From: Bacteroidales bacterium
GTDB lineage: Bacteria > Bacteroidota > Bacteroidia > Bacteroidales > JAGONC01
DNA length: 41,819 nucleotides
Assembly (NCBI GenBank): GCA_028716265.1
Contig: JAQUQD010000020.1
Span: forward strand, 1-41,819
Direction: 5' to 3'
A model generated the notes under the pieces. That model made no database searches and had not been told where the DNA came from. It saw only the letters and a list, made by a program, of their open reading frames with translations. Positions 1 through 41,819 of the stretch are shown piece by piece; positions within the stretch are counted from its first letter, which is position 1; every line of letters starts with the position of its first letter. Made by a program: the position numbers and the translations under genes.

Positions 1-1069
1 CGAACGCCACACTGGTGGCGCTGATCCCATGCAGGCGGTCGGTGGCCCAGAAGCCCAGGATCAGGACAAAGAGGATCACGGATTTGACCTCCTGGAAACT
101 GAGCTTTCCCATGCTTTTATATTCCTGTCTGAGCCGCTCCATCCCGCCTGCGATCTGCGGCCTGCGCTCTTCAGGTTTGAGCGGGAAAAAGACTTTCATC
201 GCAAGGAGATATCCTATCAGCATCAATCCGATCATCACCGGGAACTGGGCCATCATCCAGTCGGTAAAATAGATCTTCCCGCCAATGGCTCCCCCGATGA
301 TGGCTACCGCCAGCAGGTTCGCACCTGAACCGGTCATAAAGGCCCCAGCTCCCAGGTTGATCTGCAGCAGGTTCTGCAAAACAATGCTCCGCCCGAAGTT
401 GGTCTTTCCGTTATCCCGGTGCGCGCCATAAATGGCGGCAATCACCATAAATATGGGCAGCAGGATCGCTGCTTTGGCTGTGGTCGCTGAAATGAAAGCA
501 GACAGCACCACGTTGATCACCAGGAAACTCAGAAACACCGATCCAGCTGTTTTCCCGAACCGCAACAGGAACCACAGCGCAAATCGCTTGGCAATTCCTG
601 TCTTGACCAGCATGCTGGCCAGAACGAACGACATGATGTTGAGCCACATGACCGGATGACCCAACTGGGCCAGCGCTTCTTTCTCGGGTAGAACATTGCA
701 GAGGATCAGGCTGATAATGACCAGCAGGGAGGTCAGGTAGTTGGGAATGGCATCCGTGAGCCACAACAGGATGCTGGCGGCAAAGATCGCCAGCATCAGG
801 TGATTGCTCCTGGAAAAAGCGATCGGCCCCAGCTTCTCAAAAGCTTTTTTTGCTTCCTCTGAGATCAATCCCGCCGGATCAATGTCGGTCAGAAAGGGCA
901 GATGGGTAAAGAAACCAAATACAATGAAGGCGATGAGCGCCAGGGGCGGACCCAGGATCGCAAGCCACTTCTCAAATTTCGATTTCTCCCTTTTCGGGAG
1001 CTTTTCGATGCGGTACTGGTGCATGTCCAGCGGATCATACGCAGCCTGACGGGGCTTGTTGTCTTCCAT
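1..1069 (-). CDS. SLC13/DASS family anion:sodium symporter (partial, runs off the left edge)
   Basis: Reverse-strand translation from ATG at 1069 (MEDNKPRQAAYDPLDMHQYRIEKLPKREKSKFEKWLAILGPPLALIAFIVFGFF...) is open to the window edge. Many hydrophobic helices, and DASS-like segments such as ...SFVLASMLVKTGIAKRFA... and ...GSGANLLAVAIIGG... Confidence 0.82.
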   Translation of the reverse strand, partial: MEDNKPRQAAYDPLDMHQYRIEKLPKREKSKFEKWLAILGPPLALIAFIVFGFFTHLPFLTDIDPAGLISEEAKKAFEKLGPIAFSRSNHLMLAIFAASILLWLTDAIPNYLTSLLVIISLILCNVLPEKEALAQLGHPVMWLNIMSFVLASMLVKTGIAKRFALWFLLRFGKTAGSVFLSFLVINVVLSAFISATTAKAAILLPIFMVIAAIYGAHRDNGKTNFGRSIVLQNLLQINLGAGAFMTGSGANLLAVAIIGGAIGGKIYFTDWMMAQFPVMIGLMLIGYLLAMKVFFPLKPEERRPQIAGGMERLRQEYKSMGKLSFQEVKSVILFVLILGFWATDRLHGISATSVAF

Positions 1070-1092
1070 AAATGATATTTTGTTGAATCAGA

Positions 1093-1560
1093 CTACCAGG
1101 TTGTAAAAGGATGCTTCATGAGGATGACATTATAATATCGGACATCTCCTGTGACCTCTTCCCCCAGCCAGCCAGGCTTTTCGAAGGATTCCTGCTCCGA
1201 CGGCAACTCGATCTCCGCCAATACCAGCCCCTGGTTTTCGCCATAAAATTCATCCACTTCAAAGGTGAATTTCCCGGCCGGGACCAGGTACCTGGTCTTA
1301 TCAATCACACCGGGCTCGCATATCTTCAGCAGCTCTTCCACTTCTGACACAGGGATCTCCTTTTCCCATTCATACCGGCTGGCACCGGAAGCGTTGCCGA
1401 TCCCCTTGACCGTAATATAACCCTTGTCTCCCTTGATCCTGACCCGTACAGCCCGTTCGGGGACGGACGACAGATACCCCTGGGTGATCCGGGTTGCTTT
1501 TATACTAAAAGGTTTGAAATCACCCTTTACCAGAAATTTACGTTCGATTTCCTGTGCCAT
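1093..1560 (-). CDS. CYTH domain protein (triphosphate tunnel metalloenzyme family)
   Basis: N-terminal MAQEIERKFLV (ExExK signature), then VRVRIKGDKGYITVKG and AEIELPSE, typical of CYTH/TTM proteins. Confidence 0.9.
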   Translation of the reverse strand: MAQEIERKFLVKGDFKPFSIKATRITQGYLSSVPERAVRVRIKGDKGYITVKGIGNASGASRYEWEKEIPVSEVEELLKICEPGVIDKTRYLVPAGKFTFEVDEFYGENQGLVLAEIELPSEQESFEKPGWLGEEVTGDVRYYNVILMKHPFTTW

Positions 1561-1563
1561 TTT

Positions 1564-2211
1564 TCAAATATTTTCGTTTGCCAGTGGTTTATTGATCATG
1601 CCGATCACACGCTTGATGGCCTGAAGGTAATTGATATTTTCAATCCCTTGAAGGCCAATATCCTGGATCGTTTTTTTAATATCCTCTATTTCTGTGGATT
1701 CTGAATTAACGGTGACCACCCTGGCACCATTGATCAGTACAATGCCATACTCACAAATGGTATCATTCACCATGTAGCCGTATCGTTTTTTACACACCCG
1801 CACCGCCTGCAGATCAGGGTGGCTGCGGATCATGGCCATAAATTCATCGTACGTATATTCTGGTTTTATCAGGTCTGGCATCTTTACCTGGAAGGCAGGA
1901 AAAACCTCGCCGGCAAGCATTTCTGCTTTCATAGGGAATTCTCCTTTCATCAGGGGATCCCATAGCTCCAGGCCCTCCAGCGTGTGCACATATGTTTTGA
2001 TATCCATCTTCCCGTCGCGGATCTTGGTGTTGTTGATATCGTTGATCCGCGACATGATGTAGATCTCCTCCGAATAGCGTTCCCAGACTTTTTCAGGAAT
2101 GGGCACCGAGAGACGGGCCATCCGCTTCCAGGCATTGTCAAAATTCTGTCCGAACGACCGGAATTCATACCTTGGTTTGGTCGCCTGTCCGACTACCAGC
2201 TTTTCTGCCAT
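1564..2211 (-). CDS. Conserved hypothetical protein, possibly divergent CYTH-like
   Basis: 215-aa ORF directly upstream of the CYTH gene (4 bp gap). EEIYIMS...KIRDGKMDIKTY and VVTVNSESTEIED recall alternating charged beta-strands of CYTH folds. Family assignment is tentative. Confidence 0.6.
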   Translation of the reverse strand: MAEKLVVGQATKPRYEFRSFGQNFDNAWKRMARLSVPIPEKVWERYSEEIYIMSRINDINNTKIRDGKMDIKTYVHTLEGLELWDPLMKGEFPMKAEMLAGEVFPAFQVKMPDLIKPEYTYDEFMAMIRSHPDLQAVRVCKKRYGYMVNDTICEYGIVLINGARVVTVNSESTEIEDIKKTIQDIGLQGIENINYLQAIKRVIGMINKPLANENI

Positions 2212-2325
2212 ACTTTATGTTTTGATTAATAGTATCATTGACTGTGATTATGAAGTATTTTTTTAGTCTTTCCCTACAGGGACTTGGGATTATGAAAATC
2301 CGATTTAATGTACCCCACCCCTGCA

Positions 2326-2351
2326 CCCCTCCCCTGCCAGCAGGGGAGGGG
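2326..2351. repeat. GC-rich perfect inverted repeat (12-bp arms) in an intergenic region
   Basis: CCCCTCCCCTGC (2326-2337) / GCAGGGGAGGGG (2340-2351). Embedded in a C/G-rich element (2310-2365), part of which recurs at about 10114-10132. Confidence 0.8.
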
Positions 2352-2385
2352 ACGGGGGAGGGGTAAATGGTTAACATCCCCTGTT

Positions 2386-4824
2386 TTACGGCATATTGGC
2401 CGTTCCCCGCGTAATGGTGTTCAGCAGCTGCCAGGTATCGGAGCCATCGGGTAGCCTTCCGTATGACTGTGTGGTTTCCATGGCCGGTATGGCGATATTG
2501 TCGATCACGGTGCCACTGGTATCTTCCAGCCATACTTCATCGCCGCCGCTGGAGAGGCCGAATCCGCTGGGATCGTCATCATCCACCACGATCACCAGCC
2601 AGCCCATTGCAGGTACGATGCTCCCTGCCGGGAATTCCTTTTTGGGCTTGCTGCCTGACTGTCCGCCCGGATCATAGATCTTATACCCGCTGATATCAAG
2701 CTCGACCGGGGAGGCATTATAGATCTCCACCCAGTCGGGATCGCCTGTCACACCGCGGGAATAGAGTTCGTTCACCACAACCCCTCCCGGCACGGCATTG
2801 CTGTTGGCTGTTCCTTTTGTTATAGTGAAGAGTATCTGCCAGTTATCGGTACCATCCGGATACCGGCCATAGGATTGTGTTTCCTCCAGGGCAGGGAAGG
2901 TAACGCTGTCGATTACCGTACCGTCGGCATTTTCCAGCCATACCTGTTCGCCGCCACTCGAAAGCCCGAACCCGCTCTCGGCTTCATCGTCGGTCACGAT
3001 CACATAGAATCCCCCGGTGGGAATGACGGTACCTGCCGGAAATTCCTTCTTCGGCTTGGTACCTTCCAGACCACCACTGTCGTAGATCTTGTATCCGGAA
3101 AGGTCGATATCCTTATCTGAATCATTGAAGATCTCGATCCAGTCAGGATTCTCCGATGTACCCCTTGAATAGAGCTCATTCATCCAGATCAGGACCACAT
3201 CAGGGATCACATTGCTGTTGGCCGCTCCTTTTGTAACTGTATAAAGCATCTGCCAGTTTTCGGCGCCATCCGGATAACGGCCGTACGACTGCCCTGCCTC
3301 CAGGGCGGGGAAAGTGACATCGTCGATGACCGTTCCGTCGGCATTTTCCAGCCATACCTGTTCTCCGCCGCTGGAGAGTCCGAATCCGCTTTCCGCCTCA
3401 TCATCGGTCACGATCACAAAGAATCCTTTGGATTGGATGGTGGTGCCTGCGGGGAACTCCTTCTTGGGCTTGGTGCCTGCCTGGCCGCCGCTGTCGTAGA
3501 TCTTGTACCCGGAGAGGTCAACGTCGGCATCCGAATCATTGAACACTTCTATCCAGTCGGGATCCTCGGTCGTACCCTGCGAATAGAGCTCATTCATTAC
3601 GATCCTTATCTGGGGGGGTGGGGTATTATCGTTGGCAGCGCCTTTGGTCACGACATAGAATGCCTGGAAGGTAGAAGCTCCGTCAGGATAACGTCCGTAG
3701 GATTCGTTTTCTTTCAGTGCTGGAAAGACACAATTGTCGATGACATTTCCGGAAGGGTTTTCCAGCCAGATCTCTTCGCCGTCGCTGGAGAGACCAAAAC
3801 CACTGGCATCGGCGTCATCCGTGACGATGACAACGAAGCCGTGGGCTGTAATGGTGGTCCCGGCAGGGAATTCTTTTTTGGGCTTTGAACCCGATTGTCC
3901 TCCGCTGTCATAGATCTTATACCCGCTGATGTCGGCATCGAATGCAGAGGCATTATAGATTTCGACCCAGTCGGGATCCTCTGTTGAGCCCTGGGAGAAT
4001 ACTTCATTGATAAAAAGGGTGGGAGCAGGCACTTCACTGCTGTTCGCAGTACCGCGGGTGATGGTGTTCACGATCTGCCAGGTGGGCGATCCGTCGGGAA
4101 TGCGGGCCCATGACTGAGTGGGTTCAAATCCGGGGAAGGCGATGTTATCAATGACCGATCCACTGGCATTTTCAAACCACACCTCATCACCACTGGAGGA
4201 AAGTCCGAAACCTGCCTCGCCTCCTACATCCACCACGATCACGTAGAATCCTTTCGGAGGTACAATGGTTCCTGAAGGAAACTCCAGCTTCTGCTTGGTA
4301 CCTGATTGTCCACCCGGATCATAGATCTTATAACCAGTCAGATCAGCAGGACTGTCAGAGTTATTGTAGATCTCGATCCAGTCAGGATCCTCCGGAACGC
4401 CTCGTGAGTAGATCTCATTCATCAGAATGGAAGGTGCACCAACGGTATAACTTGCAGCTGATGCAGGTGCACCGGCCGGGTTGGTCGCCTTTTTCCCTGC
4501 ATTGGATTCAGCTTCGATGTAATATTGTACCTGAACATCACTGGCTTGTGCCGGGATCTGTCCGGAATACGTGCTGCCGGAGGCTGTCATGGCCACACTG
4601 GTAAAACTGCCTGTACCTGCTTTATAAAAGAGGATTACAGCCTTAATGCCATCATTGCTGGTCACCTTCGCCGTGACCGTTACAACATCATTATCTCCCG
4701 GAGCCAGGGGGCTCATCGACATATTGGTGATCACCGGAGGCCCTTCGAAAATTTCATCCTTTACACAGCCGGTAATGAAAAGCGCAGCTATGAAGAACAT
4801 CATGACAAAATATCGTGTTTTCAT
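2386..4824 (-). CDS. Lipoprotein with five tandem lamin-tail (LTD) domains
   Basis: Signal/lipobox MKTRYFVMMFFIAALFITGC; five copies of NE(I/V/L)(Y/F)S(R/Q)G...DPDWIEI(Y/F)N...GYKIYD.GGQ.G.KPKKEFPAGT...GFGLSS.G(D/E)EVWLEN. Confidence 0.88.
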   Translation of the reverse strand: MKTRYFVMMFFIAALFITGCVKDEIFEGPPVITNMSMSPLAPGDNDVVTVTAKVTSNDGIKAVILFYKAGTGSFTSVAMTASGSTYSGQIPAQASDVQVQYYIEAESNAGKKATNPAGAPASAASYTVGAPSILMNEIYSRGVPEDPDWIEIYNNSDSPADLTGYKIYDPGGQSGTKQKLEFPSGTIVPPKGFYVIVVDVGGEAGFGLSSSGDEVWFENASGSVIDNIAFPGFEPTQSWARIPDGSPTWQIVNTITRGTANSSEVPAPTLFINEVFSQGSTEDPDWVEIYNASAFDADISGYKIYDSGGQSGSKPKKEFPAGTTITAHGFVVIVTDDADASGFGLSSDGEEIWLENPSGNVIDNCVFPALKENESYGRYPDGASTFQAFYVVTKGAANDNTPPPQIRIVMNELYSQGTTEDPDWIEVFNDSDADVDLSGYKIYDSGGQAGTKPKKEFPAGTTIQSKGFFVIVTDDEAESGFGLSSGGEQVWLENADGTVIDDVTFPALEAGQSYGRYPDGAENWQMLYTVTKGAANSNVIPDVVLIWMNELYSRGTSENPDWIEIFNDSDKDIDLSGYKIYDSGGLEGTKPKKEFPAGTVIPTGGFYVIVTDDEAESGFGLSSGGEQVWLENADGTVIDSVTFPALEETQSYGRYPDGTDNWQILFTITKGTANSNAVPGGVVVNELYSRGVTGDPDWVEIYNASPVELDISGYKIYDPGGQSGSKPKKEFPAGSIVPAMGWLVIVVDDDDPSGFGLSSGGDEVWLEDTSGTVIDNIAIPAMETTQSYGRLPDGSDTWQLLNTITRGTANMP

Positions 4825-4854
4825 CTTTAAATGGGTATATGATTAATATTTCTT

Positions 4855-6438
4855 TTAAAAATCGATTTCAAACCTTACCGTGACCATGTGGTAGTTTTCC
4901 CCTGCTTTGCCTGCTGCCTCCACAACCTGCTTTGGATCTTTGGTCAGGTTACCGTCGGCGTCATAGCCCACATACAGCTTGCCTTTTCCGTTGGCATACC
5001 GGTCGTGATTCAAATAGGCATAGTTGAACATCATTTTCACATTGTTGGTGATATAATAATTCAACCCCAGCGTATAGCCTTCACCGGCGCCTCCCATAAG
5101 CTTTTCCATTCCACTGTTCAGGCTGAGGTAATCATAACGAAGTGCAAGCTCGATGTCGCCCCATTTCTTGCCCCGGCTTACCTGGGTGAATTCTCCGTCG
5201 TCCGGATTGTAGTTGTATTTTCCCCCGAAGATCAGCCAGCTGCCAAAAACATAAAATCCGTCAAAATAATGGTTCACTCCCTTAACGGTATCGTCCACAC
5301 CGCTTAGCAGATATTCTCCCTGGATTCTCAGTCCTTTATGGTATGCGGCCAGCTCCAGTCCGCCCAGTGTCGCATGGTCGATGGGTCCCACCAGGTCGGT
5401 GTCGATGTATTTTTTCCGGTTGATGCTGGTGAGGGAACGGGTGCTGTAGCGAAGGGTTCCCACAACTTCGGCATCCGTTTTGGGCGTGCGGTACGATCCG
5501 GAAACTCCCAGGTGCAAACCCTTGTCCGGGTCATCAGGGAACCCCATAAACACTACCCTTCCTGTCAGGGAGTATCCTTCGTCCATGCCATAGTCTTTGT
5601 TGTTGTCTTCCGAGAATATTCTTTCCTCCAAGTCACCGACATTCTGGAAAAAGATACCTCCCTGGAGAAGTAACCACTTGTAATGATACGTGGCACCCAG
5701 TCCGATATGCCGTGACGGAGCGAAGGCGTTAACCGCCATGGGACGCTCGATGAAGGTCAGGTATCGGGAGGTGGTGGTCCTTTCCATGGAATAATATTCT
5801 TTAAAGTTACCTGCCCGCAGGGAAACTCCTTTATTGAAGGTGTACTCGAGGTAGGCATCTTTCAATTCCAGTTCGGAGTTGCTAATATCCATATCGAATT
5901 CACCATACCAGTGCTTACCGATCTGGGCCTTGGCACCCAGACGTGCCCTGCGGATGGAGTAACCGTTTCCGATCGGATTCATCACATCTCCAAAGAACCA
6001 TGCCCCGTCGGCCTGGACACGGAAGTCGAACCAGAAACGGTAATCGTTCTTATAGCTCTCAAATACCAGGATCCCATTCCGTTCTTCGGCGAACAACGGA
6101 TTGCGGTTCACACGGACACCATACTGATTGTAACGGACATTATAGATCATCATGACATCCGTTACGGTTTTACCACTGAGTCCAATCTCAATCTTTTCGT
6201 GATCGGGATGGGTAAAAACGAGTACATCCGATGAGGCTGCGCTTACCTGAATGGAGTACATCCCGTTTTCATTGGTCAGAACGGAAGCATCGGTTCCCTT
6301 GAGGCTGACCGTGGCCTCTTTAACGGGCTCCTGCCCAATGTTCGAGGTGACCTTACCAGTCACAGTGCGTACCTGTGCACTCACATGAAGGCCACCCATG
6401 AAGGTCAGCAGGATGAGAAAGAAATAAAACTTTTTCAT
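4855..6438 (-). CDS. Outer-membrane porin, Porin O/P (phosphate-selective) type, with N-terminal carboxypeptidase-regulatory-like domain
   Basis: Signal peptide, N-terminal VTGKVTSNIGQEPVKEATVSLKGTDASVLTNENGMYSI domain, then beta-barrel text with ARLGAKAQIGKHWYGEFDMDISNSELELKDAYLEYTFNKGVSLRAGNFKEYYSMER, typical of Porin O/P; adjacent to Pit. Confidence 0.8.
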   Translation of the reverse strand: MKKFYFFLILLTFMGGLHVSAQVRTVTGKVTSNIGQEPVKEATVSLKGTDASVLTNENGMYSIQVSAASSDVLVFTHPDHEKIEIGLSGKTVTDVMMIYNVRYNQYGVRVNRNPLFAEERNGILVFESYKNDYRFWFDFRVQADGAWFFGDVMNPIGNGYSIRRARLGAKAQIGKHWYGEFDMDISNSELELKDAYLEYTFNKGVSLRAGNFKEYYSMERTTTSRYLTFIERPMAVNAFAPSRHIGLGATYHYKWLLLQGGIFFQNVGDLEERIFSEDNNKDYGMDEGYSLTGRVVFMGFPDDPDKGLHLGVSGSYRTPKTDAEVVGTLRYSTRSLTSINRKKYIDTDLVGPIDHATLGGLELAAYHKGLRIQGEYLLSGVDDTVKGVNHYFDGFYVFGSWLIFGGKYNYNPDDGEFTQVSRGKKWGDIELALRYDYLSLNSGMEKLMGGAGEGYTLGLNYYITNNVKMMFNYAYLNHDRYANGKGKLYVGYDADGNLTKDPKQVVEAAGKAGENYHMVTVRFEIDF

Positions 6439-6488
6439 AATTTAACAGATTTAATTAATAATTAGATGTTAGTCATTTCTATTTGGCT

Positions 6489-7523
6489 TTAAAGGTTATT
6501 GATGAACTGTGCCAGGTTATCGTCCTGTTGCAGGTTGAGTTTCTTCTTCAGCCGGTAACGCGCTACTTCAACGCTTTTGGGTGAGATGTTCAGAAGGGTG
6601 GCGATTTCCTTGGTTGATAAATTCAACCGGATGAGCATGGCCAGGTGTTTTTCCTGCAGGGTCAAATGAGGGAAGCCTGCAGTGAGTTTCATCTGGAAAT
6701 CCTTGTGGACCTGCTCGATCTGGCTGTAGAAATTTTCTTTTTCGGTCGTAAAACTCATCCTTTGCCTGATTCTGGCAGAAAGCTGTCTGAAAAGCAACTC
6801 AGCCTCCGTCCGGTCGCTTGCTTTAGTTATCCGGTCGATCTCATCCAGGATCTGTTCCAGGAATGTTCTCTGTTCCGAGAGGTTCAACGCGATATCGATG
6901 AATTCTTTCCTTTTGTTTTCAAGTCTTGCATTCAGTTCGTCCTTTTGCAGCTGGATGGTCTTGACCTCCATTTCGTGCAGTGATTGCCTGACGATATAAT
7001 TCTGGTTTTGCTGAACCAGGAGTTCGTTGGTGGTCTTCCAGCGAAGCTTTTGCTGACGAAAGACGATGAGGATAAGCGAAAGAACAATGACTGCCAGCAG
7101 GATCAGCAATCCATAAACGACCATGTCGATGGTTCTCGCCGGCAGGGAGGCCTCACCAGGATCGTCCGGAACAGGGACACCTTTTGTGATCTGAAGGTCG
7201 AACACGTTTTGCATGAAAAAAAGCATGAAAAATGTCAGAATTCCGGCGATGACGGGTGTGGCGATCCACCCTATGGCCACTCCACCCAATGCTTTTAATT
7301 TTATTTCACGGACTCCTTTTACAAGCCCGATCCCCAGAATGGATCCGATGACCACCTGGGTGCTTGAAACCGGTACCAGTGGTAATGGAGGTAGTCCCGT
7401 TTTTGCAACCAGCTCCGAGAATGTTGAGGATGAAAATAAAAACAGGACCAGGGCCTGGGCAAGCACGATGACGATCGCTGCTTCCGGGTTGAGCGATAGA
7501 ATATCGTTGCCAATGGTTTGCAT
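6489..7523 (-). CDS. C-terminal half of Pit inorganic phosphate transporter fused to a coiled coil and LuxR-type HTH (separated from the upstream half by one in-frame TAA)
   Basis: PLPLVPVSSTQVVIGSILGIGLVKGVREIKLKALGGVAIGWIATP (Pit C-terminal half); TM; helical linker; C-terminal LTLQEKHLAMLIRLNLSTKEIATLLNISPKSVEVARYRLKKKLNL (LuxR/GerE-like HTH). Confidence 0.82.
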   Translation of the reverse strand: MQTIGNDILSLNPEAAIVIVLAQALVLFLFSSSTFSELVAKTGLPPLPLVPVSSTQVVIGSILGIGLVKGVREIKLKALGGVAIGWIATPVIAGILTFFMLFFMQNVFDLQITKGVPVPDDPGEASLPARTIDMVVYGLLILLAVIVLSLILIVFRQQKLRWKTTNELLVQQNQNYIVRQSLHEMEVKTIQLQKDELNARLENKRKEFIDIALNLSEQRTFLEQILDEIDRITKASDRTEAELLFRQLSARIRQRMSFTTEKENFYSQIEQVHKDFQMKLTAGFPHLTLQEKHLAMLIRLNLSTKEIATLLNISPKSVEVARYRLKKKLNLQQDDNLAQFINNL

Positions 7524-7529
7524 GACACG

Positions 7530-8222
7530 TTATCCGTACGTAAAGATGCCAACAGCGATGGAAATTCCTCCGAGCAGGAACAGGAGCTGGACCCCGTCGA
7601 GCCGGTAGATCCCAAAATCAAGAACGATATTGGGCGCACTGCTGACAAACACACCCATGACATTGGCAATGTTGTTCGCCCCGAGGCTGTAGGCTCCAAA
7701 TGCTCCCACCAGGATCAGTGCCGTGCGTATATATGAATCGAGTTTGATCACATGGATCTTTGCCTTACGCAACGCCCACTTTAACAAAAGGTACAAGCCT
7801 GCTGCGAACAGCATCCCCAGAACAGGTCCGCTGATCCACGTAATGACTATTTTGCGGAGCACCACCAGGTCGGTGTTATGGCCGGTAAACAGGGTCCAGC
7901 CGATGATGGCCCCCACGATTGCCTGGCTTGTGGATACGGGCAGACGGCGCTTTGTCATGACAAAGACCGTCAAAGCAGCACATAGCGTGACTGTGAAGCT
8001 TCCCCCCAGTGCATCCACGGTGCCCAGTTCGTTGAGGGTTTCAGCTCCTCCTTTGCCCTGGAAGACAGCCCCTAGGATCACAAACGTGCTGGCGATGATC
8101 GCAGCACGTCTAAAACTGAGCATACGGGACCCGACGGCAGATCCGAAAATATTCGCAGCGTCGTTTGCTCCCAGTGACCACCCCAGGAATAATCCGCTGG
8201 ATATGAAGATGAGCAGGAGCAT
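7530..8222 (-). CDS. N-terminal half of Pit inorganic phosphate transporter
   Basis: ATG at 8222: MLLLIFISSGLFLGWSLGANDAANIFGSAVGSRM... with GANDAAN and SLGANNIANVMG signatures of PF01384-type transporters. Ends FTYG*; the ORF track extends the start to 8306. Confidence 0.82.
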   Translation of the reverse strand: MLLLIFISSGLFLGWSLGANDAANIFGSAVGSRMLSFRRAAIIASTFVILGAVFQGKGGAETLNELGTVDALGGSFTVTLCAALTVFVMTKRRLPVSTSQAIVGAIIGWTLFTGHNTDLVVLRKIVITWISGPVLGMLFAAGLYLLLKWALRKAKIHVIKLDSYIRTALILVGAFGAYSLGANNIANVMGVFVSSAPNIVLDFGIYRLDGVQLLFLLGGISIAVGIFTYG

Positions 8223-8232
8223 CGCACAGGGA

Positions 8233-8880
8233 TTATAAAGACCTCTTGATTGCCATGATGTTGAGCAGGTCGGCAGCCCGCTGGGCTTCATCCGAAAGAC
8301 TTTCAATATGCAGGGTGAAGTACCTCAGGTGAAACTTTTCACTCAGCTTCAGACCTTGCATATCATGAAAAACCCTGCGTTTGATGCTATCCGCCATCTT
8401 ATCCACTTCTTTTTCATATAAATACACCCTATGTAGATTTTCTTTTATGGAATCGGGATCACGAAAGTAGGATCGGGCTGCAGGTATGACCGATTCAACC
8501 GCCGAAATGGAAAGATCGGTCAGCTTGATGAGATCCTGGTTGAGTTCGGCAGGTATGAAGGGCACTTCCACATCGAACTGGAACAGGTTGTGCTTGGCCA
8601 GGTCAATGATGGTATCCAGCTCTTCGAGCAACCGCATGATGTCTCCCCTGAGCTGAGGCATGAGCGATTGCGTATACAGCGTGTTTTCGATTTTTTTACG
8701 GATGATGTCCGCCTCATTCTCAAGATTGGAAATTGTTTTCAGGTTATCCTGGAAGCTTTCATGGTTGCCGCTCAAATAATTCCTGACTCCTTCCTTGAAA
8801 ATCAGATTGCCCTCATCCACTTTATCCAGAAACTGGTCGATCTGCTTGATCGATTTATTGGCATGCTTGAAAGAGAACAT
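8233..8880 (-). CDS. DUF47 / PhoU-like phosphate transport regulator
   Basis: All-helical 215-aa protein directly upstream of Pit, same strand. KISNLENEADIIRKKIENTLYTQ, IMRLLEELDTIIDLAKH and LYEKEVDKMADSIKRRVF are typical of DUF47. Confidence 0.87.
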   Translation of the reverse strand: MFSFKHANKSIKQIDQFLDKVDEGNLIFKEGVRNYLSGNHESFQDNLKTISNLENEADIIRKKIENTLYTQSLMPQLRGDIMRLLEELDTIIDLAKHNLFQFDVEVPFIPAELNQDLIKLTDLSISAVESVIPAARSYFRDPDSIKENLHRVYLYEKEVDKMADSIKRRVFHDMQGLKLSEKFHLRYFTLHIESLSDEAQRAADLLNIMAIKRSL

Positions 8881-9113
8881 AACAGATGCTTAAATTTGAC
8901 AGTCAAAGATACAGGAAATAGTTGATGGGTTGTAATACCGTCATTAGGATAATAATATCTGTTAAGTGTCATTGTAGGGGAATAATAACATGTAAAAAAT
9001 TATAAATCAATATTTTATAAATTGTTCGTTATGCAGTTGATGATTCGGCCACAGGGATCAGTTGAGTTTTGTAGGGCTCTTGTAGGGGCTGTCGGGAAAG
9101 GAGAGAGGAGAAA

Positions 9114-9974
9114 TTAATTGTTCAAACTAGTATCAGGTTCGGCGTGGATGGTGATACGCAGGTAGGGGATCTCTTTTTGCAATTTGTCTTCAATTTCATC
9201 ACAATATTGATGAACCTTTTCAAGAGGAACATCGGGGGGCATCTCCAGGTGAAAATCAACAAAACGGTAACTTCCTGCTTTTCTGGTTTTCAGATCATGG
9301 TATTTCACTCCCATAGAGTTCAGGTGATGGATGAGTTCACTGAGTTCATTTTTGCTCCAGGAACTGTCAAGCAGGGGAGAAAAGGCCCTCGAGAGTAACT
9401 CATAGGCTTCCTTGATGATCATCAATGCTACCAGAATGGCTATGATGGGATCAAGGATATGAACATTTGTGATCCATATCAGTAAAAGTCCAGTTCCTAC
9501 TCCAAGTGAGGTATAAACATCTGTTTTCAGATGCAGTGCATCAGCTTCGAGGGCTACGGAATCAGTTTGCCGGGCAACTTTATAGAGGCGCCTGGAAACC
9601 AGGATATTCACACCCGCTGAAATGAACATGACCAGCGATCCCAATCCTATCGACTCTACGGGCTCATTTCCCCTGAATTTCCGGATGGCTTCAAAAATGA
9701 TCCAGCCAGCAGCCACAAGAATAAGCAGTGCCTCGATCACTCCCGAAAGGTTTTCAAACTTGCCATGCCCATAGGGATGCTTTTTATCCGGCGGATTATC
9801 GGAAACCCGGACTGAGAAAAATGCAATGACAGCAGCCAACAGGTCCATCATGGAATGAATGGCTTCCGATAGAATGCTGACCGATCCGCTGATGAATCCG
9901 ACAATGAATTTCATCACGATCAGGAAGGTGTTTGAAAGAATGGAAAGACGGGCAACGCGGACTTTCTGATTCAT
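9114..9974 (-). CDS. Cation diffusion facilitator (CDF) family transporter
   Basis: MNQKVRVARLSILSNTFLIVMKFIVGFISGSVSILSEAIHSMMDLLAAVIAFFSVRVSDNPPDKKHPYGHGKFENLSG; HxxxD and HPYGHGK motifs. Start adjusted from 10127 to ATG 9974. Confidence 0.93.
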   Translation of the reverse strand: MNQKVRVARLSILSNTFLIVMKFIVGFISGSVSILSEAIHSMMDLLAAVIAFFSVRVSDNPPDKKHPYGHGKFENLSGVIEALLILVAAGWIIFEAIRKFRGNEPVESIGLGSLVMFISAGVNILVSRRLYKVARQTDSVALEADALHLKTDVYTSLGVGTGLLLIWITNVHILDPIIAILVALMIIKEAYELLSRAFSPLLDSSWSKNELSELIHHLNSMGVKYHDLKTRKAGSYRFVDFHLEMPPDVPLEKVHQYCDEIEDKLQKEIPYLRITIHAEPDTSLNN

Positions 9975-10025
9975 AATTGATTTCGAAGTGACTGACAAAG
10001 GTAGAAAAGCAAAGAACAAATAGCA

Positions 10026-10730
10026 ATGAGTAAAAAATTTAAAATAAATACAGTCAGCGGTCAGCAACTTGTCTTGAGGAATCCCGACCTGGTCATGATG
10101 ATGAAGGATCGGCCTAATGCACCCCACCCCTGCAGGGGGGTAATTCCTCTATTAAGCCCTGTTTTAAATAGCAAAATTTGTTGTCAGAAATTTGATATAT
10201 TCTTCTTTGCTTTCACCTACCGGGCATTCGTACCGGCAGAGGATCTGAAACAAAAATTCGCCTACAAGGATTTTGAGAAAGCAACGAAATGCAGGCAGTG
10301 CCACACGGGATTTTATGAACAATGGACGCAGGCGATGATGTCGCAGGCCTACACGCACCACTGGGATGAAATTGAGTATTTCGAACTGGCTGTTGCCCAG
10401 GCAGAAAAGGTCCCTGCGATCAAGGAAGTGGTGGATGGATGCAATGGTTGCCGCATGCCCTACTTCGATCCGGACGGGAACATGACCATCATGCAGTGGA
10501 ATACAGCCAAACAGGGAGTCGACTACCGTATCAGTCCCAGGGAGACCAAAATGGAGACCTTCACATTTCAAATTCCATTCAATGCCGCACCCGGGGAAAT
10601 GCGGGTCACAGCCACGCTAAACTATCAGCTCCTGGTCAAACCGGTAGCCGACCTGTTGAACGTTCCTGCGGAAGAGTCGGAGATACGGCTTGTGAACAGC
10701 CACTCTACGCACTTCACCGTTCTGCCGTGA
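10026..10730 (+). pseudogene. Remnant of a multiheme c-type cytochrome; credible homology begins only after about 10200
   Basis: CRQCH heme site followed by HWDEIEYFELAVAQA and a second site reading CNGCR instead of CxxCH, jumping directly to a C-terminal MQWNTAKQGVDYRI...LNYQLLVKPVADLL region. The first ~60 codons lie over a repeat-like intergenic element. Confidence 0.55.
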
Positions 10731-10757
10731 TTTTTTAATATCCATAAACCACATATC

Positions 10758-11177
10758 ATGAAAAAGACAAACGCTATTCTTTTAAGCGGATTGGCACTGA
10801 TGATCATCGTCCTTGTGCCGGCTAAGCCTTTGAAAGCCATCCCTTCTTTTGCCCGCAAGTACCAGTTCAGTTGCCAGGTGTGCCATGCCCCCGCCATGCC
10901 AAGGCTGAAAGCCTACGGGGATGATTTTGCCGGAGCAGGTTTCCGTCTGACTGACACGGAAGCCCCACGGTATTTTGTTCCGGTGGGGGATGATAAGCTT
11001 TCACTGCTGAGAGTAGTTCCGCTGGCACTGAGGTTCGAGGGTTTTCTTTCCTATAACTACTCCGATGAGAAAACCGCCGACTTTGGCGTTCCCTGGGGGG
11101 CTCAAACTGCTTTCAGGAGGAGAGATTTCCAAAAAACTGTCCTATTACTTCTATTTTTTCATGGGAGAGAGGCGTGA
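10758..11177 (+). pseudogene. Cytochrome-associated outer-membrane protein, N-terminal part with CxxCH (frameshifted near 11095-11100)
   Basis: Signal peptide then FARKYQFSCQVCHAPAMPRLKAYGDDFAGAGFRL. Reading continues as homologous-looking protein only to ...DFGVPWG, then the +1-shifted frame (11065-11958) takes over. Confidence 0.7.
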
Positions 11178-11958
11178 AGTGGCAGGCATCGAAGATGCAT
11201 TCATCATGTACCACGACCTTTTCAGAAGTGGGATCAATGTTTCCTTCGGTCAGTTCCAGGCATGCGATCCGCTTTACAAAAGGGAATTACGGTATACACT
11301 GGAAGACTATTTGATCTACACTATCAAACCGGGGAACTCATCCATTTCGCTCAAATACGAAAGGGGACTGTTATTTGATTACGGTCTGAAGACAGGAACG
11401 GATTTCGTCCTGGAAATAGTGAATGGGAACGGGATCGGTCCTGCTGGTGAAGGGTATTTGTTTGATATTGACAAATACAAAAATTTCCTGCTGAAGATAT
11501 CACAATCAGCCGGGAAGTACGCCAGTGTGGGATTTTTTGGTTACCTTGGTAAAGAAGCGCTGAAAGATGTCACTTCCATGACCAACAGCATGTACATGTT
11601 CGGGCCCAATCTTACCCTTGATTTCAATGAAAAGTTCATTCTGAACGCACAGTATCTTTACCGCAATGATTCGAGGGTTGTTGTAGAAACTGACGCCATC
11701 GCCGTACAGGAGGATGTGGTGACGCAGGGCGGATTTGCAGAGCTTATTTTTTCGCCCAGGGGGGACCGTAGCGACTGGTATCTTACAGCGCTTTTCAACT
11801 GGGTGGATTCGGATCTGGATTACCTCGACTACACCTCCGCTACGTTGCATGCGGGGTACCTGTTACGTCGCAACATACGGCTGGTGGGAGAGTATTCACA
11901 GGGATTCACCGGTGAAGAGTTCGGGAAGGCGAGTGTGGGATTTGTGGCCGCGTTTTGA
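11065..11958 (+). pseudogene. C-terminal beta-barrel part of the same frameshifted outer-membrane protein
   Basis: Coherent OMP-like sequence LKLLSGGEISKKLSYYFYFFMGERREVAGIEDAFIMYHDLF... to C-terminal ...KASVGFVAAF. Removing one G from the G6 run at 11095-11100 joins the two frames. Confidence 0.7.
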
Positions 11959-12018
11959 TGAGATGTGAAAGGAGAGAAGAGAAAGGAGAGATGAGAAAAG
12001 CGTACCTTTGCAGATAAA

Positions 12019-13665
12019 ATGGAACATATGAGATATCAAACATTATTTCTTACAGGACTGTTACTATTTGGCGGTTTCATTGGATCAAAGGCATGCACAG
12101 TCATCGCCGTGGGTAAAAATGCATCGGCCGACGGCTCGGTGATCATATCCCATACCGACGCTGGACCGGATTCCCGTATCTTCGTCGTTCCCGGACGCAC
12201 ATTCGAGGCAGGTGCCATGGCACCGGTTTACCTTGACATTCAGGATGCTCACCTGCCCCTTGGTGATGACGGCAGGATCCTTGGCTACATTCCCCAGGTG
12301 AGGCAAACCTATACGTATTTCCAATCGGCCTACTCCCATATCAATGAATTCCAGCTGGGTATCGCCGAAAGTACGACCGACCAGCGGCCGGAGCTGGTGG
12401 CCGACATCGAAAACGGCAAACAGATCATGACCATTGAGCAGGCCATGATCTTTGCCCTTCAACGCTATAAAAAGGCCCGCGAAGCGGTTCTCTTTATCGG
12501 AGACCTGATGACACGCTATGGCTTCCTGCCCTCGAGTGGAACAGGTTCTGAGACACTGGTCGTGGCCGACACGGAAGAGGTGTGGATCATGGAGGTGTTC
12601 GGCATCGGACCCGTGTGGACGCCCGAAAGCGGTAAACCCGGAGCTATCTGGGCAGCACAGCGCCTGCCCGACGATCAGGCGACCATGATTCCGAATTTCA
12701 GCATCATCAAAGAAATCGATGCAAAGGATGCGGATAATTTCATGGTGTCGTCAAACTACATGCAGGAAGCCATCGACCGCGGATGGTACGATCCCGCCCC
12801 GGGCAAACTATTTATCTGGCAGGAGGTCTATGCTCCCATCCCTGCCGAATATGCCACCAGCCGCTTCTGGCTGTTCTTCCAGACCTTCGCACCGAACTAC
12901 AAACAGTGGCCCGACCGTTTCCTGCACGGTAATCCCTACAAGGGGATCAACCAGTACTTCCAGATCGTGGAGCCACTTTCCATCTACCCGTTCTCTGTCG
13001 TGCCGGAGAAAAAGATTTCTGTGCAGGATATCATCGCTTTTCAGCGTTCAACATTCGAGGGTACTATCTACGATATGACCTCCGGTCCCCAGTGGCTTGT
13101 CCCTGACGGAAAAGGAGACTATATCATGAGTCCCCTGGCCACTCCTTTCCCGGGCAGCGAACTGCGTAAGCTGCTGGAGATCACCTACCGCAGGCCAGTG
13201 GCACGTCACAGGGGACATTACGGGATGGTGAACCAGCTGCGCGGATGGCTCCCCGACGAAATCGGAGGCGTCTACTGGGTGTATCTCGACAATCCCTATT
13301 TCAGCCCCTATGTACCGATCTATGCAGGCAACCTCTCGGTGGCGGAAACATACGCCATTTATGATCCCGAAAAATACGACGAGCGCTCAGCCCGCTGGGC
13401 GATCGACTTTGTGGACAACCTGGCCAACCTGAAATTCCAGGACGTGATCAACGACGTCCGAGCCGTGCGGGATCCGTTTGAAGCTGAGATCTTTGATAAA
13501 CAGAGTCAGATCGAAACGGAGGCACAGCGTTTATACAAGTCCGATCCCGCATCTTCCAGAAAGTTTCTGACGGACTATTCAAACGGGCTTATGAATGAGG
13601 TCACTGTGATGTTCCTGGAGCTGAGGGATGCGATTATTACAAAGTACACGAACAACAGGGAGTAG
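12019..13665 (+). CDS. C69 family dipeptidase
   Basis: Signal-like N-terminus with catalytic-type CTVIAVGKNASADGSVIISHTDAG; GTGSETLVVADTEEVWIMEV; length as in peptidase family C69. Confidence 0.9.
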   Translation: MEHMRYQTLFLTGLLLFGGFIGSKACTVIAVGKNASADGSVIISHTDAGPDSRIFVVPGRTFEAGAMAPVYLDIQDAHLPLGDDGRILGYIPQVRQTYTYFQSAYSHINEFQLGIAESTTDQRPELVADIENGKQIMTIEQAMIFALQRYKKAREAVLFIGDLMTRYGFLPSSGTGSETLVVADTEEVWIMEVFGIGPVWTPESGKPGAIWAAQRLPDDQATMIPNFSIIKEIDAKDADNFMVSSNYMQEAIDRGWYDPAPGKLFIWQEVYAPIPAEYATSRFWLFFQTFAPNYKQWPDRFLHGNPYKGINQYFQIVEPLSIYPFSVVPEKKISVQDIIAFQRSTFEGTIYDMTSGPQWLVPDGKGDYIMSPLATPFPGSELRKLLEITYRRPVARHRGHYGMVNQLRGWLPDEIGGVYWVYLDNPYFSPYVPIYAGNLSVAETYAIYDPEKYDERSARWAIDFVDNLANLKFQDVINDVRAVRDPFEAEIFDKQSQIETEAQRLYKSDPASSRKFLTDYSNGLMNEVTVMFLELRDAIITKYTNNRE

Positions 13666-13737
13666 TCGGCAGTTGGCAGTTAGCAGTAACCGATCAGAAG
13701 CTGGCAGGCAAGGGATTGTATGGATTGATTTGATAAC

Positions 13738-14604
13738 TTATTCCTTTCCCTTTTTCGTCAGGGGTATGACACCAGCCATATCGCCGATGATGTTGACCAG
13801 TTCGGCTCCGGCTGGGACGACAATTTTCGCATTGTTTTCCAGGGACACTTCAAGGGTTTGTAACTTCCTCAGCAACTGGGCATTGCCAACAAAATACTTA
13901 TCGGCAGCCTCATTAACAAGACGGATGGCTTCCGCTTCCCCTTCGGCCTGAAGGATCCTGGATTGCTTTACCCCTTCCGCTTCCTTGATCTTGGCACGCT
14001 TCTCCCCGTCGGCAACCGTTTCCCGCGCCGTGGCAAAGTCGATGGCGGCGATCTTTTCATTTTCCGCCTTCACCACTTTGTTCATGGTATCCTGAACATC
14101 CTTGGGAGGATCGATCTCCTTGAGCTCCGTGCGAACGATCTCAATTCCCCAGCTCTGGGTTTCTTCCCTCAGTGTGCGGTGTAATTCCGAATTGATCTTT
14201 CCGCGCTCACTGTTGGCCGACTTCAGGGTCAGGGTCCCGATGATATTCCTGAGGGTGGTACGTGCAAGGTTGACGATCTGAATCTTGTAATTATTGACGT
14301 GATACTGTGAATTTTTTACACTTTCTTCGTCCTCTTTCACCTTGAAATACACCTGGGCATCCACGCGGGCATTCAGGTTATCGTTGGTGATGATCTCCTG
14401 CGGCTCTGCGTCCACCATCTGCTCGGTAATATTGACCCGGTACATCCGTTCGATCAGCGGGATGATCCAGTGAAATCCGGCATTGGCAAACCGGTTGTAT
14501 TTTCCAAACCGTTCAATGAGCCCTTTGTGTGTGGGCCTGACGATACGTAATCCCCAGAAAAACAGGATAACGATAGCAGCACCAATAATAATGTAAATGT
14601 TCAT
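13738..14604 (-). CDS. SPFH/Band 7 (stomatin-like) membrane protein
   Basis: N-terminal TM; IVRPTHKGLIERFGKYNR; ARTTLRNIIGTLTL; AEGVKQSRILQAEGEAEAIRLVNEAA. Confidence 0.94.
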   Translation of the reverse strand: MNIYIIIGAAIVILFFWGLRIVRPTHKGLIERFGKYNRFANAGFHWIIPLIERMYRVNITEQMVDAEPQEIITNDNLNARVDAQVYFKVKEDEESVKNSQYHVNNYKIQIVNLARTTLRNIIGTLTLKSANSERGKINSELHRTLREETQSWGIEIVRTELKEIDPPKDVQDTMNKVVKAENEKIAAIDFATARETVADGEKRAKIKEAEGVKQSRILQAEGEAEAIRLVNEAADKYFVGNAQLLRKLQTLEVSLENNAKIVVPAGAELVNIIGDMAGVIPLTKKGKE

Positions 14605-14909
14605 ACTGACCTCCGGATTTTGATGAATTGTTTGTTAAAGGCAGGATAACGCAATATATTCAGGTAACAAATCTATTAATAGTTATCGTGAAATTGTCGA
14701 ACCAGTAAAAATATTTCTTTTAAAAGTTGAATACCCCCTTTTTTTGTTGTACATTTATACATTCTTTTTACCCTTCAGGTTTTAAGAGCCCATCCTTTTC
14801 ACCCATTCAGGAGCAGGACCTGCACATCTTACGAAACAGTTGTAATTCAGGCAGTTGAGCTGAACCCAACGTGTCAGGTTTCAAGGTTAATCATTTAATT
14901 TTCAGTATC

Positions 14910-15506
14910 ATGTTTGGAAGAAAGCGAATTCAGACATTCAAGGAATTCCACCGTCTTGTTCCTGAGATTCTCCGTCGTATGAACGAGGATCAGGGACTGG
15001 CGCTCAGAGCGGCTGTCAATCCTCTGCTTGCTTTCAGGGAGATGGGATTGTTGCTGACCGGCGACGTGGAAAAAGAGGTGGAAAAGATCCTGCGTTTTAC
15101 TCCCCAGGAGCGTAAACGTCTGGAAGACCTTGAAAAGGAACTGCACAAACATACGGAAAAACCGGTCGATTTCAGGTCGGATGAAGAGGTGGGGGCTTTG
15201 CTGGTGAAAGACCTGAAGCTGAAGAAGGGAAGAGTCACCAAATCCGTAGAAACTTCTGATGTTCTTGAGAGCGCCCGTATCCTTTTAAGCAGGAAAAAGG
15301 CGGTATGGTCGGATCCTCTCGAAGAGCTTAAAGATGCGCATCCCATGATGCCTGCCCTTCTGGAATACAGGAGGATTTATCGCGGCAAACCGGGATTTGC
15401 TTCGAAAACATATTACAATGAATTGAAATCCGGTAAGCGCAAGTTACCCATCACCGGTATACGGCTGACCTTCCCCGGTGGTGTTCCAATCCATGAGGAG
15501 GAATGA
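14910..15506 (+). CDS. Hypothetical protein, first gene of the 14910-21788 cassette
   Basis: ATG at 14910 (MFGRKRIQTFKEFHRLVPEILRRMNEDQGLALRAAVNPLLAFREMG...), ends 1 bp before the next ATG (15508), indicating tight coupling. No family recognised. Confidence 0.72.
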   Translation: MFGRKRIQTFKEFHRLVPEILRRMNEDQGLALRAAVNPLLAFREMGLLLTGDVEKEVEKILRFTPQERKRLEDLEKELHKHTEKPVDFRSDEEVGALLVKDLKLKKGRVTKSVETSDVLESARILLSRKKAVWSDPLEELKDAHPMMPALLEYRRIYRGKPGFASKTYYNELKSGKRKLPITGIRLTFPGGVPIHEEE

Positions 15507-15507
15507 T

Positions 15508-18500
15508 ATGGCAAATACACAAGGTTTTGAGATCGTAGCTGAAGTGGGTGTTTCCGTCTTGCTGGAAATGCTCAAAGCTGCCTGGGACAATGGAGGCACG
15601 GATGCCGAAGGAGCGATCCCCCACGAGGTGGAGATCGCCACCGGTACTGCCATTGGTCCCTATCACGTTCAGGCCGGACAGGTCACCCTGCCCAAGGAAG
15701 GCCTCAGCCTGGTCATGGCGCCGGCTGTCAACGGTGTCACGGCGGGTTTTGACACACAGATACAGGTCGATATGGATCAGAACGCACTACCGGTGCCATC
15801 ACTGTCTCACTTTGACATGACGGCAGCCGTTGGGATCACGGCTTCTTTCGGTATCGTGCCCGGAACCACGATCAATGTAGGCGTCATCTTTGAGGGACTG
15901 GCACGCAGCAGCGTCACCGTATCCCTAACCAGCGGCGACCCGATCGGGGCCATCACCCTGCAGATGATCAGGGAATATGTCCATAACCTGTATGTTGATG
16001 GTACCATACCTCACTCCGTCACCCGGGAAGGGGTATCCTATGGGATTTTTACCTTCGATGCCTACCTGGAGACTTATGACGACGAGAACGATACGGCTAT
16101 GGAGATCTCGGTGACACAACCCGACACGGATCACATCCGGGTAACCATTCCTGTTTATCTCAGGCTGAATCACTTCAACAATCCGCTGGTGCTCTCTCCG
16201 CTGGGTATCCGGGCAGATGCCATTATTACAGCACCGTTCCAGTATACCTCCGGAGAGGTCCTAAGCTCCCTGAGCTCAGGATCCGTTACAGTGGAAAATA
16301 TCCAACCGGCTTCGGGAGTGGAAGGCACGAATTATACAGCTGACAAGGCTGGTGCAGCTGTCCTGGGTATGGACCTGGATGCGCTGATCAGCGCCCGCGT
16401 GTCGGCCGAGATCACCACGGTCATGAATGCCATTGGTGAGATCAGGGTGACGGTGCCTACGGTCGCCCAGATTGAAACCCTCATTGGCGATCATGTATAC
16501 CAGGACTTATTGTCCCGCAGATATTTCGGCACCTGGACGCCTGAAACGCCGGAGGGCACTTCCGTCACCATCGAAGAGGTGAGGCCGAAGGCGCTGGCCG
16601 ATGCCCTGGCCATCGCCATCAATCCGCAGAACGGTGCCGACGAGAATGCCCTGGCCAATTTTATCCCGGCAGGACAGGCTTTTGCCGTGGCAATGGACGA
16701 TGAGTATGTGGAGCAGCTGATCGGTGAGATCGTTGACCGGCCAAGGGATGATGGTGGCTTCGGGGGAATACCCACGACTTTTCCCAATATCGAGGGCCAT
16801 GAATGCACGGTCAATCACCTGCACTGGAACTGCCAGTCCGGAGCCATCCATTTCTGGGGAGATGTGACCGTGGTGGATGCTATCTGCAAGACCGATGTCA
16901 CGGTGGATTTCTGGGCCGACATCGGCCTGCGGTGGACGAGTCCCGGCGCCGACGGAGGCCAGACGCTGGAACCCTATGTCATCGACAAGGATGCCGACCT
17001 GCCCTGGTGGGCCTGGCTGCTGGCCATTCTTACCTTCCTTTTCGAGATCATCCTGGGGATCATTGCCATTGTACTGGTGGCGGTTGCTGAAAAGATTGCA
17101 GAGCGAGTCGGCGGAGCAGTCATGGAAGACGAAGTGAGCGGCCAGCTACAGTCCATCGGAGCCTGGCCGCAGCAGCTTCAGGGGATCGGTACGGTGCAGT
17201 CCACGTTCCAGGAGGAAGTGGGTATTGCATCCGACGGGCTGGTCTTTTCCGGATCGATCCTGATCACTGCCATGTATCAGATGACCATGGTGTCGCCGGC
17301 CAATGCGGGGGGACCCTATACGTGCCAGTCACTACAGACGATCCATCTTGATGCAGGCCCAGCCCATCCCTCGCTGAACTTTCAGTGGCGGCTGGGCGAC
17401 GGTAGCTCGGCCTCGGGCCACGCTGCGGATCACAAATACATCGACAACGGACTTTATGTGGTCAGGGTCAGGGTGAAGGTCACGGAGCAAGGGGGAGCCA
17501 CAACGCACCACTCGGTGGTGATGAAGGTTAAAAATGTCAGACCGTCGGTGGATGCCGGTCCCGATATTGAGATCGATGAAGGGCAGGTGGTGGATCTCTA
17601 CGGCACTTTTTCCGATCCTGAGTGGGTAGACACGCATGAGGCCACATGGAACTTTGGTGATGATTCGCTGCCCCAGAAAGGTGTCCTGACTGAAACCAAC
17701 GATCCTCCCCTGTCGAGCGGAGTGATCACCGGCAGTCACGCCTGGTGTAACAACGGTGAATACAGGGTCACCCTCCAGGTTAGGGACAAGGATGGAGGAG
17801 TGAAGGAGGACTCGCTCATCGCAAAGGTCAGGAATGTAACCCCGAAGGTCGATGCCGGTGACATCTTCTTTGCATATCCCTGCACTCCGGTGACGCTCGT
17901 CGCCAGGTTCAAGGATCCCGGTTGGTGCGATACCCACAAGGCGTTCTGGACATTTGGCGACTGTACACCACGTGTGCCCGCCACGGTGAAGGAAAAGCAT
18001 GAACCTCCTGAAGGATTTGGCATTGCTGCGGCCACGCATGTTTATCATACGTGCGGTACGTTCCTCGCTGAGTGTGAGGTGATCGACTCTGACGGTGCCT
18101 CAGGAACGGATACGCTTCTGGTACAGGTTGTCGACGTGCTGAACAAGACCTTTGAAGAGGGCTTCCGCAACCTGGTGCAGGGAGTCGTCGCCAATGAATG
18201 GGAGCCGTATCCGATACCGGGTACAGGAGTGGTTCCCGGCATCACCGCATTGCCGGATCAGCTAGCAGGGATCAAATTCCTGCCTGCGGAGTTCATCCTC
18301 CATTCGGGTCAGCGATCCCAGCAAATCCTGCTGGAACGAACCGGAGCGGCTGGCATCTGGCAGCAGGTCGGCACCAACCCGGGATGGGATTATCAGGTTT
18401 CCGCATGGTATCACCTGAATGAAAATTTCGGGGGAAAGTGCCGGCTTGGTATTGATCCAAAGGGAGGGAAAGACCCGTCTTCCGCTGACATTTTATGGAC

Positions 18501-19185
18501 CGAGGGACAGATGAAGCACGAATGGGATCAGCTGGCAGGGCGTATCACTGCCCAGGGGAACATACTGACGATTTTCCTTGAGGTAAGATCCGATAAGGAA
18601 CCTGCACATGCCTGGTTTGACGATGTGAGGATCCTGCCGTACCCCTGCCCGCTTGAAGAACCGGTAAGGGAGGAAGAAGAACCAGAAGGCCCGAAAAGCA
18701 GGTGTGTGAACTGGAAGGAGGAGAAAAAGGAAAGAAATGTCGGTCCCAAATACGAGAAGGACGGATTCTCTTTTTCAAGCATAGATAAGACTGACCTTCG
18801 CATCGTGCTTTGGGGAAAGCCTGAAGGCACTGGCAAACTATCAGTTCCGCCGAAAGGACTCAGTGTAGCATTGCCATTTACCGCAAGGATCGTGACGGCC
18901 ACCATGATCCGGTACCATTCGGATCGTCATTTCATGGAAGCGTATGACCGTGACGGAAATCTGCTTGGTACAGTCAGTTCCTCCCTGCAGGGGGAATCCG
19001 AGCTCCTCAAACTGGAAATGGAAGGGATAGCCGGTTTGGTTTTCAGAGGGGGAGGTAATGAAACCCTGCTGATCGAACTCTGCATCGCCACCGGGTCAAC
19101 CATCACAGGAAGACCGGAAGGCTTCACCGGAAAGAAATATTCCGGCATTGTAAATATCGCAGCCAGGAAACGGGGCTGCAGGTAA
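15508..19185 (+). CDS. Large multidomain protein: beta-rich N-terminal region, single hydrophobic segment, three PKD-like domains, jelly-roll-like region and C-terminal domain shared with the next gene
   Basis: GAGGAG RBS at 15495-15500 before ATG 15508. PKD-like FQWRLGDGS, ATWNFGDDS, AFWTFGDC; hydrophobic WAWLLAILTFLFEIILGIIAIVLVAVA near 17005-17085. No N-terminal signal peptide visible. Confidence 0.8.
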   Translation: MANTQGFEIVAEVGVSVLLEMLKAAWDNGGTDAEGAIPHEVEIATGTAIGPYHVQAGQVTLPKEGLSLVMAPAVNGVTAGFDTQIQVDMDQNALPVPSLSHFDMTAAVGITASFGIVPGTTINVGVIFEGLARSSVTVSLTSGDPIGAITLQMIREYVHNLYVDGTIPHSVTREGVSYGIFTFDAYLETYDDENDTAMEISVTQPDTDHIRVTIPVYLRLNHFNNPLVLSPLGIRADAIITAPFQYTSGEVLSSLSSGSVTVENIQPASGVEGTNYTADKAGAAVLGMDLDALISARVSAEITTVMNAIGEIRVTVPTVAQIETLIGDHVYQDLLSRRYFGTWTPETPEGTSVTIEEVRPKALADALAIAINPQNGADENALANFIPAGQAFAVAMDDEYVEQLIGEIVDRPRDDGGFGGIPTTFPNIEGHECTVNHLHWNCQSGAIHFWGDVTVVDAICKTDVTVDFWADIGLRWTSPGADGGQTLEPYVIDKDADLPWWAWLLAILTFLFEIILGIIAIVLVAVAEKIAERVGGAVMEDEVSGQLQSIGAWPQQLQGIGTVQSTFQEEVGIASDGLVFSGSILITAMYQMTMVSPANAGGPYTCQSLQTIHLDAGPAHPSLNFQWRLGDGSSASGHAADHKYIDNGLYVVRVRVKVTEQGGATTHHSVVMKVKNVRPSVDAGPDIEIDEGQVVDLYGTFSDPEWVDTHEATWNFGDDSLPQKGVLTETNDPPLSSGVITGSHAWCNNGEYRVTLQVRDKDGGVKEDSLIAKVRNVTPKVDAGDIFFAYPCTPVTLVARFKDPGWCDTHKAFWTFGDCTPRVPATVKEKHEPPEGFGIAAATHVYHTCGTFLAECEVIDSDGASGTDTLLVQVVDVLNKTFEEGFRNLVQGVVANEWEPYPIPGTGVVPGITALPDQLAGIKFLPAEFILHSGQRSQQILLERTGAAGIWQQVGTNPGWDYQVSAWYHLNENFGGKCRLGIDPKGGKDPSSADILWTEGQMKHEWDQLAGRITAQGNILTIFLEVRSDKEPAHAWFDDVRILPYPCPLEEPVREEEEPEGPKSRCVNWKEEKKERNVGPKYEKDGFSFSSIDKTDLRIVLWGKPEGTGKLSVPPKGLSVALPFTARIVTATMIRYHSDRHFMEAYDRDGNLLGTVSSSLQGESELLKLEMEGIAGLVFRGGGNETLLIELCIATGSTITGRPEGFTGKKYSGIVNIAARKRGCR

Positions 19186-19223
19186 CTGAAATGAATCGTT
19201 GAACAAACTTTAATCATAATGCT

Positions 19224-19964
19224 ATGGAAGAGCACAAAAATCATGTTTCTATTATATCCTGGCCAAAAGAGCCAGCCCAAGTGGAACACCAATTCAAAAA
19301 GGGAAGTCCGGCTGAGGTAGCGATCCGCTTTGAAAAGGATCCGGCCCATGTATCCATACAGCAATGGCCAAAGGACCCGATGAATGTGGATATGAACATG
19401 CTTCTGTCGGTCAGACAGCCAGTGCCCGTTTGTATCCGGCTGTGTGAACCCATCTGCGCCAAAAGCGACTATACGATCAGCGTCAACTTCCTCGATCGTC
19501 CGATCGGTTCCATATTGATCAAAGGGATGACCAAACTGTTCTCCTGCTTTGAGAGTGAACGGCCCAATCCGCTGTGCGTCGACTTTCGTGACCTTAAAGA
19601 AGGGACGGTGATCAGGGACAACATAACCCAGTACGGGATTAAATTCTCTCCTGTCGAACGTGATCTGAAAATTGTCACCCACGGAGAACCGGAAGGTGTC
19701 AATAAAATGATCTTCCCCCAGGAAGGATTACGGATCGAATTCCCCTATCCGGTGGATAAGGCGTGGCTGAGGATCTCCAATCCATCATACCAGCTTTTCC
19801 ATATCTCGGTATATGCCGGCAGTGAACTGCTCAAAACGGAAGATGTAACCATGGATCAGGGCGACGTGAAGACAGAGGTTGCCCAGGATGACATGACCGC
19901 ACTTGTCATTACCGGAGGAAAAGGCATCGCGTCATTGATCGAAGTTTGTTATGTCGCTTTTTGA
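19224..19964 (+). CDS. Hypothetical protein with a C-terminal domain paralogous to the C-terminus of the 15508-19185 product
   Basis: CVDFRDLKEGT...YGIKFSPVERDLKIVTHGEPEGVNKMIFPQEGLRIEFPYPV...GIASLIEVCYV parallels CVNWKEEKKER...DGFSFSSIDKTDLRIVLWGKPEGTGKLSVPPKGLSVALPFTA...GNETLLIELCIA. Confidence 0.75.
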   Translation: MEEHKNHVSIISWPKEPAQVEHQFKKGSPAEVAIRFEKDPAHVSIQQWPKDPMNVDMNMLLSVRQPVPVCIRLCEPICAKSDYTISVNFLDRPIGSILIKGMTKLFSCFESERPNPLCVDFRDLKEGTVIRDNITQYGIKFSPVERDLKIVTHGEPEGVNKMIFPQEGLRIEFPYPVDKAWLRISNPSYQLFHISVYAGSELLKTEDVTMDQGDVKTEVAQDDMTALVITGGKGIASLIEVCYVAF

Positions 19965-20012
19965 TTTTTTTTATGAAACAATACCTGATTTTTAATGAAA
20001 GGAGAACATTAT

Positions 20013-20741
20013 ATGCAAGAGAAGTCAAAGATAAATCCAAAAAGTGAACCCGCAGGGGAAAAGAAGGGAAATACGGCCGCCAGTGCCATCGAATTGACGA
20101 GTGTCGCACAGGAGGTATTCAGCCAGATCGCAAAATCCACCTCCAGGGTAGTGCAGCAGGCTGCTTCCATTCTTGAGGAGGAAGTGGCGGCTGGCATTGT
20201 CGCCGCGAAAGAGGTTGAAGGCAAGCTGTTCGATACCAGGGATATCCGCAAGGAGAACAAGGAGGTATTATTCAGCCGATTCAGGAAGGATGCCCATGAA
20301 GTGGTGGATATTTTCATGGATCTGGTCGGCGTGGCTGCAAAATACGGCATCAACCTTACCCAGCGGATGATCACCTTTACGGTGCCGGGTACAAAAACAG
20401 AAGAGGCGCCTGTGTCGGATGTTCCGAAACTGGAGATGCCCGAGCCCATGAAACCCGGAACGGAGACGGAAGTTCCCATGGAACTGGAAAACAAAAGCCG
20501 GGAGGTCACGGATGTGTTCAGCATGTACTGCACGGATCTGATCAGCAGCCAGGGCAAACGCATTGCGGCCGGAAACATTACCTTCGCTCCGGATACGATT
20601 AAGATCGGGCCGGGCCAGACCGCCAGGGTAACGGTAAAGGTTTCGGTGCCCCGAACGACTCCGGCAGGTTCTTATTCGGGGCTGGTTCAGGCCACCAACC
20701 TGTATCAGCTGCGTGCTATTCTGATCATCAGGGTCGTTTAA
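20013..20741 (+). CDS. Hypothetical protein: phasin-like amphipathic helical N-terminus plus Ig/NEW3-like C-terminal domain
   Basis: Helical QEVFSQIAKSTSRVVQQAASILEEEVAAGIVAAKEVEGKLFDTRDIRKENKEVLFSRFRKDAHEVVDIFMDLVG; C-terminal FAPDTIKIGPGQTARVTVKVSVPRTTPAGSYSGLVQATNLYQLRAILIIRV. RBS AAAGGAG upstream. Confidence 0.7.
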   Translation: MQEKSKINPKSEPAGEKKGNTAASAIELTSVAQEVFSQIAKSTSRVVQQAASILEEEVAAGIVAAKEVEGKLFDTRDIRKENKEVLFSRFRKDAHEVVDIFMDLVGVAAKYGINLTQRMITFTVPGTKTEEAPVSDVPKLEMPEPMKPGTETEVPMELENKSREVTDVFSMYCTDLISSQGKRIAAGNITFAPDTIKIGPGQTARVTVKVSVPRTTPAGSYSGLVQATNLYQLRAILIIRVV

Positions 20742-20750
20742 GCTTCCGGC

Positions 20751-21788
20751 ATGCCAGCCAAGAGCTATGACTTTGTAAAAGAGGTGCTTGAGGACTACAA
20801 TGCACTGGCCATCAAGTCTCTTTTCAGGTACATACCGGAGCAGGAACCACGCAGGTATCTGTATGAGCTGGTTTCTTCCTATCCGGGCAGGCCGGGGAAG
20901 GGATTCCGGCCGGGATTATGCATGGCCACCTGCAAGGCGTTCGGCGGCACCGAGCACCTGGCCCTCCAGTCAGCGGTAGCCATTGAACTCTTCCATAATG
21001 CATTCCTTGTCCACGATGACGTGGAGGACGACAGTGATTACAGGAGGGGTGAAAGGACGTTGAACGCGGAGTATGGGATACCCATCGCGGTAAATGTGGG
21101 GGATGCTATGAATGTGCTCAGCATCAGGCCGTTAATGGAGAATTTATCCCTGTTGGGACCTGAATTGACCTGGCTGGTCTTTACCGAGGTGGAGCACATG
21201 GTCAGGCAGTGTGTGGAAGGGCAGGCCATGGAACTGGGCTGGGTGCACGACAATGACATCCACCTGACCGAGGAGGATTACCTCCGCATGACCCTGAAAA
21301 AAACCTGCTGGTACACGATCATCCATCCCTGCCGTATCGGTGCACTGATTGCCACTGGCGGGGAAGCGGATCTGGACCGTTTTAACCGGTTTGGCTATTA
21401 CCTCGGTGCCGCATTCCAGATCCAGGACGACCTGCTGAACCTGATCGGCGATAAGGAGAAATATGGCAAGGAGATCGGCGGCGATCTGTGGGAAGGCAAA
21501 CGTACCATGATGCTTATCCATTTGCTCAATTCAGCAACGGATGACGAAAAGGAGTGGCTGGGTCATTTTTTGAGTGTACCCCGCCGGCAGAGGAACCTTC
21601 AGGATGTAGAAAATGTCTATCGCTTGATGATCACGTATGACAGTTTCGGATATGCCCGGTCCTGTTCCCGTAACCTGGCCGGCGCTGCTCTGAAAGAGTT
21701 CTTCACTGCCTATGGGGATCTGCCGGATACGCGGGACAAGGAATTCCTGTATAGGATCGTTCTGTACATGATCGAGAGAGAGCTTTAA
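20751..21788 (+). CDS. Polyprenyl synthetase family protein (isoprenyl diphosphate synthase)
   Basis: GKGFRPGLCMATCKAFGG; FARM-type HDDVEDDSDYRRGERT; second aspartate-rich motif FQIQDDLLNLIGDKEKYGKEIGGDLWEGKRT. Begins 9 bp after the previous stop. Confidence 0.92.
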   Translation: MPAKSYDFVKEVLEDYNALAIKSLFRYIPEQEPRRYLYELVSSYPGRPGKGFRPGLCMATCKAFGGTEHLALQSAVAIELFHNAFLVHDDVEDDSDYRRGERTLNAEYGIPIAVNVGDAMNVLSIRPLMENLSLLGPELTWLVFTEVEHMVRQCVEGQAMELGWVHDNDIHLTEEDYLRMTLKKTCWYTIIHPCRIGALIATGGEADLDRFNRFGYYLGAAFQIQDDLLNLIGDKEKYGKEIGGDLWEGKRTMMLIHLLNSATDDEKEWLGHFLSVPRRQRNLQDVENVYRLMITYDSFGYARSCSRNLAGAALKEFFTAYGDLPDTRDKEFLYRIVLYMIEREL

Positions 21789-22498
21789 AATGATTTGGAA
21801 TTCAACGATTTAGCTGATTGTTGATAACTAGTGATAAAGATTTGCGGGAATGCATCACACGGGATTCCTTCCGGCATGACTTGCGGAAAGCGGGCAAACT
21901 ACGCAAAGCCGCATCCCATACATTGACTCTGGAAATAGTGGCGGTTCAGCGTACAATGGTCTTATGACTGTACACTTTATCCAGCATGCGGTCGAAGAAG
22001 CTGTTCCGCTCTTTAGCAGATACCGTGCTGATGAGAACGGAGTTTTCCATCAGTGTATGCATGAAGTCTTCGATATCCTTGCAGAATTCCGAGTTGGTCG
22101 TACTGAACAATTGAATGAGATTAGTTGTTTCAAACAACGCATCCGCTGAAAGACTGTAATGAGTGATCAGGTACCTGATCTTAAAGATTGGAAGTCTACC
22201 CTGGAAAAGTTGACAGTGGGCTGGCTACATCAACAACCGTTCGACACTGGTGAGCGGGACTGCTGAACGGGAAAGGAACAAGTTCTTTAGGGAAATCGTC
22301 TATCAGATCCAGAAATGTCAGTTGCAGCTGGATGGGTGAAGCAGTTTTCGTTAAAGCCCGTCAGCCATTCTGAAGAAATAATACACGCTCGGTTGCATAT
22401 TAGGAATACTTGATGTATATTTATGTCATAATTCAATTCCCAAATTCTGCAATGCTCAATGCTCAATACTGAATACTGAATATAAAATCCTGAACGTT

Positions 22499-22981
22499 AT
22501 GGCTCTCTATAATAAAAAAGGAATGCTTTTCATACCCACTCCGGAGCGAACGAAAGCATTCGGCAAAGTATCTTCTCTTTTGGTCATCAGTCAGTGTTAC
22601 TGCCCCGAAGGTCACAATCTTGTCAGCCCCAGGGCAAATTTCGACGGATATGAGGGTATTCTGATCAAAGTGAGGAAGGGGGGGCAGATGGGCCTGGTGG
22701 CCCTTAGCCCTGTTTACGGTGTGAAGAGCCGGATATCCTTTGATGTGGACCTGAAAAAGGGCGATATCACAGAAATCCTTTGTCCGGTATGCGAGAAGCC
22801 TTTCCCATTGTACCACCCGTGCTCTTGCGGCGGACACCTGGTAACCATTTTCATGGATGATAAGATCAATTACAGCAATTGCATCCTCATCTGCAACCGG
22901 GTGGACTGCTTCAATGCCGAGCTGCGGTTCCATGATGAACTCGTCCATTACGACAGCACTGACCAGATCATGTTCGGGTAG
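22499..22981 (+). CDS. Hypothetical protein with several CxxC-type pairs (possible zinc ribbon)
   Basis: CYCPEGHN, ILCPVCEKPF, CSCGG and CNRVDC; 160-aa ORF starting ATG. Confidence 0.6.
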   Translation: MALYNKKGMLFIPTPERTKAFGKVSSLLVISQCYCPEGHNLVSPRANFDGYEGILIKVRKGGQMGLVALSPVYGVKSRISFDVDLKKGDITEILCPVCEKPFPLYHPCSCGGHLVTIFMDDKINYSNCILICNRVDCFNAELRFHDELVHYDSTDQIMFG

Positions 22982-23123
22982 GCATCAGTTCACTTCTTAT
23001 TTCCTTCATTTCACACTACGCATCCTTCACTTCGCAGCTTTTCGGTTTCCTGCCGCGTGGAAGGAACTTAATTTTGGTGCATGTTTCATTCACATAGTGT
23101 TTAACCACCAAAATCAAGTTACC

Positions 23124-23498
23124 ATGAAAGCACAGGTTTTAGCAGTTCTGAGTGTCCTCTTCTTCGGAATGACCTCTGGTTATGGCTCAGCCGTTACACC
23201 AGTCGATTCGGTTGCTGAAAAAAACGCATCCGTTGAATGTGTCGTCTATACCAGCCACGACGGATTGATCACTTTCCGTATGGTCAAGGCTCCTGACGAG
23301 GTAGTCAGGGTGGGCTTGTATGATACCAAAGGCAACCTTCTTGTCAGCAGGAGATATAAAAGGATCAACAGTGTTAAATTGAGCTACGATCTGAGCGAAT
23401 GCCCGGATGGCAATTACGAGATCCGTGTCAGCACCAGCGATGCGACTGTATTTTCAAGGTCCGTTGCCAAACCGCAGGCGTCCCTCACTAAAAATTAA
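23124..23498 (+). CDS. Small secreted protein, DUF3244-like / beta-sandwich
   Basis: ATG at 23124: MKAQVLAVLSVLFFGMTSGYGSA signal peptide, then GLYDTKGNLLVSRRYKR...LSYDLSECPDGNYEIRVST. ORF-track start (22857) is in the preceding gene. Confidence 0.6.
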   Translation: MKAQVLAVLSVLFFGMTSGYGSAVTPVDSVAEKNASVECVVYTSHDGLITFRMVKAPDEVVRVGLYDTKGNLLVSRRYKRINSVKLSYDLSECPDGNYEIRVSTSDATVFSRSVAKPQASLTKN

Positions 23499-23621
23499 CC
23501 TGGAGATGTTCCTGACCGGGTTCCACCCGTTGCCGTTCTTTGAAATCCTGGCTCGACTGTGTGCATCAGGCCTTAATTTCGTACATTTGAGGACTGTTAA
23601 GCGATCAAAGGCATCACCCGT

Positions 23622-24668
23622 ATGGATCCATTGAGCAAGCCTGTTTTTCGCAATCCCCTGGTGCGCTGGGTGGCATTGCTGGCCACAGGGCTGATCTGCA
23701 GTTTTGCGGTCGATGTCACCTTCACCCTGATCTACCCCTGGCACCGTATCTTCAGCACCTGGTCATCATATCTCTATCCGGTGGCAGGTGTGCTGCTCGG
23801 CGGAGAGATCTTCAGGCTGGTGATCCTGAGGCTGAACAGGTCCATCCAATGGGAACGGAATCTCTGGAAGAGGGGCATCACTCAGTTTCTGGTAGGAGCA
23901 GGCCTTTCACTGACGATCACAACCGGTATCCGGTGGATCTGGATACTGGCTTTCTCAGGGGATGTGTTTGTGCGGTTCGTTGACGAACTGATCATCGCCT
24001 TTTTCGGATTATTGATCATTACAGGGATGGTAGTGTGGGACCTTGGGATTTTCCTCATCAGGAAGTGGAGGCTTTCAGAGTTGCAGGTGGAACGGTTCAA
24101 AAAGGAGACAGCAGAATCCAGGTTCGAGACACTGCGTGCACAGGTCAACCCGCACTTTCTGTTCAACAGCCTGAATACCCTGTCTTCGCTTATCCATGAG
24201 GATCCCGGGAAGGCCGGTGAGTTCATCAGGGAGCTTTCGGACGTTTATCGCTACATCCTTGATATGCGTGAAAAAAATACGGTCGATCTTAGGGAAGAGT
24301 TGGTGTTTATGCGGTCGTACATTTTCCTGCTTCAGCTTCGCCATGAAAACCGCCTGTTCCTGAGTGAAAACATCCCAGAAGGATACGGGAACCATCAGAT
24401 CGTTCCGGCGGCTCTCCAGCTGCTGATCGAAAATGCCATCAAGCACAACGTAGCCTCTGCCAGTAAACCGCTGACCATCCGTTTGTTTGTGGACGGCCAG
24501 GATTATCTTGTGGTGACCAACAACCTGCAGCGGAAAGCTGAAAACGTTCCCTCCCCGGGTTTCGGTCTCAGAAGCCTGGCCAGCCGGTATATGTTCCTGA
24601 CGGACAAACCGGTCCAGATCGATGAAAGTGGTACTGATTTTTCGGTAAAGATCCCCTTAATCCCATGA
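23622..24668 (+). CDS. LytS-type sensor histidine kinase (His_kinase family)
   Basis: Four TM-like segments; LRAQVNPHFLFNSLNTLSSLIHEDP H-box; VPAALQLLIENAIKHN N-box. Confidence 0.93.
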   Translation: MDPLSKPVFRNPLVRWVALLATGLICSFAVDVTFTLIYPWHRIFSTWSSYLYPVAGVLLGGEIFRLVILRLNRSIQWERNLWKRGITQFLVGAGLSLTITTGIRWIWILAFSGDVFVRFVDELIIAFFGLLIITGMVVWDLGIFLIRKWRLSELQVERFKKETAESRFETLRAQVNPHFLFNSLNTLSSLIHEDPGKAGEFIRELSDVYRYILDMREKNTVDLREELVFMRSYIFLLQLRHENRLFLSENIPEGYGNHQIVPAALQLLIENAIKHNVASASKPLTIRLFVDGQDYLVVTNNLQRKAENVPSPGFGLRSLASRYMFLTDKPVQIDESGTDFSVKIPLIP

Positions 24669-24671
24669 TCC

Positions 24672-25439
24672 ATGAAGGTACTGATCATTGAAGACGAGCC
24701 TTACGCACAGAAGGAACTCACCAGGCTGCTGGAACAGACCGGCAGGCAGCTGGAGGTCATGGCCTGTACCGATTCTGTGGAGGAGGCGGTCGAATGGTTC
24801 CAGCTGAATCCAATGCCTGATCTGATTTTCATGGATATTCAGCTGGCGGATGGACTGAGTTTCGAGATCTTCAGGAAAGTGAAGGTAACGGCACCGGTCA
24901 TCTTTACAACCGCTTTCGATCAGTATGCCATTCAGGCCTTCAAAGTGAACAGCATCGATTATCTTCTGAAACCTGTCAGGCTGAATGAACTTAACAATGC
25001 GATGCAAAAGCTGGAAGAAATCCGGAATCAGTTCTCCGGCAGGAGAACCTTCCTTGAAAGTGGCGACATCGACAGACTGGTGAAAAGCATCCGGCCGGAA
25101 TATAAGTCGCGTTTTATGGTCAGACTGGGTGATCAGTTTAAAACGGTCTCTACCATGGAGATAGCCTATTTCAGGGCAGAGGACAATGAAGTCATCCTGG
25201 TGACGCAGAATGGAAGGAACTACATTGTCGACCATTCATTGGATGAACTGGGCCAACTGCTCGATCCGCGTGTTTTTTTCAGGATTTCACGCAGTTATTT
25301 GGTGGGCATCCATTCAGTGATGAAGGTGAGCAAATATTTCAACAGCAGGCTGATTCTCGAGCTTCAGCCGGAAGCAGGTGAAAAGGTGCTCATCAGCAGG
25401 GTGAAGGTGCAGGAGTTTTTAAAGTGGATGGACAAGTAG
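24672..25439 (+). CDS. LytTR-family response regulator
   Basis: Receiver domain MKVLIIEDEPYAQKELTRLL...LIFMDIQLADG...FTTAFDQYAIQAFKVNSIDYLLKPV; C-terminal LytTR (IAYFRAEDNEVILVTQNGRNYIVDHSLDEL...FRISRSYLVG). Confidence 0.95.
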   Translation: MKVLIIEDEPYAQKELTRLLEQTGRQLEVMACTDSVEEAVEWFQLNPMPDLIFMDIQLADGLSFEIFRKVKVTAPVIFTTAFDQYAIQAFKVNSIDYLLKPVRLNELNNAMQKLEEIRNQFSGRRTFLESGDIDRLVKSIRPEYKSRFMVRLGDQFKTVSTMEIAYFRAEDNEVILVTQNGRNYIVDHSLDELGQLLDPRVFFRISRSYLVGIHSVMKVSKYFNSRLILELQPEAGEKVLISRVKVQEFLKWMDK

Positions 25440-25499
25440 GGGAATAATTTAAGATTCAGTATTCAGTATTTGGAATTTAGTATTTGAGTTTTGACGGAT

Positions 25500-26192
25500 A
25501 TGAGCAAGATATTTTTGAAATATTGGGGTTCGATCATCATCCTTTTATTAATTACATCGTGCCACAGGGTGGTGATCGTGGTGGATGAGATACCGGAGAA
25601 TACCCCTCCCGGTGAGGCACTGTATTTTGCAAGCAACCTGAACCGGTGGGATCCGGGGGATGAGCGGTACCAGCTGGAAGCCAATGCCAACGGTACCTGG
25701 CAGATTACACTTCCCCCGGGTTTCGGAACGATTGAGTATAAATTCACCCGGGGTGGGTGGCTTTCGGTGGAAACGGATATTTGCGGAACGGATATTAATA
25801 ACCGGATCCTTCCCATTACAAAGGATGACACCATTCATCACTGCATCGAAAGCTGGCACGATCAGTTTCCCCTGAAATGCGAGGGGGTGGTGCTGATCCT
25901 TGACGTTATTCCTGAGAACACGCCTCCGGATGCGGATATTTATTTTGTGAGCAGCATGCGTGACTGGTGGACCTATGATAAGAATTACCTGATGAAGCGT
26001 AATGCCGATGGATTTTATGAGCTCCGGATTCCAAAGCGCGTCGGGGAGTACATTGAATTCAAGTTCAACCGCGGACCCTGGTCAACCGTCGAAGTGGATG
26101 CCAGCGGGAATAATATTAAAAACCGGCAGATGGTTATCCGTGATCAGGACACCCTTTATTTTCAGATCGAACGATGGAAGGACAGACAGTAA
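25500..26192 (+). CDS. Lipoprotein with two tandem starch-binding (CBM20-like) domains
   Basis: Lipobox LLLITSC; two repeats (IPENTPPGEALYFASNLNRWDPGDERYQLEANANGTWQITLPPG...IEYKFTRG / IPENTPPDADIYFVSSMRDWWTYDKNYLMKRNADGFYELRIPK...IEFKFNRG). Confidence 0.78.
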   Translation: MSKIFLKYWGSIIILLLITSCHRVVIVVDEIPENTPPGEALYFASNLNRWDPGDERYQLEANANGTWQITLPPGFGTIEYKFTRGGWLSVETDICGTDINNRILPITKDDTIHHCIESWHDQFPLKCEGVVLILDVIPENTPPDADIYFVSSMRDWWTYDKNYLMKRNADGFYELRIPKRVGEYIEFKFNRGPWSTVEVDASGNNIKNRQMVIRDQDTLYFQIERWKDRQ

Positions 26193-26276
26193 TCAGTTGG
26201 CAGTTAGCAGTTGGCAGTTGGCAATGGAACAATAGAACAATAGATCAATGATAAATTGACAATTGCCAACTGACAA

Positions 26277-27635
26277 TTAAAAATTCTTCAGGACTCTGTA
26301 CGCGTAAGGCTGGAACTCAATACCGGATGAGAGTGTGGCCGGTGATTCGTCAAAAGCATCCTTCCACACTGAATTCACCAGCTCGGCAGGCACACTGTAT
26401 TCGATTGCCACTTTTCGCGTGTTAACCATGACAAAAAGTTTCTCCTGGTTGTTTGTTCGCAGGAAAGCCAGTATGTCCTTATTGCTGAAGGTCTTTAATT
26501 CTGCGATGGAATCAATCCTTGCCGTTTCGGAAGCATTATAAAATGTGAGGATCTTTTCATATTCCCCAAACATATCCGGATTCTGATCCCAGTCGATCGT
26601 GCTATGTTCAAAAAAGGGAACATTGTCGCTGACTCCGACTTCCTGGGATCCATACAGCAAAGGAATACCTTTGAGATAGATGGCTATGACGGATGCAGCC
26701 AGCGCCCCCTGTTTGCCGTTGAAAAGCGACACCGGGGTTGCATCCCAGGCTGATTCATCGTGGTTGGTGGTGAAACGCAGCTTATGCCTTCCTGAAGGTA
26801 TGTTCTTGTATTCGTTTTCGTTCACCGTGAACAGGCCGCTTGCTGCCTGGTTTTGTATAAATACTCCTTTGAGCTTATTGTAGAAGTCCCACGAATAATT
26901 CATCTGGAATCCGGCTGTAAAATGATCGGGGCGCGACCCTTCCGCCAGCAGGATCAGCTCTTTCTCCTGGCCGGATTTCAGGTCAGTGAGTGCCTGCTGC
27001 CAGAAACTGAACGGGACAAAGTCGGCCGCATCGCAACGGAATCCGTCGATATCCGCCGTGTTCACCCAGTATTCCATGGCTTCGATCATCGAGAGCCTCA
27101 TCTGCGCATTGTCGTAATTCAGGTCAGCCACATCGAGCCAGTTGGTACCTGCAGGGTGAACAATGTTCCCTGAGCCATCTTGGGTGTACCAGTCTTTGTT
27201 ACTGATCCAGGGATTGTCCCAGGAGGTGTGATTGGCAACCCAGTCGATGATCACCGCGATATCCATTTCGTGGGCCTTTGAGACCAGATCCTTGAAATCC
27301 TTCAGGGTACCGAATTCGGGATTCACCTCTTTGTAATTCTGTACGCAATAGGGTGAGTTGACCGAATTAACCTGACCGACGGGATGGATGGGCATAAGCC
27401 AGATCACGTTGATGCCCAGTTTATGGATTTCGTCCAGCCGGCCGGTGACTCCCTGCAGATCCCCTGTGGTACTCAATGCCCGTATATTCACTTCATACAT
27501 CACGATATCTTCCGTTTTTGGAACGATGAAGGAGCTTGTATCCTCCGGTTGAGGAGGATTCACCTTTTCTTCAGGATCTTTTTTGCAGGATGCAAGCAGA
27601 AGCAGAACGATCAACAGAAATAACAGGATTCTCAT
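26277..27635 (-). CDS. GH13 alpha-amylase family lipoprotein
   Basis: MRILLFLLIVLLLLASCKKDPEE lipobox; VNVIWLMPIHPVG; DIAVIIDWVANHTSWDNPW; DGFRCDAADFVP; LLAEGSRPD; FTTNHDESAW. Start adjusted to ATG 27635. Confidence 0.93.
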   Translation of the reverse strand: MRILLFLLIVLLLLASCKKDPEEKVNPPQPEDTSSFIVPKTEDIVMYEVNIRALSTTGDLQGVTGRLDEIHKLGINVIWLMPIHPVGQVNSVNSPYCVQNYKEVNPEFGTLKDFKDLVSKAHEMDIAVIIDWVANHTSWDNPWISNKDWYTQDGSGNIVHPAGTNWLDVADLNYDNAQMRLSMIEAMEYWVNTADIDGFRCDAADFVPFSFWQQALTDLKSGQEKELILLAEGSRPDHFTAGFQMNYSWDFYNKLKGVFIQNQAASGLFTVNENEYKNIPSGRHKLRFTTNHDESAWDATPVSLFNGKQGALAASVIAIYLKGIPLLYGSQEVGVSDNVPFFEHSTIDWDQNPDMFGEYEKILTFYNASETARIDSIAELKTFSNKDILAFLRTNNQEKLFVMVNTRKVAIEYSVPAELVNSVWKDAFDESPATLSSGIEFQPYAYRVLKNF

Positions 27636-27706
27636 GGAAACTTCTTTTGGCAAAGGTACTGATTCAGGAGAGAATTGTTAATTTTACGGAAACAAACTCC
27701 ACCCCA

Positions 27707-29392
27707 ATGAGAATCCTTTTACTGTTATTGGCATTGATGGTCTTTTCCAGAGAAGTCCTTCCCCAGACCATTCCCTACAATCTTTACCCAGACTGGGAGT
27801 CAACGCCCCAGGGCCATGTGGCCACTGGCCTTGGTGTTGCTGATATCAACGGGGACGGCTGGAAGGATATCATCGCCGCCAATGGCAATGACATTGACCG
27901 CCAGCATCTGGTAGTCTATTACAACCAGGGCGACGGAACTTTCCCGCTTGTACCAGATTGGCAGTCCTTTGATGTTGATTACCATGGACACCTCGCAGTT
28001 GGGGACATCAACAGGGACGGCTGGCTGGATGTGGCCGTCTCGGTTTATCTCGGACAGTACGGCTGGGGCTCCAAGGGCAAGGTGAAAGTATACTATAACA
28101 CAGGAGGGGAGCTGGAAACAACACCCTCCTTTCAATCGAATCCTTTCTATACATTCAGCTGCAGCCTGGGAGATGCCGACGCCGATGGTGATCTGGACCT
28201 GGCAGTGGCCTGTTCAGAGACCTACCATTCGAAATATGATTATGGGAGAATCTTTTTCAATGAAAATGGATTGTTCAGCATTGACAATGTTTGGTTGTCT
28301 GACATCGTGATGGGGCCAATGGATGTAGAATTTGGCGATCTTGACGGGAATGGTTTTATGGATGTGATTTTTGTAAGTGAAACCACACCCAGCTATATCT
28401 TTCTGGCGGACACGAACGGACAGATTTCGTCATCGCCGGTCTGGCAGTCTGCTGAAGGGAATACTTACCTGAATTCGGTTGATATTGGCCATACCTTCCC
28501 TTATAACATCCCATATGCCGTAATGACGGGGAATAATCAGACGTCTGGTGACGGCAGGATCCGTCAGTATCTTTTCGGGCAGCCATTCCCTGAAACCAGT
28601 TATGCCTATTGGCTTTCCGATTTGGTTGGATATGGCTCCGGGATCCTCATCGCTGATGTCACCCGCGATCAGATCCCTGACCTGATCTACGGAGGATGGT
28701 GGCTGCCGGTGGAGGTCCTTGTAGGAGATGGTACCTCATTCAACACTACCCCTGCATATACTTCCTCGATGACGTCTGTGGTGGAAACCATCCAGATGGC
28801 GGATCTTGGTAAGGAAACTCTGGTATCTGACCAGGATGAATACGTCATTTCCTTCAGACAGAATGTTCTTTACCTTTCACACCAGGTCATTGACCAGATC
28901 AATGAAGTGAGGAAGAACGGAGTCACCATGGAAGATACGGATTTTATATATGTGCCGAATAAAAATTGGATATCCTTCGCCCATCCTTTGTTTGCAGGCG
29001 ACCAGGTTACGGTTGATTACCTGTACTGCCTTGATGGCGATCTGATCATCACAAACTGGGATTCAGATAAAGGTAATTTCATTTATTATAATAATGCCTC
29101 TCCGGTGGCGATCGATGAACCATTTCAAAGGCCCGGTTCACCGGAAATCGGATTATTTCCCCAGCCTGTCGCAGACCTTTTGAATGTGACCGTCCGTCTG
29201 TCCCGAAAATCTGAATGCCGGTTTGGAATATACAGTACTGAAGGTAAGAAAATGAAGGCTGCCGGTCAGTACGATCTGCCGGAGGGTCCAAGTAAACTTA
29301 CGATCGATGTCTCTGCCCTGCCAGTCGGTGTATATTTCCTGAAAATAGATCTGGACAATGAACAATTCCTGCGCAAATTCGTTAAGTTCTGA
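27707..29392 (+). CDS. FG-GAP/VCBS repeat protein with T9SS type A C-terminal sorting domain
   Basis: ATG at 27707 with signal peptide; DINGDGWKDIIAANGND, DINRDGWLDVAVS, DADADGDLDLAVAC, DLDGNGFMDVIFVSE; C-terminal LFPQPVADLLNVTVRL...VSALPVGVYFLKIDLDNEQFLRKFVKF. Confidence 0.88.
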   Translation: MRILLLLLALMVFSREVLPQTIPYNLYPDWESTPQGHVATGLGVADINGDGWKDIIAANGNDIDRQHLVVYYNQGDGTFPLVPDWQSFDVDYHGHLAVGDINRDGWLDVAVSVYLGQYGWGSKGKVKVYYNTGGELETTPSFQSNPFYTFSCSLGDADADGDLDLAVACSETYHSKYDYGRIFFNENGLFSIDNVWLSDIVMGPMDVEFGDLDGNGFMDVIFVSETTPSYIFLADTNGQISSSPVWQSAEGNTYLNSVDIGHTFPYNIPYAVMTGNNQTSGDGRIRQYLFGQPFPETSYAYWLSDLVGYGSGILIADVTRDQIPDLIYGGWWLPVEVLVGDGTSFNTTPAYTSSMTSVVETIQMADLGKETLVSDQDEYVISFRQNVLYLSHQVIDQINEVRKNGVTMEDTDFIYVPNKNWISFAHPLFAGDQVTVDYLYCLDGDLIITNWDSDKGNFIYYNNASPVAIDEPFQRPGSPEIGLFPQPVADLLNVTVRLSRKSECRFGIYSTEGKKMKAAGQYDLPEGPSKLTIDVSALPVGVYFLKIDLDNEQFLRKFVKF

Positions 29393-29477
29393 TGACCTGT
29401 GATACGTTCAGTCATTACTTTCTAAGGAAGAATAACAATTTGACAATCTGTTTATCCAGCCGAACCACCCGATTAGA

Positions 29478-31688
29478 ATGGCTTTTATCAGAGAAACATA
29501 TCCAGTAACCGGCATGAACTGTGCGTCATGTGCCTCGAGTGTCGAAAGCGCGCTGTCGTCCATTGAAGGTGTCCGGAGGGCCAGTGTCAACCTGGCCTCC
29601 AACACGGTACTGATCGAGTTCGACGAGGAAAGGACAAGTCCCGGACAGATGAGATCCGCACTAGATACCATGGGGTATGGGCTGGTTATCGAAACAGTCG
29701 TTAACCAGGATGCTGTTGATATCCATGAAGACGATCAGCTGCATCTGGCCAGGCAAAATACACTGTGGGCCATCGTCCTGAGCATTCCGGTTTTTGTTTT
29801 GTCGATGTTCGTTCCCTCATTCCCCTTCAAGAACTGGATCATGCTCATCCTATCGCTTGTCGTGATGGGCTGGTTTGGGAGAGAATTTTTCATTGTCGCC
29901 TGGAAAAGGTTGAAGCATGGCTCGGCAAACATGGACATGCTGGTAGCCCTGGGAACCGGATCGGCATTCATTTTCAGTACATTCAATACGGTTTTCCCTG
30001 AATTTTTGCTTCAACATGGAATGGAACCGCATGTGTATTTCGAAAGCACCGTCGTGATCATTTCGCTGGTCCTTTTAGGCAGGTATCTTGAACAGAGGGC
30101 ACGCAGGCATACTTCCCTGTCGATCCGCAAGCTTATGGGGCTTCGTGTTCATACAGCGCGTATCCTGCGGACTGGCGAAGAGGCAGAAGTTCCGCTTGCC
30201 GAGGTCATCCCGGGTGATACTATCCTGATTCGTCCGGGTGAGAGGATCCCTGTTGATGGCATGGTGACAGAGGGCGTATCGTATGTTGACGAGAGCATGA
30301 TCACGGGAGAACCCTTACCGGTTGAGAAAAGAGAAGGAGACACCCTGATCGGTTCAACCCTGAACACGACGGGGAGCTTCCGGATGAGGGCAGAGAAGGT
30401 AGGGGCGGAGACCATGCTTTCGCAGATCATCCGGCTCATTCAGGAGGCTCAGGGCAGTAAACCGCCGATCCAGCGGCTGGCCGACCGCATCGCCGGGATC
30501 TTTGTGCCGGTGGTACTTGCCGTTGCCTTGATCAGCTTTGCCGTCTGGTATCTTTTTGGACCCACGCCTCCGTTGACCTATGCATTTGTCATCATGGTCA
30601 CGGTGCTGATCATTGCCTGCCCCTGTGCCATGGGGCTGGCCACCCCCACAGCAGTCATGACCGGAGTAGGACGGGCTGCAGAGATGGGGATATTGATCCG
30701 CGACGCGGCAAGTATCGAAAACCTGAACAAGGCAGATGTAATCGTGATGGATAAAACGGGTACGATCACTGAGGGAAGGCCATCGGTCAGGGAGGTTTTC
30801 TGGGATCCCGGAACCAACACCCGCGGAGAGCTGGATCAGATCCTTTATTCGGCGGAATCCCTGTCGGAACACCCGCTGGCCAGGGCAGTGCTTGATCATT
30901 ATAAACCGAAGGGGATCCAGCCTCTTCTTCCTGATGAGTTCACCGCTTTCCCGGGCATGGGTATTAAAGCCACTTTTGATAAGAAGCCATATGTCGTCGG
31001 TAATAAAGCTTTTGTTGATACATTGGGAGCCGCGGTCAGTGATGAAATAGCCACTACATACCGGGAATGGACACAGAAAGCCTGGACGGTCATTTTTCTG
31101 GCAGACGGTACCCGCGCTCTTGGAATAGTAGCCATTTCCGACAAGGTAAAAGACACTGCAACAGGTGCCGTGCAAAAATTCAGGCAAATGGGCCTGAAGG
31201 TCGTGATGCTCACAGGCGATCATGCAACGGGGGCTGCGGTCATGGCCAGCCAGGTGGGCATTGATCGTTACCTTTCGAATCTCCTTCCCGCCGACAAGCT
31301 TGGTTTCATCCGCGAGCTTCAGCAAGCGGATCACAGGGTTGCGATGGTGGGCGACGGGATCAACGACGCCCCTGCACTGGCGCAGGCGGATGTGGGCATC
31401 GCCATTGGAACAGGGACCGATGTTGCCATGGAAAGCGCTCAGATCACCCTCATCCATGGAGATCTTGAAAAGCTGGTCCAGACGATCCGGTTCTCAGGCA
31501 GGATCGTGCGTACCATCCGCCAGAATCTTTTTTGGGCATTCTTCTATAATTCGGTCAGTATTCCCATCGCTGCAGGGATACTTTTTCCTTTTACGGGATT
31601 TCTGCTGAATCCAATGATCGCCGGGGCAGCGATGGCGTTAAGTTCGGTGTCAGTTGTAGGAAACAGTTTGAGACTGAGGAGGTTATAA
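29478..31688 (+). CDS. copA: Heavy-metal (copper) translocating P-type ATPase
   Basis: HMA domain [18 protein letters not shown] motif [55 protein letters not shown]. Confidence 0.95.
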
Positions 31689-31724
31689 AATAAAATTCCA
31701 AATCCAACTAACTGCAACTGTCCC

Positions 31725-33659
31725 TTACCTGAGTTCAAAGAATTCCACGGTACAGGTGGATATTTCCAGTGGTTTTTTTTCAATATTCCACAAGTAGGTC
31801 ACAAAGGTGTGTGCAGAATCCGGAAGCAGGGCTATGAATAATCCGCTGACCACATCGCTGTTCTCTGCTTTCCATGCTGTACGCTGCCAATCCAGTGGGA
31901 TCCGCTCATAGCACAGCGTTGCGCGGTCTTTGTCAAAGGCGGTGAAGACGATCCAGGCACGGAGCGGCTTCGCCGATGATATGATAGAGAGTCTGTAACC
32001 CGCATATAAGGATTTACCCTTCAGGGTATCGGCAGAACCTTGTGCGAAGCTGATAAATTCTTCCGATGTGCTGACGTTGCTGATCTGAAAGGAAGAGACG
32101 GGTAAGCGTAAAGCTGGCGTTTTCCGTTTGAACAGGTAAAAACCGGTTTGAGGATCGTAATCCAGCGAATCGTATGTGTTGAGCCAGTCAGGATTCTCCG
32201 TGATACCGGCAATCTGGTAATCAGCGATGGTTCCCGGATAATCTGAATACTGGATGATCCCGGCAGGGCCACCGTGCCTGAAGTTCTGGTAAGCCCACTG
32301 CATCTCGCGGCCTCTGTAACCACCTATGGTGGCGGGATACCCGTTCACCGGCTGGTCAGATCGAACCCTCTGGTAGAAACGCTCGGGGATCCGCTCATTT
32401 TCGAAGGAGACATGCGAGAAGTTGACATTCATTCCAAAGGTGACAGGGATGATCAGCAGCGGCAGCGCCAAAAGGGTGATCCAGCGTTTATTGGTCCTGT
32501 AGACGGCCGCATCGATCGTGAAGATGGCTGTTCCAATGAGCAATGGGTAGTAGTACAATGCGGTCCGGGATTCGTGGTAGTTGATACCGAAGATCCAGTG
32601 TGCCGTCAGGGCACCGATGATATTCCCACCCATAAGGTAGAGGAAAAGGTAATGGTAACTGAACCATTGGTTGAGCGGTCGGTGGGAAATATTCCAAACA
32701 AGGTAAAAAACCAGCGAAACGGATAGCAGAATGCATGCATACCAGAAAGCTACGGCCTGACCACTTTCAAACAATAAGCCCGAAAGTGAACGAAACGTTG
32801 TTGTGATCAGTCCTTCCGATGAACCGTAATAAAGTGCTCCATGGCTTTTAAGGTAGAACAGGTAGGTTGTGAAGAAGGCAGTGGGGAGGAAGGAGAGGAG
32901 TAGAAATGAGAGAGTAGAGATGGGTGTGGGTGTGAGTGTGGGGGTGGAATATTTTTTATTACCGGAGGTGGAAAAGAGTTGGGGTGGTGAAGGCAAACGG
33001 AGTTTTGGAATTTGATTACTTGAATTTGTTTGGAATTTGGATTTTGGAATTTGGGATTTTTGTCTCCTTGTGTTTTGGATGAAAATAACGACCAGAATGA
33101 TCTGCAGAAGGATAAATGCGTACATCAAATTAAGATTGGAACCGACGGAGAGCATTCCATAGAGAAGGGCCAGGCTGTAATTTTTAACTGAAAATTTAAA
33201 CATCAGGCAGTTCAGGTACCAGCAGGAGCCCAGCAAAAATGCCATGGACATCCCATATCCCCTTGTCAGGGAAAAGAACTCAAGGAAATTATGGGCAAAC
33301 AGCATCGAGAGGATAAAGCTCCAGCGCAGAAAAGGCAACTGAATCTGCCGGGCGAATTTCCAGACAAAAAAGACGAACAGGGGAAACGACAGAACGTTAG
33401 GCAGCCGCAGGGCCAGGGGAGAAGAGCCGAGAATTTTATAAGAAATCCATGTAAGTGCCGAATTCAAAAGGTGATTGTTCGCATCCAGGTGCGAATGGAA
33501 GGGCAGGAATGAATTCGTATGAATATAGTGAAAAAAAGTGGCAATCTCATCGTAGATCAGAGGTACACAGATGGCTCTCGCCCATATATAGATCCACAAC
33601 AGAAAAGAAATGCTCCAGAAAAGAATCGCTTCCCTGTTCCGGTTGCCTGACAGATTCAT
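31725..33659 (-). CDS. Multi-pass membrane glycosyltransferase-like protein (GT39-like)
   Basis: Many TM helices; N-terminal region with FHYIHTNSFLPFHSHLDANNHLLNSALTWISYKILGSSPLALRLPNVL (GT-C like); low-complexity insert in mid-protein. Confidence 0.7.
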   Translation of the reverse strand: MNLSGNRNREAILFWSISFLLWIYIWARAICVPLIYDEIATFFHYIHTNSFLPFHSHLDANNHLLNSALTWISYKILGSSPLALRLPNVLSFPLFVFFVWKFARQIQLPFLRWSFILSMLFAHNFLEFFSLTRGYGMSMAFLLGSCWYLNCLMFKFSVKNYSLALLYGMLSVGSNLNLMYAFILLQIILVVIFIQNTRRQKSQIPKSKFQTNSSNQIPKLRLPSPPQLFSTSGNKKYSTPTLTPTPISTLSFLLLSFLPTAFFTTYLFYLKSHGALYYGSSEGLITTTFRSLSGLLFESGQAVAFWYACILLSVSLVFYLVWNISHRPLNQWFSYHYLFLYLMGGNIIGALTAHWIFGINYHESRTALYYYPLLIGTAIFTIDAAVYRTNKRWITLLALPLLIIPVTFGMNVNFSHVSFENERIPERFYQRVRSDQPVNGYPATIGGYRGREMQWAYQNFRHGGPAGIIQYSDYPGTIADYQIAGITENPDWLNTYDSLDYDPQTGFYLFKRKTPALRLPVSSFQISNVSTSEEFISFAQGSADTLKGKSLYAGYRLSIISSAKPLRAWIVFTAFDKDRATLCYERIPLDWQRTAWKAENSDVVSGLFIALLPDSAHTFVTYLWNIEKKPLEISTCTVEFFELR

Positions 33660-33719
33660 GGGTTCAGTTGTTCATGACAGATGAACGCAAGTTAAGAAAA
33701 TCATCAATGGGAAAGGGAA

Positions 33720-34616
33720 TCACTGGATAATTTGGATCGTGTTCTTTTCGGTATCTTCGGTGATGAGGAAAGAAGTGTACCAGGCGGCCGATTTTGAAGT
33801 GATCTCTTGCAGGAGCTGTGAATGATTTGTTTTTAATGATTCGCAGAGGGATTGAATGTCATCTGTCTGGAAAGTTATTTTGCAGATCCCACTGATCACA
33901 TCTTTTTTTATGCCCGCATGCCCGGTTTCCTTAACAGGATCTTCACCCGACGTGTCTTTCAGAAGTTCAATAATAAAACCGTCGGCATACAGCTGTCTTA
34001 CGTAGATGCCCCTGTCAGATACTTCCCACTTACGGGTAAACGTGAAATCCAGGTTCTGTTCATACCAGTTGATCTCCGATTCAATATCGGACACTTTTAT
34101 CCCAATGAGGTACGGGCGTATTTCACGCGCATCCATGGATTTAGCCGAGGCGATGATCTGAATGAGCGTGCTGTCAGGATCATAGAGATCAAAATAGGTA
34201 TACCCGCTGATTTCACTGTTGATGACTCCATTAACCTGATCCGGATGCTTCTGCTTCAACTCCTGGTAAAAGTCATCAAATCCGGTGATCAAAAAACCCA
34301 TCTTATAGTAGCCGTAATTCGATGCACCGGCTACGGAAGGCATCTGACTGCCGGTGGCCGTACTTTGGATGAGTTCAATATAAAAGTCTTTCCGTTTTAA
34401 GACCGCTATTTTTGTTTTCTGCTTGATAAAAGTATACCTGTCATCCATTTCAAAACCAAGCATCTCTTTGTACCAGGAGACGGATCGGTCAAGACTGCTG
34501 ACCTGGAGGGTGATGAGGGATGGTTTGACCTGCCTGGGAGGCTGGGCATCAGCCGAATGGTTGAATAAGAATACAATGGTAAATAAAGCTAAGATAAAGG
34601 ATAATCTGCGCTTCAT
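33720..34616 (-). CDS. Secreted VOC/glyoxalase-like protein (two VOC modules)
   Basis: Signal peptide MKRRLSFILALFTIVFLFNHSADA; SLITLQVSSLDRSVSWYKEMLGFEM...FDLYDPDSTLIQII and LIGIKVSDIESEINWYEQNLDFTF. Confidence 0.8.
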   Translation of the reverse strand: MKRRLSFILALFTIVFLFNHSADAQPPRQVKPSLITLQVSSLDRSVSWYKEMLGFEMDDRYTFIKQKTKIAVLKRKDFYIELIQSTATGSQMPSVAGASNYGYYKMGFLITGFDDFYQELKQKHPDQVNGVINSEISGYTYFDLYDPDSTLIQIIASAKSMDAREIRPYLIGIKVSDIESEINWYEQNLDFTFTRKWEVSDRGIYVRQLYADGFIIELLKDTSGEDPVKETGHAGIKKDVISGICKITFQTDDIQSLCESLKTNHSQLLQEITSKSAAWYTSFLITEDTEKNTIQIIQ

Positions 34617-34677
34617 ATGGGTAGGAGTTTCGTGGAAAACGTAAATATGCAAAGATTTAGTACATAAATGATAAGAT

Positions 34678-35196
34678 TTATTTACGATGTAACCGATGAA
34701 TTATTTTTTTGCCACGTGTGTTGAAAGAGGCCGATTCTTCCGGCAACCGGCTGTTTATCCGTGCCACCAGTTCGGGGGTCAAGCCAGGCTCCTGCCGGGC
34801 TGCCTTGAACAGAATGTCGAGGCTATATGCTTTAACGGCAGGCTTCTCCAACCCGGAGTAAATATATTCGAAACATAGACTTACCAGTTTACTTAGATGT
34901 TCATCATTAAGTGGATAGGGTTGAAAGGTAAAGATCTTCAATACATTCATTTTAACGCCGTCGGTTTTGATATTTTGCAATTTTTCGATCAGTAATGGTA
35001 ACCAGGGTCTGATCATTTCCGGATTTTTCTGACTGGTTTCAGAAATCACACGGGAAGCCCGGTTGGATACCTGAGGTTTCTCCTTAAGTGCCAAAGCAAC
35101 TATTTCATCAAACAAGTGCGGGTGTTCCTGAACCATTTGAACAACCTGTTCGATGGTTCGTTTGGAACTATCGAAAAACAGAGACTCGAGGGACAT
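34678..35196 (-). CDS. Small HEAT-repeat-like helical protein
   Basis: ATG at 35194-35196 (MSLESLFFDSSKRTIEQVVQMVQEHPHLFDEIVALALKEKPQVSNRASRVISETSQKNPEMIRPWLPLLIEKLQ...); alpha-helical repeat pattern. Confidence 0.6.
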   Translation of the reverse strand: MSLESLFFDSSKRTIEQVVQMVQEHPHLFDEIVALALKEKPQVSNRASRVISETSQKNPEMIRPWLPLLIEKLQNIKTDGVKMNVLKIFTFQPYPLNDEHLSKLVSLCFEYIYSGLEKPAVKAYSLDILFKAARQEPGLTPELVARINSRLPEESASFNTRGKKIIHRLHRK

Positions 35197-35218
35197 AGGA
35201 TGTATTTTAGAACACGGA

Positions 35219-38200
35219 TCAATCTTTAATACACCGGATGCTCCAGCCATACCGCGTATCATCATAATCCCTGCACAATCCTTCCATCTGGCATGGGAAA
35301 CTACGCGGCCAGACACCGTTTTCTGTGAATTGTGACGATGACCACAGGGCTGCTCCCTCACCCAGGTTTGTAAAACTCCCGTCCGGATTTCGACTCCCTG
35401 AAGAAAGGGAATTGAATCCTGACAGGTTATCCCCTGCACATCCCTCAGGCCATCCGGAGATGGATTTCAGGTGAGTGCCTGCATCATTACCACGGCATCC
35501 GGTCTTCAACCATTCGGGGTCTCCCACTCCGTAGTGCGTATCAGCAGTTCCTTCCAGTATCCGAAGATCCTCATCGGTCGGGATGTGCCACCCATCCGGG
35601 CAAATGCCCTGGGATCCCTCGTCAGTACTGTACTCCATGGCTTCCTGCCACTGGTACAGACCTCCATAGAGGGTGCAATTCGATGGATCATCATTATAAC
35701 AGTACTTCTCGATCGTTCCATCGTTCGATGGTTCCATTGTTCCTTCTATCATGGTTCCCGCATTCATGTTCTCTGCCAACCAGCACTGGTTTCCGATCTG
35801 CACGGTCTGGTAGGTTTGTCCTTCCCAGGTTACCGTTGGTACACCGGGACATGGTTGACCCTGGGTGATGAATCCGATCGAGCTGCCATAGGCTGTCCCC
35901 ATGCTGTTCGTGGCATAGGCCCTTACATAATATTGGGTACTGGCGCTCAATCCGGTAATATTGCTGGTGAAATCACCTGCTCCAGCTCCATCGGTTGTGT
36001 GATCATCATTTATGGTAGGGAATTCTGATGTGCCCCAGCATACTCCACGGGCAGTGACAGCACTTCCTCCGATGCTTGTCGCATTACCGCCGCTGACAGC
36101 TGAATTTTGAGTGATGTTGGTTATTGCCGCCGTGGTCACCATGGGCAGGCTGGTCTGATTGTTGAGGCAACGTACGGATTGACAAAAATCACCTTTAATA
36201 TCATCCGTCCGGTCAACCTGATCATGCTGATAATTCAAGCCTCTGTCCCAGGCTTTGTCAGTACCCGTTATTTCAGAAGATGTCCAGTAAGCGCTGTACT
36301 GGTTTATATAACCAAATCCATTCTGGGGCCAGCAGAATCCGCCCGGGAGACTTGAAAAGCCGTAAGCGTCCGTTCCGCCTCCATTATCGTTCCAACCTGC
36401 AATGGACTTGAGGTTATTTCCAGCATCAAAACCCATGCTGCCTCTGTTTTCCCAGATCGTATCGCCGACACCATACTGGCTGTCGACGGTACCTAGCAAC
36501 ACTTTCCACTCATCATCCGAAGCGATGTGCCAGCCTGTCGGACAGATAGCCTGTGCACCCTGCTGGGAAACGTACTGCATCATCTCGTTCCATAAATATA
36601 AGCCTCCATAGAGGGTACAGTTAGCGGTATCGTTATCGTAACAATATTTTTCGATAGTTCCATTATCTGATTGTTGTTCAGTGATATTAATCATAGTCCC
36701 CACATTCAGGTTCTCTTTGAGCCAGCACTGGCTGCCGATCATTACGGTATGATAGGTACTACCCTGCCACACCACCGTTGCACCTCCGGGGCAGGATACG
36801 CCGGGAGTCGTGAAAGCGAACTGGTTTCCGTATCTTGTCCCTGTGCTGTTGGTGGCATAAGCACGGACATAATAATGCGTTGCATTGACTAAACCGGTCA
36901 GGTCACTTGTAAATTCCCCTGTGCCGGTACCATCCGCTGTGAAATTGTCTGAAAGAGTGGGATTTTCGTTTGTACTCCATACCACTCCACGGGCAGTGAC
37001 CGGATCACCTCCATCACCTGTGATGGTGCCGCCACTGGTCGCTGTTGATCCGGTGATATTTGTCAGATTTTTGGTGGTGATCATGGGTGGATCGGTTCCC
37101 GGACCTTTTATGCAACGAAGGGACAATCCATTTCCTGTTGCGAGTGTGTTTCGCCCGATCTGAGGGGAGCCGCTACCCAAATGACGAGAATAACTTGATT
37201 CTGAACCAATGGATGAAAATGCCCAGAAATAGGCGCTGCTGTCTCGTCCATTAAAACTATCCCCTTCCACCAGCCGGCCTGCAGGTAATGCATGAAATCC
37301 GAATGTATCTGTTCCATTTCCGCTATCGCTCCAGCCTGCTGTGGCCCGAAGCCTTCTACCCGCATTGGATCCTCTCCACCCGGTCAGGTCCCATTGAGGA
37401 TCTCCCACAGCATAGAGACTATCCACCGTACCCTCAAGGATCTTGTATTCCTCATCAGAGGGTACATGCCATCCTTTGGGACAGATCCCCTGAGATCCGG
37501 GATAGGTTGAGTGCTGCATCAGCTCGCTCCAGGAGTAAAGTCCTCCATAGGCAGTACAATTCGTTTCCTCGTCGTTATAGCAGTACTTCTCAATGGTTCC
37601 ATTATCTGATTGCTCCGTTGTTCCATCAATCCTGATTCCCACGTTCAGGTTCTCTGCCATCCAGCACTGGTCACCGATGCGGACCGCCAGATACTGCTTC
37701 CCATCCCTTGAGTCGGTCAGCGGATCGCAGAACACGTACTGCCTGCTGATACTGTCCATCCATGCCGATTCATCGGTCAGTTCAATGGTGATCCCTCCTT
37801 TTATGACCTGTTTCCTGAATTTGATCTTCTGATTGGCAAAATCAAAGCTGGTGATGGCAAAAAGGGTATCTGAGATCCCAGCTTCTCCACTCACACTGAA
37901 TTTTTCTCCGGTGCTGGTCACTCCCTCAACTTCCAGGGTATCGGCCCAGAGTTTGACTTTTTTTTCTACAAAGTCTCCATAGATAAGTGGTTCAGGTGTT
38001 TCCGAATTAGCTATGTAGAGTTTGTTGGAGCCCATTTCATTCGCACCTGCCATATCGCCAAGAAAGACATTGTCGTTTCCTTCCGTGCTATTCATTCCTG
38101 CAGCCCTTCCAACATAGGTGTTAAATGAACCTGAAGTATTGAGATTACCGGCTGACAGTCCGACGAATACATTTCTTTTACCGGTTGTATTATAAGACCC

Positions 38201-39574
38201 TGCATTTGGTCCAATGAACGTATTTCGATCACCTGTTGTATTCCTAGTACCATTATTCCATCCCAGGAACACATTATAATTTCCGGTTGTATTGGCACTC
38301 CCTGCCTGGTATCCTACCATTACACCCCAATTTCCTCTATTATGAGCCCCTGCTTCATAGCCGATCATCACATTGTTGGCACCATTTGATTCAGCCACAA
38401 CTGCCCGTGTTCCAAGATAAACGTTTCTTGATCCATGGGTAGCATATCCTGCATTATCTCCCACAATGGTGTTTTCCAGCTGGTTTCTGATATCAATCCT
38501 GCTGGCATGGAACCGCAGGAGCTGGTCGTCGAACTTGCCATAAATCAGCGGCTCGGAAGTTTCTGAGTTGGATATGTAAAGCCGGTTTGATTCAACTTCA
38601 TTAGCACCTGCGAAATTTCCGATGAATACATTATTATTGCCTTCGACAGTTTTCCACCCGGCACACCTGCCGATATAGGTATTAAAGGATCCTGTCGTAT
38701 TTGCTCCTCCTGCTGACAGCCCGATAAAGGTATTCCGTTGCCCGCTGGTATTTAACCACCCGGCATTGGTTCCCAGAAATGTATTCGCTGTGCCGGTTGT
38801 ATTTTGCCAGCCTGTCTGCATTCCAATGGCTACATTGTAATGCCCGGAAGTGTTCGCATTACCTGCCTGATCCCCAATGAAAACATTACTGCGCCCCATC
38901 GTGTTGTTTTGGCCGGCAAGGCGGCCCAGATATACATTTTGAGTACCACCTGCGTTGCTCTCCCCACTGTGCTCACCGATAAAGATGTTATTATCCGGAT
39001 TGAGGATCTCCACCCGTTTATCCATGAACCGCCATTGTTCCTGCCCGCCAGTGTATATCCGTATGATGTCCTCATCCGGATTTTCTTCCGCTTCGATCTT
39101 TGTATCTCCGTCGCGGTCGCGGATCCCTGATGAGGCAGCGGCATCCTCCGCGTGCAGGGCATAGGGCACGGCCAGCAGCTGGGTGGTACCCAGCGCCACG
39201 AAATTGCTTCCTCCGGATGTATCTGCCTCAATTTTAATGTAATAGCTTTGCGAGCCCCACGACAGAGTATCCATGATCCCGCTGACCGTGGTACCGTTGC
39301 CGATCTCCAGGTTCACCAGCCCGAAGAAGTTGGTGGTCTGCTGGTGCGTCTCCTGGTAGCTCACCGGTCCCTGATCGCTTCCCAGCAGCAGGCTGATGCG
39401 GAAACTGGTCAGCTGATAGGCCAGCGGTTCACCATTGCTGTTGCGGACCACGGCCTGGTAGCTGAAGCTGTGAGGGGTCTGGGCTGAGAGGAGAGAGGAG
39501 AAGGGAAAGGAGAGAGGAGAGAGGAGAGAGGAGAAAGAAATGGATAAATAAATAATGAGAAATATTTTTTTCAT
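35219..39574 (-). CDS. Large secreted surface protein: N-terminal conserved domain, two blocks of 17-aa repeats, three FISUMP domains separated by Fn3-like domains
   Basis: N-terminal SAQTPHSFSYQAVVRNSNGEPLAYQLTSFRISLLLG; repeats N(T/V)FIGxxAGxxNTTGxx; three copies of QCWxxENxNxGxxI...GTIEKYCYNxxxxNCTxYGGLYxWxExMxY...GWHxxxDxExxxLxGTxDxxYGVGD. Confidence 0.88.
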   Translation of the reverse strand: MKKIFLIIYLSISFSSLLSPLSFPFSSLLSAQTPHSFSYQAVVRNSNGEPLAYQLTSFRISLLLGSDQGPVSYQETHQQTTNFFGLVNLEIGNGTTVSGIMDTLSWGSQSYYIKIEADTSGGSNFVALGTTQLLAVPYALHAEDAAASSGIRDRDGDTKIEAEENPDEDIIRIYTGGQEQWRFMDKRVEILNPDNNIFIGEHSGESNAGGTQNVYLGRLAGQNNTMGRSNVFIGDQAGNANTSGHYNVAIGMQTGWQNTTGTANTFLGTNAGWLNTSGQRNTFIGLSAGGANTTGSFNTYIGRCAGWKTVEGNNNVFIGNFAGANEVESNRLYISNSETSEPLIYGKFDDQLLRFHASRIDIRNQLENTIVGDNAGYATHGSRNVYLGTRAVVAESNGANNVMIGYEAGAHNRGNWGVMVGYQAGSANTTGNYNVFLGWNNGTRNTTGDRNTFIGPNAGSYNTTGKRNVFVGLSAGNLNTSGSFNTYVGRAAGMNSTEGNDNVFLGDMAGANEMGSNKLYIANSETPEPLIYGDFVEKKVKLWADTLEVEGVTSTGEKFSVSGEAGISDTLFAITSFDFANQKIKFRKQVIKGGITIELTDESAWMDSISRQYVFCDPLTDSRDGKQYLAVRIGDQCWMAENLNVGIRIDGTTEQSDNGTIEKYCYNDEETNCTAYGGLYSWSELMQHSTYPGSQGICPKGWHVPSDEEYKILEGTVDSLYAVGDPQWDLTGWRGSNAGRRLRATAGWSDSGNGTDTFGFHALPAGRLVEGDSFNGRDSSAYFWAFSSIGSESSYSRHLGSGSPQIGRNTLATGNGLSLRCIKGPGTDPPMITTKNLTNITGSTATSGGTITGDGGDPVTARGVVWSTNENPTLSDNFTADGTGTGEFTSDLTGLVNATHYYVRAYATNSTGTRYGNQFAFTTPGVSCPGGATVVWQGSTYHTVMIGSQCWLKENLNVGTMINITEQQSDNGTIEKYCYDNDTANCTLYGGLYLWNEMMQYVSQQGAQAICPTGWHIASDDEWKVLLGTVDSQYGVGDTIWENRGSMGFDAGNNLKSIAGWNDNGGGTDAYGFSSLPGGFCWPQNGFGYINQYSAYWTSSEITGTDKAWDRGLNYQHDQVDRTDDIKGDFCQSVRCLNNQTSLPMVTTAAITNITQNSAVSGGNATSIGGSAVTARGVCWGTSEFPTINDDHTTDGAGAGDFTSNITGLSASTQYYVRAYATNSMGTAYGSSIGFITQGQPCPGVPTVTWEGQTYQTVQIGNQCWLAENMNAGTMIEGTMEPSNDGTIEKYCYNDDPSNCTLYGGLYQWQEAMEYSTDEGSQGICPDGWHIPTDEDLRILEGTADTHYGVGDPEWLKTGCRGNDAGTHLKSISGWPEGCAGDNLSGFNSLSSGSRNPDGSFTNLGEGAALWSSSQFTENGVWPRSFPCQMEGLCRDYDDTRYGWSIRCIKD
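37960..38990 (-). repeat. Two blocks of degenerate 51-bp (17-aa) tandem coding repeats
   Basis: Repeated NTFxGxxAGxxNTTGxx units, interrupted once by a RLYISNSETSEPLIYGKFDDQLLRFHASRIDIRN spacer that recurs after the second block. Boundaries approximate. Confidence 0.75.
39486..39537. repeat. GA-rich short tandem repeat inside the signal-peptide coding region
   Basis: gagaggagagaggagaagggaaaggagagaggagagaggagagaggagaaag; encodes SFSSLLSPLSFPFSSLLSAQ on the minus strand. Confidence 0.85.
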
Positions 39575-39770
39575 GGTTATAGGATTTAGGATGATTTATG
39601 CCTATGCTGAAAGTCCGAAAAGTAAGAAGTGATCTGTGATTTGTCAAATATATTTCTATTACAATTATCTCAGGTCAGTCATTCTACAACATGAGCATCC
39701 CACTGACTATTCTGACCTGATCCCTGACTGTTTTTCTATGACGTGAGATGTACAGAGATGGATGACCTCA

Positions 39771-41618
39771 TCAGTCATGTTTTGTTTGGATTGCCTCCCG
39801 GTGATTTGCATCTTCTTGATGGTTCGGGCCGACTGGATTTGAGACCGGTGCATCACCCGATATGTCCTCAAACGTGTAATAACCCGTCGAACAGGTGAAT
39901 GTGACATAATAAATGGTGGTATCGTAAGCAGGATTCAGCAGGACAGGGATGTTATTCCCGTAACCCGGGTATCCCGTACCGGCCGGGAACTCAGTGGAAC
40001 CCCAGTTCCTTTCCCAGTTCCAGTTTTCCCGGAATTTTGATTCGACGATATTATCCGGTGGATCTGAATGATCATCTTCGACCGTGAGTTCAAAGATGGT
40101 CGTCCAGAAGTTCGGATCATTGGGATCCCGTGTCATCATGTGATCAGGCATGGTGGCTGTATCACCTCCCCAGCCGTTGAATTCACCCACCATAGTAATG
40201 ATGCCGCACGGAACGATCGGATTGACCACGGAGTCGACCCAAGGGGATTCTTCGCTCAGCCAGGTGACGATCCCTCCTGTGTAGACCGTGGTACGGTATC
40301 TCAGCTTGTCATTTGCGTAATCGAAGGCCGTGATATGATTGAGTGTATCGTTGATGCCGGGGTTCCCATTCACACTGAATCGCTTCCCGGACCGGATCTC
40401 GCCGGATGCCTCCACCGAATCAGCCCAGAATTTGAGTTTCCTTTCCGCAAAGTCGCCATAGATAAGCGGTTCGGAGGTCTGGGAGTTGGCGATGTACAGC
40501 TTGCCTGACCCCGATTCGTCCATACCGGCATAGGCCCCGATAAATACATTATTTGAACCGTAGGTATACTGGCCGGAAGCATTGCCGATAAAGGTGTTAT
40601 CATTCCCATACTGGTTCACATATCCTGATGCTTCTCCGATGCAAGTATTCCTTGAACCGGTAATATTATCATGACCCGACAACGTCCCGGCAAAGGTATT
40701 GTGAGTGCCCTCTGTGTTGAGATGACCGGATTCATAACCCATGAACGTGTTGTCATGACCTGTCGTATTGTACCTTCCTGAAAACATTCCGACGAATGTA
40801 TTTACACTGCCTGTCGTATTCCAGCGTCCGCTGAGCATGCCGATGAAGGTATTGAAGTTACCTGTTGTATTTTTGGAACCGCTGAGAAATCCCATGAACG
40901 TGTTGGAATTGCCTGTTGTATTGCTGGTTCCGCTCCAGGTACCCAGGAATGTATTGATGGAACCCTCTGTATTGCGTGCACCTGCTGAGTCACCAATGAA
41001 AATGTTACCCGAACCGGAGGTGATGGCCTCACCGCTTTTATCTCCGAAGAGAATGTTCCCCGAATTGTTGACTGTCTCCAGCCGTGTGCCCGTCAGCCGC
41101 AGCCGTTCCTGACCTCCGGTGAAAAACCGGATGTTGTCGTCACCGGGCGTCAGTTCGGTGGTGACCATGGTCTCGCCGTCGCTGTTGCGGATCAGGGGGG
41201 AAGCTTCTGCTCTGGTGGAAGTGGATGCGTGCAGCGCATAGGGCACGGCCAGCAGCTGCGTGGTGCCCAGTGCCACGAAATTGCTCCCTCCGGCTGTATC
41301 GGCCTCAATTTTAATGTAATAGCTTTTCGAACCCCACGACAGAGTATCCATGTTCCCACCGACTGCGGCTCCATTCCCGACCTCCAGATTCACCAGCCCG
41401 AAGAAGTTGGTGGTTTGCAGATGCGTTTCCTGATAGCTCACAGGTCCCACATCACTGCCCAGTAAGAGGCTAATACGGAAGTTGGTCAGCTGGTAGGCCA
41501 GCGGTTCACCATTGCTGCTGCGGACTACCGCCTGGTAGCTGAAGGAGTGAGGTACCTGGGCTGAAAGGAGAGAGGAGAAAGACATAGTAAAACTGACTAA
41601 CAGATAGATGCTTTTCAT
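39771..41618 (-). CDS. Paralogous secreted surface protein: same N-terminal domain and 17-aa repeats, but a starch-binding-like C-terminal module instead of FISUMP
   Basis: N-terminal SAQVPHSFSYQAVVRSSNGEPLAYQLTNFRISLLLG nearly identical to the 39574 gene; NTFxGxxSGxxNTTGxx repeats; C-terminal VPCGIITMVGEFNGWGGDTATMPDHMMTRDPNDPNFWTTIFEL. Start adjusted to ATG 41618. Confidence 0.85.
   Translation of the reverse strand: MKSIYLLVSFTMSFSSLLSAQVPHSFSYQAVVRSSNGEPLAYQLTNFRISLLLGSDVGPVSYQETHLQTTNFFGLVNLEVGNGAAVGGNMDTLSWGSKSYYIKIEADTAGGSNFVALGTTQLLAVPYALHASTSTRAEASPLIRNSDGETMVTTELTPGDDNIRFFTGGQERLRLTGTRLETVNNSGNILFGDKSGEAITSGSGNIFIGDSAGARNTEGSINTFLGTWSGTSNTTGNSNTFMGFLSGSKNTTGNFNTFIGMLSGRWNTTGSVNTFVGMFSGRYNTTGHDNTFMGYESGHLNTEGTHNTFAGTLSGHDNITGSRNTCIGEASGYVNQYGNDNTFIGNASGQYTYGSNNVFIGAYAGMDESGSGKLYIANSQTSEPLIYGDFAERKLKFWADSVEASGEIRSGKRFSVNGNPGINDTLNHITAFDYANDKLRYRTTVYTGGIVTWLSEESPWVDSVVNPIVPCGIITMVGEFNGWGGDTATMPDHMMTRDPNDPNFWTTIFELTVEDDHSDPPDNIVESKFRENWNWERNWGSTEFPAGTGYPGYGNNIPVLLNPAYDTTIYYVTFTCSTGYYTFEDISGDAPVSNPVGPNHQEDANHREAIQTKHD
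40440..41070 (-). repeat. 51-bp (17-aa) tandem coding repeat array
   Basis: For example cctgtcgtatt recurs at 40759 and 40810 (51 bp apart). Translated NTFMGFLSGSKNTTGNF|NTFIGMLSGRWNTTGSV|NTFVGMFSGRYNTTGHD|NTFMGYESGHLNTEGTH. Boundaries approximate. Confidence 0.8.
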
Positions 41619-41722
41619 GATTAATATGTCTAGATTTTGACAAGCGGAATGGCCCCGAAAGGTACGAAATGGTAAAAGCAATGTCAATAGGACTTATAAT
41701 TAAAGTTGGAACCCTGCTGCCG

Positions 41723-41754
41723 TTTGTTTCAGACCGAATAATTGGATATCTTTG
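41723..41754 (+). promoter_or_regulatory. Candidate Bacteroidetes-type promoter (TTTG-N20-TAnnTTTG)
   Basis: TTTG at 41723-41726 and TATCTTTG at 41747-41754, spacing 20 bp, 32 bp upstream of ATG 41787. Confidence 0.6.
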
Positions 41755-41786
41755 CAGCGATTTAGATTAAGAACAACGTATAGATC

Positions 41787-41819
41787 ATGAATAAGACAAT
41801 CATTATAAATAAACTGGAT
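41787..41819 (+). CDS. N-terminal fragment of a gene running off the right edge
   Basis: ATG at 41787: MNKTIIINKLD..., preceded by a promoter-like motif. Only 11 codons visible. Confidence 0.4.
   Translation, partial: MNKTIIINKLD

Follow-up and report, generated by a model that had tools for sequence, protein, structure and literature searches.

A Pit-type transporter core joined to a LuxR/GerE helix-turn-helix: a candidate membrane regulator of its own operon in Bacteroidales

Can a phosphate transporter be joined to a DNA-binding domain and, if so, which genes would the hybrid protein control? The question is raised by a Bacteroidales contig of 41,819 nucleotides (hereafter the window, meaning the whole stretch of DNA analysed), in which one reading frame on the reverse strand, 8222-6489(-), encodes a Pit (PF01384) core, an extra transmembrane (TM) helix, a coiled coil and a LuxR/GerE-type helix-turn-helix (HTH). 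The features of this gene are as follows:

7530..8222, reverse strand: N-terminal part of the Pit core, 230 aa, up to an in-frame TAA
7530..7532, reverse strand: the in-frame TAA, where congeners read CAA or CAG (Gln)
6489..7523, reverse strand: C-terminal part, 344 aa, with the end of the Pit core, the extra TM helix, the coiled coil and the LuxR/GerE HTH
7053..7124, reverse strand: extra TM helix behind the Pit core, residues ~367-390 of the read-through protein, with the basic stretch RQQKLRWK next to it
6507..6665, reverse strand: LuxR/GerE HTH (PF00196), residues 287-339 of the C-terminal ORF (Pfam)

The residue numbers of the extra TM helix are taken from the homologue L036, with which the read-through protein of the window aligns without gaps. 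Pfam searches recognised the PHO4 domain in both halves of the window gene (121.5 and 81.8 bits) and in L036 (217.6 bits; cut-off 33.7). The GerE domain scored 29.9 bits in the window, 23.7 in L036, which is barely above the cut-off of 23.5, and 32.2 in the divergent homologue L061; these scores rule out a chance HTH. Residues K549, S550 and RYRL 555-558 of the HTH are invariant. No histidine kinase domain was found in Pfam scans of the fusion proteins, which therefore do not belong to the transporter-histidine kinase class, although they may act in a comparable way. The original prediction, made from the sequence of the window, had named a Pit transporter, a TM segment, a helical linker and a LuxR/GerE HTH, and all four lie where it placed them, with PHO4 and GerE above cut-off. 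It had also considered that the HTH might prove non-significant or that homologues might consist of a transporter and a separate regulator gene; the GerE match is significant, homologues hold the HTH inside one ORF, and those lacking the HTH represent another state of the same family. By proposing to model 8222-6489 read through, it hinted at the same-frame fusion, but it passed over the stop codon in the window copy.

The ORF at 7523-6489 is in the same frame as that at 8222-7530, and its ATG at 7523 directly follows the TAA. Intact single ORFs of 577 and 578 aa are present in two congeners, and the position of the TAA holds a glutamine codon, CAA in L004 and CAG in L005. The shared frame and the intact congener genes rule out two unrelated genes. 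Substitutions between the window and L004 over the Pit core are mostly synonymous on either side of the stop. Since window-specific amino-acid changes do not rise downstream of it, the stop is, as judged from these substitutions, either recent or an assembly error. The fusion is thus real and conserved, yet interrupted in the window assembly: the TM and DNA-binding domains lie on one polypeptide in the congeners and in many other families, and the window copy lacks this arrangement owing to the TAA. As assembled, the gene is split by the stop codon in the genome of the window and may not be functional. For this copy alone, a recent pseudogene, or two polypeptides produced by re-initiation, would account for the data in place of an assembly error. 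We put this at slightly below even odds: the in-frame TAA has an ATG close behind it and two nearby genes are likewise damaged relative to a congener, but both halves appear constrained on the window lineage and the assembly consists of 166 contigs, so that an assembly or consensus error is possible. This reading has no bearing against the fusion family. The two damaged genes adjoin each other (10203-10730 and 10737-11955) and encode a CxxCH-containing and an outer-membrane-like protein, broken by a missing middle and a frameshift; their counterparts in congener L111 (9562-10950 and 10954-12180) are intact. Their damage fits either view of the stop, recent or assembly error.

Where would the HTH lie relative to the membrane? 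Hydrophobicity and basic-residue counts placed K/R-rich loops at residues 148-163, 302-318 and after 386 (L036 numbering). From this distribution, the HTH is predicted to be cytosolic and the Pit core to end outside; the chain would therefore need the added TM helix to bring the HTH inside. HTH-less relatives either end near the start of the extra TM helix or have a soluble tail there without that helix. In L095-L103, relatives of the window Pit within the phylum, the C-terminal tail is ~150 aa long and soluble, the extra TM helix is absent and the tail is probably periplasmic. In an AlphaFold2 model (pLDDT 78), a kind of check that had been proposed, one continuous helix spans residues 367-467 and the HTH end is helical; its only significant PDB match was the Pit transporter TmPiT (6l85; Foldseek E 4.6e-13, TMt 0.67).

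We then asked how widespread the fusion is. Among the first 60 relatives it was confined to the genus of the window, and a scan of genome contigs had likewise pointed to a genus-restricted fusion; this was overturned by an order-wide scan. When 295 genomes of the order were searched with a profile, 13 full-length fusions were retrieved, the window's genus included. Two more, L051 and L052, were added from longer frames, having the HTH behind longer linkers, while in L050 the contig ends before the HTH. L061 is a divergent fusion, and searching its family added L131, L132 and L133. Outside the order, one fusion (L063) was found in 395 genomes of the class, and no further one in 396 genomes of the phylum, where related HTH-less Pits do occur. 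The fusion thus occurs in 12 families of the order, with one representative in another order; the genomes were drawn evenly from larger groups, and the counts are not a census. One of the relatives, L033, is a Lentimicrobiaceae metagenome-assembled genome. HTH-less relatives within the order include L054-L057, L059, L060 and L062, and two proteins, L049 and L053, have the extra TM helix and no HTH. No full-length relative was found in a plasmid search. Among the open-licence papers searched, none was found to describe a Pit-HTH fusion.

In a tree of the Pit core, a clade of 13 including the window is well supported, and five long-linker or divergent fusions are intermixed with HTH-less Pits. 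An initial core tree that included degenerate and small Pits was distorted by long branches. In a tree of the HTH module, four of these five fusions, those tested, group with other regulators. Based on the mixing in the core tree and this placement in the module tree, it is possible that the fusion arose twice. A second Pit encoded in the genome of the window (L001/L220; G000, contig C47, 22236-23135) is short and has the canonical motifs; its gene lies downstream of one for ~230 aa. G119 and G137 encode separate proteins related to Pit (L161 and L162), which show the motifs GGSGTAPA and PQSTSQS and may carry a different oxyanion.

In order to shed light on the role of the fusion, we analysed its genomic context. 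In the window it is the second gene of an operon in the order DUF47, Pit-HTH fusion, Porin_O_P, lamin-tail domain (LTD) protein, 215-aa protein, CYTH, SLC13, whose other members are:

8233..8880, reverse strand: DUF47/PhoU_div protein (PF01865), first gene of the operon (78.9 bits, cut-off 24.4)
4855..6438, reverse strand: Porin_O_P (PF07396) outer-membrane porin with an N-terminal carboxypeptidase-regulatory-like domain (Pfam)
2386..4824, reverse strand: protein with five lamin-tail domains (PF00932)
1564..2211, reverse strand: conserved 215-aa protein without a Pfam or NCBIfam match
1093..1560, reverse strand: CYTH-domain protein (PF01928)
2..1069, reverse strand: SLC13/DASS-type symporter (PF00939), continuing past the end of the window

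The order is maintained between families with minor variations, as far as contigs extend, and Porin_O_P adjoins the fusion gene in most loci where the sequence reaches that far. The suggestion that DUF47 upstream and Porin_O_P downstream are meaningful neighbours is borne out by this conservation. The exception is L124, in which different genes surround the DUF47 and fusion genes. HTH-less Pits occur in similar settings: L127 has DUF47, Pit, porin, LTD protein and 215-aa protein, and L128 and L129 have DUF47 and Pit with CYTH close by. The 215-aa protein (homologues include L112, L115, L116 and L125) is near-constant in the operon, at ~70-95% identity, and some versions of the operon contain an extra beta-propeller protein with SdiA-regulated and phytase-like matches (L120:2473-3267).

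The fusion subfamily retains GAND in repeat 1 of the Pit core, has GANN in repeat 2 and carries STSQ/SSTQ in place of STTH. The change from His to Gln affects both STTH-type motifs and is also seen in most HTH-less relatives. There is a weak match to the sulfate permease CysP, at 87.5 bits below the cut-off of 400. Because the repeat-2 Asp and the STTH His are replaced, and given the resemblance to CysP, even phosphate is uncertain as the ligand. The Pit motifs are otherwise intact in most fusions, partly degenerate in L047 (GSKDTVN) and lost in L061, L131 and L132, which lack GAND, GANNIAN and PVSTSQ and retain the core helices, the HTH, DUF47 and the porin. PF01384 has no match in L061 and a weak one in L131. 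Between these two proteins the HTH is 92% identical and the core 52%, and divergence of the degenerate core is 0.32 at codon positions 1+2 vs 0.75 at fourfold sites. The model of L061 also matches TmPiT (E 2.9e-5, TMt 0.62), intact homologues being present in its alignment. A further Pit is encoded in every genome with a degenerate core, namely L139 (G226), L140 (G1043) and a protein of 771 aa (G1042, where Pst is present as well). In the HTH-module tree, the degenerate trio is joined by L133, whose fusion is intact and which belongs to their family (90/90), and all four fall within the clade of the window (100/100). From this nesting, decay of the core most likely came after the fusion, and loss of the motifs with the regulator retained suggests a nutrient transporter turned gene switch.

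If the HTH binds DNA, the promoter of its own operon is a candidate target, and the region above DUF47 contains the following elements:

8904..8911, reverse strand: TATCTTTG, the Bacteroidetes-type -7 element (TAnnTTTG) of the operon, 31 nt ahead of the DUF47 ATG
8972..8979, reverse strand: CCCTACAA, proximal candidate operator, its CCTACA beginning 67 nt above the -7 box
9069..9076, reverse strand: CCCTACAA, second (upstream) candidate operator, 97 bp above the proximal one
9080..9087, reverse strand: CCCTACAA, third copy, 11 bp above the second (direct reading and motif scan)

The -7 box was identified by TAnnTTTG, the Bacteroidetes-type -7 promoter consensus, and in most fusion loci it lies ~30 nt ahead of the DUF47 start. 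Upstream of the box, the motif C[CT][CA]TACA[AT] (CYMTACAW) recurs near -67 and again ~97 bp higher, with others near -123 and -175. An exact [CT][CA]TACA at -70 to -63 of the -7 box was found in 12 of 19 HTH loci, against 0.36 expected from shuffles. The 96-98 bp spacing was counted 8 times in 18 loci, with a maximum of 1 in 500 shuffled sets, and recurs between families. At least two sites within 250 bp are present in 17 of 21 HTH-bearing promoters (15 of 18 intact and 2 of 3 degenerate), compared with 0 of 19 HTH-less Pit promoters and 4 of 158 further upstream windows taken from the same loci. The p-value of 7e-8 overstates independence, as the loci are related and the motif was first spotted by eye in the counted loci; as safeguards we used shuffles, loci without the HTH, other promoters and three loci that had been held out. 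Of the last, L225 and L226 each have at least two sites, and the 96 bases available for L227 contain one. These motif statistics are guides, the operon promoters being AT-rich (70% vs 59-62% in controls). A variant array with sites ~55 bp apart is found in the G137 family and reappears in held-out loci; in degenerate-core loci the candidate sites are displaced in position.

Of the regions suggested beforehand as targets of the HTH, 6439-6488 contains no site, and 8880-8960 came close, since it holds the -7 box and the sites follow at 8972-9087. The sites are direct, with no obvious palindrome, which counts against binding by the HTH; such an arrangement is atypical for NarL-like binding. An inverted repeat was rejected as operator of the window promoter, where only AT-rich repeats occur and none is shared with L033. 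No comparable array was found at the pst and second-Pit promoters examined, including the promoter region of L001/L220, and the CYMTACAW array is absent from L127, the similar operon without an HTH. A general Pho box was rejected as the operator, the array being absent from the pst promoters examined. Across the genome of the window, CTACAW-N57-63-TAnnTTTG occurs once, at the window promoter, compared with 12 for the reversed control; several other genomes gave numbers near or below their controls, so that no regulon is defined in them. The available excerpts of the B. fragilis PhoB literature report binding of PhoB to the pstC promoter and contain no Pho-box sequence.

We propose, with a probability of about 60%, that the family is a one-component membrane autoregulator derived from a Pit transporter and acting on its own operon. 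The added TM helix would lead the chain from the periplasm into the cytosol, and the long helix running into the coiled coil would serve dimerisation and signal relay. The HTH would then most likely bind, from the membrane, the CYMTACAW array above its own promoter and regulate the DUF47, Pit-HTH fusion, porin, LTD, CYTH and SLC13 operon, probably by activation, since the candidate sites lie upstream of the promoter. The signal passed to the HTH would be whether the Pit core has ligand bound or which conformation it adopts, the ligand being putatively phosphate or another oxyanion, and DUF47 perhaps participates. More tentatively, and with somewhat less than an even chance, the protein may be an oxyanion (probably phosphate) transceptor, in which occupancy or transport state sets DNA binding by the HTH and the motif-losing descendants are sensors only.

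The HTH could also regulate the operon with the Pit core as a mere anchor or dimerisation scaffold, or as an uncoupled transporter, the signal coming from DUF47 or from membrane location. That DUF47 always adjoins the fusion and is retained with degenerate cores speaks for this, as does the retention of those cores; dimerisation through the added TM helix and coiled coil may not need the core, and many other N-terminal parts in the phylum are joined to the same TM-coiled-coil-HTH module. A bare anchor would be expected to shrink, though, and in the degenerate core the modelled arrangement of helices is preserved and sequence constraint persists (52% identity; 0.32 vs 0.75), while most fusions have intact Pit motifs; we regard this reading as unlikely. 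Less probable still is an ordinary Pit transporter whose HTH tail is vestigial or does not bind DNA, the array belonging to another regulator such as PhoB. HTH-less relatives exist, two of them (L049 and L053) with the extra TM helix left, and two of the window sites are 11 bp apart, which resembles Pho-box spacing. Against it, few parts are as well conserved between degenerate relatives as the HTH, which has the invariant residues noted above, the array tracks the HTH (17/21 vs 0/19, and none in the HTH-less L127 operon), and the pst promoters examined have no comparable array. The autoregulator is thus favoured by the array that tracks the HTH, the loss of Pit motifs with the HTH retained, and the topology.

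If correct, this suggests a phosphate-type response in Bacteroidales apart from PhoBR. Similar operons carry intact, HTH-less and motif-dead versions, and a candidate operator has been defined; this series makes the path from transporter to receptor testable, with operon expression as a simple read-out.

How does the fusion compare with known systems? Its core fold, PF01384 match and DUF47 partner are those of Pit/SLC20 proteins, TmPiT and DUF47-Pit pairs, and it differs from TmPiT in the added TM helix, coiled coil and HTH and in having repeat-2 GANN and STSQ/SSTQ rather than GAND and STTH. The C-terminal ~200 residues are the same kind of module as in other Bacteroidota TM-coiled-coil-HTH regulators (weak NCBIfam match BT3442_fam), whose sensor part is not a Pit core. 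The fusion is, like the TTRs (ToxR/CadC type), a membrane-held one-component regulator; TTRs are described as widespread and enriched in Bacteroidota, and transporter-family sensor cores go unmentioned for them in the available portion of the main text (PMC10269533). Closer in layout are DadR, HcdR and CadR of Coriobacteriia, which the available parts of their description present as 10-12-TM LuxR-type activators that begin with a polytopic membrane part, end in a LuxR HTH (PF00196) and are encoded near the genes that they control (PMC9734109). By genetics, DadR activates in response to its substrate; in the same parts of the text the TM domains are given by helix count and signal relay is speculated (PMC9734109). 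Unlike these proteins, the fusion occurs in Bacteroidota beside DUF47 and a porin, and its membrane part can be recognised as a Pit by the signature motifs and is extended by an added TM helix and a coiled coil. Signalling transporters have been described as rare among bacteria, and those transporter fusions that we identified, CbrA (an SLC5-STAC-HK transceptor; PMC13022988) and Ks-Amt5 (Amt-HK; PMC5764959), act via kinases. They share with the fusion a transporter-family membrane core and a cytosolic signalling output on one protein, and Ks-Amt5 gained sensing and lost transport (PMC5764959), a course that the degenerate Pit cores suggest as well. Whereas their output is a kinase, the Pit-HTH fusion couples a recognisable transporter straight to a DNA-binding domain, with neither kinase nor receiver between them.
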